Assembly (NCBI RefSeq): GCF_030506285.1
Contig: NZ_CP119422.1
Coordinates: 2,790,001-2,854,000 of the forward strand
DNA from: Catalinimonas niigatensis
GTDB taxonomy: Bacteria > Bacteroidota > Bacteroidia > Cytophagales > Cyclobacteriaceae
DNA length: 64,000 nucleotides
Direction of reading: 5' to 3'
Every line of letters begins with the position of its first letter. Within the stretch, counting starts at the first letter, position 1. A program made the translations under genes and the position numbers. The notes under the pieces were generated by a model. That model did no database searches and was not told the DNA's origin. It saw only the letters and a program-made list of their open reading frames with translations. This document shows positions 1 to 64,000 of this stretch, one piece after another.

Positions 1-330
1 CATGCCGAAATACACCCTATACTAAAATACTATGGCTTGAAAGCCATTCCTGAAGCTCGCTGTTTTATCAAATATCATAACTCTATTTATAACCTGGCAG
101 GCCGACATCAGGCCTTCAGACCTGAGATTATCTCTGAAATTGAGATTGCTCCTTTACAAATAGGTAGCTTCAAAAAAAGATACCATAAGAACTATATTGA
201 AAGCTGGTTGCAACTTGAGCGTCTCCATAAGCACTGGAGCCCTGACCAGATATGGAGTATACGTGAAGAGTGCATAGAGGCGGCAGAAGAAAATTGGGAA
301 AGTTGTCCGCAGCTACTCTGCTGCGCATAA
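1..330 (+). CDS. C-terminal part of an uncharacterised protein (5' end outside window)
   Basis: The reading frame is open from the first base, so a gene starting upstream of the window ends here; the TTG at 37 is just an internal leucine codon. The visible 109 residues are rich in Trp, Glu, Lys and Tyr, with no signal peptide or membrane segment, and end in Leu-Leu-Cys-Cys-Ala. I do not recognise the family. A soluble cytoplasmic protein is the only inference made. A terminator-like hairpin lies about 200 bp downstream on the same strand. Confidence 0.6.
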   Translation, partial: HAEIHPILKYYGLKAIPEARCFIKYHNSIYNLAGRHQAFRPEIISEIEIAPLQIGSFKKRYHKNYIESWLQLERLHKHWSPDQIWSIREECIEAAEENWESCPQLLCCA

Positions 331-534
331 CATACCCCCCCAAAATAGCCTGTCAATAATATACAAAGACTGACAAACAGGCAACATGTAAGTTTTCACG
401 CTAAAAAAATCGGTTTTGGCATCCCTTTTGTTCCAAAAACATCTATCAAAGGATTGAGGGGATGAAAAACAACCAAGACCAGTCTGCGGTAGGCAGGCAT
501 GCTACTTTTATAAGTAGTATCATACATCTCTTAT

Positions 535-580
535 AGCCTTGACTTCTTTTTTGATACATCAGAGTCAGGGCTTTTTTTAT
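535..580 (+). terminator. rho-independent terminator (plus strand)
   Basis: AGCCTTGACT (535-544) pairs with AGTCAGGGCT (563-572), a 10-bp stem with one G-T pair, followed by a run of seven T. The T-run serves only plus-strand transcription. The nearest upstream plus-strand gene ends at 330, so the terminator either ends a long 3' UTR or belongs to an unannotated short transcript in 331-534. That gap also has a second imperfect inverted repeat (CATCCC near 420, GGGATG near 460). Confidence 0.55.
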
Positions 581-589
581 TTCTCCTGC

Positions 590-973
590 CTACTCCAAAA
601 TTATTTTTGAAAGCTTAACACGATTCAATGGCTTGGTAATATATTCGTAAATACAGCGATAGCTCAATGCCTTCTCCTTATCAGCTTCACTTATCGAACT
701 ACTTAGCATGTAAACCCGCGTACTGCTATGCTTATTCCAGAACTTATGCTCGTATCTTTCCAGAAACTCATAACCGTCCATTTCGGGCATATTGATATCT
801 ACAAAGATAAGATCAGGGTAAGACTGGGTTTCTTCTGCCTTCTGTAAATATTCCAGGGCATTCCAGCCACTGTCTTTGATTTCATATTCATGCACAAAGT
901 CAGTCCTGCTCAAAATAGCATCTACTGTAAAGTTGTTGATTTCATCATCGTCTATAACCAGTACTCGTGTCAT
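590..973 (-). CDS. single-domain response regulator (CheY-like receiver)
   Basis: A stand-alone receiver domain of 127 residues, the normal length. The acidic pocket is D8/D9/D10, the phospho-acceptor is D59 in a VDINMPEMDG context, the conserved hydroxyl position is S91 and the conserved lysine is K114 followed by Pro. No output domain follows, so it probably acts by protein contact, or as a phosphate relay or sink for a histidine kinase encoded elsewhere. Stand-alone CheY-like proteins of this type are common in Bacteroidota. It is flanked by non-coding DNA and is probably monocistronic. The cognate kinase cannot be named. Confidence 0.9.
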   Translation of the reverse strand: MTRVLVIDDDEINNFTVDAILSRTDFVHEYEIKDSGWNALEYLQKAEETQSYPDLIFVDINMPEMDGYEFLERYEHKFWNKHSSTRVYMLSSSISEADKEKALSYRCIYEYITKPLNRVKLSKIILE

Positions 974-1360
974 ATACAGTTTGGATAGATATTAGGCTTA
1001 TCTAAGGCTTTAATTTCTTTAATAACCCATTATATTAGTAGATATTCCTATAACAGAAATATGAATATAATGTATTCAAAAATCAATACCTCTAAATATG
1101 TAAAAAAGTGATCAAAGGAAGATCCATTTTTTGAAGTATTGTAAACCACTAACTTAAGAGGATTCATTGTAATTTGTACTATTTGTTAGATAAAAAATTG
1201 CTTTTGGTAAGCATATTTAAAAAATACATGCCTAATTTTTATTAAAAAAAATCAAAGCCAGTTTTTTGTGAAATGATCCCTGCCAAATCCCACTTTTATT
1301 GGAATATAATACATTTTGTATAAGCTTGTAAAATTAATGCAATAGAACTGATTTAAATTT
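974..1360. other. AT-rich intergenic region
   Basis: 387 bp between the divergent response regulator and SMP-30 genes. It is very A/T-rich with several poly-A/T runs. It should hold both promoters; only the plus-strand candidate at 1299-1328 could be placed. No ORF or hairpin worth calling was seen in the rest. Confidence 0.5.
1299..1328 (+). promoter_or_regulatory. candidate Bacteroidota promoter for the SMP-30 operon
   Basis: TTG (1299-1301), 19 bp, then TAAGCTTG (1321-1328), which matches the -33 / -7 pattern (TTG, TAnnTTTG) with one mismatch. Transcription would start near 1335, about 26 bp before the ATG at 1361. This is a motif match only. Confidence 0.35.
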
Positions 1361-2314
1361 ATGAGAAAAATAATCATCATTAGCATAAGCATCATCATAG
1401 GGATGATTGGTGCATGTACAAAAGCAACAAATGACATGGAGGTAAAACGAATATTGGATACCAAAGCTTTATTAGGTGAAGGGCCTATCTGGAATTATGA
1501 AACACAGCAACTTTACTGGGTAGATATCGAGAAAAGACAACTCCACCTCTATACTCCTGAAGTCAATGAAGATACTTTTTTTGATACTGGCGAACGTATT
1601 GGTACAGTAGTGCCCATAGAAAGTGGAGGCGCGTTGGTAGCTTTAGAAAATGGTATCCATAGTATGGACCTTACCGATGGAAGTCTGACACTGATTACCA
1701 ATCCTTTAGAAGATAGCATTCGCTTCAATGATGGCAAATGTGATCCGGTAGGACGCTTCTGGGTAGGTTCTATGCATCTGAAGGGAGAAAAAAACGCAGC
1801 CTCCCTCTACATGATGGATGACCAGCAGCAAATCACCCAAAAATTGGACAGTGTTACTGTCTCCAATGGGATCATCTGGTCGCTGGACAACAAAACCATG
1901 TATTATATAGACACGCCTACCCGCCAGGTACGTGCTTTTGATTACGACATAAGCACCGGAGAGCTTTCATCACCCAGCGTTGTGATCACTGTTCCGCAGG
2001 AAAATGGTGCACCTGATGGCATGACCATAGACGAGGAAGGGATGTTGTGGATCGGACATTGGGGAGGCTCTATGGTAGGGCGTTATAACCCTGAGACAGG
2101 AGAACTGATGCAGAAGATTGAAGTGCCCGCGCTGAATGTCACTGCCTGTGCCTTTGGTGGAGAAAATTTAGACAAACTTTACATTACCACCGCCAGCATA
2201 GGCATGAGTGAAGAACAACAACAAGAATATCCACAGGCTGGAGGGTTGTTTGTAGTAGAACCTGGAGTGAAAGGGGTTCCTGCTGATTTCTACCGTGGAC
2301 TGAAAAACGGATAA
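1361..2314 (+). CDS. SMP-30/gluconolactonase/LRE-family lipoprotein
   Basis: A six-bladed beta-propeller lactonase-type protein of 317 residues. An N-terminal hydrophobic segment ends in the lipobox Met-Ile-Gly-Ala-Cys19, so the mature protein should be lipid-anchored outside the inner membrane. The metal-site landmarks of the family are visible: E40 in LGEGPIW, RFNDGK at 121-126, N169 in SNG and D219 in PDG. The family hydrolyses sugar lactones such as gluconolactone, but many homologues act on other lactones or esters, so the substrate is open. The stop is 2 bp before the DinB-like gene, implying one operon. Confidence 0.88.
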   Translation: MRKIIIISISIIIGMIGACTKATNDMEVKRILDTKALLGEGPIWNYETQQLYWVDIEKRQLHLYTPEVNEDTFFDTGERIGTVVPIESGGALVALENGIHSMDLTDGSLTLITNPLEDSIRFNDGKCDPVGRFWVGSMHLKGEKNAASLYMMDDQQQITQKLDSVTVSNGIIWSLDNKTMYYIDTPTRQVRAFDYDISTGELSSPSVVITVPQENGAPDGMTIDEEGMLWIGHWGGSMVGRYNPETGELMQKIEVPALNVTACAFGGENLDKLYITTASIGMSEEQQQEYPQAGGLFVVEPGVKGVPADFYRGLKNG

Positions 2315-2316
2315 GT

Positions 2317-2859
2317 ATGAAAAAAGTACTCCTGATCAGCCTGTTTTGGCTAAGCTTCACATCACACGAAGCCTTTTCGCAAACCGAAGTGACTCTGGAA
2401 AATGAATTCGCTGATGATTTTTACCCGGTATGGCAACGTGCCGGGGCCTATCTTCTGGAAGTAGCTGAGGTGATGCCAGCTGAGCTTTATGGATATCAGC
2501 CTACAGAAGATGTTTTCACCTTTGCAGAGCAGCTTATGCATACTGCGGCTAATATTTATTTTCTTAATGCTACCTATGTACAGGATGAAGAAATGGAAGA
2601 CTTTGATCTGGAAACAGAAGGAAAAAGTAAAGAAGAAATTATTCAGCTACTGAGAGAAGCAATCGCGTCTGTAGATGCATCCTACAAGGCATTATCACCG
2701 GAAGAAGAAAATGAAGCGGTTAATCTTTTTAACAGAATTGAAACCAACAAAAAAAGAGTGCTCCTGCTTATACGTGATCATATGACCCATCATCGGGGGC
2801 AACTGGTGATTTACCTTAGGATGAATGGCATAGAGCCCCCCAGTTACGTAGGCTGGTAG
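2317..2859 (+). CDS. exported DinB-superfamily protein
   Basis: A 180-residue protein with a cleavable signal peptide (residues 1-22, ending Phe-Ser-Gln) followed by a DinB four-helix bundle. The three metal-binding histidines are probably H75, H155 and H159 (DHMTHHRGQ). The C-terminus MNGI-x-PPSYVGW is typical of the family. DinB proteins bind a divalent metal and include thiol transferases, but most members, including exported Bacteroidota ones, have no assigned reaction. It starts 2 bp after the SMP-30 gene and is probably translationally coupled to it. Confidence 0.85.
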   Translation: MKKVLLISLFWLSFTSHEAFSQTEVTLENEFADDFYPVWQRAGAYLLEVAEVMPAELYGYQPTEDVFTFAEQLMHTAANIYFLNATYVQDEEMEDFDLETEGKSKEEIIQLLREAIASVDASYKALSPEEENEAVNLFNRIETNKKRVLLLIRDHMTHHRGQLVIYLRMNGIEPPSYVGW

Positions 2860-2908
2860 ATTTCTTAAAGATCATCTCTACTTTTCAATTGGCCTGAAGA
2901 ATGTTTTA

Positions 2909-5272
2909 TTATTTACCCAGTACGGTAAATGTGCATTCCAGGCTTTCTCCCTCTTCATCTACCAAAATAAGCTTGTGCTGACCAGGATCGGGGCTTAAGC
3001 CCATCTGATGCTGATCCTGGGTCATGCCCAGGTATTCTCCATCCAGATGCCAGTAGATACGGGCTTGAGGATTGCGGTGAGCCGCATCAAAAATGGATTT
3101 TCCTCGTTTGCCATTCAATTCTTTAGGTACATATATCTGGGCATTTTCATAAGGATAGATGAGTTGTAGAGCCAGATACTGATTCAAGGGCTGGCAATCT
3201 GCTCTGAATGGAGGCATCTTACGATAAGCAGGATGATTTCTGCGATAATACCATTCCTGCACCGCTGGCAATACAAACCAATTGGTATGTTGCATCTCTC
3301 CTACCGCAGCACATGCGCTGTGCACCCGGTACCTGCCCTCACCATCCAGATGTATCCTCTGATGATAACTACAGACCGGGGATTTTAAACCGGCTTTGGG
3401 TATATCCATCCGAAGCGTGTCATTACAATCGCGGGCAGCCCGAAAGCCGCTCTGCTTACTGATCAAGGTGCTTACCATATCGCTGGCCGGATAGTCAAAC
3501 CATTCGGAATCGGGAAGGAGTTGTACGATATCAAAAAGAATAGGTGCTGCAGCAGTCAGGCCAGTTAGCCCGGGGCGGCCTTCGCCATCGGCATTGCCTG
3601 CCCATACCCCAACTACATAGCGTGAGCTTAGGCCTATCGCCCAGGCATCACGAAAACCGAAAGAAGTACCTGTTTTCCAAGCCAGTTTGGTGGAGGAATC
3701 AAAATATTCCCAGCCCCTTTGGTTGCTGGGACGTCTTACTTTGGCCATGGCTTCCAGTGTATACCACATCGCCCCGGCATCCAGCAGACCATGCGTCTGT
3801 TTTTGCTTCTCTTCCTGCTCCTGTTTGTCCGCTGGCCGGAAGGTAGGCGCATGATAATCTGCTGCCGCATATCGTTTAGGCTCAGGATATTTGAAATAAT
3901 GATTCATAGAACGGGCCAGGCTGGCATACATCCCACTCAGATCCCAGAGGCTGGCTTCCGCTCCTCCCAAAACCAGGGTCAATCCGTAGTAGCCGGGAGG
4001 TTGTATCAAGGTAGTCATGCCCATCCGTTTCAGAAGAAAATGAAACTTCTCAACGCCATAGGCTCTCAGCATATGTACCGCTGGTATATTGAGTGAACGC
4101 GCCAGCGCTTCATCGGCAGCCACCGCTCCATCATAAGTTTCATCAAAGTTTTTAGGAGCAAAACCATCAATATACGTGGGCACATCCGGTACAAGGGCAT
4201 AGGGAAGCAGGCTACCTTCATGCATCATGGCTGCATATAAAAAGGGTTTGAGAATACTGCCGGTACTCCTTTTGGCAGTAATAATATCTACCGAAGCTCC
4301 ATGCTCACTTGCGCGTTCGGGTCGGGTATTGCCTACATAAGCAATGGCCTCTCCACTTTTTACATCCAGCACCAGCGCAGCAGCATTATAGATACCATTT
4401 CCTTTTAGCTTCTGATGGTGCTGCTGAATGACCTGCGCCACTTGCTGCTGCAAAGCAGGCCTGATGCTGGATTGTACCCGCTTTCCTTCATACCCTTCCT
4501 GCCTGATGCGGGTCAGCAGATGGGGAGCGAGGGCTGGCAATGCATTGGGTGTACCCGGCAAAGGTTCCCGCTTGGCCAACACGGCACTCATAGAATCCAT
4601 CAAGCCTTTGGTATAGAGTTTATCCAGCAGACGGTTGCGCTTGCGCATCAGTTCGGAAGCATTCTTACCCGGATATACCAGCGAAGGGCTATTGGGCAAA
4701 ACCGCCAGGGTAGCGGTCTCTCCCCAGGAAAGCTGCTCTGGCTTGCGGCCATAGTAACGCCAGGCTGCTGCTTCCAGGCCGACAATATTTCCTCCAAAAG
4801 GTGCATGGACAGCATAGAGCGCCAGAATTTCTTCTTTAGAGTATGCCAGTTCTAGGCGCGTCGCCAAAATAATTTCTTTGAACTTCTCCGGAATAGTTCT
4901 GGACTGCCCATTACGGGAGAGGCGGATCACCTGCATGGTCAGGGTACTTCCTCCGCTCACTACGCTGCCGGCCTGTATATTTTGCCAGGCAGCTCTTAGC
5001 AACGAAAAGGGATTAAAGCCGGGATGCGTTTCAAAGTAATCATCCTCAAAAGCCATGATGGCTTCTTTGAACTGATGAGGCACACTGTCTGCCAGAGGAA
5101 AGCGCCACTGCCCATCAGAAGCAATTGACGCGCCCAGCAATTCCCCGCTTCTGGCTTCCAACACTGTAGAGTATACAGGTCGGAAGAGGGGATTGGGCAA
5201 AGCAAAATAGTAGGCTATCCCCAGTATCAACAGCAGTATAAATCCTAATATGCTTACTTTCAACTTTGACAT
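2909..5272 (-). CDS. pbpC: penicillin-binding protein 1C (bifunctional peptidoglycan synthase)
   Basis: A 787-residue class A PBP of the 1C type. In order: one N-terminal membrane anchor (about 5-25), a GT51 glycosyltransferase domain with the catalytic Glu in AFEDDYF (E76) and GGSTLTMQ (108-115), a transpeptidase domain with S339-x-x-K342, SLN (393-395) and KTGTS (533-537), then the C-terminal BiPBP_C beta-domain. All catalytic motifs are present. It polymerises and cross-links peptidoglycan on the outer face of the inner membrane. In many bacteria pbpC sits beside an alpha-2-macroglobulin gene; none is adjacent here. Confidence 0.95.
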   Translation of the reverse strand: MSKLKVSILGFILLLILGIAYYFALPNPLFRPVYSTVLEARSGELLGASIASDGQWRFPLADSVPHQFKEAIMAFEDDYFETHPGFNPFSLLRAAWQNIQAGSVVSGGSTLTMQVIRLSRNGQSRTIPEKFKEIILATRLELAYSKEEILALYAVHAPFGGNIVGLEAAAWRYYGRKPEQLSWGETATLAVLPNSPSLVYPGKNASELMRKRNRLLDKLYTKGLMDSMSAVLAKREPLPGTPNALPALAPHLLTRIRQEGYEGKRVQSSIRPALQQQVAQVIQQHHQKLKGNGIYNAAALVLDVKSGEAIAYVGNTRPERASEHGASVDIITAKRSTGSILKPFLYAAMMHEGSLLPYALVPDVPTYIDGFAPKNFDETYDGAVAADEALARSLNIPAVHMLRAYGVEKFHFLLKRMGMTTLIQPPGYYGLTLVLGGAEASLWDLSGMYASLARSMNHYFKYPEPKRYAAADYHAPTFRPADKQEQEEKQKQTHGLLDAGAMWYTLEAMAKVRRPSNQRGWEYFDSSTKLAWKTGTSFGFRDAWAIGLSSRYVVGVWAGNADGEGRPGLTGLTAAAPILFDIVQLLPDSEWFDYPASDMVSTLISKQSGFRAARDCNDTLRMDIPKAGLKSPVCSYHQRIHLDGEGRYRVHSACAAVGEMQHTNWFVLPAVQEWYYRRNHPAYRKMPPFRADCQPLNQYLALQLIYPYENAQIYVPKELNGKRGKSIFDAAHRNPQARIYWHLDGEYLGMTQDQHQMGLSPDPGQHKLILVDEEGESLECTFTVLGK

Positions 5273-5387
5273 TTGTCTTCCCTTATCCTCAAAATTTCAA
5301 TAATAAACTGTAAGCTTGTGAGCCTATTGTGTAATTTGAGAGTTAAATATAAAATATATAAAATAAGCTTAGTGCAAACAGTGGCTT

Positions 5388-6518
5388 ATGCCAAAAGAAA
5401 TACAAGATACGACAGAACTGGATAGCCTGAAGGAAAAGATAATCCATCAGTTGAAGGAAGAGGACAACCCTATGATTTTTCGCCGGATCAAAGCCGTGCT
5501 GGATGAGAAAGCTACGCTTGACCGTATACACCATCTTCCTGCCATACAGCAACTGATTGAAGAAGAAAAGAATGAAGATTTTCAGGTCCGCAACCATCAA
5601 CACATCAGTAAAGATAGTGTGCTGAAGCGTTATGATGCCCGATCTGCACCGCCTATGTTCTACCTGGGCATATTGAGCTTGTTGCTGATCGGAGGTTTGG
5701 TCACTGCCTTTACAGAAGAGAAGCTTTCTCCCATATTCTTATCCCTCTTGCCCTGGCTGGGCGGACTTTGCGGTCTGGTGTACCTGCTCTTTGCCATAGA
5801 TCTGGCCCTGCTCTTCTATAAAAGAAGCCGGAGCCAGGAACGGATGAGCCCCGTAGAGAAGAAGTATCGCCTGCTTACCCTGCTTTTCCCACCGCTGCGC
5901 ATAGGTTCACGTGACATCACCAGTGGTCAATATATCTGGATTCCTTTCTGGCGCTGGTGCAAGGTTAACGAAGGACTTTTTGTGGAGTTGAAAAAGCGCT
6001 TTGTCTTGCCCATGATTGCCATTGCCCTGCTGATCATCCCCGTGCTGGTGATTGAGTGGAAGTTTTTGGGGGAGGTTAAAGAAGAAATGCCTAATCTCAA
6101 GATTGACCTGATCCTGGATGCCGTACAAACCTTTATCTGGTGTGCTTTTACCTTTGAATTTATCCTGATGATCTCCATCAGCGAGCGCAAGCTGCACTAT
6201 GTGAAGAAGAACTGGATTGACCTGCTCATCATCCTGCTGCCCTTTGTATCCTTTCTGCGTACGCTACGCATCTCACAGATTGCTCGACTCAAGTATGCTA
6301 CCCGCTCCTTCAAACTTAGGGGCGTCGTTACCAAAGCCCGGCAGGGTTTGATCTTTGTAGATTTTCTGCAAAGAATCTTCCGTCTGCGTCCGGAAACCGA
6401 ACTCAAACGCCTCTATCGCCTGCTACGAGAGAATCAGCGCGACCGGGAGGAGCTGAAAAACAAACTAAAAGAGGTAGCCGAACTGGTGGAAAGAAACAAG
6501 CAGAGAAAGGCAAAGTAA
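5388..6518 (+). CDS. membrane protein with a voltage-sensor-like domain and no recognisable pore
   Basis: A 376-residue protein: a charged helical N-terminus (1-85), two hydrophobic segments (about 90-145), a linker, another segment (205-226), then three that look like S2-S4 of an ion-channel voltage sensor. S2-like 245-263 contains E257, S3-like 275-290 begins NWIDLL, and the S4-like stretch has spaced basic residues R291, R294, R300, K302 and R306. A charged coiled coil (337-376) ends the protein. I see no selectivity-filter motif such as GYG or GFG, and no S5-P-S6. It may be a sensor or proton-conducting membrane protein; the ion-transporter superfamily assignment is tentative. Confidence 0.6.
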   Translation: MPKEIQDTTELDSLKEKIIHQLKEEDNPMIFRRIKAVLDEKATLDRIHHLPAIQQLIEEEKNEDFQVRNHQHISKDSVLKRYDARSAPPMFYLGILSLLLIGGLVTAFTEEKLSPIFLSLLPWLGGLCGLVYLLFAIDLALLFYKRSRSQERMSPVEKKYRLLTLLFPPLRIGSRDITSGQYIWIPFWRWCKVNEGLFVELKKRFVLPMIAIALLIIPVLVIEWKFLGEVKEEMPNLKIDLILDAVQTFIWCAFTFEFILMISISERKLHYVKKNWIDLLIILLPFVSFLRTLRISQIARLKYATRSFKLRGVVTKARQGLIFVDFLQRIFRLRPETELKRLYRLLRENQRDREELKNKLKEVAELVERNKQRKAK

Positions 6519-6625
6519 AAAAATTGTATATGCTTTTTACTTCTAAAACTTGCTAAGTATTTTTCTTATCTTGAGGGTAAATGGCTACGGGTTTACTGTA
6601 CAATTACCAACCTACACACACCTGC

Positions 6626-7132
6626 ATGATGAAAAAACTAATACTTATAGAACTCACCTGGCTCCTTGCCTTACTGATCACCAGCTTGTGTATTGATTTC
6701 TTAATCTTTGGAGGCTTTTCCTTTTTCAAGGACTATAGGGATATTCAAATGCATGACACTTATTTTACCATCAGTGGCATAAAATGGTTTCTGGCAATCT
6801 TTGTATTCATATCTACCCTTGTTTATATCATAAAGGAGGCAAAAAGCAGATTCAGTCATTCATTGTCTAATATCATCTTGACTACGCTTCTGATCTCCAT
6901 GCTATTCTTTATCATCGAGGGACATAGACTTATATACGCTATCCAGCACATGCAAGGCGGCTGGAAAGTATATCCACCATTGAGTGCATTACCAGAAGTG
7001 ATGGAAATTTTACCTGCACCTCCAACACCCTTATGGAGTATTTTTTTCCTGATTATAGAAGTGATGATCGTGATTGGACTATTTGTATTGGGTTTCAAAA
7101 CAGGAAAATTAACCAATAGCATAAAGCGATAG
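6626..7132 (+). CDS. small integral membrane protein with a haem-copper-oxidase-like motif
   Basis: 168 residues starting at the ATG at 6626 (Met-Met-Lys-Lys, immediately hydrophobic). An ATG at 6581 adds 16 polar residues before the membrane segment and is less likely. Four hydrophobic segments are evident. After the first comes DIQMHDTYF, resembling the IHDTYF motif of haem-copper oxidase subunit I, but the metal-binding histidines of the rest of that subunit are absent and the protein is far too short. It is probably a small Bacteroidota membrane protein of unknown function that automated pipelines may mislabel as an oxidase fragment. Confidence 0.6.
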   Translation: MMKKLILIELTWLLALLITSLCIDFLIFGGFSFFKDYRDIQMHDTYFTISGIKWFLAIFVFISTLVYIIKEAKSRFSHSLSNIILTTLLISMLFFIIEGHRLIYAIQHMQGGWKVYPPLSALPEVMEILPAPPTPLWSIFFLIIEVMIVIGLFVLGFKTGKLTNSIKR

Positions 7133-7316
7133 GGTTAGAAGTCATGAGTATTTTACTACTGCTAATTGATTACCCTACTGAATCTACTCGACAAAGTTAA
7201 ATATTAAGTCTGCTCTCATTTTTGTTACTGGATAAACAGAAATTTAATCCAGAATAGGATTTCTTTGTCTGATAAGGAAGCCTATTCCCCCACTTATTTT
7301 TCATACCTCTGGAACA

Positions 7317-7345
7317 TTTGTGTTGACAGCCTGTTTTCAGCTTTG
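7317..7345 (+). promoter_or_regulatory. candidate promoter upstream of the 7404 gene
   Basis: TTTG (7317-7320), 17 bp, CAGCTTTG (7338-7345): one mismatch to TAnnTTTG. A start near 7352 would leave a leader of about 50 bp that contains the small palindromic repeat AGCGCT-TGC-AGCGCT. Motif match only. Confidence 0.3.
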
Positions 7346-7403
7346 ATTGTATATCGGGTAGCGCTTGCAGCGCTTATTTTTTTACCAACTAATTGTATTT
7401 TTT

Positions 7404-7775
7404 ATGAAAGTAGAACTCAACGAGAAGCCATTTTTAGAAAATGGTCGTCATAAAGTAAGTATCACCAAAGTAGAATCCGGTAGAAGTGAACACAAAGATG
7501 TACCTTTTTTCAATTGTCGCTTTGAGAATGAAGAAGGATTCGTCAACCACCGCTTTTATCTGAATGAACCCGGTCAGCCCATCATGGCAGAACTGTTTCA
7601 TGCCGTAGGGATTGATGATAAAAGGGCAGATACAGACCAGTTAAAGGGCAAAGAACTGTCTATTGAAGTGCATGAACGTACCTACGATGATCCTGAAAGT
7701 GGTAAAGAAAAGACCATCAAGGCGGCTCGCCATTTCAAAGCAGTGGGTCATTCTGATACTTCGGAGAGTATATAA
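7404..7775 (+). CDS. conserved small soluble protein, possibly ssDNA-associated (DUF669-like)
   Basis: 123 residues from the ATG at 7404 (MKVELNEKPFLENG). The frame opens further upstream, but that part is hydrophobic and unlike the rest, so the internal ATG is preferred. The composition is acidic and beta-rich, with a well-formed body around CRFENEEGFVNHRFYLNEPG. Its layout recalls phage-type DUF669 or recombination-accessory proteins that describe small-molecule- or DNA-bound folds, but the resemblance is weak and the function is unknown. No partner genes are adjacent. The downstream hairpin at 7984-8005 may terminate it. Confidence 0.55.
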   Translation: MKVELNEKPFLENGRHKVSITKVESGRSEHKDVPFFNCRFENEEGFVNHRFYLNEPGQPIMAELFHAVGIDDKRADTDQLKGKELSIEVHERTYDDPESGKEKTIKAARHFKAVGHSDTSESI

Positions 7776-7983
7776 GCTCTGAAGAAGTCAAAACAAAATG
7801 ATACAAAAACGTATGGCAGATACAGCAGGAGAGATCATTAGCGTAACACTTACATTTCCCTGTTTCAGCCCGGCAAACAGATCCAGAATTTTTGTACTGT
7901 TTGAAGTAATGACTTGAAGTTTAGTACTACCTGAAGGTGCAAATGATAAACTGTATCCGAAGTAGAAGATAAGCACTAAAAAA

Positions 7984-8005
7984 GCTGCTCCAAGAGCAGC
8001 TTTTT
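7984..8005. terminator. bidirectional hairpin terminator
   Basis: GCTGCTC (7984-7990) and GAGCAGC (7994-8000) form a perfect 7-bp stem with a 3-base loop, extended by flanking A and T runs on both sides. It can end transcription in either direction; the likely client is the plus-strand gene ending at 7775. Confidence 0.7.
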
Positions 8006-8189
8006 CCTTGTTTGAATAACTCAATCACTGCCGGAACGGCCTGGTAAAAAAATTGCTATAGGCGGGCCTGAATCCGTGAGTCTACACCTTTTGAGCGAGT
8101 GATGACTACTCCTATCGTTACTTTGTACCTCAGTCAATAAAAGCGTCCTCCCAAAATATGCCCTCTAACACTCATTCAATATAGTATTC

Positions 8190-8399
8190 TAACGTGAGTT
8201 CGGGATTGAATCTAAAAAAAACCGTCATTCAGAGGCTTTGAGTGGGATTTGTGGGTAGGAAGCCGTAGGAATCTCATCGCAAGGAGACTCTCACGCCGTT
8301 TTTCCACCGCACATCCTTAGAAAAAAACGACTCAGAGCCGCCGTGGCCCGGTGACGAGAGACGGTTTTTTCGGCTATTTTCTTTTCCGAACTCACGTTA
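8190..8399. repeat. MITE-like element with 14-bp perfect terminal inverted repeats
   Basis: TAACGTGAGTTCGG (8190-8203) is an exact inverted copy of 8386-8399. Two internal blocks also pair in register: AAAAAACCGTC (8216-8226) with 8360-8370, and GGCTTTGAGT (8234-8243) with ACTCAGAGCC (8330-8339). The element is therefore a long imperfect hairpin of 210 bp without an ORF. It is flanked by TTC on both sides, and its ends are TA, compatible with either a 3-bp or a TA target duplication (IS630/mariner type). It is probably a non-autonomous transposable element; a structured RNA is the alternative. Confidence 0.7.
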
Positions 8400-8511
8400 T
8401 TCTATTATGCTTACATTTGTTTACACTGATTGTGAAATTGATATATTGCTATATGCAGTGCATGTGTACTTAGCTGGTGACAAAAGAAACCATGATTAAA
8501 CAGAAGACTAC

Positions 8512-9414
8512 ATGACTAAAAAACGAATATTTTTTACCGGGGGATCGGGAAAAGCAGGCAAGCATGTGATCCCCTACCTTTTAGACCAGGGACATAGGGT
8601 GATGAATGTAGACCTGCTGCCATTGGATTACCCGGGGGTAGATAACCTGCAAGCTGATATCACGGATTCCGGCCAGATGTTTAATGCCATGAGTTCATAT
8701 GCCGGCTTAGATGAGTTGGAGGAGGGCAATGGCGTACCAAAATTTGATGCTGTAGTACATTTTGCTGCTGTGCCCAGGATTTTGATCAAACCTGACAATG
8801 AAACTTTCCGGGTCAACACCATAGGCACCTACAATGTGATTGAAGCGGCAGTTAAGCTGGGCATTAAGAAGATTATCATTGCTTCATCAGAGACCACCTA
8901 TGGTATCTGTTTTTCAGATGGCCAAACCCATCCTAATTCATTGCCTTTGGAGGAAGACTATGATGTTGATCCCATGGATAGCTATGGATTGTCAAAGGTG
9001 GTGAATGAAAAGACGGCACGCAGCTTTCAGCGACGCTCAGGCTTTGATATATATGCCCTTCGCATCGGAAATGTCATTGAGCCTCATGAATACGCGGAAC
9101 TGTTTCCCTATTACTTCAAAAACCCTGAAGTGCGCCGCAGGAATGCGTTCTGTTATATTGATGCGCGTGACCTGGGACAGATTGTGGATTTATGTTTGAA
9201 AAAAGATGCGCTTGGTTATCAGGTTTTCAATGCTGGAAATGATCATAATGGTGCGATTATCCCCAGCAAAGAACTGGCTGAACGATTTTTCCCTGGAGTA
9301 CCCATTACCCGTGAGTTGGGTGAACATGAAGCCCTGTATTCAAATCGTAAAATCCGTGAAGTTCTGGGGTTCAAAGAACAGCATCCCTGGCAGAAATATG
9401 TGAAAAGGGAATGA
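8512..9414 (+). CDS. NAD(P)-dependent epimerase/dehydratase (extended SDR)
   Basis: A 300-residue Rossmann-fold enzyme. The cofactor loop TGGSGKAGKHV lies at residues 8-18, and the catalytic YxxxK motif is in DSYGLSK (about 157-163) with SSETTYG upstream supplying the Ser/Thr. The C-terminal part holds the substrate-binding region with IDARDLGQ. The family oxidises, epimerises or dehydrates nucleotide sugars; homologues in this size class are often annotated UDP-glucose 4-epimerase-like without proof. It stands alone, so no pathway can be assigned. It starts at ATG 8512 after a long non-coding region. Confidence 0.85.
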   Translation: MTKKRIFFTGGSGKAGKHVIPYLLDQGHRVMNVDLLPLDYPGVDNLQADITDSGQMFNAMSSYAGLDELEEGNGVPKFDAVVHFAAVPRILIKPDNETFRVNTIGTYNVIEAAVKLGIKKIIIASSETTYGICFSDGQTHPNSLPLEEDYDVDPMDSYGLSKVVNEKTARSFQRRSGFDIYALRIGNVIEPHEYAELFPYYFKNPEVRRRNAFCYIDARDLGQIVDLCLKKDALGYQVFNAGNDHNGAIIPSKELAERFFPGVPITRELGEHEALYSNRKIREVLGFKEQHPWQKYVKRE

Positions 9415-9499
9415 TAGCCATTGGTTTAGCATGCCAGCAGAAAGCATAGATATGCCAATGACTGTGTCCAAGATTTGCAACTACTAATAAAGATGAGCG

Positions 9500-9898
9500 A
9501 TGAAAAATCATTATATCAGAAGCCTGATCTTAATCACCATTTTTGTTTTGGGAATCTTCTTTCCCATCAGTGATTGGATGACTTATCCTGTACTGCTCGT
9601 TGGTATCGTCATATCCTTTTTGACAGGTTTATCTACACCTTTTCTATTCCTGCTCAATTTAGGGATGGGAAGTTATGATATTCATCCACCGAGATGGACG
9701 GATAGTATCACCAATATGAGGAAACCCCTGATATTCGTTCAGTATGTTGAATACTTTACCTATGCGTGGGGCATAGGTTTGATGATCGGCGAGCTAAACC
9801 AAAATCAATCTGCCAACCTGTTCGGCATATGCCTGATCATGGGTGGGCTAGGCATAAAAAGCGGCATGTTGCTACTGTTAAAAAGAGACAATGCCTAA
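9500..9898 (+). CDS. small four-helix membrane protein, unknown
   Basis: 132 residues, highly hydrophobic. Segments of about 8-28, 32-54, 75-98 and 108-126 look membrane-spanning, with an exposed loop around IHPPRWTDSITNMRKP between the second and third. I do not recognise the family. It begins 85 bp after the epimerase gene and could share its transcript. Nothing in the sequence suggests a catalytic site. Confidence 0.6.
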   Translation: MKNHYIRSLILITIFVLGIFFPISDWMTYPVLLVGIVISFLTGLSTPFLFLLNLGMGSYDIHPPRWTDSITNMRKPLIFVQYVEYFTYAWGIGLMIGELNQNQSANLFGICLIMGGLGIKSGMLLLLKRDNA

Positions 9899-9944
9899 CC
9901 GGAAACTACTACCCATACGATACATAAAATAAATCCACACTTGT

Positions 9945-10265
9945 ATGCATAAAATCATCAGCATGCTCTTCATGCTACTACTCACTTCTTGTGCAGAAGA
10001 CGTACTCACCTCTGGAGAAATAGCAGGCAATGAACTGCAAAGCCAGGCAGATAGATTAAAAATAGAAACAGTATGGGTTTATGAATGGTCAATCCATGGA
10101 AACGGCTACAGTCAATACAGCAAAGTCAATGAGGGGAGCTTTAGCATATCGGGTCAGTTTCTTAAAGTCAACAATTCCTTTGGCGGTGCTTATTATAATC
10201 TTGATAAATTACAAAGTTTCACCTTTGATCAGGACAGAGAGATTATCCTGATTTACTTAAAATAA
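9945..10265 (+). CDS. small predicted lipoprotein, unknown
   Basis: 106 residues with a short signal sequence ending Leu-Leu-Thr-Ser-Cys16, a good lipobox. The mature part (about 90 residues) is beta-rich and ends in IILIYLK. It resembles small Bacteroidota lipoproteins in the lipocalin-like size class but has no motif I can name. It lies 46 bp after the small membrane protein on the same strand. Confidence 0.6.
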   Translation: MHKIISMLFMLLLTSCAEDVLTSGEIAGNELQSQADRLKIETVWVYEWSIHGNGYSQYSKVNEGSFSISGQFLKVNNSFGGAYYNLDKLQSFTFDQDREIILIYLK

Positions 10266-10517
10266 CCTTATGTTCATGATGGCGGACACTGACTTACAAC
10301 AGCAACTTCTTCTCACGTATATATCATGAGCCTGCACACAATGGAAATACCAGCAAGCGTAGATGCTACCCCCTGGCCTGTGCCGCCCTGGCAGTATCCT
10401 CACCTGACTACTGCTTTTGGGTCGGTGGGGACACAGACATTGGAAAGGGATAACAAGTTCGTAGACACAATAACTGACTGTGTTGGAACATCATTAATGA
10501 TGTTCTTACAATTGCTT

Positions 10518-10552
10518 ACCACAAGTTTCCGCTGCGCTCAAACTTGCAGGAG
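10518..10552. repeat. 35-bp dispersed repeat, copy 1
   Basis: Starts ACCACAAGTTTCCGCTGCGC and matches 11450-11484 at 31 of 35 positions. Each copy holds a stem CAAGTTT / AAACTTG (copy 2: AAGCTTG, where a G-T pair keeps the stem). Copy 1 lies just downstream of the DUF2262 gene. The surrounding 10266-10567 stretch (302 bp) otherwise shows no gene I can support. Confidence 0.65.
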
Positions 10553-10567
10553 AATATTTATTTTTGC

Positions 10568-11350
10568 TCACCCTGCTATACCTGCGCTTTCAACGCCATC
10601 AGATAAGTTACCATTTACATTTATTCCATGTCCCCAAAATAAATCTCCATCATCAAACCAGCTTTCAAAAGCCCCATCATCCCAGACACTTATGGAAGTT
10701 ATTTTGATTCTCTTTTCAAAATCACTTTCAGTGAATGGCTGATCGTGTTCTTCTAACCAACTTTCATTCTTTAGAGGCAATAACTCTTCAATGATGATTT
10801 TAACGAACTTTCTATGCCAGTATCTCTGCTTTTCAAATAAAGAAATGGCTGCTTTTTCTGAGCTAATGGGCGGAGTATCTTCATCCATCAACATCAATTC
10901 TATTTCATGATCATACCATATCTGGGTTGAAACAAACCAGTTCGGACCTCTTTCTAAAGTGAATACGCCTAATTTCTCACTGTCAAAGGTGATGGGTTGC
11001 TTCCTCTTATTTCTTATGAGTTCAAACCTTTTATCCTTAACATTAACCTGCTCAATGGATGAAAGTAGGATGCGCTGCTGGCCATAGTGCTCTATCTGTA
11101 CTCCTTTAATGGTAATGATATCTAGTTGATTGATATTGCTTACATCATATTCAAAAGAAGGAATTTCTTTAGTAACGTATATTTCTTCTTCAATAATCTC
11201 TGAATCATTCTTAGCATAGGCAAAAAAACTAAACCCTAATGATACAGCACTGTCTGTTCCTATTTTTGAAACACAACCTTCATCTACAATGCCTGTGAAT
11301 GTAGTAAGTTCTTCTTTCTTAAATATGCTCATAAGTTGCCGTAGCATCAT
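10568..11350 (-). CDS. DUF2262-family protein
   Basis: 260 residues; the start may be the internal Met at 11332 (MSIFKKEELTTF), which gives 254. The C-terminal half carries the DUF2262 pattern: LGVFTLERGPNWF, then LLPLKNESWL, then the strongly conserved DDGDLFWGHGINVNG and a closing Gly-rich AGIAG. The N-terminal half is an uncharacterised beta-rich region. The family is found in bacteria, often beside contact-dependent or polymorphic immunity genes, but its function is not established. The next gene on the strand is a trypsin-like protease, and both have a copy of the same 35-bp repeat at their 3' ends. Confidence 0.75.
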   Translation of the reverse strand: MMLRQLMSIFKKEELTTFTGIVDEGCVSKIGTDSAVSLGFSFFAYAKNDSEIIEEEIYVTKEIPSFEYDVSNINQLDIITIKGVQIEHYGQQRILLSSIEQVNVKDKRFELIRNKRKQPITFDSEKLGVFTLERGPNWFVSTQIWYDHEIELMLMDEDTPPISSEKAAISLFEKQRYWHRKFVKIIIEELLPLKNESWLEEHDQPFTESDFEKRIKITSISVWDDGAFESWFDDGDLFWGHGINVNGNLSDGVESAGIAG

Positions 11351-11449
11351 TAAAATATCTTATGCTTATGACCAGAGCAGCACACTAGCTCAAATTAATT
11401 TACAACTCATTCATCATGATATAGAAAGCTGAAAGCTTTAATTATAAAT

Positions 11450-11484
11450 ACCACAAGTTTCCGCTGCACTCAAGCTTGCGGTAG
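11450..11484. repeat. 35-bp dispersed repeat, copy 2
   Basis: Starts ACCACAAGTTTCCGCTGCAC; second copy of the element at 10518-10552. It overlaps the last codons of the trypsin-like gene (stop at 11470), so the repeat supplies the protein's C-terminal residues. Confidence 0.65.
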
Positions 11485-12311
11485 AGGAGGAAATAATTTT
11501 TCAAGTTCCAGGATTCTACTTGATTTTATTACTAGACCTAAATTATTGGGAATTCTTGAAAAAGCAGCCGGAGATGAGCGCTCACTAGTAGGAATATTTA
11601 CAATTTTAATTTCTCCAATTGCAGTATGCTGTGGTCCAGCATATAGTATTCCTAATAATTTAAATTTTGGTGATTCAATTACAAAGGAACCACTATTATC
11701 TGAATAACCACTAGGTTTATAGAGCACAATAGGAGAACCGCTTGAACCAGGAAAACAAGCCATATCTATCATAAACTCTTGCCTCCCTTCGTAATCAAAT
11801 TTAATGTGAGTTGCAGTAATACCTTTTCTTAAAATAGGCTGATTATTTACTTTATCCCAAATCCCGTTTGGATAGCCTACCATTAATATATCCTCTAAAA
11901 TACTAAATTCTTGTAGAGTAGTTTTATCAGGTATTAATGACTTATCAAAACAAATAAAGAAAAAATTGACACCTTGTTGATTAGCTGCGTTTATTATTTT
12001 TCCTACTGGCATAGCACATAAATCAACATTTGGATCAGGATGTAACCTCCACAAACTCTCAAAGTTTTCTAGTTGTACAGTAATGTGTTCAGAATGAATA
12101 GGGTTTCCTTTTGAATCAGATTTTGTAAGCACAAATCTTCCATTTTTTGACCCTCTAATCACATGTTTATTAGTAATGATAATCGGCATGTAATCATTTT
12201 TTCTTTCGTTTATTTCAAAAAAAAATCCTTACCAGAAGACACACCCTGCGTTGTATCACATTCAAGTCTGACAGTTGAGTAAGCTAATTTATCAGTTATT
12301 GAAAGTTCCAT
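11470..12311 (-). pseudogene. trypsin-like serine protease interrupted by a frameshift in a T9 run
   Basis: The long frame (11470-12189, 239 codons) begins inside a trypsin-2-type domain at MPIIITNKHVI, which contains the catalytic His. The catalytic Asp is probably in DPNVDLC and the Ser is in GSSGSPI. The missing N-terminus is upstream in another frame: ATG at 12311 encodes MELSITDKLAYSTVRLECDT and then VSSGKDFF before a stop. Changing the run of nine T (12217-12225, minus strand) by one base joins both parts as a normal-looking protease. Options are a true pseudogene, transcriptional slippage on T9, or a sequencing error. Confidence 0.75.
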
Positions 12312-13331
12312 TCTTTTAATAAAGGTCTTAAGAGATTGCATAGGGCACTTTTCTATCTAGAGGGTTATCTGCTAAATTTCTTTCTATTAGAAAAGACCTA
12401 CATTTTAATTTTTGATGTATTTATTATAAATAAAACATCTTTTTTAGGTACTTCATATTTAACCTTGGCAAATTTTCTCAATACTTACTGTGAATCCATA
12501 CTCGTTCGGAGTGAAGTTACTTCATAGCATACTAGCCCAAAGTTTATTCCATGATTTTTAGTAATGAAATGGCTATGATTAATCCACTTACGACGTATGT
12601 GCTTTGAGTACTGAATACCACAAAACAAAAGCAGGGTTTGAAGCCAATGCTTCACATTATTATCCAAAAAGCATTACTTAGAGGATAAAGCTTACCTTTT
12701 ACTGCATATTTGCTGAGTATTAATCTTCCTGCTTTTATCGCCTAAGCAGGGATTTCCTTACAGTGAGCTGATTTGTAAACCTCCTGAGGCAGGGCTGCAC
12801 AAAGATGTTTTGGGGCCGTTTTCTCTCTGTGTAGCTACTGCACAAACATAATTTGGGGGCGATATATGATTGTGCAGCGCTGCACAAAGACAGTAAGGGG
12901 GCAATATCTTACATTGTCGGCCAAAAAAATCAGTTTTAGGGTGCTTTACATCTCTGTGCAGGCAGGAAAAATCATGTTTTGTACCCGAATTCTCTCAGTG
13001 ATGTAAGTGCAATGTAATAACTGATAGCGAGCACTCTTTGTGCAGCGCTACACAGGCAGTGCTGGGTGGTCATTTGTGTTTGTGCAGCTACTTCATTGTC
13101 AGATAAAATTTCATGTACATATGCCTGTTTCCTTGCACCTTCTATGTAAAGGACCATCCTTTTGTTTTTGCCACTATTGCTGCCTCCAAAAATCTATGCG
13201 GAAAAAGATCAATTCCTCAGCTTGGCTATTTGAAAAAATGAATCGTTAAAGACTAAGGCTTGTTTGCAGTATAATACGCTAAGCATAGTGTTAGCCAAAA
13301 TCCCTATATTTACAAAGAATATAAACGCTGT
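12312..13331. other. 1-kb non-coding region with degenerate repeats
   Basis: No credible gene is seen. The left half is AT-rich and includes adjacent small palindromes (ACTC-GTTCG-GAGT and GAAGT-T-ACTTC near 12500-12525). The right half has three related 28-bp units at a 42-43-bp period (12795-12907) and scattered TGTGCAGC/GCTGCACA motifs to about 13090. The last 70 bp should contain the promoter of the toxin-antitoxin pair. The short frames present have no coding character. Confidence 0.5.
12795..12907. repeat. three degenerate direct repeats, period 42-43 bp
   Basis: Units start at 12795, 12838 and 12880, each beginning CTGCACAAA followed after a short variable part by GGGG and an AT-rich end; the last two share GGGGGC-x-ATAT. 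Related TGTGCAGG and TGTGCAGC words recur at 12956, 13040 and 13081. A period of about four helical turns would place the units on one DNA face. Confidence 0.55.
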
Positions 13332-13550
13332 ATGAAAACGATCACTGGTACATATCATAACGGAAAACTTACTTTGGATAGCCCTTTGAATACCAAAAAA
13401 CCGGTAAGAATTACTTTAACCGTTGAGGACGAAGACGTACAAAGTCTGTCACTTTCTGATTTTTCGTTTGCTGAGACGCAAGAACTCCTTAAGGATTGCA
13501 AATCATCCTTTTCAGATGAAGTGATAGAAGAGCGGAGGAAACAAGTATGA
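13332..13550 (+). CDS. antitoxin of a VapBC-type module
   Basis: 72 residues. The N-terminal MKTITGTYHNGKLTLDSPL is the short beta-strand domain typical of DUF2281/AF2212-type antitoxins, followed by an acidic linker and a charged C-terminal helix (EVIEERRKQV) that would wrap the toxin. The stop overlaps the start of the PIN gene by 4 bp (ATGA), so the two are translationally coupled, antitoxin first as usual. Antitoxins of this kind bind the toxin and often repress their own promoter; no operator was identified upstream. Confidence 0.8.
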   Translation: MKTITGTYHNGKLTLDSPLNTKKPVRITLTVEDEDVQSLSLSDFSFAETQELLKDCKSSFSDEVIEERRKQV

Positions 13551-13975
13551 ATGTCTTTTTTGATACTTCTTCTCTTTTCAAACTTTACCACAAAGAATCA
13601 GGCACTGAGGAATTGATGGATTTCTTTAACAACAATCAAATCAACGCTCTTTTTCTTGCTGAAATTACTCGGATTGAGTTTGCTTCTGTAGTCTGGAAAA
13701 AATGTCGCAAAAGAGATATTGATGAAACTCTCTCCAAAAAACTGATTGACAAGTTTGAATTTGATTCCAATAAATACAGCTATGTTACTGATACACCTGA
13801 TTTGAAATCCTTAGCTGGCAAATTGATAGCAAAACACTGGAAAGAAGGCTTAAGAACCCTAGATTCAATTCAGCTTGCTTCAGCATTAATCGTAAAAGAA
13901 GATATTGAATTTTTCTTCTCAGCCGACCATTTGCTTTTAGAACTTGCTCAGACTGAAGGGTTAACAATTAGATAA
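13547..13975 (+). CDS. vapC: PIN-domain ribonuclease toxin (VapC family)
   Basis: 142 residues, a typical VapC length. The metal-binding acids are visible: D6 in FFDTS, E44 in EITRIEF, D106 in LRTLDSIQLASAL and D127 in SADHLL. Such toxins cleave RNA, often tRNA or rRNA, when freed from the antitoxin. All catalytic residues are present, so the toxin should be active. It lies in a stretch with repeats and a damaged gene, in keeping with an accessory location. Confidence 0.88.
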   Translation: MNVFFDTSSLFKLYHKESGTEELMDFFNNNQINALFLAEITRIEFASVVWKKCRKRDIDETLSKKLIDKFEFDSNKYSYVTDTPDLKSLAGKLIAKHWKEGLRTLDSIQLASALIVKEDIEFFFSADHLLLELAQTEGLTIR

Positions 13976-14050
13976 ATATTTTTTCAGAACCCTTCTCTAT
14001 CCAGCAAGGCCAAATTAAAAGTGTCGGTGTAATGCAGGAGCATTGCAAGG

Positions 14051-14077
14051 AAAAAAGAAGCCGCATGGTGATGCGGC
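14051..14077 (-). terminator. terminator of the M28 peptidase gene
   Basis: GCCGCAT (14060-14066) and ATGCGGC (14071-14077) form a perfect 7-bp stem with a 4-base loop; on the minus strand it is followed by TTCTTTTTT. It lies 18 bp after the stop of the gene at 14095. Confidence 0.8.
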
Positions 14078-14094
14078 CTCGTATGTTCCAACCT

Positions 14095-15510
14095 TTACTT
14101 TCCCCGCTGGTCTTCATACAATCCCTGGCTGTCTATGAGATAGATCAGGGAAGTCATGGCGGCAGCACCTAGTAGCAGTTCACGTCGGTCTACAATCTCA
14201 AATACATCCTGGGCAGAGTGGTGCATGTCAAAGTAGCGCTGCGAATCAGGGCGCAGACCAATCAAATCCACTCCCTGCGGCTTGAGGGCGCTGATGTCTG
14301 CTCCGCTGCCTCCTTTGTCAAATTTATGCAGATCATAAGGTGCCAGCAGAGGAACCCAGCTTTGGATGCGGTTGTAAGCTTCATCGCTTACGTCCAGGCT
14401 AAAGCCACGGGGTGCAAAGCCTCCGGCATCGGATTCAATAGCAGCATAATGCTTTTCATTCTTCTCCTCTGCGAGTTCGGCATACTTCTTTCCACCGGCA
14501 AGGCCGTTTTCTTCATTGGCAAATAACACTGCTCTGATGCTGCGCCTGGGCTGGTAGCCTATGGCTTTGAGCGTACGCAGTACTTCTATGGATTGTACTA
14601 CACCCGCGCCATCATCATGTGCCCCTTCTGCCAAATCCCAGGAGTCCAGGTGTCCGCCCACTACAATGTACTCTTCAGGATTTTCAGTACCGCTGATCTC
14701 TCCTACTACATTATAAGACATTACATCTTCCAGCATCTGGCAATGGGTCTCAAAATAAAAATTCAGTTCAGGATCATCTTTGAGCAGCTTGCTTAAGAGG
14801 TCGGCATCGTTGGTACTGATGGCAATGGCGGGTATTTTAGGCACATTGAAAGTGTACACTGTGCTACCTGTATGCGGATAATCGTCAAAATCCGTAGAGA
14901 GCGAACGCACCATCGCGCCTACTGCGCCATATTTGGCAGCCTCGGAGGGTCCACTGCGACGCTGGTTGCCTGCCATGCCATAGGCAGTACTTGTTTGTAT
15001 TTGCGTCTGATCCATCGGGCGGTTGAAAAACACAATTTTGCCTTCTACTTTTTCACGTCCCAGCGCTGCCAGTTCGTCAAAGTCCTGTACTTCTACCAGC
15101 TGGGCTACGATGCCTCCGGCTCCGGTGCCTACTGCATTGCCCAAGGCAGTGATATTTACTTCCTCCGTGCCCAGCTTTTTGGAATTGAGGATGCGGGCTA
15201 CTTCTTTTTCTCCTCTTACCCAATGGGGCACCATCACCTCCTGCAGAAATACTTTGTCAAAGCCGTAGGCTTCCATCAATTGCCTGCCCCATTCTACGGC
15301 GGCAGCTCCTTGTGGAGAACCGGCTACTCGGCCTCCGATATTCTTGCAGAGGTAACGCAGGTTTTCGTAGGCTTCACCTTCTGTTAGCACTTCATCGTAA
15401 ATACTGCGAATCATCTTAGCTTCCACCCGGGCTTCTTCTTCCTGTTGAGCTGATGCAAAGAAGGACGTACAAAGCAGGGTGAGTAGTAAAAGTAATCGGC
15501 TAGCTTTCAT
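14095..15510 (-). CDS. exported M28-family zinc metallopeptidase
   Basis: 471 residues with a signal peptide (1-22, ending Ala-Ser-Ala-Gln). A PA-type inserted region (about 125-250) precedes the M28 catalytic domain. The di-zinc ligands appear in GGHLDSWD, HDDGAG, ANEENG (general-base Glu and a ligand), ESDAGG and MHHSAQD. Relatives are carboxypeptidase Q-like dipeptidases or aminopeptidases acting in the periplasm. An octamer-repeat block lies directly against the start codon on the upstream side. Followed by a clear terminator; probably monocistronic. Confidence 0.92.
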   Translation of the reverse strand: MKASRLLLLLTLLCTSFFASAQQEEEARVEAKMIRSIYDEVLTEGEAYENLRYLCKNIGGRVAGSPQGAAAVEWGRQLMEAYGFDKVFLQEVMVPHWVRGEKEVARILNSKKLGTEEVNITALGNAVGTGAGGIVAQLVEVQDFDELAALGREKVEGKIVFFNRPMDQTQIQTSTAYGMAGNQRRSGPSEAAKYGAVGAMVRSLSTDFDDYPHTGSTVYTFNVPKIPAIAISTNDADLLSKLLKDDPELNFYFETHCQMLEDVMSYNVVGEISGTENPEEYIVVGGHLDSWDLAEGAHDDGAGVVQSIEVLRTLKAIGYQPRRSIRAVLFANEENGLAGGKKYAELAEEKNEKHYAAIESDAGGFAPRGFSLDVSDEAYNRIQSWVPLLAPYDLHKFDKGGSGADISALKPQGVDLIGLRPDSQRYFDMHHSAQDVFEIVDRRELLLGAAAMTSLIYLIDSQGLYEDQRGK

Positions 15511-15546
15511 AGTGTTAGGGTGCGATAGTGTTAGGGTGTTATAGTT
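15511..15546. repeat. degenerate octamer tandem repeat abutting the M28 start codon
   Basis: Read toward the gene (minus strand) it is CTAT, AACACCCT, AACACTAT, CGCACCCT, AACACT and then the ATG. The unit AACACYnT / CGCACYnT recurs at 27720-27810 and 61898-61990. A heptamer-like block (xATTxxA units) lies further upstream at 15572-15605. Confidence 0.6.
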
Positions 15547-15607
15547 TTAGATTAACGGAGTGTTGGTGAATAAGGTCTTAAAATTTGTAATCTGCAATTT
15601 TTAATTC

Positions 15608-16051
15608 TTAATCTACCAACTCAGCGTCTTTGAGGATGTACATCATCCGGTCGGGATCATCGGGATTCAGTTCCAGCCTACCTCTTACTGTGATCGTCTC
15701 CTCAGTCAATGTTACCGACTCCTTTGTGAATACTTCCATGACAGTCTCCGGCCCGGCTCCTCCGCAAAAAAAGCAGGCAGCAATAGGCAAAGACGACAAG
15801 ATGAAGTATTTAGGTCCCAGATAGACTTCGTAAGGAATCATATAGCCCTTTACTGTGATGGTTTTTCCATCCAGGCTTTTGGCTTTTTCTCCAAAAACCG
15901 GATAAGAGACTTCATACCCGGCAGCTTCGTCAAAGCGGTCTTTGATGTCTACATCAGCCAGGAGTTTCCAGGGGTTTGCAGAAGACTGGGCGTAGCCATC
16001 AATATAAATAAGACAGAATAATAAGCAGAGATATCGGCTGGCAATCAACAT
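15608..16051 (-). CDS. exported DUF3299-like protein
   Basis: 147 residues with a signal peptide (about 1-21, ending Gly-Tyr-Ala-Gln). The core GYMIPYEVYLGPKYFILSS followed by CFFCGGAGPE is typical of the DUF3299-type family, where the CFFCG segment may bind metal or be redox-active. The family is exported and of unknown function, often near copper or envelope genes in other bacteria. It stands between the M28 and GH16 genes with its own spacing and is probably transcribed alone or with the M28 gene downstream. Confidence 0.7.
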   Translation of the reverse strand: MLIASRYLCLLFCLIYIDGYAQSSANPWKLLADVDIKDRFDEAAGYEVSYPVFGEKAKSLDGKTITVKGYMIPYEVYLGPKYFILSSLPIAACFFCGGAGPETVMEVFTKESVTLTEETITVRGRLELNPDDPDRMMYILKDAELVD

Positions 16052-16161
16052 GATCTTCTTTTATAGTCACTAAATGGCTAATTTAAAAATAAAATCTAAA
16101 GGCCTGGCAGTGTACTTACTACATTTTTCGTAGTTTTTCAGACTAATACAACCCAAACACT

Positions 16162-16953
16162 ATGAACAAATATTTGATTGTGCATCTGATAACTATCCTT
16201 TTCATTTTTGTGCAATGCGCTGAGGCACAGGAAGAAATGCAGTTGGTATGGTCCGATGAGTTTGAAGAAAATGATATGCCCGATCCGCAAAAGTGGGCTT
16301 ATGATACGGGTGGACACGGTTGGGGCAATAACGAATTACAATATTATACTGAGGCTGATCCCGATAATGTGCAGGTGAAAGAAGGAAAACTGATCATCAC
16401 TGCCCGTAAAGAAAACTTTCAGGACAATACCTATACCTCTGCCAAGCTGGTGACTCGCGACCGGGCGGACTGGCGCTACGGACGCATAGAAGTAAGTGCC
16501 CGCTTACCGGAAGGTAAAGGGACCTGGCCCGCCATCTGGATGCTACCCGATGTAGAAAAGCTGAACTGGCCCCGCGATGGTGAGATTGATATCATGGAAC
16601 ATGTAGGCTTTGATCCTGGCGTAGTACATGGTACGGTGCATACTGAAGCCTACAATCACCGGAAAGGGACGCAGGTAGGGAAGCAAATCCAAGTGCCGGA
16701 CTTCAACAAAGCCTTTCATGTGTACGCCATAAAATGGACTCCTGAAAAGATTGACTGGTTTTTAGATGGTGAATTATACCATACCTTTGAAAATGAAGGC
16801 AACGAAGCAGCCTGGCCTTTTGACAAACCCTTTTACCTGATCCTGAATCTCGCTGTGGGCGGTGATTGGGGCGGAGCCCAGGGCATAGACGAAAACATCT
16901 GGCCTCAAAGCATGGAAGTAGATTATGTACGGGTGTATCAAATGGAAAATTGA
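16162..16953 (+). CDS. GH16-family beta-glucanase
   Basis: 263 residues with a signal peptide ending about residue 22. The domain is a single GH16 jelly roll of usual length. The catalytic ExDxxE motif is GEIDIMEH at 140-147: nucleophile E141, assisting D143, acid/base E146. The WPAIWML and VDYVRVYQ landmarks are present. The mostly acidic surface and context favour endo-beta-1,3- or 1,3-1,4-glucanase (laminarinase-type) activity on algal or fungal glucans, but GH16 also contains agarases and carrageenases. No SusCD pair is nearby, so it is not part of an obvious polysaccharide locus. Confidence 0.9.
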   Translation: MNKYLIVHLITILFIFVQCAEAQEEMQLVWSDEFEENDMPDPQKWAYDTGGHGWGNNELQYYTEADPDNVQVKEGKLIITARKENFQDNTYTSAKLVTRDRADWRYGRIEVSARLPEGKGTWPAIWMLPDVEKLNWPRDGEIDIMEHVGFDPGVVHGTVHTEAYNHRKGTQVGKQIQVPDFNKAFHVYAIKWTPEKIDWFLDGELYHTFENEGNEAAWPFDKPFYLILNLAVGGDWGGAQGIDENIWPQSMEVDYVRVYQMEN

Positions 16954-16990
16954 TTATTAGTGAACCTGGATAGCAGAAGACTGATTCCTT

Positions 16991-17488
16991 TTATCTAAGC
17001 TCCCGGAGTAAACTTTCCACATCCAGGCGGGCAGAGTACATCTCGAGCGAACCATCTTCCTTTTGAGGCCAATGCTCCCGGGGCCGATCCCAGTACAACT
17101 CCACGCCATTTTCATCAGGATCATCCAGATAGAGCGCTTCTGAGACACCATGATCTGCCGCCCCTGTCAGCGGGTAGCCCGCTTCTTTGAGTCTGGCAAA
17201 AATAGCTGCCAGATCTTTTCTTTCGGGATATACAATAGCGGTATGAAAAAGTCCGGGAGCTTTCTTTGAAGCAGGCGGAGCATTTTTGCTGTACCATACA
17301 TTCAAACCAATATGATGGTGATATTTTCCGGCAGAAATAAAGGCAGCATCATTACCATACATCTGCATCAATTCAAAGCCCAGCAAACCACAGTAAAAAT
17401 CCAGCGAGCGCTGCAGGTCAGCCACTTTCAGATGTACATGTCCGATGCGGGTATTGGCAGGAATTATATAATCAGGATCGCTTTTCAT
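16991..17488 (-). CDS. VOC-superfamily protein (glyoxalase/dioxygenase fold)
   Basis: 165 residues from the ATG at 17488 (MKSDPDYIIPANTRIGHVHL). The frame extends upstream by 29 codons of hydrophobic sequence, but the VOC domain begins at the internal Met, so that start is preferred. Two VOC modules are seen: HVHLKVADLQRSLDFYCGLL and HTAIVYPERKDLAAIFARL, with a closing DDPDENGVELYWDRP. Candidate metal ligands are the His of the first module, a second His in the FHTAIVYP strand, and the Glu of GVELYW. Relatives are catechol-2,3-dioxygenase-like or lactoylglutathione lyase-like; substrate unknown. Confidence 0.8.
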   Translation of the reverse strand: MKSDPDYIIPANTRIGHVHLKVADLQRSLDFYCGLLGFELMQMYGNDAAFISAGKYHHHIGLNVWYSKNAPPASKKAPGLFHTAIVYPERKDLAAIFARLKEAGYPLTGAADHGVSEALYLDDPDENGVELYWDRPREHWPQKEDGSLEMYSARLDVESLLRELR

Positions 17489-17992
17489 TTTCCAGAAATT
17501 TATTTTTTCTAAAGAGCACCAATAAGCGCTACAATTGAAGATAAACATAAAAAAGCAGATTATTTGTATATACATCTATGAGCAAGTACTTTAATATCTG
17601 CTGGCATTACGCTAAACGAAAAGCTTTGTTCTGATAGCAGTGACTACTCAAAACAATTTTTTGAAAAGACGAGTTGTATACAAGTAATAGATAAATAGTC
17701 TACGCTTTAGTGCTTCAACATAAAACACTCCTTTTTAAGTGTAAGCACCCAAATGTCTAAATGCAAATTCCACAGTAAGAGAACGTAATTCCTCACCACT
17801 GTAGAAAACATTCCCCCAGCACTTAATCAAAACCTTCAATTTATATGAATTAAGCCGATTGGCAAGGTGCTTGTAAAGTATTTATTAGACTTTTTAAGCT
17901 GAAGATCACTTTAATTTTTTTAACTTTTTTCTCATAGATTAGGTAGTGTAGTAAGTAGTAATAGGTTTGCCATCACGGCAAACCTTTTTTTG
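17489..17992. other. intergenic region with an orphan plus-strand terminator
   Basis: About 500 bp, AT-rich, without a supported ORF. It lies between the starts and ends of two minus-strand genes, yet carries a strong plus-strand terminator at 17963-17991. A short plus-strand RNA is therefore possible within it. Confidence 0.4.
17963..17991 (+). terminator. rho-independent terminator (plus strand) with no plus-strand gene
   Basis: AGGTTTGCC (17963-17971) and GGCAAACCT (17977-17985) form a perfect 9-bp stem with a 5-base loop, followed by seven T. On the minus strand the hairpin is 2 bp beyond the stop of the DUF5686 gene, but the T-run is on the wrong side for that gene. Confidence 0.7.
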
Positions 17993-20608
17993 TCAATTAA
18001 ACAAATTTTCCAATGTAGTGGCTATTCCTATTCTTACACCAAAATTACGGTATTTTCCATCTTCAAAATTTGCTACAGCTTCTACCCGCAAAAAACGCAA
18101 TACATTGTCCAGGCTATAACCCACTTCCATATAATGAGGGGAGAGATCAGTTTTCAGGTAGTTGAAGAGGATATTTTCTTTGATACCCAGTAATCGCACC
18201 TCAAAAAACTGTGTAAAGAGAAATTTGCGAAACTGATAGTATAGATGAGTAGCCAAATATTCTTTTCCCGTGCTGTAAAGATAATAGTCGAGCAGGCGAA
18301 AACTCCCTACCGGATCACTCATTTGAATTATCGTACGGTTACCCATGAAATGCTGGAAATCCATAAAATACAGTGACTGATTGTTCAGGAAACTTCCTGC
18401 ATAAACATGATAATCCAGTCGTCCCCGCACACCAATATCAAACTGATGCTGCACGCCTACTTCCAGCACATCATAATTGACCTGGCTGTTTAACACCTCG
18501 GGTATTCCCTTGCGATAGCTCAGGCGAAATGTAGGGGAAGATTCGTTGACAATACTCTTTTCTTCATTTTTGATTCTGTACTTCAAAAAAGGCTGATACT
18601 CTCCCTGTACAGAAAAAATGAAGGCGTCGTGGGTAGGAAAAGAGGTGTCTTCCAGTTCAAGATTCTCTGGCGCATTGGGTGTATATACTCTGGTTTCCCG
18701 ATCTCTCCAGCTATGGTAAGTATTGTTAAAGAGCTGCCTGCGTTTAGCCCATGAGACATCCGCCTCCAGACGTAATTTATCACTGACCTTGCGTCTCAAT
18801 CCAAATTGCACATAATCTTTCTCATAAAGCTTGATGAAGTTTTGCTCATACAAAAGGGTAGTGAAAGTATTAAGAAAAGGATGAATAGGATCATCGGCAT
18901 TAAACTGACTGACATAGCGTCCACCCTCAATCTTTAGCTGGTTCTCTCCAATAGGATAATGGATAGCCAGTTTCCCTGTTAGCTTTTCCCGGGCAAAGGC
19001 GTAGCGGGCAGTAGGGGCAATCTGTAGCTGTTTTTCCAGCAGCTGGGTACGCAGTACCAGCGGTACAGTAAAATGGTAACCTTCTACCGTATTAAAATTC
19101 AGCTCACTCAGAGGAGATTTGTATTCCAAAGAACTCTGCTTGCTCAGGCTGATGGTAGTACCAAATATTACTCTGCCTAACCCAAGATTTTTCCGAGGAC
19201 GATCCACTCCGGTTTTCTCCTCCTGTGCAGCGGCTTCCTGTTCTTCTTTTTCTACGATTGCCGTGCTATCCATCTTCTGATAGCTTTTTATCTCCATATC
19301 AGTGAGCGGTACCGGACGAATCTTTTCCCAATAAGAAGAATCTTGCTGATAGGCAGTAGAATCCACACTCATGCTGCGGTTTTCTACCACGTCTGGCGCT
19401 TCTTCCTGTTTTTCCAGTTCCTTTTCGTAGGCTTTGAGGGTTTTGCGAAGCTCTTTACGGGTAAGTCGCTGCTCATTCTTAAAGATAGCTGTAGAATCTT
19501 CCGTAAGTTTGCTCTTGTCTAGTTTCTCTTCCTTTTCCAAAACAGCAGCCAGTTCCTTTTCAATCTTTTCGTCCACCACAACCAGATCCACCTGCAGGTC
19601 AGGATTGAGCGTAATATCATAATCACTTACCGTAGCCAGATATTTGTATTCCAGATCAATACCGAAAATTTTTCCTGACACATCTATATGATGGCTTACC
19701 GGCATCCAGACCGTCTCCTGAATAGGCGCACTCATTTGTTTTACCTCTATCTTAAAACCTTGTTTGTAGGTAAACATATTCACACTATGGATACTCCACA
19801 GATCGTCGATGATGTAAATGTAACCACTGAATACATCGTCTCCGCGGGAGCGGGGGATGACCCTGATTTTGTTGATCTCATGGTTGCGGTCTATGAAACT
19901 ACCGGCAAACTGAAACTTATAATAAGCAAAAGCCCGGGGTGAAAGAGGAGAAATGACGCCAACCAACTCAGGATCATAAAAACTGCCATTGATAAAGCCA
20001 TTGGGACTGGTGTTGTTTTCTTCGCCTATGGCCCTGATGGAAATGACTTTTTCTTTAAGCGTATTGGGCTGCTCAAAAGTAACCTCACTGACTGATTCTG
20101 TCAGGAAAACAGTGGAGGAGTCTACCCCTTCTTTCTCTAACGCTCTTTCCAAAAAGAAAGGCACATCTTTCACTCTGCCTGCGCCTTTGATATACACTTT
20201 GGCCTGATAACGCTGCACTTGCAATCGGTGAAATTTACTCTTGGCGATAGCCTTACGAATAATGGTATACGCAGGGTCTTCTGCCCGGGCATTGACCTCT
20301 ACCTCCTTCAGTTGGATGACCTGATCAGAGAGTGTGATATCCAGCGTGACATAGTCATTCTGTACCTGTATATTTTTTAAAACCGGAGCATAACCCAGGT
20401 GCTGAAATACCAATTCATAATTGCCCTGAGGCAAAGCGACTTCATACTTTCCCTGTTCGTTGGTGCTGGAGCCAGTCTCCAGGGCCTTGATATAGATAGT
20501 GGCAAAAGGAAGGACTTCACCCTCAGGGGTATATACCGTACCTTTGATGCCCTGGGCCAGACTGGCATAGCTGCATAACAAAAATAATAGCAGATAAAAA
20601 TGTCTCAT
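17993..20608 (-). CDS. DUF5686 outer-membrane protein with CarboxypepD_reg-like domain
   Basis: 871 residues. Signal peptide (1-18, ending Leu-Ala-Gln), a carboxypeptidase-regulatory-like beta-sandwich (about 20-105, GTVYTPEGEVLPFATIYIK), then the long DUF5686 region, ending in an aromatic-rich part typical of a beta-barrel. Residues 360-470 are highly charged and coiled-coil-like, probably a loop or periplasmic segment. Such proteins are common in Bacteroidota and are thought to sit in the outer membrane; their substrate is unknown. Terminates close to a hairpin. Probably monocistronic. Confidence 0.85.
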   Translation of the reverse strand: MRHFYLLLFLLCSYASLAQGIKGTVYTPEGEVLPFATIYIKALETGSSTNEQGKYEVALPQGNYELVFQHLGYAPVLKNIQVQNDYVTLDITLSDQVIQLKEVEVNARAEDPAYTIIRKAIAKSKFHRLQVQRYQAKVYIKGAGRVKDVPFFLERALEKEGVDSSTVFLTESVSEVTFEQPNTLKEKVISIRAIGEENNTSPNGFINGSFYDPELVGVISPLSPRAFAYYKFQFAGSFIDRNHEINKIRVIPRSRGDDVFSGYIYIIDDLWSIHSVNMFTYKQGFKIEVKQMSAPIQETVWMPVSHHIDVSGKIFGIDLEYKYLATVSDYDITLNPDLQVDLVVVDEKIEKELAAVLEKEEKLDKSKLTEDSTAIFKNEQRLTRKELRKTLKAYEKELEKQEEAPDVVENRSMSVDSTAYQQDSSYWEKIRPVPLTDMEIKSYQKMDSTAIVEKEEQEAAAQEEKTGVDRPRKNLGLGRVIFGTTISLSKQSSLEYKSPLSELNFNTVEGYHFTVPLVLRTQLLEKQLQIAPTARYAFAREKLTGKLAIHYPIGENQLKIEGGRYVSQFNADDPIHPFLNTFTTLLYEQNFIKLYEKDYVQFGLRRKVSDKLRLEADVSWAKRRQLFNNTYHSWRDRETRVYTPNAPENLELEDTSFPTHDAFIFSVQGEYQPFLKYRIKNEEKSIVNESSPTFRLSYRKGIPEVLNSQVNYDVLEVGVQHQFDIGVRGRLDYHVYAGSFLNNQSLYFMDFQHFMGNRTIIQMSDPVGSFRLLDYYLYSTGKEYLATHLYYQFRKFLFTQFFEVRLLGIKENILFNYLKTDLSPHYMEVGYSLDNVLRFLRVEAVANFEDGKYRNFGVRIGIATTLENLFN

Positions 20609-20820
20609 ATCAGAGGTTGACGGTTTGTTAATAAAGATGCAAAGCTATCAGAATCAGTTGCATACAGTAGCACAAAATATTCTTTATGTTGTCACCATTC
20701 ATAAACTTGACTAAAAAAAAATCCAGCTTTTTGAAAAATAATATGAATAGTGTACTTTGTCAGTGTCATACTATTGACTCATCATCTGTTGAAAAGCAGT
20801 ATCAAATTTTATTATCAATT

Positions 20821-21243
20821 ATGGAAAAAAAGAGGATTGTAAAAGATTATGAAAATCTTCCGGAAGAAGTGGTGTCCCAGGTAAAGATGTCTTATCCTAG
20901 TGGGTTTGCTGATCATCTCATAAGTTTTACAAATAAAGACGGCAAACGCGTATCGGCACTTCCCTTTGAAACAAGCGATATTTACTATCTTATCCGTATG
21001 ACAGTCACCGAGGCGCATCAAATCATAGAAGATGATGATGACTATGATAATGAAGGCACACTGAGAGATGACTTCTCTGTAGAGGATGTCAAAGAAGAGG
21101 AAATCGTTGAAGCTGAAAGCGAAGAAGAGGATGAAGATGGTATTTCTTATAATAAGAAAAAAAATTATGATGATGCCTACGAAATGGATGACGAGCTTGA
21201 TGATGATGAAGCCGACGATGATAAGGATGATGATGATTATTAG
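20821..21243 (+). CDS. small protein with a very acidic C-terminal tail
   Basis: 140 residues from the ATG at 20821 (MEKKRIVKDYENLPEEVV). A frame with an earlier start at 20686 has a non-coding-like leader and is not preferred. The first 70 residues form a compact-looking domain (SYPSGFADHLISFTNKDGKR), and the last 65 are almost entirely Asp/Glu with lysines between. Similar acidic-tailed proteins recur in Cytophagales and are sometimes guessed to be nucleic-acid mimics or chaperone-like; no function is known. Strongly spaced from its neighbours. Confidence 0.65.
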   Translation: MEKKRIVKDYENLPEEVVSQVKMSYPSGFADHLISFTNKDGKRVSALPFETSDIYYLIRMTVTEAHQIIEDDDDYDNEGTLRDDFSVEDVKEEEIVEAESEEEDEDGISYNKKKNYDDAYEMDDELDDDEADDDKDDDDY

Positions 21244-21480
21244 TAAATAGAGGCGGATAATTTCTTATTCTGTAAGCCGTCTACTTTTCCATTTTTGTAC
21301 TGATTGTCAGGCCATGCGAAATTTTTGTATCTTCTAAAATATACTTTAATCTCTTACTTTGTATCAACTGCTTTAACTTTAATAAATTACCAGAAAGATC
21401 GGTAAACAACTCTTTTTTTTTCTGTTTAATAAGAGGACTTATTATTAATCTGGATTTTTTATTTTTTAAACTTGAACGCC

Positions 21481-21735
21481 ATGACTAAGAATCACGGACC
21501 ACAAATCAAAGATGACAAAGTCTACGAAGACTTAAGAGAAAAAGGCTATAGCAAAGAGAAATCTGCTCGTATCGCTAATACTGATCGCCATAAAGCAGGA
21601 GTACGGGGAGGTAAAGCCGAGAAATACGAAGAAAGAAGTAAAGATGAACTTTACAAGAAAGCGAAGGAAGTAGGTATAGCTGGCTATAGCAAAATGAACA
21701 AAGATGAGTTGATTGACGCCTTACGCAACCACTGA
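21481..21735 (+). CDS. small basic Rho_N/SAP-like protein (DUF7218-like)
   Basis: 84 residues from the ATG at 21481 (an upstream TTG at 21472 is less likely). The first half, GYSKEKSARIANTDRHKAG, is a charged helical motif typical of small Bacteroidota and alphaproteobacterial proteins of the DUF7218 type. The C-terminal part, SKDELYKKAKEVGIAGYS then MNKDELIDALRNH, is a Rho_N/SAP-like helix-turn-helix that often binds nucleic acid. Probably a nucleic-acid-associated stress protein; the role is not established. Followed by a good terminator. Confidence 0.75.
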   Translation: MTKNHGPQIKDDKVYEDLREKGYSKEKSARIANTDRHKAGVRGGKAEKYEERSKDELYKKAKEVGIAGYSKMNKDELIDALRNH

Positions 21736-21776
21736 TTCCTCTTGTTTCATAAAATACAAATTCCAGAATTGGGATA

Positions 21777-21804
21777 AGGGCGGCAAAAAAGTCGTCCTTT
21801 TTTT
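21777..21804 (+). terminator. terminator after the Rho_N-like gene
   Basis: AGGGCGGC (21777-21784) pairs with GTCGTCCT (21791-21798), 8 bp with two G-T pairs and a 6-base A loop, then seven T. Confidence 0.75.
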
Positions 21805-21853
21805 ATGTCAAAGCACTATGTAAATTCGTTTTCATCAATGACACACTGAGGAT

Positions 21854-22303
21854 ATGAATATTTCTTACCCACTAGCACAGGCTGAAGATCTGAAAAAAAT
21901 CCTTGAGATGATGGAGGATTTTTATGGGATTGATGCGTATCCTTTTGATAAATTATTGACAGCAGCCAACCTGAAACAGTTTGTAGCTAACCCAAATCTC
22001 GGGCGGCTTTGGCTGATTACTTCGGATAGGGAGACCCTAGGTTATCTCGTACTCACCTTTGGCTATAGCTTTGAGTTTAAGGGAAGGGATGCCTTTCTGG
22101 ATGAATTTTATCTGAAGGAAGCTTACCGAAGTCAGGGTATAGGAAGCCAGGCCATAGACTTTGTGCTGGAACAGGCCAAAGCCCTGGGCATACAAGCCGT
22201 ACATCTGGAAGTAGAGCGGCATAATGAAAAAGGAACAAGGCTGTATCGTAGCAAAGGGTTTAAAGAGCATAAAAGAACGTTGATGACCAAATGGTTATCC
22301 TAA
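21854..22303 (+). CDS. GNAT-family N-acetyltransferase
   Basis: 149 residues, usual GNAT length. The acetyl-CoA-binding pyrophosphate loop is LKEAYRSQGIGSQAID (R/Q-x-x-G-x-G/A), preceded by the acidic beta-4 strand DAFLDEFYL. The C-terminal FKEHKRTLMTKWLS closes the fold. GNAT enzymes acetylate amines of small molecules or protein N-termini; the substrate is not predictable here. The next gene starts 22 bp downstream. Confidence 0.85.
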   Translation: MNISYPLAQAEDLKKILEMMEDFYGIDAYPFDKLLTAANLKQFVANPNLGRLWLITSDRETLGYLVLTFGYSFEFKGRDAFLDEFYLKEAYRSQGIGSQAIDFVLEQAKALGIQAVHLEVERHNEKGTRLYRSKGFKEHKRTLMTKWLS

Positions 22304-22325
22304 AAAGTAGTATCTTGAATCTGAT

Positions 22326-22730
22326 ATGACACTGCAACTTCACAAGGCTCGGTTGGAAAAGCTAGCAAAAGCAATGCTCTACCTCATGGTACTGCTGTAT
22401 CTTCCTGATGCTTCCGTGTATGCCAGCAGCACCCAAAAACAGGCGTCGGATTTTTTCCGTACAGAAAGTGTTTTTTCTCAGCCCTGGCTTGCCGATAAAG
22501 CAATCACCTACCAAAAGGCCTTAGCAGAATACAGAGAGCGCAAGCGCCTGCTTCCTGACTTATGTGCAGCAACTATTCACCTGTCACTACAGCATAACCG
22601 GCTTTTTAAGGTTACTTTTACTCGTATTTCAAACTCCTGTTTTGACTGCCTCGCTTTACCTGGCTTTGAACAGGTCAAGACCATTCCCCAAAGCTCAGCT
22701 GAGCTTCCCCTTTCTCCCTTTGTAGTATAA
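22326..22730 (+). CDS. uncharacterised protein, possibly exported
   Basis: 134 residues with a hydrophobic segment at about 15-35 (MLYLMVLLYLPDASVYASS) that could be a signal peptide or anchor after a basic start. The remaining part has three cysteines (CAAT, CFDCL). No family recognised. Its position 22 bp after the GNAT gene supports translation, but coding character is modest. Confidence 0.45.
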   Translation: MTLQLHKARLEKLAKAMLYLMVLLYLPDASVYASSTQKQASDFFRTESVFSQPWLADKAITYQKALAEYRERKRLLPDLCAATIHLSLQHNRLFKVTFTRISNSCFDCLALPGFEQVKTIPQSSAELPLSPFVV

Positions 22731-22806
22731 TCTTCGCTCTTCTTATTAATCACTCCAGGATTGACAGTGCTGAATCGCCATTGATCAGTCCTTTACAATT
22801 ACTACA

Positions 22807-23007
22807 ATGAATAGATTTAGAAAAATTTTCAGACAAATACGATTAGCACTGCTCATTATACTGATTTCACTGGGCGTAGGTCTTGCCGGTGCAGGACCTA
22901 TCTTTCCCAACAGCAGAGAAAGATACATGGACAAAGAAATCAGGACAGAACAAGTAGACAAAAAAGAAGAAGAAAGCGATATTGAATATAATGAGGTAAT
23001 TGAATAA
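22807..23007 (+). CDS. small single-span membrane protein
   Basis: 66 residues: basic start RFRKIFRQIR, one membrane segment (about 13-32, LLIILISLGVGLAGAGPIF), then an acidic C-terminal tail of about 25 residues. Short proteins of this layout are widespread in Bacteroidota and mostly unstudied. Followed by a terminator hairpin. Confidence 0.6.
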   Translation: MNRFRKIFRQIRLALLIILISLGVGLAGAGPIFPNSRERYMDKEIRTEQVDKKEEESDIEYNEVIE

Positions 23008-23022
23008 AGCTTTCTGCATCAG

Positions 23023-23071
23023 ATCCGGGTCGGGCTTATGCAGCAAAAAATAGCTACACCCGGATTTTTTT
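23023..23071 (+). terminator. terminator after the 22807 gene
   Basis: ATCCGGGT (23023-23030) pairs with ACCCGGAT (23058-23065), followed by seven T. The 27-base loop contains ATGCAG, which can alternatively pair with CTGCAT upstream at 23014-23019, so two competing folds exist. Confidence 0.65.
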
Positions 23072-23179
23072 AGTCTGTATGAAGTGAGGAATAAGTCACC
23101 CAAATGGCAGAAATAACCAGCAGATTTAGTATTTTGAAAGGAGACTTAGTTCCTGACTTTTTCAATACACCTTTCAGCT

Positions 23180-23890
23180 ATGATACGGCTCATTTTTACA
23201 GTGCTTTTTTTGTCTGTTCAAATAATTCAAGAGGCTCACGCTCAGGCTGAACTTAGAAAGGTATGGGGTGAAGTAAAAGATGCGCAAAGTTATGAAGCCG
23301 TATCCATTGCCAACATCAGTATTGCCAGACAAGGTACCTATACTGACCTGGATGGTCATTTCTCCTTTACTGTCAAGGCCAATGATACTATCCACATTAC
23401 CCATATCAATTACTATCCTTATGATTTGATGATACAGGATATTGCACAGGATACGCTTCAAATCTTTCTGATACCCCGCATCAACACCATGCGGGAGGTT
23501 GTGATCAGGGGCATGCCTTCTGAGGAAGCATTTAAACAGGAGATGCTACAGTTGGAAGTGAAACCTACCATAGAGGAAATACAAGCCAAAGCCAATGTCA
23601 ATTTTGCCCGACAGTACTTCCTTTCAGGATATGTCCCTCAGATGAATAGTGATGACAATCACAATTGGTATGTTGCCGGTCCCCAGGGCGTTACTCTTTT
23701 TTCCAGTGGTCCTTCAGGAGGATTATTCAGAGCACTGCACAATGTAAACCGTAGTAATCGTTTTCTCAAACCCATCCGGATGCATCAGGATCAAGGACTT
23801 CCGGATTCTCTTTGGAAGAACGTGCAAAGACAAATCGGGATGAAAAGTAACACCGTAGAGCAAGACAGTCTGTTGAGTGAAGAGAACTGA
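23180..23890 (+). CDS. exported CarboxypepD_reg-like protein
   Basis: 236 residues with a signal peptide (1-21, ending Ala-His-Ala-Gln). Residues 27-105 are a carboxypeptidase-regulatory-like beta-sandwich (GEVKDAQSYEAVSIANISI, DLDGHFSF, DTIHITHINYYPY), the plug-associated domain found in Bacteroidota TonB proteins but here without a barrel. The remainder is charged and of unknown fold. It is probably periplasmic or outer-membrane-linked. Followed by a 15-bp hairpin element. Confidence 0.7.
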   Translation: MIRLIFTVLFLSVQIIQEAHAQAELRKVWGEVKDAQSYEAVSIANISIARQGTYTDLDGHFSFTVKANDTIHITHINYYPYDLMIQDIAQDTLQIFLIPRINTMREVVIRGMPSEEAFKQEMLQLEVKPTIEEIQAKANVNFARQYFLSGYVPQMNSDDNHNWYVAGPQGVTLFSSGPSGGLFRALHNVNRSNRFLKPIRMHQDQGLPDSLWKNVQRQIGMKSNTVEQDSLLSEEN

Positions 23891-23894
23891 GTAT

Positions 23895-23935
23895 TGGAAG
23901 TTAGAAGACCGAAAAATCTGGTCTTCTAACTTCCA
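23895..23935. repeat. perfect 15-bp hairpin made of heptamer units
   Basis: GGAAGTTAGAAGACC (23896-23910) is exactly complementary to 23920-23934 across a 9-base loop. The arms read as GAAGTTA and GAAGACC heptamers, and CTTCTAACTTCCAG is nearly the same as CTTCTGACTTCCAG at 57953-57966. No T-run follows, so it is not a standard terminator. Confidence 0.65.
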
Positions 23936-24012
23936 GCAAGCACTTAATATATATACCTCTCTTTGACAGCAAGCAGATAAATGCATTATATTTCATCAAA
24001 AAATTTAGACTT

Positions 24013-24924
24013 ATGCAGAGACTATGCTTACTCTCTCTTCTCATTATTTTACCCGGTTTGTATGCATGTGATAAGTCAAAAGACAAAAAATCATCCTCTG
24101 TCACTGAAACAGATACTACTATAGAAGTTACTCACGACGGCGTACATATCGCTTACCAAAGTTGTGGCGAGCAGGACACTACCCTGCTGTTCGTCCATGG
24201 CTGGTGCATTGATCAATCCTATTGGACTTCTCAGGTAGATGCTTTTTGTGGAGATTATCGGGTAGTGACCATGGATCTCCCCGGTTTTGGTGACTCTGGC
24301 AAAAACCGGGACAGCTGGACCATAGAAGATTATGGGCAAGATGTAGCGGCTTTGATCAATCAACTGGACTTACAAAATGTAGTACTTGTAGGGCATTCTA
24401 TGAGTGGAGATGTGATCCTGGAAACGGCTCTGGCATCCCCTGAAGCAATAATTGCTTTGATTGGTGTAGATAACTTTAAAGATGTAGGGGTAGAAATTAC
24501 GGAAGAGGTCCAGGCAGAGATTGATAACTTTATGAAGATGATGGAGCAGGATTTTGCCAATACTTCTGCCGCCTATGCAGAGCAGGCACTATTTCATCCT
24601 ACTACAGATAGTGTAGTAGTGCAGCGAGTGACAGTAGATTTTCGTGCAGCTGATCCGGTAGTGGCTATCGCCAGTCTCGAGGCTTTGTTTGATTACGCTC
24701 CCAAAGAAAAGAAACAGCTTGCCCGACTGGACAAAAAATTATATCTGATCAATAGCGATGCTACCCCTACCGCAACCACAGGCCTGGATGAGAGCGGAGT
24801 GGATTACGAAGTGGTGGATATCCATGCTACCGGACACTATCCAATGATTGAAAAATCGGAGGAATTTGACCGCTTGCTTCGTCAGACTTTGGGTAAAATA
24901 CAGGCTGAAAGTCAGGCAAATTGA
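24013..24924 (+). CDS. alpha/beta-hydrolase lipoprotein
   Basis: 303 residues. Signal with lipobox Leu-Tyr-Ala-Cys19. The oxyanion-hole motif HGWCIDQSYW is at 62-71, the nucleophile S129 is in GHSMSG (127-132), and the catalytic His is in TGHYPMIE near the C-terminus. A typical single-domain hydrolase (esterase or haloperoxidase-like), lipid-anchored in the periplasm or outer membrane. It ends 17 bp before the phytanoyl-CoA-dioxygenase-like gene, so they probably share an mRNA. Confidence 0.88.
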   Translation: MQRLCLLSLLIILPGLYACDKSKDKKSSSVTETDTTIEVTHDGVHIAYQSCGEQDTTLLFVHGWCIDQSYWTSQVDAFCGDYRVVTMDLPGFGDSGKNRDSWTIEDYGQDVAALINQLDLQNVVLVGHSMSGDVILETALASPEAIIALIGVDNFKDVGVEITEEVQAEIDNFMKMMEQDFANTSAAYAEQALFHPTTDSVVVQRVTVDFRAADPVVAIASLEALFDYAPKEKKQLARLDKKLYLINSDATPTATTGLDESGVDYEVVDIHATGHYPMIEKSEEFDRLLRQTLGKIQAESQAN

Positions 24925-24941
24925 TCAAACATTATCTTAAA

Positions 24942-25694
24942 ATGCCTTTCATTACCCCCAAACAGTCAGCATTCTTTCAGGCGCAGGGTTATCTGAAAAT
25001 TCCGCAGCTACTCAGCCCGGAGCAGCTCATTTATTACCGTGCCGTATACGAGGATTTCCTGGAAAACAGAATTGAGATCTCCCGCTACCGCTCTGATCTG
25101 GGAACGCATGCTGAAGAAGAAAAAGCAGAAGGTATCAAAGAACGAATTACTCAGATCATGGTGCCCAGCAAACTGGTCCCTGATTTACTGAATAAGCCTT
25201 TGCATCAGCAAAGCTTAGCAATAGCCCAATCTCTTTTGGGAGATGACATGGCGCTGGATTTTGATATGCTGATTGACAAAGCCCCTTTTTCCAATACCCC
25301 TACGCCCTGGCATCAGGATTGCGCCTACTGGATTGAGATGCCCGACCTCCGGGCAGTAAGCTGTTGGGTGGCTTTGGATAAGGCTAGCATTGACAACGGC
25401 TGTATGTGGTATGTACCCCAATCTCATCAGCTTCCCATGCGCCCTCATCGTCCGGCGGGTAAAGGAGGAGGAGCTTTGGAATGTGATGCTTCTGAGGAAG
25501 AAGGAGTGGCCGTTGAGCTTCAGGCGGGAGATTGTGTCCTGCATCAGGGAGGAACCTTGCACTACAGCCGGGGCAATACGACAGCCCATCGGCGCAGAGC
25601 TTTCATCACCAACTTCAGGCCACAGCAAATGATTGAACTGGAACGAGCGCAGGGATATGATCATACCGGAGAAAGGGAATTGAGAAGAAAATAG
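24942..25694 (+). CDS. phytanoyl-CoA dioxygenase (PhyH)-family oxygenase
   Basis: 250 residues from the ATG at 24942 (MPFITPKQSAFFQAQGYLKI); a TTG at 24921 extends it by 7 codons and overlaps the previous gene, which I think less likely. The Fe(II)/2-oxoglutarate facial triad is visible: His and Asp in PWHQDCAYW, second His in the QAGDCVLHQGGTLHYSRGN strand region, and the 2OG-binding Arg in HRRRAFITNF. The family hydroxylates diverse substrates; the substrate here is unknown. Coexpressed with the hydrolase upstream. Confidence 0.85.
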   Translation: MPFITPKQSAFFQAQGYLKIPQLLSPEQLIYYRAVYEDFLENRIEISRYRSDLGTHAEEEKAEGIKERITQIMVPSKLVPDLLNKPLHQQSLAIAQSLLGDDMALDFDMLIDKAPFSNTPTPWHQDCAYWIEMPDLRAVSCWVALDKASIDNGCMWYVPQSHQLPMRPHRPAGKGGGALECDASEEEGVAVELQAGDCVLHQGGTLHYSRGNTTAHRRRAFITNFRPQQMIELERAQGYDHTGERELRRK

Positions 25695-25770
25695 CCCAAT
25701 AAGGTGTTGATAATCAGCGGATACCTATTAAATACTTTTTCTTTCCACAGATTTTTTTACCTTGCATACA

Positions 25771-25848
25771 TCATTGGGGTGCTTGACAAAAGTCCGGCTG
25801 AGATTATACCCATGACCTGATCTGGATAATACCAGCGTAGGAAATGAC
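25771..25848 (+). promoter_or_regulatory. TPP riboswitch (thi box)
   Basis: The thi-box core is clear: GGGGTGC (25776-25782), CTGAGA (25798-25803) with TATACCC following, the highly conserved ACCTGATCTGGATAATACCA, and GCGTAGG-AAATG to 25846. The closing P1 helix is TCATT (25771-25775) with AATGA (25843-25847). The aptamer binds thiamine pyrophosphate. It lies 80 bp upstream of the methyltransferase gene and directly ahead of a terminator hairpin, so the switch turns the whole downstream operon off when TPP is plentiful. Confidence 0.95.
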
Positions 25849-25873
25849 TTTATTAGCTAATCACTGACTAATT

Positions 25874-25909
25874 GCCATTGCCTGTCTGATCCGGGTCGTG
25901 GCTTTTTTT
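25874..25909 (+). terminator. riboswitch-controlled transcription attenuator
   Basis: GCCA (25874-25877) and CCTG (25881-25884) pair with CGGG (25892-25895) and TGGC (25899-25902), followed by seven T (25903-25909). Together with the TPP aptamer 26 bp upstream it forms the expression platform. The gene starts 19 bp later. Confidence 0.75.
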
Positions 25910-25927
25910 ATTTCTAAATGATTAGCG

Positions 25928-26656
25928 ATGAGTACAGAAATAGAACAGAAGAAATTTGACCTTGTCACCCAGGATCTACGGCAGTGGCAGGGACGCGAAG
26001 AATGGTTTTTTAATCGTGAGCATACCGATACCTACGAACTTTGGTACGAAGGGCGCTACAAACGCGCCGAGATCTGGCAGAAGAAAGTCATTGGGCAACT
26101 GATCAAAAAGGATGAACGGGTGAAAACCCTGCTGGAGTTTGGCTGCGGTACCACCCGCTTCACCCGCTGGTGGCATGAGATCGGGATAGAAGCCAGCGGT
26201 GGCGACATCTCTCCTTTTATGCTGGGGCAAGGCGCCCATCTCTTTGACGGCGATCTGGTGCTGGCCGATTCTCACCACATGCCCTTCAAGGACCACACTT
26301 TTGACGCCCTGGCATTTATCACCACTTTTGAATACTACAAAGATCCGGTGAAAGTGATTCGGGAAGCCGTACGGGTGGGCAAATACGGTATTGTGTTCGG
26401 TATGATGAACCGCAACTCGCCCAAAGTAGCTCGCCGAAGAATACAGGAGATGTTTGGTAAAAATCCATTTTACGTTACCGCTACTTTCTATACGCCTAAA
26501 AAGTTGATGGCAATCATTGAGGAAGCTTTGAAAGGCAGAGATTATACCATTGAGTGGACGACTACCGGCCTGCCCAAATGGTTTCCGGTACAGCAATGGG
26601 GCTTGCCTTATGGCGATTTCTTTGGATTGCATGTACGTCTAAACGATGTGGAATGA
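25928..26656 (+). CDS. class I SAM-dependent methyltransferase under TPP control
   Basis: 242 residues. The SAM-binding motif I is LLEFGCGTTRFTRWW (about 68-82), motif II is around GGDISPFML, and motif III follows the acidic LADSHHMPFKDHTFDALAF (methyltransferase-11 type). A helical cap with Trp/Tyr residues (YYKDPVKVIREAV) follows. The substrate is unknown. It is the first gene after a TPP riboswitch, and its stop overlaps the next start (ATGA at 26653-26656), so the two products are made together. No thiamine enzyme of this kind is standard. Confidence 0.88.
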   Translation: MSTEIEQKKFDLVTQDLRQWQGREEWFFNREHTDTYELWYEGRYKRAEIWQKKVIGQLIKKDERVKTLLEFGCGTTRFTRWWHEIGIEASGGDISPFMLGQGAHLFDGDLVLADSHHMPFKDHTFDALAFITTFEYYKDPVKVIREAVRVGKYGIVFGMMNRNSPKVARRRIQEMFGKNPFYVTATFYTPKKLMAIIEEALKGRDYTIEWTTTGLPKWFPVQQWGLPYGDFFGLHVRLNDVE

Positions 26657-27717
26657 GTGCGTTTGAAGACAATTCCGGCAAGATCAACAGTAGTGCGTTC
26701 AAAGAAATACTGCTGCCCTATAATGGCTATCCCAGAAATGAAGTGCTGGTCGGGCCAAAGTATGGCGTAGATACCTCCGTCATTGATCTGGGCAACGGCT
26801 TAGGCATGGCGGTGTCCAGCGATCCGCTTTCGCTCATTCCGTCTTTGGGGCTGAAAGAATCAGCCTGGCTGTCGGTGCATCTGCTGGCCAATGATATGGC
26901 GACTACCGGCTTTGCACCTATGTATGCACAATTTGTGCTGAATCTGCCAACCAGTCTTTCGCAACAAGCTTTTCAGGAATACTGGCAGCACATCCATACA
27001 TTTTGTGAACAGATTGGTGTGCATATTACTGGCGGCCATACCGGACAGATTAAAGGGCAGAACTCCACCATTTCCGGCGGAGGTACCATGTTTTTGACGG
27101 CTCCGCTGGACAAAATTATCAACAGCCATCAGGCGCAGCCGGGTGATCTGATTGTGGTGACCAAAGAAACGGCGCTGAATTCTTCCTCCATTCTGGCCAT
27201 GAGTTTTCCCGAAACGGTAGAGAATAAGTTAGGCAAAGAAGTCTACCAAACTGCCTGCGAGAACTTCTACCGGACTTCATCCTTACCCGACGCACTGGCA
27301 GCGGTAGAAGTGCTTGAACCAAATACCGAGCTCAAAGCCATGCATGATGTGACCGAAGGTGGCGTGGTTGGAGCCATCTGTGAAATGGCTGCTGCCTCCG
27401 GTTGTGGTTTTATTTTGCATAACGATAAACTTCCCGTAGGCGAAGCACCTTATCGGATTACCCGATTGTTTGAGATTGACCATCGCTACTGCATAGGCGC
27501 CGGCTCCATGATCATGGCAGTAAAAAAAGGAAAAGAACAGGCACTGGTTAATCATCTGGAGTCAAAATCCATACCTGCCAGCATTGTAGGAGAGATGACA
27601 GAGGCACAGCAGGGTTTCAGGATGATAGAAAATGATGAAGAGAAAATCATCTCTTTTGACGGAAATGACCCTTACTGGGGCGCATTTTTTAAAGCATTGA
27701 AAAACGGATGGAAATAG
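26653..27717 (+). CDS. AIR-synthase/HypE-like (PurM-superfamily) protein in a TPP-regulated operon
   Basis: 354 residues from the ATG at 26653 (MSAFEDNSGKINSSAFKEIL); longer frames that overlap the methyltransferase are not needed. The N-terminal domain has GPKYGVDTSVIDLGNG and SDPLSLIPSLG, and the second domain starts near DAVGLCT-equivalent GHTGQIKGQNSTISGGGTMF. HypE, PurM and ThiL (thiamine-phosphate kinase) all belong to this superfamily; overall the sequence looks closer to HypE-related proteins than to ThiL. With no hydrogenase genes nearby, a role in thiamine metabolism is inferred from the riboswitch, not from sequence. Confidence 0.8.
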   Translation: MSAFEDNSGKINSSAFKEILLPYNGYPRNEVLVGPKYGVDTSVIDLGNGLGMAVSSDPLSLIPSLGLKESAWLSVHLLANDMATTGFAPMYAQFVLNLPTSLSQQAFQEYWQHIHTFCEQIGVHITGGHTGQIKGQNSTISGGGTMFLTAPLDKIINSHQAQPGDLIVVTKETALNSSSILAMSFPETVENKLGKEVYQTACENFYRTSSLPDALAAVEVLEPNTELKAMHDVTEGGVVGAICEMAAASGCGFILHNDKLPVGEAPYRITRLFEIDHRYCIGAGSMIMAVKKGKEQALVNHLESKSIPASIVGEMTEAQQGFRMIENDEEKIISFDGNDPYWGAFFKALKNGWK

Positions 27718-27810
27718 TATGATAGTGTTATGCCCCCCGCGGTACGATGGTGTTATAGTCGATATTGATTACGCACTTAGCTTCAAACCATAACACCATC
27801 GCACCCTAAC
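27716..27810. repeat. octamer-unit inverted arms upstream of the ThiE-like gene
   Basis: The left arm (about 27720-27759) reads, on the minus strand, ACTAT, AACACCAT, CGTACC and later AACACTAT. The right arm (27788-27810) reads ACCAT, AACACCAT, CGCACCCT, AACCCC. The same octamers occur at 15511-15546 and 61898-61990. The right arm ends 11 bp before the start codon. It separates the HypE-like and ThiE-like genes by 104 bp, an unusual gap inside the operon. Confidence 0.6.
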
Positions 27811-27821
27811 CCCAAGAAAAA

Positions 27822-28463
27822 ATGGATAGAAAAATAAAAGGAGGAGTTTATCTGGTCATAGACCCGGCGATGGAAGAAAAAACGCTATTGAAAAAAGTAG
27901 AGTTGGCTTTAGAAGGAGGTGTGCAGGTATTACAAATCTGGAATCACTGGCCGAAGCATTTTGCATTAGCAGATAAAAAGAAATTGATAGAAGCCATACT
28001 CAAAATTAGTACACAGTACAATACTCCTACTTTGATCAATGAAGAGTGGGAATTGCTTAAGCACACGGCTTTAGAGGGTGTTCATTTTGACAGCATTCCT
28101 GAAAATTACCAGGCTATCAAAAAAGAGATTGGCAGGCCATTCCTTAGTGGAATTACCTGTAGCAATGACCTGGCAGTGATTGAGTGGGCCGAGCAAAATG
28201 ACTTTGATTATGTGTCTTTCTGCTCCATGTTCCCTTCCAGTTCGGTAGATAGCTGTGAGATTGTGAGGCCGGAAACTGTGAAAAAAGCCAGAGACATCAC
28301 CCAAATGCCACTCTTTCTTTCGGGAGGAATCACTACGGGAAACCTGGCGACTTTCAAAGAGCTGGATTTCAATGGCATAGCGGTAATATCGGGGATTCTA
28401 AGTTCCGATTCTCCCAAACATTCCGCTACTGCTTACCAAAACGCATTACAAACGATTAAATAA
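27822..28463 (+). CDS. ThiE-like TIM-barrel protein with a changed active site
   Basis: 213 residues, the normal thiamine-phosphate synthase length. The overall ThiE pattern is seen: VLQIWN at the Q-L-R-x-K position, TLINEEW at the N-D-R position, EGVHFDSIPEN at G-V-H-L-G-Q, SGITCSN at I-G-x-S, DYVSFCSMFPSSSVDS at the D-Y-x-x-x-G-P-x-x-x-T loop, LSGGIT at the A-I-G-G-I phosphate site and VISGIL at the end. However, the Arg and Lys that bind pyrophosphate, and the Asp-Arg pair, are missing. It is a ThiE paralogue with an altered substrate or a pseudoenzyme. Third gene of the riboswitch operon. Confidence 0.82.
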   Translation: MDRKIKGGVYLVIDPAMEEKTLLKKVELALEGGVQVLQIWNHWPKHFALADKKKLIEAILKISTQYNTPTLINEEWELLKHTALEGVHFDSIPENYQAIKKEIGRPFLSGITCSNDLAVIEWAEQNDFDYVSFCSMFPSSSVDSCEIVRPETVKKARDITQMPLFLSGGITTGNLATFKELDFNGIAVISGILSSDSPKHSATAYQNALQTIK

Positions 28464-28471
28464 ACAAACTT

Positions 28472-28738
28472 ATGAATACGTCATTGTTGAAAAAACTTTG
28501 CTGTCCTATAGATAAAGCTGATCTTATTCTTCAGGTCTTTTTAAAAGATGAAAACGGAGAGATCATTGAGGGGCTACTGACTTGCCCTGATTGTCAAAGA
28601 TATTATCCTATCGTGTACGGTATCCCTATCATGACACCGGATGAGTACCGGGAAAAAGCATTAGAAGCTCCAATCCTGGAAAAGTGGGGACTTAAGCTAG
28701 CGCAGGATAATGCTAAAATGTTGCTGCTGAAGGAGTAA
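28472..28738 (+). CDS. Trm112-like small zinc-binding protein
   Basis: 88 residues, the usual Trm112 length. The zinc knuckle cysteines are C9/C10 in LCCPIDK and a CPDC pair in LTCPDCQRYYPIVYGIPIM, followed by the characteristic YPIxxGIPxM strand. In eukaryotes and archaea Trm112 is the obligate activator of several SAM-dependent methyltransferases; bacterial homologues (YcaR type) are less studied. It starts 8 bp after the ThiE-like gene, ending an operon whose first gene is a methyltransferase, so a partnership with that enzyme is a reasonable inference. Confidence 0.82.
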   Translation: MNTSLLKKLCCPIDKADLILQVFLKDENGEIIEGLLTCPDCQRYYPIVYGIPIMTPDEYREKALEAPILEKWGLKLAQDNAKMLLLKE

Positions 28739-28978
28739 GTAATTTTTTAGTATTTTATAACAAAGAATTCACATATAAGTATACCATACCCGCAAAAAAA
28801 CCTTAGCTTTGTGTCATTATGAAGTTAAGACTCACCATATAATTATGGGAGCACAGTCTCCCTCCATTCTCTGAACTGGCAATGCTGATACTTATTCTTT
28901 ACTGATAAGGCTATTGCTATTCGTCTGATTCTTTACCGTACTTTCTTAGAAGGTTTTACAAAGGTTTTTTTAAGCTCG

Positions 28979-29005
28979 TTGAGCTTTTGTTGACTTATAT
29001 TTTTG
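28979..29005 (+). promoter_or_regulatory. candidate promoter for the MATE transporter
   Basis: TTG (28979-28981), 16 bp, then TATTTTTG (28998-29005), a full TAnnTTTG match. Transcription would start within a few bases of the ATG at 29013, giving an almost leaderless mRNA. A second full -7 match, TAGCTTTG, is at 28804-28811 without a clear -33 partner and would give a leader of about 200 bp. Confidence 0.4.
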
Positions 29006-29012
29006 CATATAC

Positions 29013-30404
29013 ATGCGGGTTACAAAATTACTATATCATTTCAGACACGCCCTGGAGGGCGATTACGATAAGTATACTTCCGGAAGTATCAGGAAGGCTA
29101 TTTTCTATCTGGCAGTACCCATGATTCTGGAGATGATCATGGAGTCTTTGTTTGCCATTGTAGACATCTTTTTTGTTGGCAGACTTGGCGTCAATGCAGT
29201 AGCCACCGTAGGCCTGACCGAGTCGGTGGTGACCATTGTGTACTCCATCGGCATAGGCTTCAGTATGGCAGCTACGGCGGTCATTTCTCGAAGAGTGGGC
29301 GAAAAACGCCTTGACAAGGCAGCATCTGCGGCTTTCCAGGTCATATTGCTGGGTGCTATCTTCTCTCTGCTTATTAGTATTTCAGGTTACATCTATGGGG
29401 GTGAAGTACTGGCATTGATGGGAGCGAGTGAAGGTATATTGCAAGAAGGCACGAGATATACTCAGATTATCTTTGCGGGAAACATCAGCATCATGCTGCT
29501 CTTTATCATCAATGGTGCCTTCCGTGGAGCAGGCAACGCTGCCATTGCCATGCGTACCCTTTGGATTGCCAACGGTATCAATATCTTCCTGGACCCCTTG
29601 CTCATATTTGGATTATGGATCATACCGGGGATGGGCATTGAGGGTGCGGCATGGGCCACTACCATCGGCCGGAGCATTGGGGTATTTTACCAGCTATATC
29701 ATTTGGTGAAAGGCAGTACCCGTATCAAACTGGACCGGCAAGCGATCAAACTGAGGTGGAAGACAGTGCTCAATATCATCAAAGTGTCTTCCGGGGGTAT
29801 GGGTCAGTTTCTGATTGACTCCGCCAGCTGGATATTTCTGACACGTATTGTCTCCGAGTTTGGTAGTGTGGCACTGGCAGGTTATACCATTGCCTTCAGA
29901 ATTGTGATGTTTACCCTATTACCGGCTTGGGGGCTTTCCAATGCTGCAGCGACTATGGTGGGGCAAAATCTGGGTGCAAAATTTCCTGACAGGGCAGAGA
30001 AGGCTGTCTGGTACACGGCTAAGTACAATGTCTACTTTCTGGGTGTAGTCTCACTTGTGTTTTTATTCACCGCTGATATTTTCGTAGGCTGGTTTTCTCC
30101 TGAAGCAGAAGTGGTAAACGCTGGCGCAACTGCTTTGAAAATCTTTTGTCTGGGATACATCTTTTTCGCCTTCGGGATGGTCATCGTGCAGGCATTTAAC
30201 GGAGCCGGTGATACCCGTACCCCTACTTTTATCAACATGGGCGTACTGTGGGTATTACAGCTGCCCCTGGCGTATCTGCTGGCGATTCAATATGACTTAG
30301 GCGCTTTGGGGGTATACATCACCATTGCGATCAGCCATTCATTGCATGCACTGGTAAGCCTGTGGATTTTCAAGAAAGGTAAATGGAAGGAGATGAAAGT
30401 GTAA
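29013..30404 (+). CDS. MATE-family efflux transporter
   Basis: 463 residues with about 12 hydrophobic segments, the standard MATE topology of two six-helix bundles. Landmarks: MESLFAIVDIFFVGRLG in helix 2 and AGNAAIAMRTLWIANGINI near helix 5-6, matched in the second half by GAGDTRTPTFINMG. MATE proteins export organic cations, toxins or metabolites using Na+ or H+ gradients. It follows the riboswitch operon after 274 bp and has its own promoter motif, so cotranscription is not required; whether it carries a thiamine-related compound is unknown. Confidence 0.92.
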   Translation: MRVTKLLYHFRHALEGDYDKYTSGSIRKAIFYLAVPMILEMIMESLFAIVDIFFVGRLGVNAVATVGLTESVVTIVYSIGIGFSMAATAVISRRVGEKRLDKAASAAFQVILLGAIFSLLISISGYIYGGEVLALMGASEGILQEGTRYTQIIFAGNISIMLLFIINGAFRGAGNAAIAMRTLWIANGINIFLDPLLIFGLWIIPGMGIEGAAWATTIGRSIGVFYQLYHLVKGSTRIKLDRQAIKLRWKTVLNIIKVSSGGMGQFLIDSASWIFLTRIVSEFGSVALAGYTIAFRIVMFTLLPAWGLSNAAATMVGQNLGAKFPDRAEKAVWYTAKYNVYFLGVVSLVFLFTADIFVGWFSPEAEVVNAGATALKIFCLGYIFFAFGMVIVQAFNGAGDTRTPTFINMGVLWVLQLPLAYLLAIQYDLGALGVYITIAISHSLHALVSLWIFKKGKWKEMKV

Positions 30405-30421
30405 ATGTTTGAGTTATGATA

Positions 30422-30478
30422 AAACTGAGTAGAATATATGCGTTGTGAAGATATGACTCATGATATTCTACTCAGTTT
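30422..30478. terminator. bidirectional hairpin terminator between convergent genes
   Basis: AAACTGAGTAGAATAT (30422-30437) is exactly complementary to 30463-30478, a 16-bp perfect stem with a 25-base loop. It lies between the converging MATE and acyl-CoA-dehydrogenase-like genes and is T-rich on both sides. Confidence 0.75.
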
Positions 30479-30487
30479 ATTCTTTCA

Positions 30488-31600
30488 TCAAAATTTTCCC
30501 ACCTCAGCAAAGCCCAGTGGAGAAAGCAGTATATGTTGCGAAGCCGTATGCAAATCGCGCCAGGCACGATTGAGTTCCGTATCTGCCTGAAGCACTGTCA
30601 TGCCGCACAGAGGATACATCATTTCAGCAGACTCACGTGTGACTTTCGCCGCGTGCTTGGCAGATAAACTGATCTTTCTGAGCACTTCTTCCGGAATCGC
30701 CTTACTTTCTTCGCAAGCTTTCCACCCCTCCTGCACCAGCATATACAGCCAGCTTCGGGCAGCTTCCAACTGGGCTTCCGCCTGTGCCAAAGTATCCTGC
30801 ACTTTAGGGTGATCTTTCAGCGCGTCTCCCTGCATTCCTTTTTTATGAAAAAGCAGTGCTTTTACCTCATCCAGAAAATGACAAGCCATGCCGGTCAGTT
30901 GCAGGCAGGTAGTCACTTCGGCAAACTGCATGAAAGGAAAGCGGTAGAGCGGCCCTCTTTCGTAAGGAGAGGGTTTCAGCAAGTTGAAAATTCTTTCTTC
31001 AGGAACATGTACATGATTCACCTCAAAGTCGTGGCTGGAAGTGGCCTGCAAGCCATAAGAACGCCAGGTGTCTTTTACTTCCACTTCATTCGGTAAGAAA
31101 ACGAAAGAGTAAAATTCTGGAGTATTGCTGGTGCCATCAGTTTTCAGCTTGCAATTGGCCGTAAAGGCGGTAGCATGACTGGAACCGCTGCCATATTTCC
31201 AGCTTCCACTGATCGTATATCCATCCTTCTCCTGTCTGGCTATGCCGGAAAGTGCTCCGCTACCGGCAATACAGGCTTTAGGATCAGTAAAGATTTGTTC
31301 GCTCAAAGCAGACTGAATATAGGCGGCAAAAAGATTAGCACCCGCTCCCAGATTGACGGTCCAGCCCAGGCTTCCATCAGCATAAGCCAAGGCTTCCAGT
31401 ATCTGCAGGGCTTCCGGCAAATTCATTTCCAGCCCCTTGTATCTTTGTGGGATAAACAACCTGAGCCATTGCTGCTCATAAATGAGCTGTAATTGCTGCT
31501 GTGTAAGTTTTTTCTCCTGCTCCGCCCTGGCTGACTGCCCTCTGATTTCTTCAATGACATCAGCAGATAGTATGTCTGTCGGGTGCTTTAAAAAATTCAT
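30488..31600 (-). CDS. acyl-CoA-dehydrogenase-fold flavoprotein (class D monooxygenase-like)
   Basis: 370 residues. It shows the acyl-CoA dehydrogenase layout: an N-terminal helical domain (RLFIPQRYKGLEMNLPEALQ), a middle beta domain (GSWKYGSGSSHATAFTANCK), and a C-terminal helical domain (LYMLVQEGWKACEESK). The catalytic Glu of true dehydrogenases is not clearly in place, and GSWKYGSG resembles flavin-dependent monooxygenases such as HpaB/DszC. A reaction cannot be assigned: oxidation of an acyl-CoA or hydroxylation of an aromatic or sulfur compound are both possible. No flavin reductase gene is adjacent. Confidence 0.8.
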   Translation of the reverse strand: MNFLKHPTDILSADVIEEIRGQSARAEQEKKLTQQQLQLIYEQQWLRLFIPQRYKGLEMNLPEALQILEALAYADGSLGWTVNLGAGANLFAAYIQSALSEQIFTDPKACIAGSGALSGIARQEKDGYTISGSWKYGSGSSHATAFTANCKLKTDGTSNTPEFYSFVFLPNEVEVKDTWRSYGLQATSSHDFEVNHVHVPEERIFNLLKPSPYERGPLYRFPFMQFAEVTTCLQLTGMACHFLDEVKALLFHKKGMQGDALKDHPKVQDTLAQAEAQLEAARSWLYMLVQEGWKACEESKAIPEEVLRKISLSAKHAAKVTRESAEMMYPLCGMTVLQADTELNRAWRDLHTASQHILLSPLGFAEVGKF

Positions 31601-31751
31601 ATATGATGTGGCATAAGTTTAAAAATCTCATCAAGCTCGCTCCTAAATAGATTCGGGCAGCAAATAAACAATCTATGCATTGAATTACGAGGATATGAGT
31701 GGATTTTGTTGAAGAGTAATTGGAAGGAAAACAGATAAATGAAATGTATGT

Positions 31752-32378
31752 TCACTTCGCTTCCTCCAACTCATCCAGACTTTTACTTAGCGTATGCAGC
31801 CATTTGAAATAAGTTTTCTTATAGTAAAGATGGTTACCTAACAGAGAAATCACGGACAAAGCGCCACTAATACTCACTTCTGTTAGTAGGGGGAATTCTA
31901 CATGAAACAGTTGCAAGACTACTTTAACAACCACAAAATAGATGAGGGGAAAGACGATGACATAAATCAGTGTGGTAAGCAGGTACCATCTTTTAAAACG
32001 TTCTTTCGTATTCTTCAATGCCGCTTTGATGTTCACGGCATCGGCAATGTCAAATATTTTTACCTGTTCATAATAGGTCCACAAGGTAACAAGCCCAAAT
32101 AAGGCGACCATCCCAAAAACCGGAAGCGCATGCTCAAGGTTTTGAAACCTTTCCGGGAAGATGAAAAAGAGTACTACATTGAATATAAGACATGCGAACA
32201 AAAGAATAATTACATTTTTGGTAAACTTCCACCAGTAGAGGGTAGTGCTGCTCAGTTTGGATAAAGTGTTGGATACATTCATCTTATTTTTATTTAAGTG
32301 TTCTGATAAAGGCTGGGCATGCTCCTGATCTTGACTGATATAAGCCTGCCAGGTATTTTTTAAATCATCAAGCTCCAT
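31752..32378 (-). CDS. membrane protein encoded next to a sigma factor
   Basis: 208 residues. N-terminal cytoplasmic region (1-50, MELDDLKNTWQAYISQDQ), then four hydrophobic segments (about 53-75, 85-100, 135-160 and 165-185) and a charged C-terminus. The start overlaps the sigma-factor gene by about 11 bp on the same strand, the classic arrangement of a sigma/anti-sigma pair in Bacteroidota. The N-terminal D/E-rich segment could bind the sigma factor. The family is known by position, not by experiment. Confidence 0.7.
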   Translation of the reverse strand: MELDDLKNTWQAYISQDQEHAQPLSEHLNKNKMNVSNTLSKLSSTTLYWWKFTKNVIILLFACLIFNVVLFFIFPERFQNLEHALPVFGMVALFGLVTLWTYYEQVKIFDIADAVNIKAALKNTKERFKRWYLLTTLIYVIVFPLIYFVVVKVVLQLFHVEFPLLTEVSISGALSVISLLGNHLYYKKTYFKWLHTLSKSLDELEEAK

Positions 32379-32849
32379 TGTGCATTTTTTGTATGGTGTT
32401 TTTCAGCTTACTCTTGATCCGGTTGATTTTATAGCCCACATTGGACTCGGATATCCCCATTACCTGCGCGATTTCCTGATAACTCTGCTCTTCCAGATAC
32501 AGAAGAGTGATGGCTTTCTCTACATCCGAAAGTCTGTCAATGGCCTGCATCATGCTGCTGAACTGCTCCTCCTCTACCGATAAGTCTGGTGAGGGGATTT
32601 GTAATATATTCTGATCAATGTCCTTAGGAAGTGGTCTTTTGCTTTCTTTGCGCAGACGGGTAATCGCTGTGTTCAGTGCGATACGATACACCTGGCTTCG
32701 TTTCTGAACTTAGGAAAGGCTTTCCATAGCTGTAGTACGATGTCCTGGAACAAATCCTGCCTATCCTCGCTCTGTCGGCAATACATCTTACATACTTTGT
32801 AGAGGATGGCCTCATGCGCAGTGATCTTATCGATAAATTCTTCCTTCAA
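32368..32849 (-). pseudogene. ECF sigma-70-family factor disrupted in region 2
   Basis: Two frames together make one ECF sigma factor. The upstream frame from a TTG at 32849 encodes MKEEFIDKITAHEAILYKVC and on through CRQSEDRQDLFQDIVLQLW to KAFPKFRNEAR, sigma region 2. The downstream frame (32368-32691) starts at YRIALNTAITRLRKES and holds region 4 with ISESNVGYKINRIKSKLK. Between them the usual six residues (K-F-S-T-W-M type) are missing, about 13 bp, which causes the frameshift. A 13-bp deletion is hard to explain as a sequencing error, so the gene is probably dead while the membrane partner is intact. Confidence 0.8.
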
Positions 32850-32978
32850 TGGATTCTGCTTTACCTATTAGTCGTCAAGATGCACAAAAACTTAGGGGGA
32901 GGAAGAAATTTATTGTCCTACCGGCTTATTTGCAGTAGGACTACTGTGGGTGCGAAGTGCATGGCTGCATTATCCACT

Positions 32979-34772
32979 CTAATTATTGCTGAAGGTACCC
33001 TTTTGGAACTTTATACCATGATTTTTGGATGGAGTATCCTGCTCCAAATGCTGTAGGAACTGATTCAGGTTTTGGTCTTTATCCAATACCAGCTTTTTGC
33101 GTAAACGGTAGCGCGCAGTTTTGACACTTTCAGGCGAAATCCCCATGATGCGGGCTGACTCTTTCAGATTCATATTGAGCTTTACCAAAGTGCAGAGTTT
33201 GAGATCATTGGACGTAAGCTCAGGAAATTTTTCCTGGAGAAGTTCAAAAAAGCTGTGGTGGACTTTTTCAAAATGCATGCGGAAATCTTCCCATTCCCGG
33301 TCGACCTGAAAGTTGGCATTAAGCATTCTCTGTATCTGATCCAGCTTGGTACGCATTGTACGGTCAGACTTCTTTTTGAGTAGTTGGATAGACTCTTTGA
33401 TATCTTCCACCAATTCGTTCTTTTGGATGAAGTTTAGGGAGTAACTGGTGAGTTCTTTGTATTTATGCTCCAGTTGCAGTACCAGTTCCTCCTCTTTGAG
33501 CCTGGTATTCTCAAGTTCCATCTCTGTCAGGCTATGTTGTTTTTCCAGCAACACACGTTTCTTCTCATTTTTGACCTGTTGCAAGCGAAAGAAGATAAAG
33601 CCTAGTCCGGCAGTAAGCACCAATCCCACTATCAATATGTATACCCACAGCACTTTGATTTCACTCTCCTGTTTTAATAAGGCAATCTTCTGTTCCTGTA
33701 TGGTGAGTTGCTGTCCTTTTTTCTCTAAGGCATACTCATGTTCTATCCTTGCCAGCTCACGAGCTTTCTGCGTATTCAGTATGCTATCCTGCATGATGGT
33801 GTAAGCATCAAAGTACTCCAGAGCCTGCTGGTATTTTCCCTGTGCCTCATACATTTTTTTGAATGCCAGATAAATCTGGCTAAGAATGGTTTTGGAACTT
33901 ACCAAATGCGCCCACTCTTCACTGATATGCAGTTTTTCTTCAGCAAGAGCATATTGTTTCCTATCTGAATAGATCATGCCGATAGAAAGCATATTATGGG
34001 CAGCACCCTCCCAATCATCAATGATTTTCTGGATTTCTAACGACTTTTCGTAATAACTAAGCGCTGCGTCCAGTTGCTTTTGGCTATGACTCAGATCGCC
34101 CAGGTTATGGTATGCATCACCCAGACCATACAGAAAGTCAATCTCCTTGCTAAGGGCAAAAGCTTCTTCAAAGTATCGCTTGGCTTTATCCAATTGCTCT
34201 GTGCGCAAATAGGCTATTCCCAAATGGTTTGCCGTACTGGCCATACGGTCTTTTCTACCCAAGCGCTTGAAATTGTCGTAAGCCAGAAAAAAGCGAGGGA
34301 AAGCATTGTCATAATCTTTCTGATCTCTGTATACCAAACCCATATTCATCGTCACATTGGCCACGCCTAGCGTATCCTGCAGCGACTGATAAAGATTCAA
34401 AGCATCTAAAAGATATTTAAGCGAAAGATCATGGTTTCCTCTGGCCCAGTGACTCACTCCCAACACCCGATTAGAAAAAGCCATACCTTTCGGATACTGA
34501 ATTTTGGTAGACAAATCTAACGCTTGCATTCCGTAGACTTCAGAACTATCCGGGCAATGAATCCAGTAGTTTCTGCCGATCTCTAAAAGGACGTCTGCCC
34601 GTTCTCTGCTGGGTTCAGGAAAATTTTTAAGAAGATCTTTCTGAATGTCTATATCATACGTTTCTACTTGCCCATTTTGCAGGGCTTTCTTTGTGTCTAT
34701 CTCATGCGTGTCTACCTGTCCATAAGCAACATAGGCAGATAAAAAGAATAGGAGGGAAATAAACTTTTTCAT
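32979..34772 (-). CDS. TPR-HTH membrane regulator
   Basis: 597 residues with a signal peptide (ending about 20, Tyr-Gly-Gln). Residues 80-330 hold several tetratricopeptide repeats (e.g. ALNLYQSLQDTLGVANVTMN, AHNMLSIGMIYSDRKQYAL), then a transmembrane helix (about 375-398, VLWVYILIVGLVLTAGLGFIFF), a coiled coil (400-480), and a C-terminal LuxR-type HTH (LTSNDLKLCTLVKLNMNLKE then ISPESVKTARYRLRKKL). The periplasmic TPR part would sense ligands or proteins and the cytoplasmic HTH would bind DNA, a common Bacteroidota design. Target genes are not identified; the disrupted sigma region lies downstream. Confidence 0.88.
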   Translation of the reverse strand: MKKFISLLFFLSAYVAYGQVDTHEIDTKKALQNGQVETYDIDIQKDLLKNFPEPSRERADVLLEIGRNYWIHCPDSSEVYGMQALDLSTKIQYPKGMAFSNRVLGVSHWARGNHDLSLKYLLDALNLYQSLQDTLGVANVTMNMGLVYRDQKDYDNAFPRFFLAYDNFKRLGRKDRMASTANHLGIAYLRTEQLDKAKRYFEEAFALSKEIDFLYGLGDAYHNLGDLSHSQKQLDAALSYYEKSLEIQKIIDDWEGAAHNMLSIGMIYSDRKQYALAEEKLHISEEWAHLVSSKTILSQIYLAFKKMYEAQGKYQQALEYFDAYTIMQDSILNTQKARELARIEHEYALEKKGQQLTIQEQKIALLKQESEIKVLWVYILIVGLVLTAGLGFIFFRLQQVKNEKKRVLLEKQHSLTEMELENTRLKEEELVLQLEHKYKELTSYSLNFIQKNELVEDIKESIQLLKKKSDRTMRTKLDQIQRMLNANFQVDREWEDFRMHFEKVHHSFFELLQEKFPELTSNDLKLCTLVKLNMNLKESARIMGISPESVKTARYRLRKKLVLDKDQNLNQFLQHLEQDTPSKNHGIKFQKGTFSNN

Positions 34773-34855
34773 GAGCGGGAAAGTATCGGGTACAAAACTG
34801 TAGATTTCAACTGAATGAAATTTGTAATTTTTGATTTACCAACCTAAACTGGGAG

Positions 34856-34890
34856 GTATACAAAAAGTGAACATGAGTTAATTTGTATAC
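34856..34890. repeat. 9-bp perfect inverted repeat in the intergenic region
   Basis: GTATACAAA (34856-34864) and TTTGTATAC (34882-34890), 17-base loop. Between two minus-strand genes, upstream of the TPR-HTH gene, where a regulator site could lie. A 23-codon frame at 34923-34994 shows no family features. Confidence 0.35.
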
Positions 34891-35001
34891 TACAGGCTCA
34901 TTTCTGAGAAAGAAGCTTAGATATGACTTCTGTTCTTCCGGAAGAGCAAAAAGGCTTTATCCGCGCTTTGATTAGTGGGAGCAAATCAACCTGAATGACA
35001 A

Positions 35002-35934
35002 TCAAGCCGGGTTTTCATTTTCCTGCTTTGCAGCAAGTGCATACTCTCTGATAAAACGTCTGTCGGTCCATGCAATGATCAGGGTAAGCAGAAAGCCTGC
35101 ACTGATGCCTGCTACACCCGCAATGCTGCTCCACAGTTCGTGTCCTTTGGCAATAAACAGGATGTAAATTCCAACACTGGCGTTCAGCATACCATGAAAG
35201 ACTGCTGGCGCAAAGACTGTCCTGGATTTATAGCGCACATAAGCCAGGATAAAAGAAAGCGAAAGGGTAAAAGCAATCATCATCAGGATACCCAGATAGG
35301 GATAAGAGGGGTAGTTGTGTCCCATCAGGATGATGGGCGCATGCCAGAAGCCCCAGATGATCCCGATCAGCAGATTGGATTTCCAGAAACCTAAAGCGCG
35401 GGTTTCTTCTGCCAATAGTCCGCGCCAGCCCAGTTCTTCTCCCAAAGCAAAGGGAAGGTTAGCCGAGCAGCCGGCCACCACTGAGCTAAGCAGGATGATG
35501 ACAAAAAGTACTTCAGGAGAGGAAGGCAGGTTGACATCTTCCGGATTGACTTCACCGGGAACCATTTTGCTGATTTTGGACAGGATAAAGTGGTTAGAAA
35601 AAATAAGTTCTCCAAACTGCGGAAATAGCTTTCCACCCAGGACAACCACACCTACACTCAGTAAGCTGACTCCCAGCATAATGGCTGGCGTTAGGAGCAG
35701 CCATTTTATAGAAATACCCTTCAGCACCAGGCCATAAGGTGTAAGCGACTCTTTGTAGATTACCTTTTGCACGATGAGTGTGGCAAAAGCAGGCGCAGGC
35801 ATATACAGTAGAGCTATCATGATAGTGCTGGTAATGGAACCATATGGCACTTCCAGCAGATACATCAGCAGCGCAACTAGCCAACTGATACCATAAGCAA
35901 ACAGGCAGAAAAGTGTAATCTTTTTGGTGTTCAT
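35002..35934 (-). CDS. CPBP-family intramembrane glutamic protease
   Basis: 310 residues with about eight membrane segments. The family motifs are LGEELGWRGLL (double Glu and Arg), FWHAPIILMGHNYP (catalytic-site His and downstream residues), and HGMLNASV (second His). The metal-independent glutamate/histidine active site is intact. In bacteria the family processes membrane proteins or self-immunity factors; the target is unknown here. Monocistronic as far as can be seen. Confidence 0.88.
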   Translation of the reverse strand: MNTKKITLFCLFAYGISWLVALLMYLLEVPYGSITSTIMIALLYMPAPAFATLIVQKVIYKESLTPYGLVLKGISIKWLLLTPAIMLGVSLLSVGVVVLGGKLFPQFGELIFSNHFILSKISKMVPGEVNPEDVNLPSSPEVLFVIILLSSVVAGCSANLPFALGEELGWRGLLAEETRALGFWKSNLLIGIIWGFWHAPIILMGHNYPSYPYLGILMMIAFTLSLSFILAYVRYKSRTVFAPAVFHGMLNASVGIYILFIAKGHELWSSIAGVAGISAGFLLTLIIAWTDRRFIREYALAAKQENENPA

Positions 35935-36148
35935 AGCTTAATTGAATTTAAGGAATAAGCATACAGAATCAGGTACACCCAGTCAACATGCCTATTGGTT
36001 AATTTTTTATAAAAGGTTTCTACGGTGAGAAGAACAAATTATGAGCTTGATACTGCATCGGGCTTTTTCAAAGATCTGAAAATCTTCAAACGATTAGAAC
36101 TTTAGACCGTTATTCTGTTGACGGATCAGCATAACTAAAGCATAAACT

Positions 36149-37111
36149 ATGGAAAGAAGAAAATTAGGAAATACAGATTTACAAACCGCTCCCATCGTAT
36201 TTGGAGGGAACGTCTTTGGATGGACTTTGGATGAAAACCAGTCTTTTCAGATATTAGATGATTTTATTGGTGCTGGATTCAACGCCATTGACACTGCCGA
36301 TGTATACTCCCGCTGGGTGGAAGGCAACAAAGGCGGTGAGTCAGAAACCATCATCGGCAAATGGATGAAAACCAGGGGCAATCGCGACGATATCACCCTT
36401 ATTACCAAAGTAGGCGCCGACATGGGTCAGGGGCACAAAGACCTGACCGAGAGCTATATTCTGAAAGCGGTCGACAGATCCTTACAGCGCCTGCAAACTG
36501 ACCACATTGACCTGTATTTCACCCACTGGGATGATGATCGTACGCCGGTAGAAGAAACGCTGGGCGCCTACGACAAACTCATCAAATCCGGAAAGCTAAG
36601 GTGGATTGGTGCATCCAATCTGTCTCCTGAAAGACTAAAAGCTTCTTTGGATGCAAGCAAAAAACATAAACTACCTCGTTATGAAGTTTTCCAGCCGGGT
36701 TATAATTTGTACGACCGCCAGGGTTTTGAAGAAGGGGTGGCTACCCTCTGTAAGGAGCATGGACTGGGCGTGATCAGTTATTATTCTCTGGCGAGTGGTT
36801 TCCTCAGCGGAAAATACCGCAGCGAAGATGACCTCAGCCAAAGTGCTCGCGGTGGAGGTGTCAAGAAGTACATGGATGAGCGGGGAAAAAATATCCTGAA
36901 AGCGTTGGATGAACTGGCAGAAAAGCACAAAATATCACAGGCAGCTCTCGCGCTGGCGTGGCTGATCAACAAGCCATTGATTACTGCACCTATTGCCAGT
37001 GCTACCAGTAGCAAGCATTTGCAGGCTTTTACAGAAGCTACCCAGCTTGAGCTTAATCATGAAGATATGGAATTGCTGGAGGAAGCTTCCAGCTATACCA
37101 CCAAGGCATAA
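36149..37111 (+). CDS. aldo/keto reductase
   Basis: 320 residues, an NADP-dependent (beta/alpha)8 barrel. The catalytic tetrad is D48 in AIDTAD, Y53, K87 in ITKVGA and H126 in YFTHWDD. The cofactor-binding C-terminal segment around TAPIASATSSKHLQAF is present. Such enzymes reduce aldehydes and ketones of small sugars or toxic carbonyls; substrate unknown. Ends before a hairpin shared with the converging PhoD gene. Confidence 0.9.
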   Translation: MERRKLGNTDLQTAPIVFGGNVFGWTLDENQSFQILDDFIGAGFNAIDTADVYSRWVEGNKGGESETIIGKWMKTRGNRDDITLITKVGADMGQGHKDLTESYILKAVDRSLQRLQTDHIDLYFTHWDDDRTPVEETLGAYDKLIKSGKLRWIGASNLSPERLKASLDASKKHKLPRYEVFQPGYNLYDRQGFEEGVATLCKEHGLGVISYYSLASGFLSGKYRSEDDLSQSARGGGVKKYMDERGKNILKALDELAEKHKISQAALALAWLINKPLITAPIASATSSKHLQAFTEATQLELNHEDMELLEEASSYTTKA

Positions 37112-37125
37112 AGTAAGCAGTTCCC

Positions 37126-37162
37126 AAAAAGCGTTCGTCTGTTTCGGCAGCGGACGCTTTTT
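37126..37162. terminator. bidirectional terminator between convergent genes
   Basis: AAAAAGCGT (37126-37134) pairs with ACGCTTTTT (37154-37162), a 9-bp stem with the poly-A and poly-T needed in both directions. Its right edge overlaps the stop codon of the PhoD-type gene. Confidence 0.75.
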
Positions 37163-38573
37163 ATTTTGCCTGAAATCTCTTCTGATGCACGGCATTCCCA
37201 TCCACGTCATAGTGGGTAAATTCAATATTTACCTCTTCATCCTCCCGGAAAACTTTTACTCCCAGAAAACCGCCAATCAGATTCAGGTATTTATGCTCCG
37301 GCCTTTTGTCGTTTGGGTCCCAGCCCTGTACATGTTCGTTGCTTACCGGTCCTGAGCCAAACTCAACCAAAGAAGTCACCTCATCTTCCGATACATACTG
37401 CCAGTGTCGGTCTCCATTTACCACAAACAAATTTTCCTGCTTTGCCAGCAAAGACCTCAGCCAGTTGCCTTCTGTTGCAAAAGCCTGGTTGGCATGGTTA
37501 TCCGTCTTCTTTTCCCGGTCGGGGCCTACAATAGGCGTGGCAGAAAACAGGATTTTGAAGGTAGCATCCGATTGACTGAGGGTTTCCTGAAACCATTCTT
37601 TTTGTGTATCACCCCAGATGGATTTCTGAGGACCATCAGGCACGTCATTGGGCGTACGAAACTCTCTGCCCTCCACCAGCCAGATTTGTACATCTTTGCC
37701 CCAGCGAAAAGTACGGTAAGGCTTGTCTTCCACCGCTACATTTTCATACCAGATTTTCAGGCCATCTTCAAAAGAGAGTTTGCCATAATCTTCGGTTTCC
37801 GGATCAACATCATCCGACAGCAGGTCATGGTCATCTTTCACCATATAGATTGGAGTCTTTGTATAAAATTCCTTTAATGATGGCCTGGAATCCATAGCGT
37901 GCCACTTATGGCGGGCTTTTTCAATGGTATTGGCAGAAGGTCCGGGTTTATCATAATAGACGTAATCTCCGGTTTGTACAAAAAAATCCGGATGCATCTC
38001 AGCCATGCTTTGATAGGTTTTGAAACCTTTGTCTTTGTCATCAAAGCTCCAGAAATACTGGCAGGTGGAAGTGGTAAACTGCACCGGCACAATGGTTTCT
38101 GCCTCAGGAGGCGTAGTGAAAGTACCTTCTACTTTATTAATATTTGTAGCATTACGGCTGGATTTGCCTTCCAGCATCAAATCATAGCGGGTAGCGGGCT
38201 GTAATTCTCCAAAAGCTATCTGTGCCGTAAAATCATCTTTCGCATTTACTTTTACCCACTTGGATTCTCTTTTTTCACCTCCACTTTTGAGTATTGCCCT
38301 GACATAGCCTTCTGCACCTTTTACCGCTCCATCCATCTGCTCTACCGGCATATTTTCGTCAAAATTCAGGGGATGACGGAATACTTTTTCCTTTCGCTCA
38401 TGGACAATGGGATTGGGCTGCTCCTGTGCGCAGAGCCTGGTCCAGATACGCACCTCATTCTGGCTCACTTCAGCGATTTTGAAACCGGTGGTAAAGTATA
38501 CTTCCTGAGTATGGCTTGTTACTGAGAGGAAGAAGATGAAGACAAGAGATAAAGTAAATCTGACTGAATGCAT
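37161..38573 (-). CDS. exported PhoD-type alkaline phosphatase
   Basis: 470 residues from the internal ATG at 38573, which gives a normal signal peptide (HSVRFTLSLVFIFFLSVTSH); the frame extends 22 codons upstream. An N-terminal fibronectin-like region (about 30-160) is followed by the metallo-phosphoesterase domain: FVQTGDYVYYDK, YMVKDDHDLLSDD, NGDRHWQY, with metal-binding Asp, Asn and His. PhoD acts on phosphate mono- and diesters in the periplasm using Ca2+/Fe3+; the substrate is open. Probably relevant to phosphate starvation, but no Pho box was sought successfully. Confidence 0.88.
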   Translation of the reverse strand: MHSVRFTLSLVFIFFLSVTSHTQEVYFTTGFKIAEVSQNEVRIWTRLCAQEQPNPIVHERKEKVFRHPLNFDENMPVEQMDGAVKGAEGYVRAILKSGGEKRESKWVKVNAKDDFTAQIAFGELQPATRYDLMLEGKSSRNATNINKVEGTFTTPPEAETIVPVQFTTSTCQYFWSFDDKDKGFKTYQSMAEMHPDFFVQTGDYVYYDKPGPSANTIEKARHKWHAMDSRPSLKEFYTKTPIYMVKDDHDLLSDDVDPETEDYGKLSFEDGLKIWYENVAVEDKPYRTFRWGKDVQIWLVEGREFRTPNDVPDGPQKSIWGDTQKEWFQETLSQSDATFKILFSATPIVGPDREKKTDNHANQAFATEGNWLRSLLAKQENLFVVNGDRHWQYVSEDEVTSLVEFGSGPVSNEHVQGWDPNDKRPEHKYLNLIGGFLGVKVFREDEEVNIEFTHYDVDGNAVHQKRFQAK

Positions 38574-38703
38574 ATTTGTCGCTGGTAACAATGAGCTATA
38601 GGTTGTGTAAAAAATAAGCGGATAGAAATTACTTTCCATCCACTACTAATTTACATCAAAGGAGCTACTTTTCAAGCGTTTGTTCCTGCTACTTCTCCTC
38701 TCC

Positions 38704-39087
38704 TCAGGCTGCTTTGGCAAGCAGTAGCGGCGCATAATAGTTTCGGTAGTAGTAGGCCAGCAAGAGGTTTCCCAGCAAGAGAAAAATGGCTATGGGTAGA
38801 CCTTCGGGAGCCAGGAAGCCATGAAATAAAAGGATATTGACCACGATTGGAAACACCACCACAGTTGCCAAAGGCACAAAAAAGCCAGTAATAAAGGCAA
38901 TGGCACAGATAAGTTCAACAACTTTTATCAGGGGCATCAGGTAAACAGCAGCCTCCATGCCCTCATTAAACAATCTGACTCCCCCTTCCAACTCCGGCTT
39001 CGGCACCAGATCAAAAAGTACAACAATAGATGAGAACAGGAAAATCAGCCCCATCAGTATTCGGATGATTGTCACTGCAATTTTCAT
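38704..39087 (-). CDS. DoxX-family membrane protein
   Basis: 127 residues, four membrane helices, standard DoxX length. The N-terminal RILMGLIFLFSSIVVLFDLV and the third helix near AICAIAFITGFFVPLATVV are typical. DoxX proteins are quinone/thiol-related membrane proteins in some bacteria and are frequent in stress operons; role unproven. Last gene of a minus-strand series of ten, 39 bp from the DHFR-like gene. Confidence 0.8.
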   Translation of the reverse strand: MKIAVTIIRILMGLIFLFSSIVVLFDLVPKPELEGGVRLFNEGMEAAVYLMPLIKVVELICAIAFITGFFVPLATVVVFPIVVNILLFHGFLAPEGLPIAIFLLLGNLLLAYYYRNYYAPLLLAKAA

Positions 39088-39126
39088 AGGTTTTTCATTG
39101 ATAGGTGAATAAAAAATAATGATAGT

Positions 39127-39699
39127 CTAAACCTTATCTGGCTCGTAACAAAGCACCACAACTCCACAGTCAAAAGACCGGGCATGGGCAAGCTTCAGAT
39201 CACGTTTTTGTTCCAAACCAGCGAAGATGGTCATGCCATTACCTATGGCGGCTGGGTTGATGAAGAGATGGTATTCATCTATCAGATTCTCCTTAATCAG
39301 AGCAGAAACAAACTGACTTCCCCCATATACGATCATGTCTTTTCCGGCTTGTGATTTAAGTTTACTCACTTCATCAGCCAACTCCCCTTTTGCCAAAATA
39401 CTATTGTCCCATACTGACCTGTCAAGGCTTTTGGTAAAAATGACTTTTTGGGTTTCTGTAAATTTCTTTCCGGCACTAAATTCCGGATCATCAGGATTTG
39501 CTGCTACTGAAGTCCAGTGAGGAATAAAGCCTTCTGCCAGTTTGCGCCCTAGCAAAATACAGTCTACCGGATCAGTAATTTGCTCAACATAGTCCTTCAG
39601 GGCCTCATCCCAGTTCCACTGCATCCAGTCCATTTCACCTTGTGGACCTGCCACAAAACTATCTATTGTCAGTTGCATTTGTAATTTAAGCTTTCGCAT
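39127..39699 (-). CDS. dihydrofolate reductase-like (RibD C-terminal domain) protein
   Basis: 190 residues with the RibD_C / DHFR-like fold. Landmarks: SFVAGPQGEMDWMQW, CILLGRKLAEGF, MIVYGGSQFVSALI and EYHLFINPAAIGNG. The family binds NADPH, but most single-domain Bacteroidota members have no proven reaction. It belongs to the detoxification-like series 38704-43520. Confidence 0.82.
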   Translation of the reverse strand: MRKLKLQMQLTIDSFVAGPQGEMDWMQWNWDEALKDYVEQITDPVDCILLGRKLAEGFIPHWTSVAANPDDPEFSAGKKFTETQKVIFTKSLDRSVWDNSILAKGELADEVSKLKSQAGKDMIVYGGSQFVSALIKENLIDEYHLFINPAAIGNGMTIFAGLEQKRDLKLAHARSFDCGVVVLCYEPDKV

Positions 39700-39753
39700 A
39701 GCATGAATTGTTGTGTATCATTAAAGCTAACTATTTTAGCGTATTGTATTGGG

Positions 39754-39783
39754 TTGTAGAACGACCTGAAAGCCGTTCTACAA
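39754..39783. other. 10-bp perfect intercistronic hairpin
   Basis: TTGTAGAACG (39754-39763) is exactly complementary to 39774-39783, with a 10-base loop. Neither side has a T-run, so it is not a classic terminator. It lies in the 108-bp gap between two genes of the minus-strand series and may stabilise or process the mRNA. Confidence 0.4.
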
Positions 39784-39807
39784 ATGATGTTGTTTTCTAT
39801 ATCTTAT

Positions 39808-40242
39808 TTATTGCTGCTGATTGTCATAGTTGACCATCCATTGGATACCAAACTTATCGGTACACATGCCAAAATATCCCCAGGAGGTCTGTCCCATAGG
39901 CATTGTTGGCTTTCCACCTGCTGAAAGTGCGCTGAACAGTTTGTCTGCCTCCGCTTCACTGTCCACATTAAGGGATAGGGAGAAATTATCACCGACAGTC
40001 AGCTTTTGCCCCATAGATTCCAGGGCATCCGTAGCCATAAGCATATTTCCTTTGCCAATGGGCAAGGCGATGTGCATGATTTTATCCAAATCCTTTTCAG
40101 GCACCGGCATATGTTCTCCTTCAGGCGAGTCTTTGAAGCGACTGATGCCTCCTATGAACTCTCCGCCAAATACGGATTGGTAAAAGTTAAAAGCTTCTTC
40201 GGTATTGCCATTAAAGTTTAGATAAGGATTTAGGGTTAGCAT
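39808..40242 (-). CDS. VOC/PhnB-like protein (glyoxalase superfamily)
   Basis: 144 residues. Landmarks: the NPYLNFNGNTEEAFNFYQSV start, EHMPVPEKDLDKIMHIALPI, and the final FGIQWMVNYDNQ. PhnB-like VOC proteins have a double beta-alpha-beta-beta-beta module and often lack the classic metal ligands, binding instead small molecules (drugs, toxins). The metal His pair of bleomycin/fosfomycin-type proteins is not obvious. One of four VOC proteins in the series. Confidence 0.85.
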   Translation of the reverse strand: MLTLNPYLNFNGNTEEAFNFYQSVFGGEFIGGISRFKDSPEGEHMPVPEKDLDKIMHIALPIGKGNMLMATDALESMGQKLTVGDNFSLSLNVDSEAEADKLFSALSAGGKPTMPMGQTSWGYFGMCTDKFGIQWMVNYDNQQQ

Positions 40243-40296
40243 AATGCTGATGATTAATGATAAGTGAATAATGATGAATCTGTAATGCTTATTTTA

Positions 40297-40665
40297 CTAC
40301 TTGTCTGTTTCAATCACATAGGAGGTCATCTCCTTGATTTTTCCGCTTTTAAAACCACTCAAACGATAGATGTCGCAGAAGGCATAAATTTTTATTTTTC
40401 CGGATTTGTCCGTCATTTTCATGATGCCGTCTACGGCTGCCGTCTTTCCGTGGGTAATCATGTGGTTGATGTTTAATTCGTAAGGATTTTCGCTTTCCAT
40501 GCTTTTGATTTCTTGGATAAAACTTTCTTTTCCCCGGATGATTTTATCGCCTACTATATGCCAGACAATGTCGTCTGTCACGTTTGCGATAATGAAATCC
40601 GTATTTGACTTCGCGAAAGCTTCGTTGATACGTTGAAAAAATTCCTGGTTGTTGGTCATTATCAT
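40297..40665 (-). CDS. SnoaL-like/NTF2-like protein
   Basis: 122 residues; starts Met at 40665, or the Met at 40659. It shows the cone-shaped NTF2 fold: an N-terminal helix NNQEFFQRINEAFAKS, strand with VTDDIVWHIVGDK, and IKIYAFCDIYRL. Such domains are binding pockets for small molecules, from isomerases to scaffolds; no catalytic residue is assigned. Part of the series. Confidence 0.78.
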   Translation of the reverse strand: MIMTNNQEFFQRINEAFAKSNTDFIIANVTDDIVWHIVGDKIIRGKESFIQEIKSMESENPYELNINHMITHGKTAAVDGIMKMTDKSGKIKIYAFCDIYRLSGFKSGKIKEMTSYVIETDK

Positions 40666-40710
40666 CGGTTTTAAATATTTGTACAGGGAAAGTTTTGATT
40701 TTTTGGTGGC

Positions 40711-41124
40711 TCATTCCTTTTCTGTCCCAATGTTCACCATCCAGTTCACATCATATTTATCGATCAGATCGCCGTAGATATCGCCCCAAACCTGCCTCTC
40801 GAGTGCCTGATTTACTTTTCCGCCCTCGCTGAGTTGCTCAAACATTTTACGGAGTTTTTCCTCATCCGAACCGTGAAGGGTCATGCTTATTTTTCCGCTG
40901 CCCAGTGGGCTGGAGTCCATGGCATCGCTTGCAAAGAATTCTACTTCGCCACCCATTAGGTTAGCGTGCATCACCCTGTCTTTCAGGTCTTCAGGAGTAC
41001 TTTTGTCTAACTCACCAAAGGTTTGTACTGTGAGTTCGCCACCAAAGATATTCTGGTAGAATTGCATGGCCTCCCGGCAGTTGGCGTCGAAAAACAAATA
41101 GGGATTCAGATTTACTTTTTTCAT
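40711..41124 (-). CDS. VOC/PhnB-like protein
   Basis: 137 residues, similar in layout to the gene at 39808: NPYLFFDANCREAMQFYQNI at the start and YGDLIDKYDVNWMVNI at the end. The two are probably tandem duplicates diverged early. Family members bind hydrophobic toxins or catalyse isomerisation; function unknown. 22 bp from the SRPBCC gene. Confidence 0.85.
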   Translation of the reverse strand: MKKVNLNPYLFFDANCREAMQFYQNIFGGELTVQTFGELDKSTPEDLKDRVMHANLMGGEVEFFASDAMDSSPLGSGKISMTLHGSDEEKLRKMFEQLSEGGKVNQALERQVWGDIYGDLIDKYDVNWMVNIGTEKE

Positions 41125-41146
41125 AAATTCTGTTTTTAGGTATTGG

Positions 41147-41584
41147 TTATTTTTCGCATAAGGCTTTCAACTTCTCTAAAGCTTTTGGCCAGGCTTCTTC
41201 GAACATGGCTTTGTATTCCTCGCTCGTGTCCATGTCTACCGACACTTCGGTCGTTCCGCCTGTTTCTTTGAAAGTGTAATTTTCATGCGATCCGGCCATG
41301 GCTTTTGCGCCTTCACTTTCCCTATCTTCCTTACCATCGCTTACAAAACCCAGCGTCTCGATGGAGATAAATTCATAAGGTATGTTTTCGACAATTTTGG
41401 AAACCATTCCTTCCCCATTAGGGTCTAAAAACAGGATTTTACTTCCTTTTTCCCAGCTTCCTTGGTAATGAGAGCCCTCAGCAAAGGCGCTGGTCCATTC
41501 TCGGTAGGTTTCGTCATTGAGCATGACGTCCCAAACTTTTTCTTTTGGGGCATTAATGATGATTTTAAAATGTAGTTTCTCCAT
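41147..41584 (-). CDS. SRPBCC-family protein (AHSA1-like)
   Basis: 145 residues. The Bet v1/START fold starts at EKLHFKIIINAPKEKVWDVM, then DETYREWTSAF, and ends with EEAWPKALEKLKALCEK. AHSA1-like proteins bind hydrophobic ligands in a central cavity. Frequently encoded with PhnB-like VOC genes. Cytoplasmic. Confidence 0.83.
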   Translation of the reverse strand: MEKLHFKIIINAPKEKVWDVMLNDETYREWTSAFAEGSHYQGSWEKGSKILFLDPNGEGMVSKIVENIPYEFISIETLGFVSDGKEDRESEGAKAMAGSHENYTFKETGGTTEVSVDMDTSEEYKAMFEEAWPKALEKLKALCEK

Positions 41585-41610
41585 GATTTACTTTTAAGTT
41601 TTAAAATGTA

Positions 41611-42123
41611 TTATGAATTAGCGGCTTGCTTTAATTGGTCAATATCTATTTTTTTCATCTGGAGCATAGCATTCATCACACTTTGCGCTTTGCCCGGATC
41701 GGGATCACTGAGCAACTCAAACAATACCACTGGGACGATCTGCCAGGAGACACCATATTTGTCTTTGAGCCAACCACACACCTGGGCTTTTTCATCTCCG
41801 CCCTCAGCAAGTGCATACCAATAATGATTTACCTCCTCCTGAGTTGCACAATTGATGATAAATGAAATGGCTTCGGTGAATTTGTATTGTGGCCCTCCGT
41901 TAAGTGCTACAAATTCCTGTCCTTCTATCTGAAAGGCCACTGTCATCACTGTTCCTTCCGGTTTCCCGTGGATTTCATATCCTGCTTTTCCATAGCGGGA
42001 GACGCTACCCATCCGGGAATTTTTGAAAATAGAGGTATAAAACCTGGCCGCTTCTTCGGCTTGCCCATCAAACCACAGATTGGCGGTGATTTTTTGTGAT
42101 TGTTTTTCTTTTACTTCTGACAT
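41611..42123 (-). CDS. VOC-superfamily 3-demethylubiquinone-like protein
   Basis: 170 residues, the 3-dmu-9_3-mt size class. Landmarks: TANLWFDGQAEEAARFYTSI, the variable loop and LSDPDPGKAQSVMNAMLQMK, which is a typical C-terminal element of the family. Despite the domain name these proteins are not methyltransferases. Small-molecule binding is likely; partner genes in the series have similar roles. Confidence 0.85.
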   Translation of the reverse strand: MSEVKEKQSQKITANLWFDGQAEEAARFYTSIFKNSRMGSVSRYGKAGYEIHGKPEGTVMTVAFQIEGQEFVALNGGPQYKFTEAISFIINCATQEEVNHYWYALAEGGDEKAQVCGWLKDKYGVSWQIVPVVLFELLSDPDPGKAQSVMNAMLQMKKIDIDQLKQAANS

Positions 42124-42130
42124 AAGGAGT

Positions 42131-42637
42131 TCATTTTTTTATCGTCTGAAAAATATTTTCTATTTGGTACGTGTGTCGTTGGGTATGAAAGACGAAGAAA
42201 GAAAGCCATTCTAATCTGGTGAGAAAACCTGAACCTGGAAACGCAAAGCTCACACAGCTCTCTGCTAAATTTAAAATAGCGGCTGCTTCGTATAGCGTTT
42301 CCATCCTGGTTTCTAAAGCCTGCAAAACCTTCTCCTTTTGCTGTGGCTGGTCAGAGGGTAAAATTTCTACTGGCGATTCCATTTTGATGGTGAAATTCAA
42401 AAATAAGTCCCTGAGTTCGCTGACTTTTTCATCTGGCTGCCTCTGAGTTTCTTTTACCTTTCCGTATAATACTTCTACTACACCTGTATCCGACTTTAGT
42501 AAATGATCAGCCACTTGTGCGGCTGTCCAACTGCCTTTAAAGGGGGAGACATTGATCTGCTCCTGTTCAAAAGAGGAAAGTATCCGTATCAGCTTATCCG
42601 CGGTATTTTTTATACTGAAAAGAAGTTGTTCTGACAT
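42131..42637 (-). CDS. DinB-family protein (cytoplasmic)
   Basis: 168 residues, four-helix bundle. The N-terminal helix has WTAAQVADHLLKS with a candidate metal-binding His, and the C-terminal helix has FFVFHTQRHTYQIENI with two more. Unlike the DinB-like gene at 2317 it has no signal peptide. It is 7 bp from the next gene, hence coupled. The reaction is not known; metal-dependent thiol chemistry is seen in some relatives. Confidence 0.85.
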   Translation of the reverse strand: MSEQLLFSIKNTADKLIRILSSFEQEQINVSPFKGSWTAAQVADHLLKSDTGVVEVLYGKVKETQRQPDEKVSELRDLFLNFTIKMESPVEILPSDQPQQKEKVLQALETRMETLYEAAAILNLAESCVSFAFPGSGFLTRLEWLSFFVFHTQRHTYQIENIFQTIKK

Positions 42638-42688
42638 ATTATTATGTGTTTATATTTTCCTATGGGTTTATTGCCTGCCATGTATCCT

Positions 42689-43069
42689 TTACACTTCTTC
42701 CAGTACAGACAGAATATTTCCGGCAGGATCTTTAAACCAGGCGATGTCAGGTCCATGCTCACTTCGGCAAATCCCTTTTTCATTGGTCTTAATGTCACCA
42801 TCATACTGCTCAAAGGATACTCCTCTTCGGGTCAGTTCATCCACTACCTGATCTATGTCATCCACCGGAAAATTAAGAATGGTAAAAGTAGCTGGCTCAT
42901 GGTTGGGCTTAGGATAAATTATGATATTGTGGCTACCTTCTATCTGTAATGCTATCAATCCCATAGGATTGTCAACAACCTCCATGCCCAGCACTTCGCT
43001 GTAAAATGTCTTTGCCTTTTCCAGATTATTTACTGAAAATCCACTGAATACTTTGCTGTTTTTAAACAT
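42689..43069 (-). CDS. VOC-superfamily protein
   Basis: 126 residues. [20 protein letters not shown] at the start, [20 protein letters not shown] in the middle, and [16 protein letters not shown] at the end. This is the classic single-domain glyoxalase layout; the last Glu of the closing motif is a potential metal ligand. Fourth VOC protein in the series. Confidence 0.85.
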
Positions 43070-43115
43070 GCTTTTACGGGTTATAAAGTGAAAAAAATTG
43101 TAGCGTTTTGGATGA

Positions 43116-43520
43116 TTAGGTACCTAAACTGAGCATACACATCACATCTTCTCCTTTGTACCATTCCACGATGGGAGGAAATGCATCAGGTCTGGCATCT
43201 CCCATTTTTCTGAAAGTTTTGCCGATCATATCCTCCTGCTTTCTCCAGTCTTTCAGGGTCTCAGTCAGATACTTTCCCTTTGGAAGGATAAAAGTATCGC
43301 AGGCATATTGCTCGCTTTCGCCCTCAGAAGTTTGCAAAACTGCGGCTTTGTAGAGCATACCTCCTTCTTTGACAGGAGTAGAGATTCCAAAAAAAGTTCT
43401 GTCTTTGGTGTCAGGGAGCATACCCGTCAATGAATCAAAAGCCGCTCCGATACCTTCAGGAAAAGACTGGGCAGTCACACACATAAGATGCAAATCCTGT
43501 TGAAGCGTATATTCTTTCAT
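43116..43520 (-). CDS. uncharacterised small protein, possibly GyrI-like
   Basis: 134 residues, no signal peptide. It resembles AraC-effector/GyrI-like small-molecule-binding domains in size and in the run [20 protein letters not shown], but the match is weak. Charged and soluble, first gene of the minus-strand series, starting 133 bp from the divergent regulator gene, so it should be the first under its control. Confidence 0.6.
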
Positions 43521-43523
43521 AAC

Positions 43524-43553
43524 CTTATTTTAAGAATAAAAACTTATTTTAAG
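43524..43553. promoter_or_regulatory. two direct copies of the palindrome-like CTTATTTTAAG
   Basis: CTTATTTTAAG occurs at 43524-43534 and 43543-43553, start-to-start 19 bp. Each has the hyphenated palindrome CTTA-TTT-TAAG. They lie in the intergenic gap between the detoxification-type operon and the DJ-1/AraC regulator, just upstream of the operon's first start codon. They are plausible operator sites; the binding protein is unknown. Confidence 0.4.
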
Positions 43554-43652
43554 TATATTGCAAACCTAAGCTCTATTTCCGAATTTTAGAGGGTGCGAAT
43601 GCGACAGTTTGGGGGGTAAATCACGACATTGACGCTAACCAATTTTTTTGAT

Positions 43653-44645
43653 ATGAAACATGTATCTATTCTTATTCCCCGTGGACGCATCAGTGTAGTC
43701 AATATTGAAGGCACATACCAGATCTTATCTGAGGTCAATGGCCTGCTTGTCGAAATGAATAGAGATCCCCTGTTCAAGGTTCAATTGGTTGGCCTTCCTA
43801 AACAAATGAGCAAAACGCGCGGCCTGTTTACTGTCAATCCGGATTTGAGTATTCACAATGTATTTCAAACTGACCTTATTATTATTCCTGCCGTGCATGG
43901 TGACCAGAAACATGTATTGGCCCAGAATGAAGCGTTTATTCCCTGGATCATCCGGCAATATGAGAAAGGGGCAGAGGTGGCCAGCTTTTGCATAGGTTCT
44001 TTTTTTCTGGCTGCCACTGGCTTATTGGAAGACAAGCCCTGCACTACCCACTGGAAGTTTTTCCATGAGTTCAGAAACATGTATCCGGAAGCCAATCTGG
44101 TGGATGATAAAATCATGACCGAGCAGGACGGCATCTATACCAGCGGCGGAGCTTACTCTTATCTGAACTTACTGTTGTACCTGATTGAAAAACATGCCGG
44201 TCGCGAGATGGCAGTTTTCATCTCCAAAGCCTTTATGATAGACATTGACCGCAGCAGCCAGTCGCCCTTTATTATTTTTCAGGGACAAAAAGCGCATGAG
44301 GATGAGGAAATAAAGAAAGCGCAGGAATTTATAGAACAGAACTTTCAGGAAAAAATCAGTATAGAATCGCTGGCTTCCAGGTTTGCCATGGGCAGAAGAA
44401 ACCTGGAACGCAGGTTTAAAAAAGCCACCAGCAATACAGTGACAGAGTACATTCAGAGGGTAAAAGTAGAAGCTGCTAAAATGAGCCTGGAATCCTCACG
44501 CGAGAATGTGAATGAGGTGATGTACAAAGTGGGCTACACCGATAACAAAGCCTTCCGTGCGGTTTTCAGACGGATTACCGGCTTGTCTCCCCTGCAATAC
44601 CGCAATAAATACAACCGGGAGATGGCTGCCGTTTCATTAAATTAG
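43653..44645 (+). CDS. AraC-family regulator with an N-terminal DJ-1/PfpI (GATase1-like) domain
   Basis: 330 residues from the ATG at 43653 (MKHVSILIPRGRISVVNIEG); a TTG at 43629 is less likely. Residues 1-190 form the DJ-1/PfpI domain, with the nucleophile-elbow Cys in SFCIGSFFLAATGLL. The C-terminal AraC domain (about 225-320) has two HTH motifs: ISIESLASRFAMGRRNLERR and VNEVMYKVGYTDNKAFRAVF, then the PLQYRNKY end. Regulators of this type (GlxA-like) respond to nitrogenous or toxic compounds. It is divergent from the ten-gene series and probably controls it. Confidence 0.9.
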   Translation: MKHVSILIPRGRISVVNIEGTYQILSEVNGLLVEMNRDPLFKVQLVGLPKQMSKTRGLFTVNPDLSIHNVFQTDLIIIPAVHGDQKHVLAQNEAFIPWIIRQYEKGAEVASFCIGSFFLAATGLLEDKPCTTHWKFFHEFRNMYPEANLVDDKIMTEQDGIYTSGGAYSYLNLLLYLIEKHAGREMAVFISKAFMIDIDRSSQSPFIIFQGQKAHEDEEIKKAQEFIEQNFQEKISIESLASRFAMGRRNLERRFKKATSNTVTEYIQRVKVEAAKMSLESSRENVNEVMYKVGYTDNKAFRAVFRRITGLSPLQYRNKYNREMAAVSLN

Positions 44646-44744
44646 ACATCAATAAGCAGTTGAAAGTATGTCTGAATAAAAGCAAATTCCTATTTTCTTT
44701 ATCTCTTCACTTAGTGGACAGACGATGGTTCAACATATTCAGCA

Positions 44745-45200
44745 TTAGTCCGTCTTTTCGTAAAATAAGCCTGGGCCGTCGCATGCCCACCAGGTACCAA
44801 CCAGCTTATTTACAGTTTCTAATCTAAGCAGCTCTTTGGGTTCTCCAGTGCAGTTCCCTATTAATTCGTTGTCTGATGGATAGCTCAGTTCCAGGTATTC
44901 TCCATCCGATAAAGTAACGAAGGCATAGTTTCCGCTTTCTTCCGTAGTTATATTGTCCTGGGTTCTGGATTTGACGAAGGTGTTGTCTTCATACAACAGA
45001 TAATACTCCTGCCAGGCCATGTCGCTGCCGGTGGAGGGAGGAACATTGGCAATACTTCCCGACATTTCTACCAGTTCCCATTTTTGAGGATACTCCTCAG
45101 CATTTGATTTTTCAATTGGATTTTCCATCTCTATTCCTTTATCCAATGAACAGGAAAGCAGAATTCCGACGATGACAGCTACCAATAAGAAGTTTTTCAT
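44745..45200 (-). CDS. small predicted lipoprotein
   Basis: 151 residues; signal with lipobox Leu-Leu-Ser-Cys17 (GILLSC). The mature part has two repeated-looking beta stretches (WELVEMSGSIANVPPSTGSD and YYLLYEDNTFVKSRTQDN), as in lipocalin-like Bacteroidota lipoproteins. Function not known. Surrounded by non-coding DNA. Confidence 0.7.
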   Translation of the reverse strand: MKNFLLVAVIVGILLSCSLDKGIEMENPIEKSNAEEYPQKWELVEMSGSIANVPPSTGSDMAWQEYYLLYEDNTFVKSRTQDNITTEESGNYAFVTLSDGEYLELSYPSDNELIGNCTGEPKELLRLETVNKLVGTWWACDGPGLFYEKTD

Positions 45201-45556
45201 GCTTGATCATTTTCACTTTTGCTATTAGCCCTTAGACCCATGGATTAGGCAAAAAGTTGGAATCAGTTCAGAACAAGGCTTGAAATGGCCTTCATAAGCT
45301 TCCAGTAACTGACACCTACTTCAAAAACCATAAAGCTTGGTGTAAGAAGCTTAAAGTCTCGTTTCATTGCGCTGATGCTCATTCATGTTTGAATTTTGCG
45401 AATATGGGTTTGAAAGCTGTAATCTATCTTACTTACTTATTCATAATTTTGATAGCATGTGTTCAAAGTAAATTGCAGGAAAATGACAGGTTCAGATAAG
45501 AAGGGACTGTATTTACTTCAGAAAATAAAGGCTCCGTTTCCTCTTATTCAACTTTT
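45201..45556. other. 356-bp intergenic region with one tiny lipoprotein-like ORF
   Basis: Contains the 31-codon frame at 45404-45499 and otherwise AT-rich DNA with no hairpin or repeat seen. It should contain the promoter of the AraC gene at 45557. Confidence 0.45.
45404..45499 (+). CDS. tiny lipoprotein-like ORF (31 residues)
   Basis: ATG at 45404 gives MGLKAVIYLTYLFIILIACV followed by QSKLQENDRFR and a stop: a complete lipoprotein signal sequence (lipobox Leu-Ile-Ala-Cys) with only 12 residues after the Cys. It may be a real small lipoprotein, a toxin-type peptide or the remnant of a longer lipoprotein gene. No homologue known to me. Confidence 0.3.
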   Translation: MGLKAVIYLTYLFIILIACVQSKLQENDRFR

Positions 45557-46477
45557 ATGATGTATTTTAGTCTTATGGCCAAAGCAGAATCCCTGGAAGA
45601 GTTTTATCAGCATAAATTCAATCAAGTCCCGACAGGCGTACTACAGGATGCAGAGCATTTTAATGTGTTCAGACTGGAAGAAGCCCTGAGCTGCATGACC
45701 GTACCTGCCCAGTATACCCGGCGTGACTTTTACAAAGTTACCCTGATGCGAGGAAAGAACATCTGCCATTATGCCGACAAAAGTATTGAAGTGGAAGGTT
45801 CTAACCTGATGTTCTTCAGTTCGCATGTACCTTACACCTGGGAATCTGTCTCCGGCGATTATACAGGTTACTTTTGTGTGTTCAAGGAAGCCTTTTTTAC
45901 CGCACAGCTGCGGAGCAATATCAATGAGTTGCCCATGTTCCGGCTAGGCGGAAAACCCTCTTATCCCTTAACCAAAACACAGGACAAACAGGTGACACAG
46001 ATCTTTCAGAAAATGCTGAATGAAGTAGACTCCGACTATTCGTTTAAACACGATCTGCTTCGTAATTACGTAACAGAGCTGATCCATTTTGCCCTGAAGA
46101 TGAAGCCTTCGGAAAAACTATATCAGCATCCTGATGCCAAAGCACGAATCACCGCGGTGTTTATGGAATTGCTGGAGCAGCAGTTTCCCATTGAATCGCC
46201 TCATCAGCGTTTTAGCCTGCGTTCCGCCAGAGATTTTGCCGGTAAGCTGGCAGTGCATGTCAATTACCTGAACCGCTCGGTCAAAGGAACGACCGGCAAA
46301 ACGACTACCGATCACATTGCCGAACGCCTTACCAGCGAAGCCATCGCCCTGCTGAAACATACCCGCTGGAATATCTCCGAAATCAGCTATAGCCTGGGCT
46401 TTGAAGATCCTGCTTATTTCTCTCATTTCATGAAAAAGCAAACGCAGCAAACGCCTTCTTCCTTTCGCCTGCTGTGA
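45557..46477 (+). CDS. AraC-family transcriptional regulator
   Basis: 306 residues; start at 45557, or the Met at 45575. The N-terminal part is a cupin-like ligand domain (VTLMRGKNICHYADKSIEVE, FFSSHVPYTWE). The C-terminal AraC domain holds ISEISYSLGFEDPAYFSHFM and ends SSFRLL. Regulators with this design often control the neighbouring oxidoreductase: the SDR gene at 47390 is nearby, with one outer-membrane gene between. Its effector is unknown. Confidence 0.88.
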   Translation: MMYFSLMAKAESLEEFYQHKFNQVPTGVLQDAEHFNVFRLEEALSCMTVPAQYTRRDFYKVTLMRGKNICHYADKSIEVEGSNLMFFSSHVPYTWESVSGDYTGYFCVFKEAFFTAQLRSNINELPMFRLGGKPSYPLTKTQDKQVTQIFQKMLNEVDSDYSFKHDLLRNYVTELIHFALKMKPSEKLYQHPDAKARITAVFMELLEQQFPIESPHQRFSLRSARDFAGKLAVHVNYLNRSVKGTTGKTTTDHIAERLTSEAIALLKHTRWNISEISYSLGFEDPAYFSHFMKKQTQQTPSSFRLL

Positions 46478-46478
46478 A

Positions 46479-47102
46479 TTACCTATTCACAAAAAAATAT
46501 CCTAATGACAGTTGAACGCCGCGGTTTCTGGCTTTTACATCCTCTAAAATTTCATTCTGTATGATACGGTTTCCCAACACATTGCCGAGGCCCAGATTAT
46601 AACGTAAATCAATGACCAGGTTATCCCACCCTATACCTGTACCTACCACTAATCCGTAATCCACTTTGTTAAAAGCATCACGGTTGTCTATGGTGTTGTT
46701 ATCTCCTCCCCGATCGTACTTGTATTTACCTTTGGTTAAAAAAGAAAGCTGGGGACCGGCATACAGACTTACAGCCTCCAAGGGCTTATATTTGAACAAT
46801 ACAGGTATATCAATGTAGCTGAGCCTTTCCTTCACTTCAGTAGTATTCGCATTATATTTTCCTCCCCTGGTGGTGAACAATACTTCTGGCTGCAAAGCAA
46901 AACGTTCTGAGAGACCCGCATTTTCCAACCCTATTTCTGACAGTAATCCAATCTGTAACCCTATTCGCGTACCTCCATCACTGAGGTTTTGCAGAGCAAA
47001 AGAATGGATACCGAAACCTGCTTTAACCCCAAAGCGTAGATCTTGTGCCTGGGCTAGTATTCCTACGAGAATAAATGTGGTGAGTAGAGATAGCTTTTTC
47101 AT
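46479..47102 (-). CDS. outer-membrane beta-barrel protein (PorT-like)
   Basis: 207 residues from the Met at 47102. Signal peptide MKKLSLLTTFILVGILAQAQ, then alternating beta-strands and Gly/aromatic turns (GVKAGFGIHSFALQNL, ALQPEVLFTTRGGKYN, LVIDLRYNLGLGNV), ending VQLSLGYFFV with a C-terminal aromatic. This is the small outer-membrane barrel family with the PorT-like domain. Structural role; partner unknown. Ends 1 bp from the convergent AraC gene. Confidence 0.85.
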   Translation of the reverse strand: MKKLSLLTTFILVGILAQAQDLRFGVKAGFGIHSFALQNLSDGGTRIGLQIGLLSEIGLENAGLSERFALQPEVLFTTRGGKYNANTTEVKERLSYIDIPVLFKYKPLEAVSLYAGPQLSFLTKGKYKYDRGGDNNTIDNRDAFNKVDYGLVVGTGIGWDNLVIDLRYNLGLGNVLGNRIIQNEILEDVKARNRGVQLSLGYFFVNR

Positions 47103-47334
47103 CATTTGATTTGAATAGGTGGTTCATCCATAAAGGCTTATTATCCATAGACGAATCATAAGTGATATACAGACTTGTCCTATGATAAGTAGAGAATGAC
47201 CCTGATTGTTCATTTTTACAGCTGCGTTTATTTATTGACGTAACAGCAGGAAAATGTGTGAATGATGTAATTCAATTCCAGAATTCTGTAATATCTATCA
47301 GGTTAAATATGAAGCCTTTTAATTAAATAAAACC

Positions 47335-47364
47335 AAAAAAGAGCCGCTGTCAAACAAGCGGCTC
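47335..47364 (-). terminator. terminator of the SDR gene
   Basis: GAGCCGCT (47341-47348) and AGCGGCTC (47357-47364), a perfect 8-bp stem with an 8-base loop, followed on the minus strand by TTTTTT (47335-47340). 26 bp after the stop at 47390. Confidence 0.8.
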
Positions 47365-47389
47365 CGAATGCATACACGTATACAATTGA

Positions 47390-48229
47390 TTATAGGGCAG
47401 TGGAAAGCGTTACCTCTCTCCAGCTTTCCAGATCACTTTCTACTGCTTTCATCTTATCATAAGCCATCTGGTAAGCGTCCTCACCCAGAAATAAATGCAA
47501 AGGAGGATTTTGCTCAGAAGCTATCCGGATGATGGCAGCCACCGCTTTCTCGGGATCTCCCGACTGATTCCCATTCAGGCTATTCTGATGCATATCCTGT
47601 GACTCCCTCACCTCCTTATAAGCCTCAATCGGATGCTGAGGTAAGGTAAGTGAGCCGGAGGAAAGGAAATCCGTCCTGAAATAGCCGGGTGCGACAATCG
47701 TTACTTTAACGCCGAAAGCTTTGACTTCTTCTGCTAAGGATTCACTCAAACCCTCTACGGCAAATTTGGTAGCACAGTAAATTCCCCATCCCGGAAAAGA
47801 GCCAAAAAAGCCACCAATGGAGGAGATGTTAAAGATATGTCCTGACTGCCGCTGCCTCAGATAAGGCATTACTTTACGGATGACATGCAGCGTACCGAAC
47901 ACATTGACCTCAAAATTCTGACGTGCTTCCTGATCGCTCAGTTCTTCCAGGCTGCCAGTCAGGCCGTAGCCCGCATTGTTGACCACTACATCAATGCTTC
48001 CAAAATGGCCTACAGTCTGTTCAATTGCCTGACCTACTTCCTCTTCATTTGTTAGGTCAACCCTTAGTGGCAGAAAGTCAGCATCATTCCGGCCTATGGC
48101 TGTATACAGCGCATTTACATTTCTGGATGTTGCTGCTACCTGATGGCCTTGCTGTAACAATTGTTTGACGAGAGAAAGCCCGAACCCTTTGGAGGCTCCA
48201 GTGACGAACCATACCTTTTGCTTTTTCAT
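47390..48229 (-). CDS. short-chain dehydrogenase/reductase (SDR)
   Basis: 279 residues. The NADP-binding loop TGASKGFGLS is near the N-terminus, NNAGYG near 85, the catalytic Ser is in NISSIGG, and the YCATK active-site motif is about 155. The long C-terminal extension (AIIRIASEQNPPLHLFLGED) is typical of Bacteroidota SDRs in AraC-regulated pairs. It reduces a keto group of an unknown substrate. Confidence 0.9.
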   Translation of the reverse strand: MKKQKVWFVTGASKGFGLSLVKQLLQQGHQVAATSRNVNALYTAIGRNDADFLPLRVDLTNEEEVGQAIEQTVGHFGSIDVVVNNAGYGLTGSLEELSDQEARQNFEVNVFGTLHVIRKVMPYLRQRQSGHIFNISSIGGFFGSFPGWGIYCATKFAVEGLSESLAEEVKAFGVKVTIVAPGYFRTDFLSSGSLTLPQHPIEAYKEVRESQDMHQNSLNGNQSGDPEKAVAAIIRIASEQNPPLHLFLGEDAYQMAYDKMKAVESDLESWREVTLSTAL

Positions 48230-48389
48230 ACTTTTATTATTTTGGTTTATACAAAAGTATGGAGGCAGGGCAGGCAGGAGCTATCAGCACGCAAACCGAA
48301 ACTTGCAAAATTCAAACCATCCCAGGAATTCAGCAGAATGATATGAAGCTTACAGCACTGTGAAGCTGTTATATTTAGACCGAAAGCTG

Positions 48390-49025
48390 TTATTCAATAC
48401 CTGCAATCAGTACTTCCCACACCCATTCTTCCCGCTCGCCAAAGCTTTTGCGTACTTTTCTGAGTAGGATATGGGCCTGCCTGGATACTGCTGCCTCATT
48501 GTGTGCCGCCAGCTGCTGATGAAAGCTAAGCGCACCTTGGTACGTTCTGTCGGCAGCGGGTTGTAGAGGGGATTGTACCTGTATGCCCTGAATCACATAT
48601 CCCTCAGAGGTCTGCTGTTCTTTCCCAAAAGATTGCAGAAAACTTCCAACCTTTTCTTTATCCGTGAACATCCGTATCTCCGTCTCCTCATTTACAAAGA
48701 GCAACAGTGCCTGCCGTACGGCCTGCTGGCGAAACACACTGTCCAAAGTGGAGTCTGCCAGAAGATTGACATAATCGGAAAAGTCTTCCAGCTTCTGTAT
48801 GGCTCTGCTTTCAAATGCTTTCAGTTCGTCGTCAGACAAACGTTCTGCCTTAAACTGCGCTTCCAGTGCTTCGCTCTCCATCTCAGCTAGCGGAGCATCA
48901 GCGATCTCTTCCAGCATCCGCTCACGGTGAGTGCTGGCACAGGCCGCAAAAAAAAGTAAGCCCAGCACAAGCAGCAGTGGCAGGTAATTCCTTCCGGAAC
49001 GATGAAGATCAACTCGCTTATTCAT
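48390..49025 (-). CDS. hypothetical membrane-anchored protein
   Basis: 211 residues. An N-terminal membrane segment (YLPLLLVLGLLFFAACAS) ends Ala-Ala-Cys, possibly a lipoprotein signal, then helical, charged sequence (EALEAQFKAERLSDDELKAF) and a mixed C-terminal domain with QLAAHNEAAVSRQAHILLRK. No family recognised. It overlaps the next gene by 8 bp and is translated with it; the two may form a membrane complex. Confidence 0.6.
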   Translation of the reverse strand: MNKRVDLHRSGRNYLPLLLVLGLLFFAACASTHRERMLEEIADAPLAEMESEALEAQFKAERLSDDELKAFESRAIQKLEDFSDYVNLLADSTLDSVFRQQAVRQALLLFVNEETEIRMFTDKEKVGSFLQSFGKEQQTSEGYVIQGIQVQSPLQPAADRTYQGALSFHQQLAAHNEAAVSRQAHILLRKVRKSFGEREEWVWEVLIAGIE

Positions 49026-49959
49026 GACTCGGAGGATTAGTTTGCTTAAATCTTAATTCTTTGATCTTATCGGCGGCATACTGCATTTCCAGTATCTCAA
49101 TATTGCGCAGGCTCTGAATGGGCATTGTCAGTTTGTCAATAAATTCCCATTTGTTGTACATCTCCATGCCTATCTGCTTCTCATCAAAAATCTGAAAGAT
49201 ACGGGCATCTTCGCGAATCATACTATCCAGTTGGGTACGCCGCTGCTGCCAGTCTTCTACATTGGAATGGGAAAACACATGGATCATCCAGGCATAGTCG
49301 TTGGTTTTCAGGGCAACCTGTTCGCTCATCTGCTGCTTATCAAGCCTGCGTACAATGGTATCCGTCTGGTAATACGGTCCTTTGACAATAAAGCGCACTT
49401 CGTCCTGATTCGTCTGCACCTGAATACAGCCGTCCTCCCCTGCCTTGATCCGATATGGGGACTCTTCATTGTGCAGCATGATGATATCCAGACTGGCATC
49501 CTGAATAGCTTCCTGGTTATAGGCATTGACAAAACAAAACTGATACTGTTCACTGGTATGGGCATTCATATAAAATACCACCAACACTACCAGACAAAGT
49601 GGTGCAGCGATCCAGAATACTTGTTTTTTTCGCACACTTATCCTTGTAGGCACAATGTCTGTCAGGCCTTTGCTGGCTTTGAAAGCATCCCAGTTCTCAA
49701 AACCCACGTACTGGCTGAGCAAATCCAGCATATCAATGCGGGGCAAATGGGCATGTGCTGATTTGACATGGGTATAAAACCACTTCTCACTCACCCGCCC
49801 GTTCACTTTTTCAATCAGGTCTTCCTGCAAGAGCCTGATCTCCTTCCCTTTCCACTGCTCAATGTCGGTTCCGACTTCCGGAAAAGCCGTACGGAGCCGG
49901 GAGGCAACCTCCTGCTTCAGCATCTGGAAATATGTCAGTTCAGTCTCAGACATAAGCAC
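49018..49959 (-). CDS. hypothetical single-span protein
   Basis: 313 residues; start at 49959 or the Met at 49953 (MSETELTYFQMLKQEVASRL). Residues 1-100 are helical and may bind DNA or protein (EKWFYTHVKSAHAHLPRIDM), then a membrane segment (about 113-131, VFWIAAPLCLVVLVVFY) and a periplasmic domain (140-313). The layout suggests a membrane-linked sensor or signal protein, but the family is unknown to me. Coupled to 48390. Confidence 0.6.
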   Translation of the reverse strand: MLMSETELTYFQMLKQEVASRLRTAFPEVGTDIEQWKGKEIRLLQEDLIEKVNGRVSEKWFYTHVKSAHAHLPRIDMLDLLSQYVGFENWDAFKASKGLTDIVPTRISVRKKQVFWIAAPLCLVVLVVFYMNAHTSEQYQFCFVNAYNQEAIQDASLDIIMLHNEESPYRIKAGEDGCIQVQTNQDEVRFIVKGPYYQTDTIVRRLDKQQMSEQVALKTNDYAWMIHVFSHSNVEDWQQRRTQLDSMIREDARIFQIFDEKQIGMEMYNKWEFIDKLTMPIQSLRNIEILEMQYAADKIKELRFKQTNPPSHE

Positions 49960-50104
49960 TCCTCAAGATCATAAAAATATAGTTGTACTGCTTTGTAAAA
50001 CGTATGCGCTGCCGGTAAAATGATTTACAAAAGCTTTACATGGTCAATTTTTCCAATATAGTCAGGGAATATTTATGTTCAGTACAGTACAAAATCCTAA
50101 AGCT

Positions 50105-51910
50105 ATGTCTAAAGTCAAAGTAAAGTCCTTAAAAGTGATCAAACAATATCTCTTATGGGCCAGCAGCAGTGCTGTAATTTTTATTGCGCTTTTGTGTCTG
50201 CTCGTAGCCTGCAACCCTAATCGATACAGTACTTCACCAGAGCAGCAGACAACGCCTCCTGCGGATGCCAGGCAAAATAAGCAGGCAATAGTTAAAGATG
50301 TTCCTCCTCCACCCGATGTTAAGTTCAATCAGCGTACTGACCCTAATGAACTCCCAGCTGAAATTATAGAAATCCCTGACGATGTGGAGTTTGATATTGA
50401 GCTTGATATTTCCATCACTGAGCAAGGCGATATGGAAGAATTGGTGTTTGAAGAAGCTCCGGCAGAAGTTTTCTTATTTGTAGAGCCTGAAGCTAATGAC
50501 TTCAACACCGAAGAATATGACCGTATCTATGAAAACAGCTTTCAGGCGGTATGGCAGCAGCCGGTGTCTACCTTTTCCATAGATGTGGACAAAGCGGCTT
50601 ACAGCAATGTCAGGCGTTACCTGACTCAGTATCATCAGCTACCCCCCAAAGATGCGGTGCGCATAGAAGAGATGATCAATTACTTTCATTACGATTATCT
50701 CCAGCCCGAAGGAGCGCATCCCTTTGCACTGACTACCGAAATGGGAGCTTGTCCCTGGAATCCTCAAACCCAACTGCTACACATCGGCATACAGGGCAAA
50801 TCCCTGGACTACGAACTCTTGCAGCCTTCCAACCTGGTACTGCTGCTGGATGTATCCGGCTCCATGGATGAACCCAACAAGCTTCCGCTGGTCAAAAAAT
50901 CTATCCGCCTGCTGGTAGAAAATCTGACTGAGCAGGACAGGGTGGCCATGGTGGTATATGCCGGAGCAGCCGGACTGGTATTGCCTTCCACTCCCGCCCA
51001 TCAGCAGGAGAAAATCTGGAAAGCCATTGAAAAGCTTGAGGCCGGAGGCTCTACTGCCGGAGGAGAAGGTATAGCACTGGCCTATCAGATTGCCCAGGAA
51101 AACCTGATTCCCGGCGGCAACAACCGCGTCATTCTGGCTACTGACGGCGATTTCAATATCGGGACTTCTTCCACCGGTGAGTTGGTCAGGATGATAGAAG
51201 AGAAGCGAAAGGCTGGCATTTACCTTACCATCTGCGGCTTTGGCATGGGCAACTACAAGGATGGACGTATGGAGCAGATCAGCAATGCCGGGAATGGCAA
51301 TTACTTTTACATTGACAATATTAAAGAAGCTGAAAAGGTATTTGTGCGGGAGATGCGGGCCAACCTCTTTACCATCGCCAAAGACGTGAAGCTGCAACTG
51401 GAATTCAACCCTCATCACGTAAAAGCCTATCGGCTGATCGGCTATGAAAACCGCATGATGGCCAATGAAGATTTTGACGACGACCAGAAAGACGCCGGTG
51501 AACTGGGTGCCGGACATACCGTCACCGCACTGTATGAACTGATGCCTGCCGAAAGCGATTTGCAAGCTTCTACCCACACGGCTTTGCGCTACCAGCAGAG
51601 TACACCTACGCCTCTGGCCCACACCGATGAACTGCTCACCCTCAAGCTGCGCTACAAGCCCATTGACAGTGATGAAAGCCTTTTGATGGAACACCGCCTT
51701 GCTCAACAGGCATTATCTCAGCCCAGTAATAATCTTCGTTTTGCTTCAGCGGTAGCCGGATTCGGCATGCTGCTCAGGGACTCACAGTACAAAGGTAATC
51801 TCAGCTTTCAGGAGGTGCTACAGCTCGCGCAGGGAGCCAGCGACGCTCAGGATGAGGAGAAGCACGAGTTCATCCAACTGATCAAAACAGCCTCTTTGCT
51901 TAACAGATAA
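50105..51910 (+). CDS. VWA-domain lipoprotein (YfbK-like)
   Basis: 601 residues from the Met at 50105 (MSKVKVKSLKVIKQ); a longer start at 50075 adds ten codons. A membrane/lipoprotein signal ends LLVACN (Cys about 38). A YfbK N-terminal domain (about 150-230) is followed by the von Willebrand A domain with an intact MIDAS: DVSGSMDEPNK, then VVYAGAAGLVLPST and ATDGDFNIGTSS. DUF3520 completes the C-terminus. The family binds ligands via a divalent metal at the cell surface or periplasm; specific role unknown. The next gene starts 11 bp after. Confidence 0.88.
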   Translation: MSKVKVKSLKVIKQYLLWASSSAVIFIALLCLLVACNPNRYSTSPEQQTTPPADARQNKQAIVKDVPPPPDVKFNQRTDPNELPAEIIEIPDDVEFDIELDISITEQGDMEELVFEEAPAEVFLFVEPEANDFNTEEYDRIYENSFQAVWQQPVSTFSIDVDKAAYSNVRRYLTQYHQLPPKDAVRIEEMINYFHYDYLQPEGAHPFALTTEMGACPWNPQTQLLHIGIQGKSLDYELLQPSNLVLLLDVSGSMDEPNKLPLVKKSIRLLVENLTEQDRVAMVVYAGAAGLVLPSTPAHQQEKIWKAIEKLEAGGSTAGGEGIALAYQIAQENLIPGGNNRVILATDGDFNIGTSSTGELVRMIEEKRKAGIYLTICGFGMGNYKDGRMEQISNAGNGNYFYIDNIKEAEKVFVREMRANLFTIAKDVKLQLEFNPHHVKAYRLIGYENRMMANEDFDDDQKDAGELGAGHTVTALYELMPAESDLQASTHTALRYQQSTPTPLAHTDELLTLKLRYKPIDSDESLLMEHRLAQQALSQPSNNLRFASAVAGFGMLLRDSQYKGNLSFQEVLQLAQGASDAQDEEKHEFIQLIKTASLLNR

Positions 51911-51921
51911 ATTCTACTGCT

Positions 51922-53211
51922 ATGAAACTACTGATTGGCATTATGTTCAGCCTTATCCTATCCTTTCATGCCCTGGGGCAGGCCCGGGACCCTTTCCGCT
52001 GGCCGGAAGACACGGCGCAGGCCAAAACCCAATGGGTGCTGCTATCTGATGCAGTCAAAGCCCAAAGGTATACAGATGCCCTGGAACCTTTCCAATGGCT
52101 GCTGGACCAGTCCCCTGATCTGCACGCTTCTCTGTACATTCAGGGAGAGAAGATGTACAAAGGCCTGATAGAAAAAGCCCCGGAAAAGTCTGCGGAAGAA
52201 AAATACCTGGAAGATCTGCTGTACCTGTATGATCAGCGCATGCAGTACTTTCAGGATGAAGCCAATGTAAGTAACCGAAAAGTACTGACTGCCTATCAGT
52301 ATTATAAAAACCGCAAAGACAGGTATCCGGAACTGCTTACACTCTTTGAAAAGGCTTTTCAGGCACACGACCGGCACTTTACTCCTGCCAACCTGATCGC
52401 CTATATGGATGTGATCCGGTTGGTACAGGCCCAGGAGAAGCAACTCACCGATGAAGAAGTGTTGAACCGCTACGATCGCATCTCGCAGCTGTTGCAAAGC
52501 CAGGACACTGGCGAAGCAGCCACAGAAAAGCAGGCCTTGGTAGATAAACTATTATTGGCGACAATCACCTTGGATTGTACAGTGATTGAAGAAAAGTTTG
52601 GCAAACCTTTTCTGGAAAAACACCCTCAGGACCTAAGCAGGGCCAAAAGGATCATGGCTTTAAGTCTGGCTTACCAGTGCAAAGACCTGCCGGTATTTTC
52701 AGAAGCCGCTCAACTGGTACACCAACAGGAGCCTACCTATGGCATAGCCAGAATGCTGGCGCTGATGCACGATTCCAAAGAAAACTACCCTTTGGCTGAG
52801 AAATATTATAAGGAAGCTATTACACTGGCACAGGAAAAAGAGAAGCAGGCAGACATGTACTACGCGCTGGCGCAGCATTATCAGAGGAGAGCCATGAAAG
52901 TACAGGCCAGAACCGCTGCTTTGCAGGCCGCAGAAACGAATCCTTCTCTCAAAGAAGCATATAAGCTCGTTGGCGACCTTTACCTTTCCAGCTTTGACAC
53001 CTGCAAAAAAGGAGAAAGCGCTACCCTCGACCGTGCCGTATACATTGCAGCCTATGAGATGTACCAGAAAGCAGGTAGAACCGATATGATGGAGGTGACA
53101 CGGCAGCAGTTTCCTACTATAGAGCAGATCTTTCAGGAGGGATACGAGGAAGGACAAAAGGTTCAGGCAGGCTGCTGGATCAATGAACAGGTAACATTGT
53201 TACGTCCGTAG
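51922..53211 (+). CDS. exported TPR-repeat protein
   Basis: 429 residues with a signal peptide (1-19, FHALGQA). The mature protein is helical with TPR-like pairs, clearest around LAEKYYKEAITLAQEKEKQA and LAQHYQRRAMKVQARTAALQ. Such proteins scaffold complexes in the periplasm. Coexpressed with the VWA lipoprotein and probably its partner; this pair is inferred from spacing alone. Confidence 0.78.
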   Translation: MKLLIGIMFSLILSFHALGQARDPFRWPEDTAQAKTQWVLLSDAVKAQRYTDALEPFQWLLDQSPDLHASLYIQGEKMYKGLIEKAPEKSAEEKYLEDLLYLYDQRMQYFQDEANVSNRKVLTAYQYYKNRKDRYPELLTLFEKAFQAHDRHFTPANLIAYMDVIRLVQAQEKQLTDEEVLNRYDRISQLLQSQDTGEAATEKQALVDKLLLATITLDCTVIEEKFGKPFLEKHPQDLSRAKRIMALSLAYQCKDLPVFSEAAQLVHQQEPTYGIARMLALMHDSKENYPLAEKYYKEAITLAQEKEKQADMYYALAQHYQRRAMKVQARTAALQAAETNPSLKEAYKLVGDLYLSSFDTCKKGESATLDRAVYIAAYEMYQKAGRTDMMEVTRQQFPTIEQIFQEGYEEGQKVQAGCWINEQVTLLRP

Positions 53212-53214
53212 CTT

Positions 53215-54276
53215 TTATTCATGCCTGTTTACCACCAGCTCTGCCTGAACGATACTCCTGATCTGATCATGGAAGAAAAAAGCCCTCGACATATCTTCAA
53301 AGTTGGGGGCCACATTTTCCAGTACAATCACACTCAGGTTGTCAGCAGGATAATAGAGGCTAGTAGCAATAAAGCCTACCAATGCACCGCTATGACTGTA
53401 CTCTATGCTACCGTTTTGCTCATTTATCTGCAAACCATAGCCATAACCCAGATCTCCCCAGCGGTGCCCGGCTCTTACCACAGATGCAGTGGTCATGGCC
53501 TGATACGAAGCCTCTTTCAACAGCTTGCCCTGGTGCAGACACGCATTCCATCGGGTCAGGTCCTGGGCAGTAGCAATGATTGCCCCGCTGGGTGTGGCAA
53601 ATGCAATGTCTTGCAGGGCATACTTTTCCTGAACCAGCACCCCCTCTTCCTCTTCTGTATAGCTATGTACCAGATTTTGATGTGCCTGACTTCTCTTGTC
53701 GTATAGAAGCGGAACAGTCGTATTCTCCATGCCGCAATGAGCAAACAGTTGCTCGGCTAAGTCAGCATAAGTCTCTCCACTTGTTTTTTCCAGGACGCTG
53801 GCCAGTAATTCATAGCCTATGAGGGGAGAATAGGTAAACTGGCTGCCCGGTATAAAAGCCAGTGGCTTATCCAGACTGACAATGCCAGAACTATGGTTCA
53901 GGAGATGATGGATCGTGACAGAGTCGGCCCATGTGGCTTTAAGATCAGGCAGGTAGGTATTGAGCGTATCCTGTAAAGACAGTCTCCCCTGATCCACCTC
54001 CTGTAGCAATAGCACAGCCGTGATTTGCTTACTCAGTGAGCCTATGATGAATTGATCACGTGCCTGCAAAGCTTTCTGCTGTGCTACATCCGATACTCCA
54101 TGCACCGCTGAGTAGATAGGCTTCCCTTCCCGGGCGATCATTACTATCCCATTCAACGCTCTGGGACGCTGCTTCTGTATGAGCGAATCTATCCTTTCTG
54201 TAAGATCAGGATGCTGTGCCACTGCTGCATAAGAGATGAAAAGAAGCAAAAAGAATAGCACTGGCTTAAGGGTCAT
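53215..54276 (-). CDS. serine hydrolase (class C beta-lactamase-like)
   Basis: 353 residues, signal peptide (1-20). The serine nucleophile motif SxxK is in GSLSKQITAVLL, the YxN-type motif is Tyr-Ser-Pro-Leu in the FTYSPLIGYELL region, and the KTG-equivalent is YSHSGALVGF near the C-terminus. Activity is likely a D-aminopeptidase/esterase-type hydrolysis in the periplasm rather than lactam resistance, because the Tyr motif differs from true AmpC. It overlaps the GNAT gene by 4 bp. Confidence 0.85.
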   Translation of the reverse strand: MTLKPVLFFLLLFISYAAVAQHPDLTERIDSLIQKQRPRALNGIVMIAREGKPIYSAVHGVSDVAQQKALQARDQFIIGSLSKQITAVLLLQEVDQGRLSLQDTLNTYLPDLKATWADSVTIHHLLNHSSGIVSLDKPLAFIPGSQFTYSPLIGYELLASVLEKTSGETYADLAEQLFAHCGMENTTVPLLYDKRSQAHQNLVHSYTEEEEGVLVQEKYALQDIAFATPSGAIIATAQDLTRWNACLHQGKLLKEASYQAMTTASVVRAGHRWGDLGYGYGLQINEQNGSIEYSHSGALVGFIATSLYYPADNLSVIVLENVAPNFEDMSRAFFFHDQIRSIVQAELVVNRHE

Positions 54277-54713
54277 AGTAACTTTTTAGCAAAGCAAACA
54301 ATACGATTTACTTCCTCAAAGCCTGCTTTTTGATGAAAAGCAATGCTTTTTGTATTGGGCAATTCCACATCAGAAGCATATTCTGTACAACCTTTCTGCT
54401 TCGCCCAGCTTTCTCCAAAAGTAATAAGCTGCTTTCCTATGCCCCGCTTTCGGTATTCAGGCTTCACATAGATACCTTCTACATAAGCTACCGGAGAAGT
54501 AGTCGTGCCTTCCACATGCTCAGTACGCAATGATAATTGAATCAACCCTACATAATCCTCCTGCACCTTTACCAAATAACAAACTTCGGTATTTGATCCT
54601 ATCATCCTTTTATAGTATTCATATTCTTCCTCAAAAGAACAGTCAGGCCATAAGGCCAAAGCTAGTTCAGTAAGTATTCTGAGGTTAGCTTCTGATATGG
54701 GTTCTATGTGCAT
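54273..54713 (-). CDS. AAC(6')-I-like aminoglycoside acetyltransferase homologue
   Basis: 146 residues, the length of AAC(6')-I enzymes. The family pattern is striking: LALWPDCSFEEEYEYYKRM, then VEGTTTSPVAYVEGIYV, KPEYRKRGIGKQLI (acetyl-CoA loop), KQKGCTEYASDVELPNTKS and the closing FEEVNRIVCFAKKL. AAC(6')-I acetylates the 6'-amine of kanamycin- and tobramycin-type drugs. The sequence argues for the family, not for measured resistance; the chromosomal setting beside a serine hydrolase suggests a natural function. No integron or IS is close. Confidence 0.8.
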   Translation of the reverse strand: MHIEPISEANLRILTELALALWPDCSFEEEYEYYKRMIGSNTEVCYLVKVQEDYVGLIQLSLRTEHVEGTTTSPVAYVEGIYVKPEYRKRGIGKQLITFGESWAKQKGCTEYASDVELPNTKSIAFHQKAGFEEVNRIVCFAKKLL

Positions 54714-55094
54714 GGACTTATTCTGTTTTTAGGCTTATTCAGGAGTTCTGCATATCAATCTGGATGTGCTGCAATTTTAACCTGCTTTTTATCTGATTTT
54801 TGTAAACAAGATGAGCAAAATTCCGGAATAGTATTATAAAAGTTTTTTCCATGTAGCATCAGACAATGCCGCTACCTGTACAATGCTTCATTCCCAATAT
54901 ATGACCCAACTGATAATGCACTACCTCGGATCAATTTCCTCTAAAAGTACAAAATACACTGGATACAGACAGAGCGAAGGATAAGCGGAAAACAAGCGAA
55001 GGATGAGCGAAGGATCATTAGAGGAGATTTATAGGAAAAGTACTAATTCCCTATGCTTACTCCAGTGAAGCAAAGCCTGCTCTCAGACAATCGT
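54714..55094. other. 381-bp intergenic region with an 11-bp tandem repeat
   Basis: AT-rich, no ORF supported. Holds four 11-bp tandem units at 54973-55016 (listed separately). Confidence 0.5.
54973..55016. repeat. four 11-bp tandem repeats
   Basis: AGCGAAGGATA, AGCGGAAAACA, AGCGAAGGATG and AGCGAAGGATC in direct succession. An 11-bp period is close to one helical turn, so the units would line up on one face of DNA. Between the HEAT-like gene stop (55095) and the GNAT gene start (54713). Confidence 0.6.
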
Positions 55095-55622
55095 TCAGGC
55101 TTTGTCCAACTGTACCAGAATCTTCCTTACCCTGGCTTTCACCGAGGGAGCTTCGGTCTGCATGGCTTTCTCACACAGAAACGACACTTCCCTTTGCAGA
55201 TCAGGGCGCCCATGCGAGAGTTCGTACAGGCCCTGTATGGCCCAGGCACGTACAAACTTATTGGCGCTGGACAGGCTTGCTCTTACAAAGTCTTCCACTC
55301 TTAACTGAGCATCTGGGGGGATAGTAATGAATGGTAATATTTGCAGCAGATGCAATCGGCTTTCCCACCCATAGGTAGGCTGCATGTTTTCTGCCAGAAC
55401 CCACATTTCCTGATCAGTCAATGCATTGCCCTGCTCAATATGATGTTTGAGCAGCCAGCTTGCGGCTTTCTGATAGGTTTCCATACCCAGCAAAGAAAGC
55501 AAATCCCTCACAAAATACTCCCGCCCCTGCTGCTGACGGTAAATGCTTTTGAGGGTAGCTACTTGCTGTTCCTCCCCACCCGACAGGACCTGCTGCAATG
55601 TAAGCTGTATCTCTTCTGACAT
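55095..55622 (-). CDS. HEAT-like helical-repeat protein
   Basis: 175 residues, alpha-helical with repeats of HEAT/Armadillo character: FVRDLLSLLGMETYQKAASW, LQLLQILPFI-type pairs, VRAWAIQGLYELS and VKARVRKILVQL. Soluble scaffold protein. Its start overlaps the stop of the phosphoesterase gene by one base (TGATG), so the two are coupled. Function unknown. Confidence 0.7.
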   Translation of the reverse strand: MSEEIQLTLQQVLSGGEEQQVATLKSIYRQQQGREYFVRDLLSLLGMETYQKAASWLLKHHIEQGNALTDQEMWVLAENMQPTYGWESRLHLLQILPFITIPPDAQLRVEDFVRASLSSANKFVRAWAIQGLYELSHGRPDLQREVSFLCEKAMQTEAPSVKARVRKILVQLDKA

Positions 55623-56464
55623 CAGCCTATCTTCAGTTCACGACTTTCCTCTCTGCCAAAGCCTTTCACCCACAGGCGATCCTGATACACCTCTACCACG
55701 GCAAAGGTGTTCTCCTCTTCGGTTTCTACCATGCCTTTGAAGTTCAGGAAATGTACTTGTGCTTTCTGTCCATAGTTTCCGGCATGGTGATGTCCGTTGA
55801 AGTAGGCTACCACCTGCGAATAAGCAGTTAACAGCCTGACCACCTCCTCATCATTCCAGAGATTATGCGGATCAGGAGGATAGAGGGGATAATGACCCAT
55901 CACAATGGTCTTCTGGTTCAGTACTTTTGCCTCTTCCAGTTTGGTTTCCAACCACTGAAGTTGTTTACCACTTATTCCCCCGTTCCACTCCTTGGCATTG
56001 ATGGCTTGCCTAGCCTGCATTTGACTCAGAATCTCTTGGGCTTCTTTCTCAGCCTCTCTGCCCGGCGGATGGGCAAAGGTAGAGACTTCGTTCCCATTCA
56101 ATACAATAAACCGCCAGCCCAGGTAAATGAAGTCGTAGTAAGCTGATTCGTGCATGCCCAGGCGGGCAGCTACCTGCTGTTTTTTATCTTCCTCCACAGC
56201 ATAGTCATGGTTGCCCAGTGTGCGATATACACGAAATTTGGATTGCCCATACACCTCCAAAATCTTATCAAAGCTGCTGAAGTCACGGTCAATCAGATCC
56301 CCCATATCCAGTATAAAGCTCAGCTCGTGCTGATTGAGAGTTTGCAGGCAATCCGAAAGTTTCTGCACAGACTTACGGTAGTAGCGTCCGATGGCAGGTT
56401 CGCAGTCGCAATACTGGGCATCGGCAATGACGCCAAATGAAAAAAGAGCTTGTTTTGAAGCCAC
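55622..56464 (-). CDS. metallophosphoesterase, ADPRibase-Mn-like
   Basis: 280 residues, no signal peptide. The N-terminal motif is GVIADAQYCD (11-20), with Gln in place of the second His, as in Mn-dependent ADP-ribose/CDP-alcohol diphosphatases. The family also has PAIGRYYRKSVQKL and then DMGDLIDRD, GNHD, VMGHYPLYPP and NGHHHAGNYG, giving the remaining ligands. Such enzymes hydrolyse ADP-ribose, CDP-choline or CDP-glycerol. Cytoplasmic. The next gene on the strand overlaps by one base. Confidence 0.85.
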   Translation of the reverse strand: MASKQALFSFGVIADAQYCDCEPAIGRYYRKSVQKLSDCLQTLNQHELSFILDMGDLIDRDFSSFDKILEVYGQSKFRVYRTLGNHDYAVEEDKKQQVAARLGMHESAYYDFIYLGWRFIVLNGNEVSTFAHPPGREAEKEAQEILSQMQARQAINAKEWNGGISGKQLQWLETKLEEAKVLNQKTIVMGHYPLYPPDPHNLWNDEEVVRLLTAYSQVVAYFNGHHHAGNYGQKAQVHFLNFKGMVETEEENTFAVVEVYQDRLWVKGFGREESRELKIG

Positions 56465-56507
56465 AATAGCATGAGTTTGTTCCTCTACAAGTTTACACAG
56501 AATCTTT

Positions 56508-56556
56508 GGAAGAGGGAAAATCGGAGAGGGAAGAGGGAAGAGGGAAGTCGGAAGCA
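56508..56556. repeat. heptamer tandem repeat, left block
   Basis: GGAAGAGGGAAAATCGGAGA followed by three GGGAAGA-type heptamers and AGTCGGAAGC. On the other side of the IS3 element (57931-57968) lies a block of the complementary type. This block is therefore one arm of a pair interrupted by the insertion sequence. Confidence 0.6.
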
Positions 56557-56643
56557 GAAAAATTAGGAAGGAATATACAGCATAATAATCTGTGCTCGAT
56601 CTTCAGTATCCGATCTGAACATCCCTGAATAGCGTTGACCGGT

Positions 56644-57480
56644 TTAGACATTAATTTCATTGTTAAATATAGTAGTAATTGGTCTTTGCTCAGGTGTTAA
56701 CCTCTCCCAATAGTTTTCAAATGTTAGCGGACTCATTCTATAGATGTTGTCATGTGGCCTGTCTTTATTATAATGGTTTACCGCTTTTTTTGTGCAACGT
56801 TTCAATTGCTGAAAACTTATTGGCTTCCAGTGATCCAGGTACTCTTCTTTAATAGTCCGATTTATACGCTCTGCATAGGCATTATCCTGAGCGGATACAC
56901 ACATGCTCAATTTACATCCAAGGGCTTTTAAGGTATCCACATACTCGTTGTAGGTATATTGACTGCCTCGGTCCGAGTGATGGAATTTAGGAGCTTTGTG
57001 ATCTTTTAAGGCCATCTTGAGTGCAGCCAAGTTAGCTGTTGCACGCATATGCTCAGAGACTTGATAACCTACTACCTTTTTGGTATACACATCAATAATG
57101 AAAACAGCGTAGTAATATAATTCCCCTATCAGAATATATGTGATGTCAGACTGCCAGACAATTGACGGGGCAACCACCGGCATGCCTTTGATCAGGTTGG
57201 GGTAGTAAACCTTAGAGGTTATCGTAGTACGCTTGTAGTTTTTCTTTCTTTTGAGACGATATCCTAATTGCATCATCAGGGCTACAAAACGGTCTCGGCC
57301 TATAAAGTCCGGTGCTAACGTATAGTGCATCTTTTCTACCCCGCAGCCTGGGTGCTCTGCTCGCAACTCGTCCGCTTCTAAAATTAGCTGTCTTACTTGT
57401 TCATCAAAGATAGCTTGCCGTTTATCATATTGGTGAACAGCTTGCTTACTGATGCCTATTACTTGATACAACATATTCAT
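56644..57480 (-). CDS. IS3-family transposase orfB (DDE recombinase)
   Basis: 278 residues. HTH_21-type N-terminus, then the integrase-core: first Asp in WQSDITYI, second in FHHSDRGSQYTY, Glu in AERINRTIKEEYLDH. The catalytic DDE triad is complete. Its ATG overlaps the orfA stop (ATGA), and it is also open upstream to the frameshift site, so the active product is probably the OrfAB fusion. Confidence 0.93.
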   Translation of the reverse strand: MNMLYQVIGISKQAVHQYDKRQAIFDEQVRQLILEADELRAEHPGCGVEKMHYTLAPDFIGRDRFVALMMQLGYRLKRKKNYKRTTITSKVYYPNLIKGMPVVAPSIVWQSDITYILIGELYYYAVFIIDVYTKKVVGYQVSEHMRATANLAALKMALKDHKAPKFHHSDRGSQYTYNEYVDTLKALGCKLSMCVSAQDNAYAERINRTIKEEYLDHWKPISFQQLKRCTKKAVNHYNKDRPHDNIYRMSPLTFENYWERLTPEQRPITTIFNNEINV

Positions 57481-57884
57481 GCTGAACCCCCTTTCTTGCT
57501 GTTGCCTGAACCAGTGGATGGTTGAGTATTGTAGTTTTTTTTAATGTCTATACCCAATTCATCCTTGGCCAGATCAATCATCTTTTCCAAGTATTCTATA
57601 CTGATTTGTTTACGGCCAACTATGCCTTCTAGCTCCTTAATACGGGCTTCAAGGGCTTTGACCTTCAGAGTACTACTTGCTTTCTTTTCCACTATTCTGT
57701 ATCCTTTTTCATTAAAGTTAGAATATTTGTAGATCCAATCATAGATACTCTGATTGTGAATGCCATACAGCCTTTCCAATTGTACCACACTGTATTTACC
57801 ACTCTCAAATTCTTTAACAATTTGCCGTTTAAATTCTTGCGAATAACATCGGTGCTTACGAATACTTCTTAAGTTTGATTTCAT
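57477..57884 (-). CDS. IS3-family orfA (helix-turn-helix)
   Basis: 135 residues. The HTH_8-type DNA-binding domain is QIVKEFESGKYSVVQLERLY then GIHNQSIYDWIYKYSN, followed by a leucine-zipper-like coiled coil (LKVKALEARIKELEGIVGRK). It binds the ends of the element. The A8 frameshift site lies in its last 25 codons. Confidence 0.92.
   Translation of the reverse strand: MKSNLRSIRKHRCYSQEFKRQIVKEFESGKYSVVQLERLYGIHNQSIYDWIYKYSNFNEKGYRIVEKKASSTLKVKALEARIKELEGIVGRKQISIEYLEKMIDLAKDELGIDIKKNYNTQPSTGSGNSKKGGSA
57534..57540 (-). other. programmed -1 frameshift site A_AAA_AAC in orfA
   Basis: On the minus strand, eight A then C; the orfA codons are ATT-AAA-AAA-AAC, giving the heptamer A_AAA_AAC. After a -1 slip the frame is open for 18 codons (LQYSTIHWFRQQQERGFS) to the orfB ATG, with no stop. 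This makes an OrfAB fusion as in other IS3 members. Confidence 0.8.
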
Positions 57885-57930
57885 ACTTTTCCGCTTTAAT
57901 AGCGGTCAACCTATACCAGGGACGTACAGA

Positions 57931-57968
57931 CTCCTTGCTTCCAGCTTCCCACTTCTGACTTCCAGCCA
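57931..57968. repeat. heptamer tandem repeat, right block
   Basis: Period 7 with CTTC as the constant part: TTGCTTC, CAGCTTC, CCACTTC, TGACTTC, CAGCC. It has the same type as the complement of the left block at 56508-56556 and nearly matches the hairpin arm at 23920-23935. Confidence 0.6.
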
Positions 57969-58107
57969 CATACACACACAATCTTATATCACTAATATCT
58001 CCTGAAGTCAACTTATCAATCAAAATATATACTTTATACTTAGTTTTTATTTTGTTAATTTATAGTTTTACAGAACAAAATATTATCCACTTAATCTTAT
58101 ACACCTC

Positions 58108-59256
58108 ATGAACCGACGCCTGTTTCTGAAAAACACCGGTCTGGCTACTTTGGCTGCCGGTGCTGTGGCCTGTGCGCCCTCTGCCATGCGTATTGCCGAA
58201 AAGCAGGTCAACATACTGCACTCTTCCCGTTATCTGCCCAAGTTGCGTATCTCCATGGACAGGGTGATTAAGGAAACTGTAGGCTTGCGCCCTTACCGCA
58301 CTTTAGGACCAAGAATAGAAAAAGAAGCTTTGGGCAGTAAAACGCTGGTGCATAACTACGGACATGGCGGTAGCGGATGGTCACTTTCCTGGGGTTCCGC
58401 CGATCTGGCCGCAGAACTGGTAGCCAGCAGCGGAGAAAAGCAGGTGGCAGTGATCGGTTGCGGAGTGATTGGTCTCACCACGGCTCGTATGTTGCAGTTC
58501 AAAGGGTATGATGTCACCATCTATACCAAAGAGATGGCACCTAACATTACTTCCAGCAAGGCTACCGGCACCTGGTCGCCCGCTCATCGCCTGATAGAAA
58601 GAGAAAATATCACGCCTGAATTCTACACAAAATTCAAAAGAGCGCATGAGACCTCCTTCCGTACCTACCAGAACCTGCTGGGGCTGGGAGACTATGTCGT
58701 ATGGACCGACAGCTATGCAGTGAGCAATGGGCCTCGGATGGAACGCGAGCATGATATGGATGAAGGTGATGACAAGTATGCTTTTATGAACGTATTACCC
58801 ACCACCGTAGCCCTTAAGAAAAAGGAGCATCCTTTCAAAGCGGATTATGTATACCGCAGCACTTCTATGGTCTTTAATATTCCTTCCCTGCTCAAGCTTT
58901 ATACCGATGACTTTCTGAGATTTGGAGGAAAGGTAAAAATTCAGGAATTTAAGTCACTGGAAGATATAGACGCTCTGGCTGAAAAATGTGTGGTCAACTG
59001 TACAGGGATTGGCGCCAAACAAATCACCCAGGATGAATGCCTGAAGCCCATATCCGGCCAGTTGGCTTTTGTAATCCCACAAAATTATGTGGATTACCGC
59101 ATCAATACTCAGGGAGGATATACCATTAATCGTAAGGATGGGATCGTAGTAGGAGGCACACACAAAATGGATAGTTGGGACACTACCCCCAATAAAGAAG
59201 ACACTGAGCAGATGGTGATGGCTATCAAAAAAGTAGCTGACGAAATGTATACTTAG
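58108..59256 (+). CDS. exported FAD-dependent oxidoreductase (D-amino-acid-oxidase-like)
   Basis: 382 residues. The N-terminus NRRLFLK is a Tat signal; VACAPS further on could also be a lipobox. The FAD-binding motif is VAVIGCGVIGLTTARML (about 111-127), and the DAO fold continues to the end (CLKPISGQLAFVIPQN, GIVVGGTHKMDS). Enzymes of this type oxidise amino acids or amines to imines plus H2O2. Export folded with FAD fits the Tat signal. It precedes a Tat-exported PLP enzyme and, further on, an exported RidA. Confidence 0.85.
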   Translation: MNRRLFLKNTGLATLAAGAVACAPSAMRIAEKQVNILHSSRYLPKLRISMDRVIKETVGLRPYRTLGPRIEKEALGSKTLVHNYGHGGSGWSLSWGSADLAAELVASSGEKQVAVIGCGVIGLTTARMLQFKGYDVTIYTKEMAPNITSSKATGTWSPAHRLIERENITPEFYTKFKRAHETSFRTYQNLLGLGDYVVWTDSYAVSNGPRMEREHDMDEGDDKYAFMNVLPTTVALKKKEHPFKADYVYRSTSMVFNIPSLLKLYTDDFLRFGGKVKIQEFKSLEDIDALAEKCVVNCTGIGAKQITQDECLKPISGQLAFVIPQNYVDYRINTQGGYTINRKDGIVVGGTHKMDSWDTTPNKEDTEQMVMAIKKVADEMYT

Positions 59257-59258
59257 TT

Positions 59259-59338
59259 AGAGGTTAAAAGTTGAAAGTTGAAAAGCCTTGAGTGATCAGA
59301 CAAAAATCTTTAACCTCCAACTTTAAACCTTTAACCTA
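59259..59338. repeat. heptamer-unit inverted arms before the PLP gene
   Basis: Left arm (59259-59285): AGGTTAAAAGTTGAAAGTTG, i.e. GTTAAAA and GTTGAAA heptamers. Right arm (59308-59338): TTTAACC, TCCAACT, TTAAACC, TTTAACC ending directly at the ATG at 59339. The arms are inversely related across a loop of 22 bp. Confidence 0.6.
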
Positions 59339-60655
59339 ATGACCTTAAGAAGAAGCTTTCTGAAAAAACTGGCTGGAGCCTCCGGCGCCCTGTCCTTTAG
59401 TCCATTCATGACCAGGGTACTGGCCGAAGACATCAAAGATGCACTGGTACACCTGAATCGTTTAAGCCCCGAAGAGGCAGCCCAGGATGAAGAACTCTGG
59501 CACCGCATCCAGCAGGCCTACACAGTTTCTCCCAACATCATCAATCTCAACAATGGAGGAGTGAGTCCGCAACCCAAAGTGGTTCAGGATGCCGTAGACC
59601 GCTACTACCATTATTCCAACGAAGCTCCGTCATATTATATGTGGCGCATCCTCGACCAGGGAAGAGAATCCCTGCGGATGAAACTGGCTGATGTAGCGCA
59701 CTGCTCTCCGGAAGAGGTAGCGATCAACCGCAATGCCACCGAGGCATTGGATACGATCATCTTCGGTATGGATTTAGAGGCAGGGGATGAGGTGTTGCTC
59801 AGTAAGTATGACTATCCTAATATGATTAATGCCTGGAAAACACGCGAGAAACGTACAGGTATTAAGCTCAACTGGATCACGCTGGATCTGGCGATGGAAG
59901 ATGAGGATGTCATCGTACAACGCTACCTGGATGGCCTTACGTCAAAAACCAAAGTGGTACACATTACTCAGCTCATCAACTGGTCAGGACAGATTGTACC
60001 TGCCGGAAAGATCTGTGCCGAGATGAAGAAAAGAGGTATCAAGACCGTAGTAGATGGAGCCCATGCCTTTGCCCATGTAGACTCTAACCTGAGTGAAATT
60101 GGTGCCGACTACTATGGTACCAGTCTGCACAAATGGTTGTGTGCCCCTTTTGGTACCGGGATGATCTATGTCAAAAAAGAAAACATTGCCGACCTATGGC
60201 CGCTCATCCCTGACCATGAACCGGAGCGGGACGATATCCGTAAGTTTGAAAGCCTGGGCACGCGCTCATTTGCCCCTGAGCAAGCCATAGGACAGGCCAT
60301 TGACTTTCACAACGCCATTGGTGCGGAGCGCAAGCGTGCCCGTCTGCATTATCTGAAGCGCTACTGGACATATAAGGTGAAAGATCATCCGCGTGTCAGG
60401 ATTAACACACCTCTTTCACCGGAATATTCATGCGCCCTCTGTAATGTAGGAATTGAAGGCATAGAGGCAGGCGATATCAACAGCCGACTGTTTAATGAAT
60501 ACAGCATCCATGCCACGCCTGTCAATTGGGAGGCAATCAATGGAGTACGCATTACACCCCATGTGTATACTAAACTTTCTGATCTGGATAGATTAGAGAA
60601 AGCCTTACTTTCTTTTGCCGATGAACAGCCTAAACAATCTGTTAAAATGAACTGA
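59339..60655 (+). CDS. exported class-V aminotransferase-fold PLP enzyme
   Basis: 438 residues. Tat signal LRRSFLK near the N-terminus, cleavage about 30. The PLP-binding lysine is K265 in TSLHKWLCAPFG, with D239 and H242 in VVDGAHAFAHVD preceding, typical of the isopenicillin-N-epimerase/cysteine desulfurase-like group. Activity may be an epimerase, transaminase or C-S lyase. Exported PLP enzymes need Tat to fold with cofactor first. It follows the FAD oxidase by 83 bp and is probably part of the same pathway. Confidence 0.87.
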   Translation: MTLRRSFLKKLAGASGALSFSPFMTRVLAEDIKDALVHLNRLSPEEAAQDEELWHRIQQAYTVSPNIINLNNGGVSPQPKVVQDAVDRYYHYSNEAPSYYMWRILDQGRESLRMKLADVAHCSPEEVAINRNATEALDTIIFGMDLEAGDEVLLSKYDYPNMINAWKTREKRTGIKLNWITLDLAMEDEDVIVQRYLDGLTSKTKVVHITQLINWSGQIVPAGKICAEMKKRGIKTVVDGAHAFAHVDSNLSEIGADYYGTSLHKWLCAPFGTGMIYVKKENIADLWPLIPDHEPERDDIRKFESLGTRSFAPEQAIGQAIDFHNAIGAERKRARLHYLKRYWTYKVKDHPRVRINTPLSPEYSCALCNVGIEGIEAGDINSRLFNEYSIHATPVNWEAINGVRITPHVYTKLSDLDRLEKALLSFADEQPKQSVKMN

Positions 60656-60724
60656 TTTAGTACGTTAAGGCATATTTTGGCGCGTTTTTAGCATACCGTT
60701 TAGATACAACAACAACTCAGGATC

Positions 60725-61876
60725 ATGCTAAAGCTTAGGTATTTATATATAGGAGTCATCGTTTTTGCCTTGATGGCGTCCTGTAATTCCAGCAAAAAAC
60801 TACTGGAACAAGGTGCTTATTATCAGTCAGTGATGGCGGCAGTGGATAAATTGCAAAAGAGCCCTAACAACAAAAAATCACAGAGAGCTTTGCTTAAAGC
60901 TTACCCACTGGCAGTACAGGATTTCCTGAATGAAATCAAAAAAGCGAAAAGCAATGCAGTGCATATGCCCTGGACCAATATAGCGGATTCGTATCAGTCA
61001 CTCAACAATATGTATGAAGCCATCAAGGCCTCACCCAAAGCTCGACAGATCATTCGTAATCCTCAGGAATATTATAAGCAATATGCTGAAGTAAAAGGGA
61101 AAGCAGCGGCTGAGCAGTATACTGCGGGCGATCGCGCCTTAAAAAAAGGGACGCGTGAGGATGCCAAAGAGGCTTATTTTTACTTTCTGAATGCCAATGA
61201 TTTTCAGTCAGGCTATAAGGATGTAGACCGTAAGCTTCAGGAAGCAAAAGAAGTGGCCACGCTCAGAGTAGTCGTAGAAGCCGTGCCGGTACCTTCCCGA
61301 TACTTTAAAGTGAGCGCTGATTTCTTTTATGATCAGGTAGACAAGCATTTGCGCAACATTATGGGAAGAAATCAATTTGTAGCTTTTTACTCGGAAAAGG
61401 ATGCCCGCAGACTTAAACTAACTAAACCGGATCAGGTCCTGAAATTACAATTTGAAGACTTTGCAGTAGGGCAAAGCAAAGCTTTTCAGAAGGAAGAAAC
61501 AGTTACGCGTGACAGTGTAAACGTAGGGGAAGTTAAGATGGAAGATGGCAGCAAAAAACCGGTACTAGGAACTGTCTCTGCCAAACTGATTGTCCGTCGT
61601 CTGGAGATACTCTCCGGAGGAATATTGAGTATGACTATCAATGATGGCTATAACAATACCCGCATCTTTCGAGACGAAATGCCGGGAGAATTTCTATGGG
61701 TGGCTGAATGGGCTACTTACAAAGGGGATGAAAGAGCCTTGACGGACGAGCAGTTAGCGATGAGTAAAAGAGTAGAAATGACACCACCTGTGCCACAGGA
61801 CTTATTTGTAGAATTTACCAAGCCCATTTACTCTCAATTGACAGAAAAACTCAACCGCTATTATCAGAATATATGA
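60725..61876 (+). CDS. predicted lipoprotein, unknown
   Basis: 383 residues. Signal with lipobox Met-Ala-Ser-Cys (C19, MASCNSSK). The mature part is mixed: an N-terminal helical region (about 30-165, e.g. AEQYTAGDRALKKGTREDAK) and a beta-rich C-terminal domain (170-383). The family is seen in Cytophagales, and its function is unknown. The gene starts 69 bp after the PLP gene. Confidence 0.65.
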   Translation: MLKLRYLYIGVIVFALMASCNSSKKLLEQGAYYQSVMAAVDKLQKSPNNKKSQRALLKAYPLAVQDFLNEIKKAKSNAVHMPWTNIADSYQSLNNMYEAIKASPKARQIIRNPQEYYKQYAEVKGKAAAEQYTAGDRALKKGTREDAKEAYFYFLNANDFQSGYKDVDRKLQEAKEVATLRVVVEAVPVPSRYFKVSADFFYDQVDKHLRNIMGRNQFVAFYSEKDARRLKLTKPDQVLKLQFEDFAVGQSKAFQKEETVTRDSVNVGEVKMEDGSKKPVLGTVSAKLIVRRLEILSGGILSMTINDGYNNTRIFRDEMPGEFLWVAEWATYKGDERALTDEQLAMSKRVEMTPPVPQDLFVEFTKPIYSQLTEKLNRYYQNI

Positions 61877-61897
61877 AACCTCTCAATGTTTAGTACT

Positions 61898-61990
61898 AAG
61901 TGTGATGGTGATATAGGGTATTTCTAAAATCTCAGCATGATTACAACAAAACACCTTAACACTATAGTACCATCGCACTATAACACCATT
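61898..61990. repeat. octamer-unit inverted arms before the RidA gene
   Basis: Left arm (61898-61919), read on the minus strand: ACCCTAT, ATCACCAT, CACACTT. Right arm (61951-61990): AACACCTT|AACACTAT|AGTACCAT|CGCACTAT|AACACCAT. The octamers are those of 15511-15546 and 27720-27810. The right arm ends about 20 bp before the ATG. Confidence 0.6.
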
Positions 61991-62009
61991 TTCAAACCAA
62001 ACCTAAACC

Positions 62010-62504
62010 ATGATTAAACGTTTTTATTTCGCTTGCATTTTTGCCATTGTACTGGCCTCCTGCAATACCAAAAGTAAACCTGCTGGAGAAAAAGCAGCAG
62101 AGGAACCAGGAAAAACTGAAGCAACTTCCAAGAGTATTATCAAAACCGATAGGGCTCCTGAGCCGGTAGGCCCGTATAACCAGGCAATCATGGCGGACAA
62201 TACTTTATATCTTGCCGGGCAGATTGCTATCAATCCGGAAAGTGGTGAAATGGTCACTTCCAACATAGAAGAAGAAGCAACTCAGGTGATGAACAACTTA
62301 CGGGCTGTATTAGAAGAAGCGGATATGGATATGAGCCATGTCGTGCAAACAACGATTTACATGACTGATTTAAATGATTTTGGGAAAGTCAATGAAATTT
62401 ACGGAGGCTACTTTGACCATATGGCACCTTCACGGGTCACGGTAGGTGTAGCTTCACTACCCAAAGGAGCGCATCTGGAGATCTCTATGATCGCGGTTGA
62501 GTAA
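62010..62504 (+). CDS. exported RidA-family lipoprotein
   Basis: 164 residues, 40 longer than a normal RidA because of a signal with lipobox Leu-Ala-Ser-Cys18 and a short linker. The RidA core from APEPVGPYNQAI has the catalytic Arg in SRVTVGVASLPKGAHLEI, and all landmark residues (GQIA, TTIYMTDLNDF) are present. RidA hydrolyses reactive imines/enamines formed by PLP enzymes or amino-acid oxidases to keto acids and ammonia. Most RidA are cytoplasmic; here the protein should act outside the inner membrane. It follows an exported oxidase and PLP enzyme. Confidence 0.88.
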   Translation: MIKRFYFACIFAIVLASCNTKSKPAGEKAAEEPGKTEATSKSIIKTDRAPEPVGPYNQAIMADNTLYLAGQIAINPESGEMVTSNIEEEATQVMNNLRAVLEEADMDMSHVVQTTIYMTDLNDFGKVNEIYGGYFDHMAPSRVTVGVASLPKGAHLEISMIAVE

Positions 62505-62527
62505 GTTTAAGGATACTCATTAAAAAT

Positions 62528-62584
62528 TGAAAGTTTATAAACAATACCCTTGAATCCAGATTTTTAACTTTTAACCTTTAGCCT
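62528..62584. repeat. heptamer-unit inverted arms
   Basis: Left arm TTAAAAATTGAAAGTTTATA (62531-62550); right arm TTTTTAA, CTTTTAA, CCTTTAG (62561-62582). The right arm covers the last codons of the cytochrome-b5-like gene on the minus strand, so the repeat supplies its C-terminus. Confidence 0.5.
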
Positions 62585-62812
62585 TCCCACTGCCTTGAAT
62601 TTTGCAAAGACCTTATCAGTATGCGGTGCATCGGGTAGCTCATCGGTGAGGTCCTGCCCTGCCCAATGCTCATAATGCTTACCCTTGTACCAAAGACGAG
62701 ACTTGCTCACATCATAAATAATATGCTGGTAGGCAATCCATATCTCTTCCCGGTCCTGTCCATTTCGCAACGCCAGCTGCGCTCTGCTATATTCTTTCAG
62801 CACTTCTGTCAT
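62564..62812 (-). CDS. small cytochrome-b5-like haem/steroid-binding protein
   Basis: 82 residues. WIAYQHIIYDVSKSRLWYKG then KHYEHWAGQDLTDELPDAPH is a compressed cytochrome-b5 domain; the two axial His positions may be H38 of the KHYEHW region and H62 of DAPHTD. The classical HPGG motif is absent, as in small Bacteroidota members. Likely electron carrier or ligand-binding partner for a redox enzyme. It begins immediately after the stop of the arginase-family gene (TAGATG, no gap), so they are coupled. Confidence 0.72.
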   Translation of the reverse strand: MTEVLKEYSRAQLALRNGQDREEIWIAYQHIIYDVSKSRLWYKGKHYEHWAGQDLTDELPDAPHTDKVFAKFKAVGRLKVKS

Positions 62813-63985
62813 CTAAAGGTACTTGGCGTGGGTTTGTATCCAGCGATCAGGTAGTTCTCCTTTGGTAGCCATTTCGTAGTCCGAAGGATCGCAGGGGACA
62901 ATGCTTTGGCGTTCTTTCACCGCTTCTACCTGTGGATTGGGTACTTCCATCCACCACTTCTCACTCTTCTTGGCTTTGTAGAAAGTAAGCATGGCAGGTT
63001 TGGAGGGCATAGGCACAATATATTTGATGAAATCGTTGCTTTCAAAATCACTTTCATAGGTCCGGTGATAATATCCTTCTATCAGGTACCAGACCATCGT
63101 GGCCACTACTGAGGCGGTTTTTTTGCGCTCGTTATCCCAGTCCGGATTGTACTCATAAAAACCTGCCGAAGTTAGCTTCTCGCTATGCCCGGCATACCAG
63201 CAAAGCTGGCAGGCCTCCTGTCCGCTCAGTCCAAAGGGCTGCGCATGTCGGTTACCGGGTGCATCATCCATTTTAATGGCGGTGATGTCAAAGCTAAGCA
63301 TATCTGCTGCCCGAATCACCGGCTCCATGGCATTAAGTTTCTGCTTTACCAGTCCCAGACGATAGGTATCAAAATAAAACTTATCCAAAAGCAAAGGCAC
63401 AGAATTATCTATCAGATAGCTCTGATACCCGATATGGCTGTAGTTGAGCAGATAATTGGGATCATGAACCAATATTTTGTGCAGGTGATGTTTCCATGCA
63501 CTACTTTCTTCTGCATCAGCATTGTTAGGATCGATATCAATCATGGCATCTACACTGAGGACGTTGATGAGTTTTTCCATACTTTCGTATGCCTGGTACT
63601 GTCCATAATCAAGGTCATGATTGCCACCAATCAGTATAGGAAAAGTCTGGTGGTTAATCAGTGTCTCACACACTTCTTTGATTCTGAGATAGGTTTCTTC
63701 TAAGCTATGTCCATTGTTCAGATTGCCCAGATCTACTACTTTATACGCACCGCTCCCTTTTTTGAGATGATACAATGCTTGCCGTACACTATTGGCAGCT
63801 CGTTCAACACCTCCATTTTCCTGGTTTCCCCTATTTTCACTCAACCCAATGATTGCAATATCAGCCTGTTCATAGTCAGGAAAAGTATGTGTATAAGCCT
63901 GGATGGAACGAAAAAAACTGTTGATCGCACTGATTTCCTGATACAGTTCGGGGGCAAGCGGTTTGAAGAAAATACTTAGATTCAT
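62813..63985 (-). CDS. arginase/formimidoylglutamase-family protein lacking one manganese site
   Basis: 390 residues, ureohydrolase fold. Family motifs: GGNHD (120-124), VDAMID (145-150) in place of D-A-H-x-D, and SFDITAI (231-237) in place of S-x-D-x-D. H123, D146, D150 and D233 are kept, whereas M148 and T235 replace the His and Asp that bind the second metal. In arginase numbering site A is intact and site B lost, so any activity would be mononuclear. Related Bacteroidota proteins are annotated formimidoylglutamase; no hut genes are adjacent. It precedes the b5-like gene with no gap. Confidence 0.8.
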   Translation of the reverse strand: MNLSIFFKPLAPELYQEISAINSFFRSIQAYTHTFPDYEQADIAIIGLSENRGNQENGGVERAANSVRQALYHLKKGSGAYKVVDLGNLNNGHSLEETYLRIKEVCETLINHQTFPILIGGNHDLDYGQYQAYESMEKLINVLSVDAMIDIDPNNADAEESSAWKHHLHKILVHDPNYLLNYSHIGYQSYLIDNSVPLLLDKFYFDTYRLGLVKQKLNAMEPVIRAADMLSFDITAIKMDDAPGNRHAQPFGLSGQEACQLCWYAGHSEKLTSAGFYEYNPDWDNERKKTASVVATMVWYLIEGYYHRTYESDFESNDFIKYIVPMPSKPAMLTFYKAKKSEKWWMEVPNPQVEAVKERQSIVPCDPSDYEMATKGELPDRWIQTHAKYL

Positions 63986-64000
63986 AGCTCAATCAAATCA

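Follow-up and report, generated by a model that had tools for sequence, protein, structure and literature searches.

What do four genes that follow a thiamine pyrophosphate (TPP) riboswitch encode, if they belong to no known thiamine pathway? How cells make and salvage thiamine is usually regarded as mostly worked out, and when ThiC, ThiG or ThiE is missing from a genome, the organism is easily classified as a simple auxotroph living on imported vitamin alone. The first-pass annotation of the 64-kb window (the whole stretch of DNA that was analyzed) had called the combination of genes unfamiliar, and the set indeed fits no known thiamine pathway that could be identified. A literature search of limited coverage returned no title that we recognized as describing this module; PMC2211319 notes that thiamine riboswitches precede some unnamed genes whose function is unknown. 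The four genes may encode an undescribed salvage or repair of vitamin B1.

Organization of the operon and its leader

The TPP aptamer (RF00059) is located at positions 25765 to 25860 on the plus strand. The covariance-model match was complete (model positions 1 to 105), scored 65.1 bits against a gathering cut-off of 54.3, and was the only Rfam match above cut-off within the window. The aptamer is followed by a hairpin (25874 to 25902) and a run of seven U, which together make up a probable intrinsic terminator on the same strand (25874 to 25909). The folding energy of the hairpin was −13.8 kcal/mol (z = −2.65), and 3 of 200 shuffled sequences folded equally well, so that the element fits the role of a putative attenuator. 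A simple terminator scan of 25600 to 28900 found three candidates against 3.3 expected, which is not above chance. A hairpin with a T run between the aptamer and the first gene was visible by eye in several relatives, not in all of them.

The four genes are closely packed on the plus strand. Pfam assigned the first product (25928 to 26656, 242 aa) to the class I SAM-dependent methyltransferases (MT). The second gene (26653 to 27717, 354 aa), whose start overlaps the MT stop codon, encodes an ATPase of the AIR-synthase/HypE/ThiL fold (AIRS-like), as judged by Pfam, NCBIfam and structure. The third product (27822 to 28463, 213 aa) is a ThiE-like (TMP-TENI) TIM barrel according to the same three sources and a residue table, and the fourth (28472 to 28738, 88 aa) is a Trm112-type methyltransferase partner according to Pfam and NCBIfam. 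The riboswitch, the terminator-like hairpin and the four genes had all been annotated on the first pass and were confirmed at the locus. In line with the accompanying statement that the operon is not a known thiamine pathway, ThiC, ThiG, ThiD, TenA, TPK and canonical ThiE are absent from the family assignments of the four proteins. A spacer of 104 bases separates the AIRS-like from the ThiE-like gene and contains an imperfect inverted repeat with 19-base arms (27741 to 27805, no strand assigned), which is probably not part of the operon function.

Family assignment of the four proteins

MT matched Pfam Methyltransf_11 with 55.9 bits (cut-off 21.2), and its SAM motif GCGT (G72, C73, G74 and T75) was invariant in 16 relatives, which places it among the class I SAM methyltransferases. 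It is 72–97% identical in these relatives, far more conserved than the other three proteins, and residues K166, R169 and R170 are invariant. Weak profile matches were obtained to the structures of an 18S rRNA methyltransferase and RlmA. The Trm112-like protein matched Pfam Trm112p (32.3 bits, cut-off 22) and retains C11, C38 and C41 in all 16 sequences compared. It is nearest to archaeal Trm112 (6zxw and 6f5z, E-values of 9.5e-13 and 6.9e-10), whereas the best match to bacterial UPF0434 was 8.2e-4. Its score with the archaeal NCBIfam model Trm112_arch (NF038101), 65.5 bits, is under the equivalog cut-off of 77, and the gene differs from that family in being located in a TPP-controlled operon.

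The AIRS-like protein shares its whole fold with the HypE/SelD/ThiL/PurM superfamily and matched Pfam AIRS_C (75.4 bits, cut-off 23.1) and AIRS (43.2 bits, cut-off 24). It remained below the NCBIfam cut-offs of thiL (71.2 vs 184.15 bits), hypE (70.3 vs 251.6) and selD (56.3 vs 125). HypE was the best match both by structure and by profile against solved structures. The C-terminal Cys of HypE is the carbamoylated residue; none of the 17 AIRS-like sequences has a Cys at the C-terminus, which sets them apart from HypE. A ThiL-type step replacing thiL, as suggested on the first pass, was rejected because the genome has its own ThiL elsewhere (315 bits); it belongs to the 136 of 146 genomes where canonical ThiL exceeded its cut-off. 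Relatives of the AIRS-like protein occur in different surroundings. In 3 of 3 Haloarcula plasmids, a haloarchaeal relative (approximately 31% identity) has as neighbors a thiamine-binding protein and the substrate-binding protein of a thiamine ABC system. This link is confined to one genus; no thiamine neighbor was found within the stretch seen around the Halobacterium and Haloferax relatives. In Acaryochloris, the relative lies near the hydrogenase genes hypA, hypB and hypC, suggesting that it functions as HypE in that genus.

The ThiE-like protein matched Pfam TMP-TENI with 95.6 bits (cut-off 27) and the ThiE equivalog TIGR00693 with 91.6 bits, below the cut-off of 145.1. Its predicted structure (pLDDT 94.5) has the ThiE fold, and among solved structures ThiE was the best match (B. 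subtilis 2tps/1g67, Foldseek TM 0.85), followed by TenI. The positions on the thiazole-phosphate side are kept (S/T at 130, 156 and 158; G188; S209), as are Q57 and H107. Unlike in ThiE, R59 is replaced by W, K61 by H or N, D93 by E or N, D112 by P, C or a gap, and K159 by a residue other than K in 16 of 16 sequences, and a new invariant Trp and two Cys are present. The motifs QxW, HFD, SFC..FPS and SCE make up the signature of the protein. We take the five replaced positions to be the Mg/pyrophosphate-site residues of ThiE, in both numbering and role; six canonical ThiE rows from relatives (five distinct proteins, as L050 and L164 hold the same gene) keep all five. Because these residues are not kept, the ThiE-like protein should not produce TMP from HMP-pyrophosphate, and a plain TMP synthase was rejected by the residue table together with the missing ThiD described below. 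The thiazole tautomerase TenI (1yad, 3qh2) also shares the fold, but the match to NF005819 (44.5 bits, cut-off 251) is weaker than that to ThiE, and no real ThiG was found in 15 of 17 genomes that carry the module, so that a TenI-type tautomerization would have no known substrate there. A TMP-TENI match in another genome (G047, 104 bits) was considered as a ThiE-like gene occurring on its own and rejected, since it scored 14.5 bits with the operon profile.

Distribution of the operon and of other thiamine genes

The order MT, AIRS-like, ThiE-like, Trm112-like was complete in 93 of 96 fetched loci, and the other three were cut by contig ends. A TPP riboswitch preceded the operon in 95 of these loci, the exception being L041, where none was shown. 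The 96 loci represent at most 89 distinct operons because seven contigs entered from two collections. A TPP regular expression, written after inspecting the aligned aptamers, matched 91 times in 2.4 Mb (both strands); of the 96 loci, 91 had a match ahead of the operon. In a draw of genomes from the phylum, the module was present in 13 of 385, a patchy distribution. The four genes were together in all of ten loci from a phylum draw, two of which (G360 and G463) are operons already among the 96, and nine had a TPP riboswitch upstream; the tenth scored 47.8 bits, below cut-off. From this recurrence of order and riboswitch across Bacteroidota, the operon is, as far as sequence can tell, a conserved, TPP-controlled and thiamine-linked module and not a chance arrangement. 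The first-pass annotation had linked the set to thiamine and had named a gene order not conserved next to TPP switches as the finding that would speak against the idea. The idea survived this test.

A fifth conserved gene was rejected, as none recurs broadly downstream. A gene for 331–335 aa follows the operon in six Chryseobacterium loci, and a pair of genes for 597 and 441 aa in four loci, two of which are one operon. A MATE-family transporter gene follows it in the window and in G001 (94% identical).

Searches of the genome containing the window found no ThiC, real ThiG, ThiD, TenA or canonical ThiE. The listed ThiD-type match scored 41 bits with TIGR00097 (cut-off 204.95), which gives no sign of an HMP-pyrophosphate supply. 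ThiC, ThiG, ThiD or canonical ThiE occur in just two of the 17 module genomes, G011 and G064, and TenA in G011 alone; neither ThiC nor ThiD was found in the other 15. ThiC, ThiD, ThiE or TenA was detected in 2 of the 17 module genomes vs 56 of 129 others (n = 146, p = 0.016), canonical ThiE in 2 vs 53 (p = 0.03), ThiC in 2 vs 39 (p = 0.15) and TenA in 1 vs 26 (p = 0.2), where 0.016 is the best of five tests and the values are uncorrected for kinship or multiple testing. The cut-offs for canonical ThiE (> 150 bits) and ThiD (at least 119 bits) were chosen visually, where the lists of scores showed gaps. A further 49 module genomes yielded ThiC in three cases, one of them a partial match; the pooled comparison (5/66 vs 39/129, p = 2.4e-4) was given no weight, as the two sets had not been matched for kinship. 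The anticorrelation of the module with canonical thiamine genes is modest. The earlier suggestion that the set replaces thiE is supported to the extent that canonical ThiE is rarer in module genomes, but the ThiE-like protein is not a plain substitute because the HMP-pyrophosphate residues and, in 15 of 17 genomes, ThiD are missing. Relatives have a TPP-controlled ThiE/ThiD/TenA cassette (e.g., G115:C1, 4.812–4.815 Mb) that likewise combines a TPP riboswitch with soluble enzymes and a thiE-type member, whereas the present operon is without ThiD, TenA and canonical ThiE. Of the 17 module genomes, only G011 has both.

Eight of the 17 module genomes were inspected for a second TPP switch, and in all eight it is followed by a TonB receptor. 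A BLAST comparison with a single TonB receptor gave 23–43% identity in five of these loci, and PnuC-type and NadR-like genes lie beside the receptor in four. This second locus under TPP control resembles a thiamine importer.

Proposed role and competing readings

We tentatively favor, with somewhat less than even confidence, an accessory TPP-repressed module for thiamine salvage or repair that would act on a thiazole- or thiamine-type phosphate. TPP would switch the operon off through the aptamer and terminator. The carriers are mostly Bacteroidota with no detected route to TMP from HMP-pyrophosphate and thiazole phosphate among the genomes searched, and they would import thiamine through the TonB receptor locus. 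MT and the Trm112-like protein would form a single SAM-dependent methyltransferase. PurM, HypE and SelD spend ATP on phosphorylation or cyclization of a substrate, and the AIRS-like protein may do either. The ThiE-like barrel would bind a compound of the size of thiazole phosphate or TMP and rearrange or join it without pyrophosphate chemistry. A damaged, cleaved or altered thiamine derivative would thereby return to the thiamine/TMP pool, from which ordinary ThiL would make TPP. Both what the substrate is and in which order the steps occur are guesswork. The thiamine-related neighbors of the AIRS relative in Haloarcula speak for this reading, and the surroundings of the relatives in Halobacterium, Haloferax and Acaryochloris speak against it. 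The conservation of MT far above the other three proteins is odd for a small-molecule salvage enzyme and counts against salvage. A wider claim, which we regard as possible and hold with more reserve, is that the methyltransferase with its Trm112 partner, the AIR-synthase-type ATPase and a ThiE barrel put to a new use constitute an undescribed route, widespread yet patchy in Bacteroidota, that regenerates or makes thiamine without HMP-pyrophosphate.

The retained fold, thiazole-phosphate side, Q57 and H107, combined with the changed pyrophosphate site, the missing ThiD and the anticorrelation with canonical ThiE, could also indicate another kind of synthase for TMP or thiamine. The ThiE-like protein would then join a pyrimidine with a non-pyrophosphate leaving group, made by the AIRS-like protein and/or MT–Trm112 methylation, to thiazole phosphate. 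We consider this rather unlikely, as the donor is purely hypothetical and a source of pyrimidine or thiazole is not evident, with no ThiC or real ThiG found in 15 of 17 module genomes. An entirely new de novo synthesis of thiamine, or of one of its two halves, would agree with the TPP control and the frequent absence of ThiC and ThiG, but it is improbable given only four genes, none encoding a radical-SAM or sulfur-transfer enzyme, and an importer-like locus that persists in every module genome looked at. Slightly less doubtful is the production of an analogue or secondary metabolite (antivitamin or signal) from TMP or thiazole phosphate. A SAM methyltransferase under TPP control recalls the methoxythiamine-type antivitamins, and both the patchy distribution and the MATE gene would suit such a product. 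However, the set has no nucleotide-hydroxymethylating enzyme, few downstream genes recur among the partly identified neighbors, and a search of 16 neighborhoods turned up the MATE gene at just two more operons (L034 and, on the opposite strand, L045).

Trm112 partners that are well studied have RNA or release factors as substrates. The strong conservation of MT with its invariant basic residues and its weak rRNA methyltransferase matches would also allow MT–Trm112 to modify a macromolecule (tRNA, rRNA or protein), with the set tuning translation or an enzyme to low TPP. This is very unlikely, since it would not account for the ThiE-like and AIRS-like proteins, whose genes were just as constant a part of the loci seen. 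Least credible is an AIRS-like protein that acts as a plain thiamine kinase (thiamine to TMP) with the other genes as passengers. The ThiL-like fold, the Haloarcula neighbors and the rarity of the TPK family (5 of 146 genomes) speak for it. Against it, the four genes stay together, and a NadR-like kinase domain adjoins the PnuC-type gene in the genome containing the window; pairs of this kind were also present in 7 of the 13 stretches taken from operon-free genomes.

A conserved TPP-controlled set of four enzymes in genomes that would pass as auxotrophs suggests that B1 metabolism is incompletely described. The module offers four uncharacterized enzymes, and the way they are regulated already suggests a connection with the vitamin. 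Whether some thiamine route bypasses HMP-pyrophosphate, and which role an archaeal-type Trm112 has in a bacterial vitamin operon, become directly testable questions.

Conservation of a four-gene operon behind a TPP riboswitch

The first-pass annotation had placed a TPP aptamer, an attenuator, and four genes at window positions 25771-28738, within 2,790,001-2,854,000 of the 7.13 Mb single-contig genome of Catalinimonas niigatensis (G000). This placing was borne out, with the attenuator seen as a likely terminator. The operon (25765-28738, plus strand) encodes a class I SAM methyltransferase (MT), an AIR-synthase/HypE/ThiL-fold ATPase (AIRS-like), a TMP-TENI TIM barrel (ThiE-like), and a Trm112-type protein. 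All four proteins exceeded Pfam cut-offs, and none reached a curated NCBIfam cut-off. An inverted repeat with 19-nt arms (27741-27805) separates the AIRS-like and ThiE-like genes; no other copy of its 12-base core, with at most one mismatch, was found in the window.

With the AIRS-like protein as query, a search of G000 and relatives, 146 genomes in all, gave 17 clear orthologues, G000 included (E-values of 5.6e-103 or better, 47-100% identity), followed by a gap to paralogues at 20-29% identity. Sixteen orthologue neighbourhoods were combined with 80 loci, the best of 227 related loci from a scan of genome contigs with an MT alignment, to give a set of 96. Hosts of these best 80 bear names placed in Bacteroidota, for example Nafulsella, Pontibacter, Algoriphagus, Cyclobacterium, Chryseobacterium, Arenibacter, Runella, Chitinophaga, and Balneolaceae MAGs. 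The order MT-AIRS-ThiE-Trm112 was complete in 93 of the 96 loci, and the other three (L044, L069, and L107) stop at a contig edge; mechanical ORFs of 51-75 aa between operon genes in a few loci were left out of the gene counts. Seven loci are operons present in both sources, so that the set holds at most 89 distinct operons. In a draw across the phylum, MT was found in 13 of 385 genomes. The order was kept in all ten loci given new handles, eight of which are new because those of G360 and G463 duplicate L068 and L114. Locus L188 has a gap of approximately 530 bases ahead of Trm112. As loci were picked via the AIRS-like or MT gene, a ThiE-like or Trm112 gene split off elsewhere would escape. 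Arenibacter sp. F26102 carries two whole operon copies approximately 32 kb apart on one contig (L097 and L103), each with its own TPP riboswitch.

The Rfam aptamer scored above the cut-off in 15 of the first 16 neighbourhoods, L041 being the exception, and in 10 of 10 among the next loci scanned. A pattern scan detected a TPP aptamer upstream of the operon in 91 of the 96 loci, and four of the five misses passed Rfam (L055, L073, L090, and L095; L073 barely, at 54.5 against 54.3), which brings the riboswitch to 95 of 96. L041, from genome G129, is the sole locus of the 96 without a recognisable upstream TPP riboswitch, and same-strand genes precede its operon. Nine of the ten phylum-draw loci passed Rfam; L174, at 47.8 bits, was under the cut-off. 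Riboswitch and operon go together far more often than chance would allow. By these comparisons, the four genes form a module conserved behind a TPP riboswitch and correspond to no known thiamine operon. No published description of the module was recognised in the literature searched, and the claim of novelty is limited to that search.

Thiamine genes and putative import in module genomes

In G000, we found no ThiC, ThiD (a match of 41 bits), TenA, or TPK of TIGR01378. Real ThiG, which scores 350-375 bits, was not found there either, the one match covering 48 residues at 23.3 bits (Pfam cut-off 23). ThiL is present at 315 bits. G000 has two TMP-TENI matches; that of the operon (95.7 bits) is its only one among the matches listed, the lowest of which score approximately 21 bits. 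TPK (TIGR01378) occurred in 5 of the 146 genomes and ThiL in 136.

Among the 17 module genomes, ThiC, ThiG, ThiD, or canonical ThiE was found in G011 and G064 only, and TenA in G011 only. Any of ThiC, ThiD, ThiE, and TenA occurred in 2/17 module genomes versus 56/129 others (p = 0.016), ThiE in 2/17 versus 53/129 (p = 0.03; identical figures for ThiD), and the p values were 0.15 for ThiC and 0.2 for TenA; as these are uncorrected for kinship and multiple testing, the poorer content of canonical thiamine genes in module genomes is suggestive only. ThiC was found in 3 of 49 further module genomes, one match being partial.

MT of Pontibacter, another genus, is 88-90% identical to that of the window, and the identity is 74-81% in 9 of 12 module genomes of the window's own family. 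The Pontibacter MT is therefore nearer than most own-family MTs, which fits horizontal spread of the module. Genes for proteins of 597 and 439-441 aa directly follow the operon, by 1-7 bases, in L043, L091, L108, and L112 (L043 and L091 being the same operon). The hosts are Ohtaekwangia, Flammeovirgaceae UBA5867, and a Chitinophaga MAG, and the recurrence may reflect transfer of a shared block. In the window, a MATE-family transporter gene (29013-30404, 198 bits) lies 274 bases past the operon; it is also present in the genome G001 at 94% identity.

G000 has a second TPP riboswitch, followed by a TonB receptor and an NMT1/THI5-like protein, a profile match to PF09084 at 160 bits (4885-5829 of the fetched locus L003; contig C1, approximately 2,956,900-2,957,800, minus strand). 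The latter lies behind the TPP-controlled receptor, shows no signal peptide at its start by eye, and could be a candidate binder or maker of a pyrimidine precursor. Copies stand in a row in other genomes, three in G001 and two each in G026 and G072. A PnuC-type transporter with a NadR-like kinase domain (L003:8419-9515, minus strand) adjoins this locus. We examined 20 further stretches around TPP switches, seven from module genomes and 13 from genomes without the operon or ThiC. A TonB receptor matched in 7/7 (8/8 with G000) and 13/13, respectively, and PnuC-type and NadR-like genes were present in 4/8 module genomes and 7/13 without the operon. Since the receptor accompanies TPP switches with and without the operon, the operon looks like an addition to putative thiamine import. 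The NadR-like domain beside the TPP-TonB locus, together with the scarcity of TPK and the commonness of ThiL, suggests a putative thiamine kinase.

Operon proteins and a possible role

MT matched general SAM methyltransferases only, and its mean column identity was strikingly high at 81%, compared with 65%, 53%, and 55% for the other three proteins. The closest relative of the operon Trm112 is archaeal Trm112, and its natural reading is as a putative partner of MT of its own operon.

The AIRS-like structure was predicted confidently (pLDDT 89.7). By structure it matched HypE best and SelD and ThiL nearly as well, and the profile search agreed. In a plasmid collection, 38 records matched this protein, the best being haloarchaeal "AIR synthase family" proteins (approximately 31% identity, E 2e-49). 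Neighbourhoods were read in seven of the 38 records, the Acetoanaerobium one bearing no annotation there. In all three Haloarcula plasmids among these (L134, L139, and L141), the gene adjoins two divergent thiamine genes, one for a protein of MTH1187 type or called "thiamine-binding" and one for a thiamine ABC substrate-binding protein. Such neighbours were absent in the Halobacterium and Haloferax records opened, and the Acaryochloris relative lies near the hydrogenase genes hypA, hypB, and hypC. The Haloarcula neighbours point to a possible thiamine role of this ATPase family in archaea.

The ThiE-like structure was also predicted confidently (pLDDT 94.5), and its best matches among solved structures were those of B. 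subtilis ThiE (E 2.3e-14, TM 0.85), followed by TenI. We compared residues in an alignment of 16 operon ThiE-like proteins, B. subtilis ThiE, and seven TMP-TENI proteins from relatives. Of these seven, one is TenI-like and six are canonical ThiE rows, five of them distinct because L050 and L164 represent a single gene. Q57, H107, G188, and S209 are kept in all 16 operon proteins, with S or T at positions 130, 156, and 158. The 16 carry W at 59, H or N at 61, and E or N at 93, and D112 and K159 are gone, whereas the canonical ThiE rows retain R59, K61, D93, D112, and K159. D109, N133, and C151 are new and invariant in the 16, and C134 and C145 are likewise invariant. Among ten further operon proteins inspected by eye, L181 alone has G for D109. 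On the roles that we take these positions to have, the pyrophosphate and magnesium site is presumably gone and the thiazole-phosphate side kept.

Sequence rules out thiL as the identity of the module and canonical ThiE as that of its ThiE-like protein. We infer that the module acts on a phosphate of the thiazole or thiamine type, in a step of salvage, repair, or rebuilding. As a guess, this could be a hypothetical PurM-like, ATP-driven ring closure of ring-opened thiamine phosphate, which the ThiE-like barrel would hold. The step proposed for the module would spend ATP and SAM and bypass pyrophosphate chemistry.
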